Below are positions 1-13,014 of a stretch of 13,014 bases of DNA, piece after piece (positions within the stretch are counted from its first letter, which is position 1; each line of letters starts with the position of its first letter). Location of the stretch: NCBI GenBank assembly GCA_002720285.1, contig PBHT01000042.1:3895-16908 (forward strand), in the 5' to 3' direction. Under the pieces are notes generated by a model. It did no database searches, was not told the DNA's origin, and saw nothing but the letters and a program-made list of their open reading frames with translations. The stretch comes from Acidobacteriota bacterium (GTDB lineage: Bacteria; Acidobacteriota; Vicinamibacteria; Vicinamibacterales; UBA823). Made by a program: the position numbers and the translations under genes.

Positions 1-743
1 GTCCAGAATGGCAACAACACAAATATAAGCAACACGTTGGATGCCTTAGTCGGCAGGGTCGCCATGAGATAAGCGACCGGAAAGCCGAACAGCAGCGTCA
101 GCAAGGTAATGATGAGGCTAAGTCGCAAGGTTCTGACGAACAACGGTAAATAGATGCGCCTACTTTCATTAACTTGCGTAACTCCGCCGTCGAATTGGCG
201 TTTAGCGTCGACGGCGGCCAACAGGTATCCATCCGTATAGGCGGGCGAGAACTGCTTAATCAGCTTCCAGGTCTCAATCTCACCCCATTCCTTCTTGGTC
301 GTGATCAGGGCCTCTTTGTATGGAGGTGCCTTGATGCGCTTTGCCTTCCTACCGGATGATCGAAACAAACTCGACATCCCGGACAATTCGTAGTTTAGGC
401 GTTGACCGGCTCTAGAGATGGTGCGGTTCTTTCGGCCTTCTTTTAGATCTTTGACCATAGCGGCGTAGACTTCCTCCGAGGGCAGTTGGCCCAAGGCGGG
501 ATCCCAGTCTGCAAGAAGCTTGGTGCTATGCGGCAGAACCTCGGCGACGATGTTGTTTTCCACCGAGCGGAAGAGCATGTCGCCGATCGGGATAAGAAAG
601 GTGATGGAAATGAAGAGTAATAGTGGCGCGACCAACAACAGCGCGCGAAATTTTTGCCGTCTTAGGGCGCGCGCCAAGCTTACGCGGAGTGGCGTGCCAT
701 CCGCGGTAAAGATGCCTTCTCCTTGTTGGACGGCACCCGCCAT
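1..743 (-). CDS. PotB-like ABC transporter permease, 3' end outside window
   Basis: Inner-membrane permease of a spermidine/putrescine-type (PotABCD-like) importer. The frame is open from the ATG at 743 to the left edge, giving 247 codons of the N-terminal part. Residues about 34-55 form one membrane segment, followed by a long hydrophilic stretch of about 145 residues (about 58-203), then a second segment (about 205-228, ending GFPVAYLMAT, typical of PotB-type permeases) and the start of a third. The large insertion after the first helix is probably periplasmic and occurs in a subset of PotB-like proteins. It lies 69 nt downstream of the binding-protein gene on the same strand, so it belongs to that operon; a second permease probably follows outside the window. 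No clear Shine-Dalgarno precedes the ATG, so the exact start is uncertain. The family is well supported; the substrate is not. Confidence 0.85.
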   Translation of the reverse strand, partial: MAGAVQQGEGIFTADGTPLRVSLARALRRQKFRALLLVAPLLLFISITFLIPIGDMLFRSVENNIVAEVLPHSTKLLADWDPALGQLPSEEVYAAMVKDLKEGRKNRTISRAGQRLNYELSGMSSLFRSSGRKAKRIKAPPYKEALITTKKEWGEIETWKLIKQFSPAYTDGYLLAAVDAKRQFDGGVTQVNESRRIYLPLFVRTLRLSLIITLLTLLFGFPVAYLMATLPTKASNVLLIFVLLPFW

Positions 744-772
744 CGTAACTAAGGACTGCAGTTCACAATGTA

Positions 773-799
773 TCCGGGGTGGCTTCTGACCACCCCGGA
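773..799 (-). other. Intercistronic stem-loop after the binding-protein gene
   Basis: A perfect inverted repeat: TCCGGGGTGG (773-782) and CCACCCCGGA (790-799) around a 7-nt loop. It lies 13 nt beyond the stop codon of the binding-protein gene and 29 nt before the permease start. No T-run follows on the minus strand, so it is not a standard intrinsic terminator. Hairpins here in importer operons often protect the upstream mRNA or reduce downstream expression; that role is inferred. Confidence 0.7.
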
Positions 800-812
800 A
801 ACTGTACTAGCC

Positions 813-1910
813 TTATTTGGCGAGCCAAGCCTGGAACCGTTGCGTGAAATCGTCCTGGTGATCGGCCCAGAACTCATAGTTGTACAACAGGGTAGTCTTG
901 GCATTGTTGGGATCAGTTGGCATGTGTGGCTTCATGTCGATCCCGAGCGTGGCGTGTTTGGAAACCAGCGGTGCTGAGGATTTGCGGGCCGGGCCGTACG
1001 AGATGAACTTGGCTTGGTCGGCGAGCCGCTGGGTGTCGGTCGCAAAGCGGACAAACTTTTTCACTGCCGCTAGGTTCTTGGTGCCCTTAGGAATGATCCA
1101 GCCATCGAGGTCGAAGACCTGCCAGTCCCACAACATCCCGACCGGCTGCTTTTCCTCCTCGATTAGCGAAAATAGACGGCCGTTATAGGTTGAGCCAATG
1201 ACCACTTCACCGTCCGCCAGGAGCTGTGGCGTCTGGGCGCCTTTGGTCCACCAGATCACATGGCCCTTGATGGTGGCGAGTTTCTTCAGGGCACGTTCCA
1301 CGCCGCCTTTGGCGCCAAGCACGTCGTAGACCTTGTCGGGGGCAACGCCGTCACATAGCAAGGCCCATTCGAAGTTGTTGATAGGCTTTTTCTCAAGTGA
1401 GCGCTTGCCCGGAATCTTCCCGAGATCGAACACATCGCAAACACTGGTCGGCTTGACCTTTACTAAGTCTTTTCGATAGCCGAATGTGGTCGAGTACACG
1501 ATCTGTGGAATGAAGCATTCTGACACCAGAAGGTCGCCAAAATCCTTAGACGCCGGAGTGCCGTCTGGTGCTGGGGCTAGATCCTTGTCAGCGTTGATCG
1601 GTTCAGCCAAGCCTTCGTCACAGAGCCGCATGGCGTCTGAGGCGACGGCGTCGACCAGATCCCAGGTCACATTCTTGACCTCGTTCATCGCTCTCAGTTT
1701 GGCGACCGCTTCTGGCGCCGAATCATCGTTGATGATCTTGATGCCCGGGTTCTTTTTCATATACGGGTCGTGGTAGGCTTTCTGCTGGCTCGCGGTATAG
1801 GCGCCGCCCCAAGAGACCACGACTAGTTCTGTCTGCGCCATCGCCGGCCCGGCGACTGCGACAGACGCCGCAACCAAGGTTGCGGCGAAAAGTTTAAAGT
1901 TGCGTTTCAT
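813..1910 (-). CDS. Periplasmic substrate-binding protein, PotD-like ABC importer component
   Basis: A 365-residue extracellular solute-binding protein that captures substrate in the periplasm and hands it to the permease. Residues 1-25 are a Sec signal peptide: basic MKRNFK, a hydrophobic Ala/Val core, and the cleavage site GPAMA before Q26. The mature protein begins TELVVVSWGGAY, the opening beta strand usual for PotD-like family 1/8 binding proteins, and length fits the family. The ATG at 1910 is chosen because GGGAGA lies just upstream and the signal peptide begins there; the frame stays open a further 93 codons upstream, but those overlap the ATPase gene. Four cysteines (in LCDEGL, SECF, SVCD and LLCDG) could form disulfides. 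The substrate could be a polyamine, an amino-acid derivative or another small cation; the sequence does not decide. Confidence 0.9.
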   Translation of the reverse strand: MKRNFKLFAATLVAASVAVAGPAMAQTELVVVSWGGAYTASQQKAYHDPYMKKNPGIKIINDDSAPEAVAKLRAMNEVKNVTWDLVDAVASDAMRLCDEGLAEPINADKDLAPAPDGTPASKDFGDLLVSECFIPQIVYSTTFGYRKDLVKVKPTSVCDVFDLGKIPGKRSLEKKPINNFEWALLCDGVAPDKVYDVLGAKGGVERALKKLATIKGHVIWWTKGAQTPQLLADGEVVIGSTYNGRLFSLIEEEKQPVGMLWDWQVFDLDGWIIPKGTKNLAAVKKFVRFATDTQRLADQAKFISYGPARKSSAPLVSKHATLGIDMKPHMPTDPNNAKTTLLYNYEFWADHQDDFTQRFQAWLAK

Positions 1911-1951
1911 GGATATCTCCCTGCTGGTTTGTTTTTTAGGTTCGTAAATAT

Positions 1952-1966
1952 GGGACCGTAGGTCCC
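1952..1966 (-). other. Intercistronic stem-loop before the binding-protein gene
   Basis: A perfect hairpin, GGGACC and GGTCCC with a 3-nt loop, 3 nt beyond the stop codon of the ATPase gene and 41 nt before the binding-protein start. No T-run follows directly on the minus strand. With the stem-loop at 773-799 it brackets the binding-protein message, which may support separate expression or stability of that segment. Confidence 0.55.
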
Positions 1967-1969
1967 GGT

Positions 1970-3073
1970 TCATGCCGTCTCCGGCATATCGAGGGCGCGG
2001 CAATCCTCGGTTCGCCAACCGAGTGGCACCTGTTGACCAGGTTCCAGCCCGGATTGGCGCATGGCATTCGGGACCTTGACGATGAAATCGTCCCGGCCGC
2101 AGACGGACATCCGCGTGCGGATGTGATCGCCCAGATAGATCAGTTCCTCTACTCGGCCTGATACCGTGGTATCGCATTCTCCCTGACACGGATTTAAAAA
2201 AACCCTTTCGGGGCGTAGCGATAGCATCGTCGGGCTGCTAGTACCGCTGATATTGACGGGATTGGCTTTGACCTGTTCGCCGGTTTCAAGAGCCACTGTG
2301 CAAGTGCCGTTGGCTTCTTCGATGACGGTGCCGGTCAATTTGTTGTTCTCGCCTATGAATTGGGCCACGAAGGAGTTCTCCGGGCGCTCGTAAAGATCGG
2401 ATGGTGTAGCTAACTGCTGGATGATGCCGTCATCAAAAACGGCGATGCGGTTCGACATTGTGAGGGCTTCTGATTGGTCATGGGTCACGTAGACCACGGT
2501 GATGCCGAGGTTTTCGTGGATGTGTTTGATCTCGTATTGCATTTGCTCGCGCAGCTGTTTATCGAGCGCACCCAAAGGCTCGTCCATCAATACCAGCTTG
2601 GGGTCGAATACCAAGGCCCGTGCGACCGCAACGCGCTGCTGTTGTCCGCCAGAAAGTTGTGCCGGCCGTCGGCCCCCGAATTCGGAGAGTTGCACCATGT
2701 CAAGGGCACGCTGTACCCGGTCCTCGACATTGGCCCGCACCAGCTTACGTACTTTAAGCGGGAAGGCTAAGTTTTCGGCCACAGTCATGTGAGGAAAAAG
2801 GGCATAGTTTTGGAATACCATGCCAATTTCGCGTTTGTGCGGTGGCACGTTGTTGATGGACACGCCGTCGAGGTAGATCTGTCCGTGGGTCGCAGTCTCG
2901 AAGCCAGCCAACATCATCAGGCAGGTGGTCTTGCCTGAACCTGACGGGCCCAGCATAGTGACAAATTCACCCCTTGCTACTTCAAGATTGAGGTCCTTTA
3001 CGACCAGCGTTTCGCCGTCATAACTCTTCTGCACGGACTCAAACTTGACCAACGTATCCGACACGTCAGACAT
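1970..3073 (-). CDS. PotA-like ABC transporter ATP-binding protein
   Basis: A 367-residue cytoplasmic ATPase that powers the importer encoded downstream. All nucleotide-binding motifs are present: Walker A GPSGSGKTT (42-50), Q-loop Q88 in VFQNYALFP, signature LSGGQ (140-144), Walker B VLMDE (161-165), D-loop GALD and the switch histidine in VTHDQ (H198). The C-terminal third, after about residue 245, is a TOBE-type regulatory domain as in PotA, FbpC and MalK relatives. The ATG at 3073 is preceded by a modest GCAGG site. It is the first gene of the operon ATPase, binding protein, permease, with 59 nt to the next start. PotA-type is favoured over FbpC or CysA by the downstream PotD-like protein; the substrate is unknown. 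Confidence 0.92.
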   Translation of the reverse strand: MSDVSDTLVKFESVQKSYDGETLVVKDLNLEVARGEFVTMLGPSGSGKTTCLMMLAGFETATHGQIYLDGVSINNVPPHKREIGMVFQNYALFPHMTVAENLAFPLKVRKLVRANVEDRVQRALDMVQLSEFGGRRPAQLSGGQQQRVAVARALVFDPKLVLMDEPLGALDKQLREQMQYEIKHIHENLGITVVYVTHDQSEALTMSNRIAVFDDGIIQQLATPSDLYERPENSFVAQFIGENNKLTGTVIEEANGTCTVALETGEQVKANPVNISGTSSPTMLSLRPERVFLNPCQGECDTTVSGRVEELIYLGDHIRTRMSVCGRDDFIVKVPNAMRQSGLEPGQQVPLGWRTEDCRALDMPETA

Positions 3074-3343
3074 AGGAACCTGCCACCACTGTTGCCGAGT
3101 CTGGCTTTATGCCGTGACCCTTTATTATCTGTTATAGAAAACAGTAACATAGAAAAATCAAACTGGTCATGAAGAATCCACGCATGTCGGACCTGCTGGT
3201 GAATCACGGCATTTGGTATATCGACACTTCAGATTTAATGCATTCGTACTCAAGGCCATTGAGCCGGTCCCAAATGCAGCCCTTTAATTTGCGAGAAATG
3301 TGTCATGATGACGCCCGGGTTCGTGGTGGGAGAAGCAGAGACG
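3074..3343. promoter_or_regulatory. Divergent intergenic region with repeats near the ATPase start
   Basis: A stretch of about 270 bases between two divergently transcribed genes, with no coding ORF I can support. At 3129-3144 there is a short dyad, CTGTT and AACAG around 6 nt, and the 8-mer ATAGAAAA occurs twice with 15-bp spacing (3134-3141 and 3149-3156). The AT-rich part at about 3121-3160 is a likely promoter or operator site for the minus-strand importer operon. The plus-strand promoter for the TsaA-like gene should also lie here, but I see no convincing -35/-10 pair. Confidence 0.35.
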
Positions 3344-3802
3344 ATGATTGAAGTTATTCCCATTGGCTATGTTCGTGGTGGTCGGGAGAAGGCCCGGGAT
3401 GACTATTGGGCCCGTGAGCAGGCTTCTATTGAACTTGACGGCGAGCAATTCGCGACTGATGCCTTGGCCGGATTAGAACAGTTCTCCCATGCAGAAGTCG
3501 TGTTTCATTTTCATAAAATGGATCAGACGAAGATTGTCTCAACGGCCCGGCACCCCCGCAACAATTGCGATTGGCCTGAGATTGGCATATTTTCTCAACG
3601 CGGTCGGGCCCGGCCCAACCGCATAGGCGTCACGGTTTGCGCGATTGTTGCTATCAATCGCCTGTGGTTGTCCGTGCGGGGCCTGGACGCCATCGACGGC
3701 ACCCCGGTTCTGGATATAAAGCCGTATTTGAACGGTTTTGCACCGCGTGGCACTGTGCGGGAACCTGACTGGGCTCGCGAGATTATGGCGGATTATTGGT
3801 AG
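3344..3802 (+). CDS. TsaA/TrmO-like tRNA methyltransferase domain protein
   Basis: A 152-residue protein of the TsaA (YaeB, VirR) family. In E. coli the TrmO member is a SAM-dependent enzyme that methylates N6-threonylcarbamoyladenosine at position 37 of some threonine tRNAs. Family motifs are clear: IPIGYV at the start, FSHAEVVFHFH, RHPRNN (69-74), GIFSQRGRARPNRIGVT (81-97), GLDAIDGTPVLDIKPY (113-128) and PDWA (141-144). E. coli TrmO is about 235 residues; here the C-terminal domain is absent, as in many short homologues, so the substrate may differ. The ATG at 3344 is preferred because homology begins there and GGGAGA lies upstream, though with long spacing; an ATG at 3305 would add 13 residues. 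It appears monocistronic, 130 nt before the next gene. Confidence 0.85.
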   Translation: MIEVIPIGYVRGGREKARDDYWAREQASIELDGEQFATDALAGLEQFSHAEVVFHFHKMDQTKIVSTARHPRNNCDWPEIGIFSQRGRARPNRIGVTVCAIVAINRLWLSVRGLDAIDGTPVLDIKPYLNGFAPRGTVREPDWAREIMADYW

Positions 3803-3878
3803 TCACCACCAGAAGACGGTTATTTTCCATTCCGGCGCCCTAAATTTATCCCGGGCAGTTCCGCAGGCACCGTCAGGT

Positions 3879-3904
3879 TATAGTTGGAAATTTCTGCTAT
3901 AGTT
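3879..3904 (+). promoter_or_regulatory. Possible promoter or operator before the first VOC gene
   Basis: The 7-mer TATAGTT occurs twice 19 bp apart (3879-3885, 3898-3904), with the palindrome GAAATTTC (3887-3894) between. The second copy resembles a -10 box and lies about 30 nt before the ATG at 3933. No good -35 box was found, so this could be a regulator site as well as a promoter. The rest of 3803-3932 shows nothing else I can name. Confidence 0.3.
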
Positions 3905-3932
3905 CAACACTAGTTTAGAATAGGGGGCCGCC

Positions 3933-4571
3933 ATGGCTATTTCGGGTATCAATCATCTCGCCTTCATCACCCATGACCTGGAGGCTACAATCCGATTTTA
4001 CCGGGACCTTTTGGGCATGACGCTGGAGGCCGGGGTAGGTCACGGCGGCTTCCGTCATTATTTTTTCCGCGCCGGTGAGGCTCAGGTGGCTTTCTTCGCC
4101 TACCAGGGAGCTTCTGCCATGCGGCCAAAAAGTCATGGCACGCCCACGCAAGAACCCATCGGCTTTGACCATGTTTCTCTGACCTGCGATACACGTGAGG
4201 ATTTATTCGCCTTCAAGGACAAATTGGAAGCGGCAGGCTTCGAGGTTTCCGGTGCCGTCGATCATGGCTTGTTGTGGTCGATATATTTTTACGATCCCAA
4301 CAATATCCCTTTGGAGATCAGTTGGGATATCATGAAGGTAACCCAACCCCCAGCGGTTTCGGACGACATGCCGCTTGACATTGTGGCTGAGGGGGCCGAG
4401 CCGCAGCCCGGGGTCTGGCCGGAGGTAACCAATCGGACCCCGGTGGAGCAGATGGTTGCTCATGCCGGCAATGGTCATGACATGCGGAACACTGCACTGT
4501 CGGAAAATCGCGGCGTGTATACGGATGAATACCGAGCTTTTATTGAAGCCCATTCGAACGCTGCTGAATAA
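3933..4571 (+). CDS. VOC-family (glyoxalase/dioxygenase fold) protein with C-terminal extension
   Basis: A 212-residue protein with one vicinal-oxygen-chelate domain in residues about 4-132: two beta-alpha-beta-beta-beta units, with H8 (INHLAF), H80 (GFDHVSL) and E128 (IPLEISWD) at the usual metal-ligand positions. VOC enzymes use a divalent metal to act on vicinal oxygens, as in lactoylglutathione lyase, methylmalonyl-CoA epimerase, extradiol dioxygenases and fosfomycin-modifying enzymes; which reaction applies here cannot be told. Residues about 135-212 are an extra tail with no recognised domain, ending TDEYRAFIEAH. The ATG at 3933 has a strong AGGGGG site. It is the first gene of the plus-strand group that continues with the LivM permease and a second VOC protein. 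Confidence 0.85.
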   Translation: MAISGINHLAFITHDLEATIRFYRDLLGMTLEAGVGHGGFRHYFFRAGEAQVAFFAYQGASAMRPKSHGTPTQEPIGFDHVSLTCDTREDLFAFKDKLEAAGFEVSGAVDHGLLWSIYFYDPNNIPLEISWDIMKVTQPPAVSDDMPLDIVAEGAEPQPGVWPEVTNRTPVEQMVAHAGNGHDMRNTALSENRGVYTDEYRAFIEAHSNAAE

Positions 4572-4584
4572 TCATACCCATAGG

Positions 4585-4615
4585 GTGACTTCGGCCTAGA
4601 CCGCGTTTATATAAT
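4585..4615 (+). promoter_or_regulatory. Candidate sigma-70-like promoter before the LivM gene
   Basis: An exact TATAAT at 4610-4615 lies 19 bp after GTGACT (4585-4590), which matches TTGACA only in part. The site is 116 nt before the TTG start of the permease gene, in the 159-nt gap after the VOC gene. The gap also holds a small dyad, AACGT-G-ACGTT (4646-4656), and a GC-rich hairpin, GGGCG-TTG-CGCCC (4672-4684), which could regulate the permease. All are predictions from sequence only. Confidence 0.35.
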
Positions 4616-4730
4616 AACGGACCATGCCGCTGCTTTTTTGGGGTTAACGTGACGTTTTCCGGATTGTCTATGGGCGTTGCGCCCGCGCGCGCTAGTGCTT
4701 TGGCCTCATCAAATTTCATGAGCTGAGGCC

Positions 4731-5738
4731 TTGCGTGATCCGAAGAAAATTCCGGCGCGCCCGGATCGTGACTTGGGCGCCATACCCCCATCTTGGCGGC
4801 GGACGGCAATTACCCTGTTCCTGGTCGCGGCGGTGGTGCTGCCGTTCGTCACAGAGGGCTACACCACCTATCGCCTGGCCATGGTTGGTGCCTTGGCGAT
4901 CGCGATCCTGGGGATCAACCTGCTGACCGGTCTCAGCGGCCAGTTTTCCATCGGTCACGGGGCGTTTTTCGCCATCGGGGCCTACACCACCTCCATCGCT
5001 ATGTCCCACGGCGGGCTGTCCGCTTATAGCGCCCTGCCGCTGGCGGCGGTGGTCTCGTTCACGGCGGGATTTCTGATCGGCTGGCCGGCCCTGCGCCTGA
5101 GCCTGGTGCACTTAATGCTGATGACCTGGAGTTTGTCCCTGGCCCTGCCTCAGGTCCTGAAACTGGATGCTCTGAGCCCCTGGACAGGCGGCGTCAGTGG
5201 CGTTTATCTGGACCGGCCGGATCCTCCTGCTTGGCTGGGCCTGAGCGATGATCAGTATTGGTACTTCGTAACCTTGATCTTCATGCTGGGGCTAATCTGG
5301 CTGGCCACGAACCTGTTCAACAGCCGGTCTGGTCGAGCGTTGGGCGCTATTCGCGATAATGAGATAGCTGCCGCACCCATGGGCATTAACGTGGCCATAT
5401 TTAAGACGACGATCTTCGGTATATCCGCTATGTACGCAGGCATCGGCGGCGCCTTGACCGGCCTGCTGGCGGACTTCGTAGCGCCCGATACCTACAGCCT
5501 GTTCTTTTCCATTCTGTTGTTAGCCGGTGCCGTCATGGCGGGGATCTATTCCGTTTGGGGCGCTGTGGTGGGCAGCATGCTGGTGCTCTATCTGCCCGCC
5601 GCCCTGCCGACCAGCTTGGCCCTGATGCCCATTGGCTTCATCGTTCTGGCGGTGGCATTCGTGATGCCGGGCGGCATTTCTGGTCTTTTGTTGCGAAAAT
5701 ATCGCCAATTCGCGCTGCGCCGAGAACTACATCATTAG
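4731..5738 (+). CDS. livM: LivM-type branched-chain amino acid ABC transporter permease
   Basis: A 335-residue multi-spanning inner-membrane permease of the LivM family, which pairs with LivH in LivFGHMJ-type importers for branched-chain amino acids, urea, amides or aromatic acids. Characteristic parts are GQFSIGHGAFFAIGAY (70-85), TGGVSGV (152-158) and the cytoplasmic ATPase-contact loop SGRALGAIRDNEIAAAPMGI (200-219). About eight hydrophobic segments are visible. The start is odd: an in-frame TGA lies 12 nt upstream and no ATG or GTG offers a full-length start, so TTG at 4731 is chosen, with GAGG only 2 nt away. No LivH, LivG, LivF or binding protein is in the window; the neighbours are VOC and crotonase genes. 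The family call is firm; the substrate and partners are unknown. Confidence 0.85.
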   Translation: MRDPKKIPARPDRDLGAIPPSWRRTAITLFLVAAVVLPFVTEGYTTYRLAMVGALAIAILGINLLTGLSGQFSIGHGAFFAIGAYTTSIAMSHGGLSAYSALPLAAVVSFTAGFLIGWPALRLSLVHLMLMTWSLSLALPQVLKLDALSPWTGGVSGVYLDRPDPPAWLGLSDDQYWYFVTLIFMLGLIWLATNLFNSRSGRALGAIRDNEIAAAPMGINVAIFKTTIFGISAMYAGIGGALTGLLADFVAPDTYSLFFSILLLAGAVMAGIYSVWGAVVGSMLVLYLPAALPTSLALMPIGFIVLAVAFVMPGGISGLLLRKYRQFALRRELHH

Positions 5739-5765
5739 CGGTTTCGATCTAGGAGATCTTATAGC

Positions 5766-5840
5766 GTGAAAATGCGTCCAACTTTTTGGCATAACGTCAC
5801 TAAAGAGCTAGTAGTCTCGGCAGAAAGGAATGAGAGATGA
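5766..5840 (+). CDS. Possible 24-residue leader ORF overlapping the next start
   Basis: A 24-codon ORF starting GTG at 5766 (or ATG at 5772), with AGGAG at 5751-5755, 10 nt upstream. It encodes VKMRPTFWHNVT and so on, and ends in a TGA that overlaps the ATG of the second VOC gene as ATGA. Such overlaps usually mean translational coupling. It could be a real small protein, a coupling leader, or chance in a 98-nt gap. No homology is recognised. Confidence 0.3.
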   Translation: MKMRPTFWHNVTKELVVSAERNER

Positions 5841-6289
5841 TCGAAGTTAATGGCATGGCTCATGTCATACTTACCGTCAGTCAATATGATGCTGCTAAGA
5901 CCTTTTATGGGCAGCTGATGCCTGCTCTGGGCTTGGAGAATGTCTTTGACGGCGAAAATATGTGCTATTTTGTTGGTGCTCGAACTGCCCTGGGAATTCA
6001 ACCCTGCTTGCCTGAATATGCAGGTGAGAGGTTCAAGCAGGGGCGTGTAGGTTTGCATCACATATGCTTTCGCGCTCGGTCCCGTGAAGACGTGGATCAG
6101 GTTGAAGGGCTACTCCGTGATATGGGAGCCCGTATCGTCAGCCCGGCCAAGGATGGCCCCTGGGCGCCCGGCTATTACTATGTCTTGTGCGAGGACCCTG
6201 ACGGCATTCGGGTAGAAATCAACTATGTGCCAGGTCACGGCGTGCTGGCAGAAGACGCCGGTTTCAATCCCGCTGACGATTGGCATTAG
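5837..6289 (+). CDS. VOC-family metalloenzyme, short form
   Basis: A 150-residue single-domain VOC protein. H9 (MAHVIL), H74 or H75 (GLHHICF) and E127 (GIRVEINYVPG) occupy the metal-ligand positions, and CEDPDGIRVE is the usual closing strand of glyoxalase-fold proteins. It probably works as a dimer, as most single-domain members do. It differs clearly from the first VOC protein upstream, so it is not a simple recent duplicate. The ATG at 5837 has AGAAAGGA upstream and overlaps the stop of a possible short leader ORF. The crotonase gene follows 24 nt later, so the two are probably co-transcribed. The specific reaction (epimerase, lyase, dioxygenase or binding protein) is not decided by the sequence. 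Confidence 0.85.
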   Translation: MIEVNGMAHVILTVSQYDAAKTFYGQLMPALGLENVFDGENMCYFVGARTALGIQPCLPEYAGERFKQGRVGLHHICFRARSREDVDQVEGLLRDMGARIVSPAKDGPWAPGYYYVLCEDPDGIRVEINYVPGHGVLAEDAGFNPADDWH

Positions 6290-6313
6290 CAAAGGCTTTT
6301 TTGGAGAAAAATT

Positions 6314-7072
6314 ATGGATCTCACCACCGTCGAGTATGAGAAAAAAGGCCATATCGCCTATGTCGCCTTGAACCGGCCGGACAAACTGAATGCTATGGAC
6401 GCAACTATGCATGAGGAACTAGGCCAGGTCTGGCAGGATTTTCAGGCGGATCCGAAATTGCGTGCCGCGATTTTGTCCGGTAACGGACGGTGTTTCAGTG
6501 CTGGCGCCGATTTGTCCGGTGGGGCGCCGGAAAACTACAAATACACTGGTAATTTCCCGGATATCACTCGTACAAGGGGCGTCTACAAACCCATCGTTGC
6601 CGCCCTGCACAGCCATTGTGTTGGTTATGGGATGTGGATCGCCATGGACACGGACATCCGCATCGCGACGGCGGATGTTTCTTTCTGGCTGCCTGAACCG
6701 CAGTGGGGCATCGCGACCATTCCGGCAGCCTGGTTTCCCCGCATCATGCCGTGGGCCATCGCGTCGGAATTATTGCTATCCGCCGACCGTGTTAATGCCG
6801 AACGAGCGCGCGAGGTGGGTTTGATCAACAAGGTAGTGGCTGATGATCAGCTTATGGCCGAAGCAGAGAAGGCGGCCCATCGTTTGGCAGAACTAAGCCC
6901 CAAGGCGGTGCAGGGTATGAAAGAGCTAATGGTACGCGGGTCGTCCCTGGATTACACGGCGGTGGATCAAGTTACCAATTTCGTTCAGACACGGGTGATG
7001 AATTCCAATGACAGAAAGGTGGGTGCTCAGGCATTCGCCAGCAAAAAAACGCCGGAATGGCCTGACGAATAG
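6314..7072 (+). CDS. Enoyl-CoA hydratase/isomerase (crotonase) family protein
   Basis: A 252-residue crotonase-fold protein that should bind an acyl-CoA thioester in the cytoplasm. The oxyanion-hole elements are present: CFSAGADL (60-67) and HCVGYGMW (101-108). In rat enoyl-CoA hydratase two glutamates, Glu144 and Glu164, activate water. Here the second is E128 (LPEPQWGIATIP), but the first position falls on W108 (GYGMWIAM), so standard hydration is doubtful; isomerase, hydrolase, lyase or decarboxylase chemistry is more plausible. TIPAAWFPRI replaces the usual Gly-rich PGxGG. GGAGA precedes the ATG at 6314 at good distance. The next crotonase gene starts 10 nt after its stop, so both are surely in one operon, perhaps acting in sequence or as a mixed complex. 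Confidence 0.88.
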   Translation: MDLTTVEYEKKGHIAYVALNRPDKLNAMDATMHEELGQVWQDFQADPKLRAAILSGNGRCFSAGADLSGGAPENYKYTGNFPDITRTRGVYKPIVAALHSHCVGYGMWIAMDTDIRIATADVSFWLPEPQWGIATIPAAWFPRIMPWAIASELLLSADRVNAERAREVGLINKVVADDQLMAEAEKAAHRLAELSPKAVQGMKELMVRGSSLDYTAVDQVTNFVQTRVMNSNDRKVGAQAFASKKTPEWPDE

Positions 7073-7082
7073 GAGTGTCTTA

Positions 7083-7868
7083 ATGGATTATGAATGCATC
7101 CAGGTGGAAAGGGGGGGTGAGGTCGCCGTGGTGACCTTTAATAGGCCGGAAAAGGCCAATGCTCTAAATTACCGCCATATTGAGGAAATCGAGCATGCGG
7201 CACTAAGTTTTAGGGATGACGAAGCTGCGCGCGTGGTCATTTTTACCGGTGCAGGCAAGCATTTTAATTCAGGCGCCGATCTGACGGCTAAAGACCCGGA
7301 GCACGCTCTCTTGACGGTTCGCCGGCGACGTCGGCGCATCGGCCAACACTGTATCCAGGCCATCCTGGATATGGATCAAATCACCATTGCTGCATGGAGG
7401 GGCGCGGCCATGGGAGGTGGCGCTTGTCTTGCCACGGCCATGGATTTTCGTGTTGGTGCCAAGGACTGCTTTATGTCCTATCCGGAGATCTTGATTGGCG
7501 TGAACTTGATGTGGCAGAGCCTGCCGCTCTTGGTGCATTTGGTAGGTCCTGCCCGTGCCAAGCAGTTAGTCATCAGTGGCAAGCATGTTCCGGGACCGAC
7601 TTTGTTTGAGTGGGGAGCTTTGGACGAGATTGTGGAAACGCACCAAGTCACGGACAAGGCGATGGAATGGGCTAGCCATTATGCCGCCCTGCCGCCCGTA
7701 CCGGCGCAAATGATTAAGCGTAGCGTGAACGCTATCACTTCCGCACTCGACAGGTCCGTCATGCACGCGGATTTTGACCAGCATTTACTAGCCGAAGACA
7801 CCACTGACCGAAACGAGGCCGTAGCGGCATATCTCGAAAAACGGTCACCCAAATTCAAGGGTAATTGA
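7083..7868 (+). CDS. Second enoyl-CoA hydratase/isomerase (crotonase) family protein
   Basis: A 261-residue crotonase-fold protein. Oxyanion-hole segments are HFNSGADL (60-67) and AAMGGGACLA (108-117). The position of rat Glu144 is C115, while Glu164 corresponds to E135 (YPEILIGV), so like its neighbour it keeps only one catalytic glutamate. Residues 80-85 are six consecutive arginines, encoded by CGC CGG CGA CGT CGG CGC, in the region after the oxyanion segment where CoA phosphates may lie. The frame is open upstream to 7008 inside the preceding gene, but ATG 7083 is chosen because AGGAG lies 7 nt before it. It is low in similarity to the first crotonase apart from family motifs, so the pair is not a recent duplication. 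Substrate unknown. Confidence 0.88.
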   Translation: MDYECIQVERGGEVAVVTFNRPEKANALNYRHIEEIEHAALSFRDDEAARVVIFTGAGKHFNSGADLTAKDPEHALLTVRRRRRRIGQHCIQAILDMDQITIAAWRGAAMGGGACLATAMDFRVGAKDCFMSYPEILIGVNLMWQSLPLLVHLVGPARAKQLVISGKHVPGPTLFEWGALDEIVETHQVTDKAMEWASHYAALPPVPAQMIKRSVNAITSALDRSVMHADFDQHLLAEDTTDRNEAVAAYLEKRSPKFKGN

Positions 7869-7939
7869 ACGGACAGGCCGACTGAAATTTGTAACAGAAT
7901 TTTTTTAAAATATTTGCGTTAGAGGAGGTGGCTAATTTC
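7869..7939 (+). promoter_or_regulatory. AT-rich gap before the phosphatase gene
   Basis: This 71-nt gap contains TTGTAA at 7889 followed by a T-rich and A-rich stretch to about 7915, then a very strong ribosome site, GAGGAGG, at 7922-7928. The AT-rich part may hold a promoter for the phosphatase, or act as the weak terminator tail of the crotonase operon; the hairpin before the T-run is poor. The two cannot be separated by eye. Confidence 0.3.
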
Positions 7940-8674
7940 ATGGAGCGGCGAATTGAACTGGAAGGCGTTTCGAATTTCCGGGATCTGGGTGGTTACGAAA
8001 CTGCAGATGGCAAGACGGTGAAATGGCGAACCTTCTTTCGTTCGGATACGTTGGCTGCTTTGACTGACGCGGATATGGCCAAGGTATGCGGGTTGGGAGT
8101 GAATACTGCGGTCGACTTGCGATATGGCGACGAACGAGCGGAGGAGCCCTCTCGGTTCCTGGGCCACGATCAGGTTGAGGTGTTGGCCCTGGGATTGGAC
8201 GAACGGCCCAGTGCCTCGTTTCTAGATTCTTTTGAGGTTGCCGACGACGCGGCTGCGTTTGCCCGGTCATACATGGCCGATCATTACAAAAACTATCCTT
8301 TCCTCTATGCCAGAGGTTACGGCACCCTGATGCAACGTCTGGCGCAGGGGGAGAAGTGCATTGTGCATTGTACCGCTGGCAAGGACCGGGCTGGTACGGG
8401 TGCGGCTATAGTCCTTTCGGCCCTGGGCGTACCGCGGGAAACGGTGTTCGAGGATTATTTGTTAACCAATAAATATTGGGACCGCGCAGGGCGGGAACGC
8501 CCTGACATGGATGTGGAGACCGTCGCATCCATCTTTTCTGCGCGCGAGGAGTATTTATACGGAGCCTTCAAGGCGATTGAGGATCAATGCGGCACCGTTA
8601 AGAAATATCTGAACGAAGTTCTTCAACTGGACGATGGCGCTATTGCCAGGCTGCGATCGGCTTGCTTGACTTGA
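7940..8674 (+). CDS. Tyrosine-protein phosphatase-like protein (CX5R family)
   Basis: A 244-residue cysteine phosphatase of the type often annotated as tyrosine/serine phosphatase (Y_phosphatase3, related to fungal Siw14). The P-loop is VHCTAGKDRAGTG, with nucleophile C144 and phosphate-binding R150. Upstream are the family motifs SNFRDLGGY (11-19), FFRSD (32-36) and the TAVDLR segment (56-61), and D65 or nearby acids could serve in catalysis. Proteins of this type may dephosphorylate phosphotyrosine, phosphoinositides or inositol pyrophosphates; the bacterial substrate is unknown. A GTG at 7928 is in frame but lies inside the ribosome site GAGGAGG, so ATG 7940 is chosen. It follows the crotonases on the same strand, so it may be co-transcribed with them, but a functional link is only suggested. 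Confidence 0.87.
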   Translation: MERRIELEGVSNFRDLGGYETADGKTVKWRTFFRSDTLAALTDADMAKVCGLGVNTAVDLRYGDERAEEPSRFLGHDQVEVLALGLDERPSASFLDSFEVADDAAAFARSYMADHYKNYPFLYARGYGTLMQRLAQGEKCIVHCTAGKDRAGTGAAIVLSALGVPRETVFEDYLLTNKYWDRAGRERPDMDVETVASIFSAREEYLYGAFKAIEDQCGTVKKYLNEVLQLDDGAIARLRSACLT

Positions 8675-8801
8675 GCAGATCCGTTTCGGTCCGGGCTGCA
8701 TATTTGACGCGTAATTCAAAGACCTGGAGAACAATCTCTAACGAAGCAATGGCGCCTAAACGGCACTGCAGTAGATCAGGTTCAACTGTGTTGATGGCGC
8801 T

Positions 8802-8816
8802 GCTTGAATTTCAAGC
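8802..8816. other. Palindrome between convergent genes, overlapping the msrA stop
   Basis: A perfect 15-bp palindrome, GCTTGAA-T-TTCAAGC, spans the stop codon of msrA. It lies between two convergent genes and could form a short hairpin in either transcript, but has no following T-run. It is a weak candidate for a bidirectional terminator. The rest of the 136-nt gap (8675-8810) shows nothing recognisable. Confidence 0.3.
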
Positions 8817-9326
8817 TGCATCCTCATGTCGGGGCAGTTTCCAGTTAGGGCGGATAAAATGGCAGGTGTATCCGTAGGGCAATCGTTCCAAATAGTCCTG
8901 ATGCTCTGGCTCGGCTTCCCAGAAGTCACCCGCCGGCTTGACCTCGGTCACAATCTTGCCTGGCCATAACCCTGAGGCATCCACGTCCTTGATGGTGTTC
9001 TCTGTCTCAGCCTTTTGCTCCTGGTCAACATAGTAGATGCCAGAACGATACGATGGACCCATGTCATTGCCTTGCCGGTTCAGCGTCGTAGGGTCATGGA
9101 TCTGAAAAAAGAATTCTAAAATCGTTCGGTAGCTGATCTGGTCCGGATCGAAAATAATCTCGATACCTTCTGCATGAGTTCCGTGGTTGGGATATGTTGC
9201 GTTGGGAATATCGCCGCCGGTATATCCGACACGAGTTGAAATCACGCCAGGCAATTTTCGGATCAAATCCTGCATGCCCCAAAAACACCCACCGGCTAAT
9301 ACAGCCCGATGGTGATGACTGCCCAT
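8811..9326 (-). CDS. msrA: Peptide methionine-S-sulfoxide reductase MsrA
   Basis: A 171-residue enzyme that reduces the S-epimer of methionine sulfoxide in oxidised proteins, with electrons from thioredoxin. The catalytic motif GGCFWG places the nucleophile at C14; the family segments [27 protein letters not shown] and the closing [12 protein letters not shown] follow, with C155 a likely resolving cysteine. Length matches the compact MsrA form. The position is a normal Cys, not selenocysteine. The start at ATG 9326 is preferred because GGGAG lies 8 nt upstream; an in-frame ATG at 9341 lies before that site and would add five residues. It is transcribed alone, convergent with the phosphatase and 204 nt beyond the MFS gene end. 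Confidence 0.95.
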
Positions 9327-9530
9327 GTGTCTATCTCCCATCTTCTATTTCTAATTTGTAGCCATTAACGTGCCGTCATCAAGTGGCGCTGTCAAACAAT
9401 CCAGATGAGAATGGGAAAAGTTCAAATTGGGGGTGAGCACTGCGATCACTGCCGGAGTGACCTAGCGGCTCCTTTCACGTGGGCGATAGCGAGACCGCTT
9501 GTGGAACACTGGCGACATCGCCGACGGACA
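9327..9530 (-). other. Gap between MFS and msrA genes
   Basis: About 200 bases with no supportable gene. A small hairpin, GGCGA-CA-TCGCC (9511-9522), lies just past the MFS stop, without a T-run. CACTGC is directly repeated 9 bp apart near 9440. The promoter of msrA should lie at the upper end, around 9340-9400, but no clear boxes were found. Confidence 0.25.
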
Positions 9531-10781
9531 TCAATTTCCGCGCCGCCAGAAATGTGGCCAAAGCAGAGCGGCTACTAGTATAGCTGCTAGGCCTTCGATC
9601 GTGATGATGGTGACGGCTAAAGCGCCGCCGAACCAATCCGCCAGTATGCCTACCTGCAATATACCCAAAGGGTTGACACCGATGCAGACGGCAAGAACAC
9701 CCATTAGACGCCCCCGCATTTCTGGTGGGGCGGCAGTGAAGACAATGGTGGATTGCATGGCCGCAAATCCAGCCACACCAAGGCCTGATAGGAACAAAAA
9801 AACCAGGGATAGGGCGTAGAACTGCGACAGGGAAAAGGCCAGAACACCCCCAAGAAATACAATGGAGCAATAGAAATAGATGGCCGAGAAATGGTGCGGC
9901 CGGGCGAAGTTTGCGATCAACAAGGCTCCTGCTAGGGCACCCGCCGCGTCCGCCGACAGCAGCATCCCCGTGGCTACCGCGCCCTGACCCAAGATCTGAT
10001 CGCCAATCACCGGCACCATGGCGACGTAGGGAAAGCCAAAGATATTTATTGCCATGGTGATAAACAGCGTTCCCATAATTTTGGGGTTGGTGCGGATATA
10101 GCGCAGGCCCTCGACGATTTGCCCCAGAATGCGAGGTACGGCGTCGTCGTAATGGGGCGACTGGTATTGCGCTTTTAGTACTAGGAAAAATCCAAGGCTG
10201 AATAGCACGGCTCCGAAAACATAAACCCCAGGCAGTCCAAACCTAGTCAGCACCAGTCCGCCCAGCACCGGTCCGACGAGACGCATGCAATGGTTAGTGC
10301 CGCTGTCCAAAGTCAAGGCCACCCCAGCACCCGTTGCCCCGGCCTTGGCACCCGCGATAATGCCGAGCAAGGACCGGCGCACGGGATGTTCCAGGGTGCC
10401 GTAGATACCCGCGATAAACGTTCCAAGTGCCACGTGCCATAGTTCTATGCGCCCGGCAATGGCCAGGCCGGCCAAAACGGCCGAGGTCAAAGCAAGTACG
10501 CCCAATCCACCTAATAGCATCAGCCGTCGATCAAAACCGTCGGCGATGGCACCAGTAAATGCGCTAAACAACAACATAGGTACGGTGCGCGCCATGGTGA
10601 CTAAGGCCACCATAAGGGCCGATTGGGTGACTTCGAAGGTAAAGACGCCGATGGCTAGCATCTCCAGCCAGCGCATCATCCCACCTAGGGCTCCCGCTAA
10701 CCAGAAGCCACGGAAATTGACATCCCTGATTAGTGCTAACGGAGTTACGGTTTGAGCCGTCGTTGGCTCTTTAACGGACAA
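9531..10781 (-). CDS. MFS transporter (EntS-like MFS_3 type)
   Basis: A 416-residue inner-membrane secondary transporter with about twelve hydrophobic segments and a central hydrophilic loop near residues 205-230. The major-facilitator motif A is GAIADGFDRR (77-86) between helices 2 and 3, and a related signature, PPEMRGRLMGV, occurs in the C-terminal half. The first helix follows FRGFWLAGALG, typical of the MFS_3 group that includes the enterobactin exporter EntS, so efflux is favoured over uptake. The start is unusual: a TTG at 10781, only 9 nt after the stop of the selenoprotein gene and in the same frame, with GGAGG just 2 nt before it. Translation may rely on coupling to the gene ahead. 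Its link to that gene suggests export or uptake of a substrate or product of the pathway. Confidence 0.88.
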   Translation of the reverse strand: MSVKEPTTAQTVTPLALIRDVNFRGFWLAGALGGMMRWLEMLAIGVFTFEVTQSALMVALVTMARTVPMLLFSAFTGAIADGFDRRLMLLGGLGVLALTSAVLAGLAIAGRIELWHVALGTFIAGIYGTLEHPVRRSLLGIIAGAKAGATGAGVALTLDSGTNHCMRLVGPVLGGLVLTRFGLPGVYVFGAVLFSLGFFLVLKAQYQSPHYDDAVPRILGQIVEGLRYIRTNPKIMGTLFITMAINIFGFPYVAMVPVIGDQILGQGAVATGMLLSADAAGALAGALLIANFARPHHFSAIYFYCSIVFLGGVLAFSLSQFYALSLVFLFLSGLGVAGFAAMQSTIVFTAAPPEMRGRLMGVLAVCIGVNPLGILQVGILADWFGGALAVTIITIEGLAAILVAALLWPHFWRRGN

Positions 10782-10790
10782 GACCTCCGT

Positions 10791-11666
10791 TTAGTCGCCG
10801 GCTGCTGCTTCGGCCAGCCTGCGATCTTCCTCGAACTGATAACGCGGCATTGAATCACGAGGTGAGCGGACATCGTCAGCGCTTTGATCGTTCGCCGCCG
10901 TTTTCCATACATCCCCCCCGGGCCAGGCCTGATCCAAATGGATAATTTTGCCAGGCTCCCGCAGGCTCTCGCAAACTTCAAGTGCTTCTCGCGCGATGGA
11001 TAGTTGCTTGTCCGGATTGAACAGCGGACCGCCGCCATGACCCAGTGGAAAGTCCATAAACACTGAACGCGGTGGCCAGCCGAATTTTACAATATCCAAT
11101 GCTGTCGCCACCACCAGGGTGGGAATGCCGCGCTCTTCCAGGTAACGGGCGATCAGACACACGGTCTGATGGCACACGGGTCACAACGGGACGAGATAGG
11201 CCAGGTCCACATTCTCCTTGACGAGGGCTTCGTAAATCGTGGGGGCCACTTCCTTGTCCACCCGGCGTTTGGAATAGACCGCGCCCATACATGAAAATAC
11301 GTTTTCCGCCAAGCTGCCAATGAAGCCTTCATGGGCCAGCTTGCGAAGCGGTTCGAGGGGAAAGGCGCAGTTGGCGTCTCGGCGGGTGTCGGGAAGATAG
11401 TTTTCGGTCAGATGGGAAAAACGTAAATTCTCAACTGGAGTGTTGGATGGTATTACGCGATGGGAAGTGTCGTCTTTGTAAAAGTAGGCGGTTTGCCCAA
11501 GGGCATATGTGCCCGCAGTGGACATCATGCCGACCTTGCAGTCGGATAAAGGTTTCTGCAGGGGCGCCCAGGGCGGCGTTTCTTCGGTCTTATGCCAACC
11601 GTAGGGAGCGTAGCCGAGCTTACTATACTTCTCTCGGATGGTTCTCATGTATTCAACGGTGCTCAC
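10791..11666 (-). CDS. GrdB/PrdB-like selenoprotein with in-frame UGA (Sec)
   Basis: One 291-residue protein, read through a TGA at 11183-11181 as selenocysteine 162. It resembles the C-terminal half of selenoprotein B of glycine, betaine and D-proline reductases: KVGMMSTAGTYALG (44-57), HLTENYLPDTRRDANCAFPLEPLRKL in pieces at 85-110, EGFIGSLAENVF (113-124), then VDLAYLVPL-U-PVCHQTV and GIPT, and a closing DFPLGHGGGP like the HPLGNP of GrdB. U162 and C165 form a UxxC redox pair. Both sides of the TGA carry family homology in the same frame, so a simple stop is unlikely. GTG 11666 is preferred (AGGA 8 nt upstream); ATG 11681 would add five residues. GrdB is about 430 residues and PrdB about 240. 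Function here is unknown; SelA, SelB, SelC and SelD must be elsewhere. Alternatives are a nonsense pseudogene or sequencing error. Confidence 0.8.
11152..11183 (-). promoter_or_regulatory. Putative bacterial SECIS element after the UGA
   Basis: Read on the minus strand, the TGA at 11183-11181 is followed 10 nt later by ATCAGAC (11170-11164), loop CGTGT and GTCTGAT (11158-11152): a perfect 7-bp stem. Two more pairs extend it after one C-C mismatch. The apical loop begins 18 nt after the UGA and has G at its second position. This fits the known bacterial SECIS model: apical loop about 16-37 nt from UGA, G in the first two loop bases, recognised by SelB. It lies inside the coding region, as bacterial SECIS elements do. 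Confidence 0.72.
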
Positions 11667-11726
11667 GGCGCAATTCCTCATTTTTCTATTACGTGGATAA
11701 TAGTCCAGTTGGTTAAAGTGCTCAAC

Positions 11727-12860
11727 TTAGTCGCCAGTTAAGGCGCGGGAGATCACCAATTTCTGGATGTCATTAGTGCCCTCATAGATACTGTAGACGC
11801 GCACGTCACGTAGAATTTTGGCCACAGGAAAATCCTCCAGATAACCATAGCCGCCAAAGGTTTGCAGAGCATCAGAGGCTACTTTCTCGGCCATGTCCGA
11901 AGCGAAAAGTTTTGCCATAGAAGCTTCTTTCAAACTCGGTACGCCGCTTTGGTAGACTTGGGCAGCATGCAAATACAGTTGCCGTGCAGCCTCGATCTGG
12001 GTCGCCATGTCTGCCAGGCGAAAGGCTACCGCCTGATGCTCCATAATAGGCTTTTTGAAAGCCTCCCGCTCCTGGGCATAGGCCAGGGCGGCTTCATAAG
12101 CGGTCCGTGCCCCACCCACTGCTTGAGCTGCTACACCGATCCGTCCCACCGACAAGTTGGCGAGGGCAATGCCAAGACCCCGGCCTTCTTGTCCCAGCAA
12201 ATCAGTCTCCGGCACGACCATATCCTCGAACGTCAAGGCGCAAGTATCATTCGTCCTGTGGCCCAGCTTAATCTCCTCCCGAAGAACCTTGTAGCCGGGA
12301 TTACTTGTGGGCGTCAGAAAGGTGGAGATCCCCCGTTTCCCTGCCGTTGGATCAGTAACGGCGACGATCATGGCCACGCCAGCCCGCCGCCCGGCCGTGA
12401 TGAATTGCTTTTGCCCATTTAGAACGAAATTATTTCCCTGGCGCACCGCGCGGGTGGTTATAGCTGCGGCGTCCGATCCGGTATGGGGTTCCGTCAGGGC
12501 GAAACATCCGATCATTTCGCCAGTCGTCAGGCGAGGAAAGTAACGCTCCTTTTGTGCTTGAGTGCCGTGGTCTTGTAGGGCTGCTAGAACTGGGGAGTTA
12601 TTCGCAGCCATCAAGTTTGCAATCCCGCCGTCCGCAGCTGAGATTTCCTCCATGGCCAGAACGTAGGAGACGAAATCAGCTCCGGCGCCACCCCATTCAG
12701 GGTCAATGCAGATGCCCATAAGGCCCGCCTGGCCCAAATTTCTTAGTAAATTTTCCGAAACGCCTTGGGCTTCAAATTCCGTAAGGTAGGGCATGATTTC
12801 GGTCTGGGCGAACCGTCGGGCGGTCTCCTTGATCATGCGTTGTTGTTCGCTCAGGGTCAT
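11727..12860 (-). CDS. Acyl-CoA dehydrogenase
   Basis: A 377-residue FAD enzyme that oxidises an acyl-CoA to the 2-enoyl-CoA and passes electrons to electron-transfer flavoprotein. Signature 1 is CFALTEPHTGSDAA (119-132) and signature 2 is in QTFGGYGYLEDFP (333-345). The catalytic base is E360 in IYEGTNDIQ, the MCAD/SCAD position. Length is normal for the short/medium-chain group. ATG 12860 is chosen because MTLSEQQRMIKETARRFA is the usual family N-terminus. The frame stays open upstream to the window edge, but that part has no family similarity and no good start. It leads the minus-strand group with the selenoprotein gene 60 nt downstream and the MFS gene after it. Chain length or branched substrate cannot be told. 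Confidence 0.93.
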   Translation of the reverse strand: MTLSEQQRMIKETARRFAQTEIMPYLTEFEAQGVSENLLRNLGQAGLMGICIDPEWGGAGADFVSYVLAMEEISAADGGIANLMAANNSPVLAALQDHGTQAQKERYFPRLTTGEMIGCFALTEPHTGSDAAAITTRAVRQGNNFVLNGQKQFITAGRRAGVAMIVAVTDPTAGKRGISTFLTPTSNPGYKVLREEIKLGHRTNDTCALTFEDMVVPETDLLGQEGRGLGIALANLSVGRIGVAAQAVGGARTAYEAALAYAQEREAFKKPIMEHQAVAFRLADMATQIEAARQLYLHAAQVYQSGVPSLKEASMAKLFASDMAEKVASDALQTFGGYGYLEDFPVAKILRDVRVYSIYEGTNDIQKLVISRALTGD

Positions 12861-13014
12861 GCTCTTGCCACGATTAATTCGACGCCAAGTAGAACCATAA
12901 ACGCCACGGCAAGTTGGCGCCAAGTGATGAATTCCAGGCGAAACAATATCAAGCTGAACCCTAGGGTAAATTTTGGCGTAGTTTAAACCAGAGGGACGGC
13001 GACACTGACCGGCG
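12861..13014 (-). promoter_or_regulatory. Upstream region of acyl-CoA dehydrogenase operon with TTGGCG repeats
   Basis: The 154 nt before the dehydrogenase hold a direct repeat, GRCGCCAAGT, at 12881-12890 and 12916-12925, the palindrome TTGGCGCCAA at 12914-12923, and another TTGGCG at 12973-12978. GTTTAAAC is at about 12981. The spacing and symmetry suggest a regulator-binding site, for instance for a dimeric repressor of the operon. No good -35/-10 pair is evident, and the right edge contains no supported gene. Confidence 0.3.

Follow-up and report, generated by a model that had tools for sequence, protein, structure and literature searches.

The window, that is, the whole stretch of 13,014 nucleotides that was analysed, carries on its minus strand two open reading frames, 11681-11181 (166 aa) and 11177-10791 (128 aa), which lie in the same frame and are parted by a single TGA at 11183-11181. 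When the frame is read through, a protein of 296 aa from the ATG at 11681 is obtained, containing LVPL-U-PVCHQ, and in this translation the TGA is seen at the U of a UxxC motif, as the earlier note had described it. The features of the locus are the following:

10791-11681, minus strand: putative selenoprotein gene, PrdB-like, read-through frame from the ATG; the likelier start is the GTG at 11666
11181-11183, minus strand: in-frame UGA, predicted selenocysteine, the U of UPVC; residue 162 from the GTG, 167 from the ATG
11152-11170, minus strand: bSECIS-type hairpin with a 7-bp stem and the 5-nt loop CGUGU; +14 to +32 from the U of the UGA
11727-12860, minus strand: acyl-CoA dehydrogenase gene, upstream in the same direction, ATG at 12860; motif IYEGTNDIQ, which presumably holds the catalytic Glu
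9531-10781, minus strand: MFS transporter gene, MFS_3/H+ antiporter-like, TTG start

A Shine-Dalgarno-like GAGGA lies about 8 bases 5' of the GTG at 11666, and the conservation seen in the alignment of homologues begins at around VSTVEYM; on these grounds the GTG would be the likelier start compared with the ATG at 11681, giving a product of 291 aa with selenocysteine at residue 162. Standard ORF calling splits genes of this PrdB-like family.

The UGA column and the hairpin behind it

A genome scan identified nine related loci in MAGs, with 54-78% identity to the window selenoprotein, eight of them recorded as Alphaproteobacteria or Rhodospirillaceae and one (L025) as Proteobacteria; within the order of the source assembly (G000), matches were found in 13 of 162 genomes, G000 included. 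The window copy and 24 homologues all have UGA at the Sec column (25 of 25), and the column is invariant in the alignment of 24 rows (A1) from which L042, a contig fragment with two extra TGA and one TAG, was omitted. This homologue fragment (L042/L085, G007:C178), which lies near a contig end and has further stops, reads UPIUHQ and has another UGA where the second Cys is expected. Across the phylum of the source assembly, 102 of 396 genomes gave a match; among the matches listed, all those above 216 bits contained one TGA or more, and TGA was lacking in many of the weaker matches. In five PrdB-type genes from plasmids (L089-L093) the same column is UGA; four of them are annotated as prdB and the fifth comes from an unannotated record. 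Cys is found there in L094 (Paraclostridium) and in the plasmid homologues L087 (Roseomonas haemaphysalidis) and L088 (Haematobacter massiliensis). The earlier note had looked to position 162 for Sec or Cys in homologues, and both occur at that column. An in-frame UGA, together with homologues that have Sec or Cys in its place, is what marks a bacterial selenoprotein.

Within the close clade, purifying selection is seen on both sides of the UGA, with pN below pS; for the C-terminal part, pN and pS were 0.052 and 0.488 between L023 and L024, 0.051 and 0.214 between L025 and L026, and 0.086 and 0.436 between L020 and L021. Ten bases separate the UGA from the stem of the hairpin, whose sequence is coding too. 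An Rfam search returned no family for the window or for the SECIS stretch, and covariation was therefore used to assess the hairpin. In 25 sequences (22 distinct), standard pairs filled 92.9% of the stem cells, compared with 76.0% when the sequences were shuffled and 22-36% when the stem was slid; for six of the seven stem pairs, one sequence or more had both partners changed, and the covariation score was 0.429 against 0.116 in shuffles. With 24 paralogues added, there were 49 sequences, 46 of them distinct; among these 46, the outermost pair was kept in 34, each of the other six pairs in at least 43, and G was the second loop base in 44. A bSECIS element has a G among its first loop bases, and a hairpin with such a G, just past the UGA, is what was found.

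Other explanations of the TGA, as a plain stop codon, an error in the sequence or a mark of gene decay, would agree with the standard rules, which make the C-terminal piece an ORF of its own, and with the folding energy of the hairpin, which in single-sequence folding is by itself unremarkable (z -0.88). Against it stand the UGA in all 25 copies, the selection past the UGA and the SECIS covariation, and such an explanation is scarcely credible. Taken with the selection on both sides, the same evidence bears out what the earlier note had held, namely that the split pair is one selenoprotein gene, with the UGA almost certainly decoded as selenocysteine.

Neighbouring genes, source genome and paralogues

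The gene order acyl-CoA dehydrogenase, selenoprotein, MFS transporter recurs among the relatives. In the window, the acyl-CoA dehydrogenase gene ends 60 bases before the selenoprotein GTG, and the MFS gene starts 9 bases past the selenoprotein stop, with GGAGG in between. An MFS gene lies directly downstream in seven of the nine related loci, being absent in L020 and L028. A closely similar acyl-CoA dehydrogenase gene is found upstream on the same strand in six of the nine (L020, L022, L023, L025, L026 and L027), directly adjacent in four and at 0.9 kb in L023 and 2.5 kb in L026, and the acyl-CoA setting remarked upon in the earlier note is thus a recurring one. A close acyl-CoA dehydrogenase next to the selenoprotein was not seen in L021, L028 and L024, the last of which is near a contig end, with just 769 bases before the selenoprotein gene. 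As a hint to function, the association is only suggestive. The contig G164:C520 ends inside the start of a selenoprotein gene that is preceded by the same acyl-CoA dehydrogenase, beyond which LivM-like and glyoxalase-like genes are found; it overlaps L022 with 91% DNA identity over 692 bases, which makes it a strain variant or a second copy. The recurring MFS gene, the SECIS hairpin and the paralogues described below were absent from the earlier note.

Further genes lie around these operons. On the plus strand, the window holds at 3305-8674 a run of TsaA-like, glyoxalase-like, LivM-like, glyoxalase, two crotonase and tyrosine-phosphatase-like genes, the names TsaA, LivM and that of the first glyoxalase being ones that we presume; in most relatives, matches to this run are on other contigs or far off. 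A molybdopterin oxidoreductase gene, which encodes about 960 aa and is truncated in L024, lies outside the window; it is found downstream in four of the nine relatives, near the selenoprotein operon:

L020:7038-11626, molybdopterin oxidoreductase
L023:8278-12843, molybdopterin oxidoreductase
L024:3092-5000, molybdopterin oxidoreductase
L026:8280-12864, molybdopterin oxidoreductase

In L020, it is followed by an Fe-S protein and a DmsC-like protein (Pfam), with homologues in part of the others, a set that we take, by its sizes, to recall the SoeABC sulfite dehydrogenase. As a core part of the system, with sulfite release of the SoeABC kind, this oxidoreductase was rejected: it is not found beside the other five loci, L022 and L028 included, some of which are cut by contig ends; its homologues in G000, in any case the wrong genome, are distant, with 36% identity at best; and no NCBIfam model scored above its cut-off for it.

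The source assembly G000 comprises 1.50 Mb and is 81% complete, and the contig of the window (C42) seems to be foreign to it, that is, mis-binned, judging from DNA matches and composition. The window DNA had no match in any of four genomes of the same genus, and in two of four further family members fragments of about 47-80 bases were found among the matches listed; long matches were obtained in eight of the nine proteobacterial MAGs and weaker ones in the ninth (G170). In tetranucleotide use, C42 correlated at 0.87-0.90 with the seven MAG stretches tested; for ten of the eleven further G000 contigs sampled, the value was 0.39-0.56. The source organism is probably a marine alphaproteobacterium. 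Horizontal transfer of the whole 16.9-kb contig, instead of mis-binning, is a less probable explanation. The exception among the sampled contigs is C2, with a correlation of 0.875 to C42; like C42, it seems to be proteobacterial and mis-binned.

Genes for Sec decoding were sought in both settings. In G000, selB, tRNA-Sec and a TGA-bearing selD are present, and selA gave a weak match only (43.5 bits, below the cut-off). As support for the decoding of the window gene, the sel genes of G000 were dropped, because the window contig seems mis-binned. Its selD (L009, G000:C11:13515-14444) has one in-frame TGA, and this SelD is probably itself a selenoprotein. Among the relatives, selA scored above the cut-off in all nine proteobacterial genomes, selB adjoined selA in the eight selA loci examined by tblastn (8 of 8), and the ORF after selA in G168 is selB with 408 bits. 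A tRNA-Sec was not found with Rfam in the selA-selB stretches of three relatives. In some Alphaproteobacteria, tRNA-Sec is described as nested in selB (parts of PMC13188914 and PMC9312934), an arrangement not seen in the selA-selB stretches of those three.

In the DNA search with the window, the relatives also gave short matches at other places, which surround the UGA. Among the matches listed, 24 more PrdB-like genes were recognised at 22 places, two of them only in flanks, and the UGA is present in all 24; the set is biased to Sec forms, since it was found through similarity at the UGA. With the window-type copy included and all counts being lower bounds, there are at least six copies in G169, at least five in G162 and G168, at least four in G165 and G167, at least three in G163 and G166, at least two in G164 and at least one in G170. 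Within the five genomes compared, the paralogues are 35-42% identical to the window-type copy, and most fall in the tree into groups common to several genomes. Neighbours were clustered across all loci, with Pfam applied to one representative each. Group A is accompanied in all seven loci by an acyl-CoA dehydrogenase, a CoA-transferase III and two DUF2817 genes; group B, in four of five loci, the fifth being cut by the contig, by an AMP-binding gene of the acyl-CoA ligase type; group C, in all three (L128, L142 and L146), by an amidohydrolase (Amidohydro_3), which we would guess to be a D-aminoacylase, and a D-serine-dehydratase-like gene; and group D by a glyoxalase-family gene in three of four loci and by an acyl-CoA dehydrogenase and a crotonase in two of four. 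Two copies, found in L135 and L147, form a group with L030 and are located near group A copies, and around L132, L136 and L138 no common neighbours of the group A-D kinds were seen.

Kinship with PrdB and GrdB

The earlier note had assigned the protein to GrdB- and PrdB-type selenoprotein B, and it is the PrdB part of this assignment that stands. The NCBIfam PrdB model TIGR04483 matches residues 36-249, across the UGA, with an E value of 2.5e-39. GrdB models reached 24-30 bits, so that the kinship with PrdB (135 bits) is far stronger, and Pfam GRDB (PF07355) gave 19.1 bits, below its 22-bit cut-off. PrdB and selenoprotein B models are the only NCBIfam matches of the window protein. With the GrdB/GrdF/GrdH selenoprotein B (PF07355, TIGR01918) it shares a weak local likeness around Sec, at residues 100-198, whereas the GrdB-type NCBIfam models are about 430 aa long against 291-296 aa here, and a GrdE-type partner was not found in the nine relatives.

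The likeness to PrdB of D-proline reductase consists of homology over about 215 residues, with Sec at the same column followed by xxCH. However, the score of 135.1 bits does not reach the curated equivalog cut-off of 300, and PrdB of L090, which lies next to prdA, scored 406.7 bits. Where UGTCHR stands in the plasmid PrdB genes, the window protein reads UPVCHQ, and it extends past the PrdB-aligned part at both ends, by a helix at the N-terminus and some 45 residues at the C-terminus. The operon also differs from that of PrdB, prdA adjoining prdB in L090, L092 and L093. A PrdA/GrdE-type partner (PF09338) was detected in none of the nine relatives and not in G000, while both control plasmids were positive; the relatives being MAGs, a single absence of the partner is weak, nine together are not. 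From these comparisons, the window protein is very probably PrdB-like without being a D-proline reductase. The plasmid prdB of Peptoclostridium acidaminophilum (L089:5019-5732), which has an in-frame UGA, shows no annotated prdA within 5 kb in the gene table used, an incomplete one.

Another system with some likeness is the farACEB operon of fluoroacetate reductase, for which GrdB-like Sec proteins, an MFS transporter and a proposed reductive C-F cleavage are described in parts of PMC10838667. The likeness lies in a Sec protein of this kind together with an MFS transporter; the differences are that farACEB belongs to an anaerobe, includes the GrdE-like farE and a radical SAM protein, and is of the GrdB type, not the PrdB type (PMC10838667).

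The AlphaFold model of the window protein (pLDDT 86.2, pTM 0.88) places Sec between a strand at 160-164 and a helix at 168-183. Foldseek against solved structures gave no match at E below 0.001, the best having E 0.017, and sequence searches of the PDB gave no believable relative; the best PDB profile match (E 3e-05) aligned 33 residues with a designed repeat protein, none of its stretches passed individually, and it was put down to chance. With no convincing fold match, the mechanism is not readable from the structure.

The name of the family is not new, and the earlier note was right that it is already in print and linked to marine metagenomes, since marine "PrdB" selenoproteins were reported in the Sargasso and GOS surveys of 2005 and 2008 (parts of PMC1088965 and PMC2398784). 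In the Sargasso Sea set, PrdB is the third most abundant known selenoprotein family, with 42 Sec sequences and one Cys sequence, and was assigned to D-proline reduction (PMC1088965); GOS holds 235 Sec and 110 Cys PrdB sequences (PMC2398784), and given these 110 homologues Sec would not be obligatory for the PrdB-like family. For proline reductase, a 2016 survey counted 131 selenoproteins, spread over 110 organisms (PMC5029168). The window protein is likened to the marine "PrdB" by description, through the label, the UxxC motif and the marine habitat (PMC1088965, PMC2398784). No operon or paralogue analysis was found in the parts of these two surveys consulted, and the main text of PMC2398784 nowhere uses the terms operon, duplication or multiple copies. 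For the paralogues, the operon and the missing partner, no description was found in print within a literature that includes parts of PMC1088965, PMC2398784, PMC1794560, PMC13188914, PMC12013277, PMC5029168 and PMC9312934, supplements, most subscription papers and preprints being outside its scope. Within that scope, what is apparently new is that the diverged Sec paralogues of a single marine genome can number up to at least six, and that several of the paralogue groups have conserved neighbours of their own, of acyl-CoA or amino-acid type.

Predicted function and its alternatives

Known GrdB/PrdB enzymes work with a pyruvoyl-type partner, and since none was found in the relatives, the chemistry may differ from theirs. 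The best reading is a stand-alone Sec reductase predicted to act on a carbon-heteroatom or similar bond, which we consider rather probable; that it performs reductive bond cleavage in an acyl-CoA-linked pathway is a more tentative prediction, about which doubt slightly prevails. SelB and Sec-tRNA would decode the UGA, placing Sec just before the helix that follows a strand, where its selenolate could attack an electrophilic carbon substituent. The bonds addressed might be C-N, C-S, C-halogen or similar ones, in a small organic acid or its CoA ester. The second Cys would serve as resolver, releasing Sec as a selenenylsulfide that a cellular dithiol would then reduce, so that the whole would amount to chemistry of the GrdB/PrdB type without the pyruvoyl partner. 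The product would feed the acyl-CoA pathway of the neighbouring genes, and the MFS protein may move the substrate or the leaving group. We infer this selenolate mechanism by analogy with GrdB/PrdB and with farACEB (parts of PMC10838667).

Two other functions have to be weighed against the reductase. A general redox selenoprotein, of thiol-disulfide or peroxide type, would account for the UxxC motif, as found in thioredoxin-like proteins, and the Sargasso survey places PrdB among the thiol-dependent redox selenoproteins (PMC1088965, Table 3). Yet the NCBIfam matches are confined to PrdB and selenoprotein B models, and most of the nine relatives have diverged paralogues, several groups of them with recurring metabolic neighbours of their own; substrate-specific enzymes fit this better than a housekeeping redox protein, and the general role is unlikely. 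The marine label PrdB implies instead a subunit of a true D-proline (or glycine/betaine) reductase, to which the best NCBIfam match (TIGR04483), the extent of the homology and the coinciding Sec column would lend support, the more so as L089, an annotated prdB, is likewise without an annotated prdA nearby. Such an assignment is nevertheless very improbable in view of the score far from that of the L090 PrdB, the UPVCHQ motif, the lack of a PrdA/GrdE-type match in all nine relatives where the controls were positive, and the lack of a prdA beside the gene.

Within the preferred reading of a stand-alone reductase, a wider proposal can be made, which is possible although we regard it as more doubtful than the function predicted for the single gene. 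Marine Alphaproteobacteria may have a large clan of stand-alone, substrate-specific Sec reductases with the PrdB fold, present in several diverged copies in most genomes seen, which would cleave carbon-heteroatom bonds reductively without a pyruvoyl partner; several of its groups would each have particular neighbours, of the acyl-CoA, CoA-transferase, ligase or D-amino-acid type.

Among the selenoproteins of ocean metagenomes, one of the more frequent families bears the name of an anaerobic proline reductase, a name that points to a pathway whose partner gene was not found in the relatives; here its genes are met without that partner, several to a genome and among genes of the acyl-CoA type. 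If the clan exists as proposed, what the surveys report as an abundant marine "proline reductase" would be this clan and not a proline reductase. If the reductive function is correct, selenium-dependent bond-cleaving chemistry would take place in marine bacteria, and the operons found are concrete places in which to seek its substrates.
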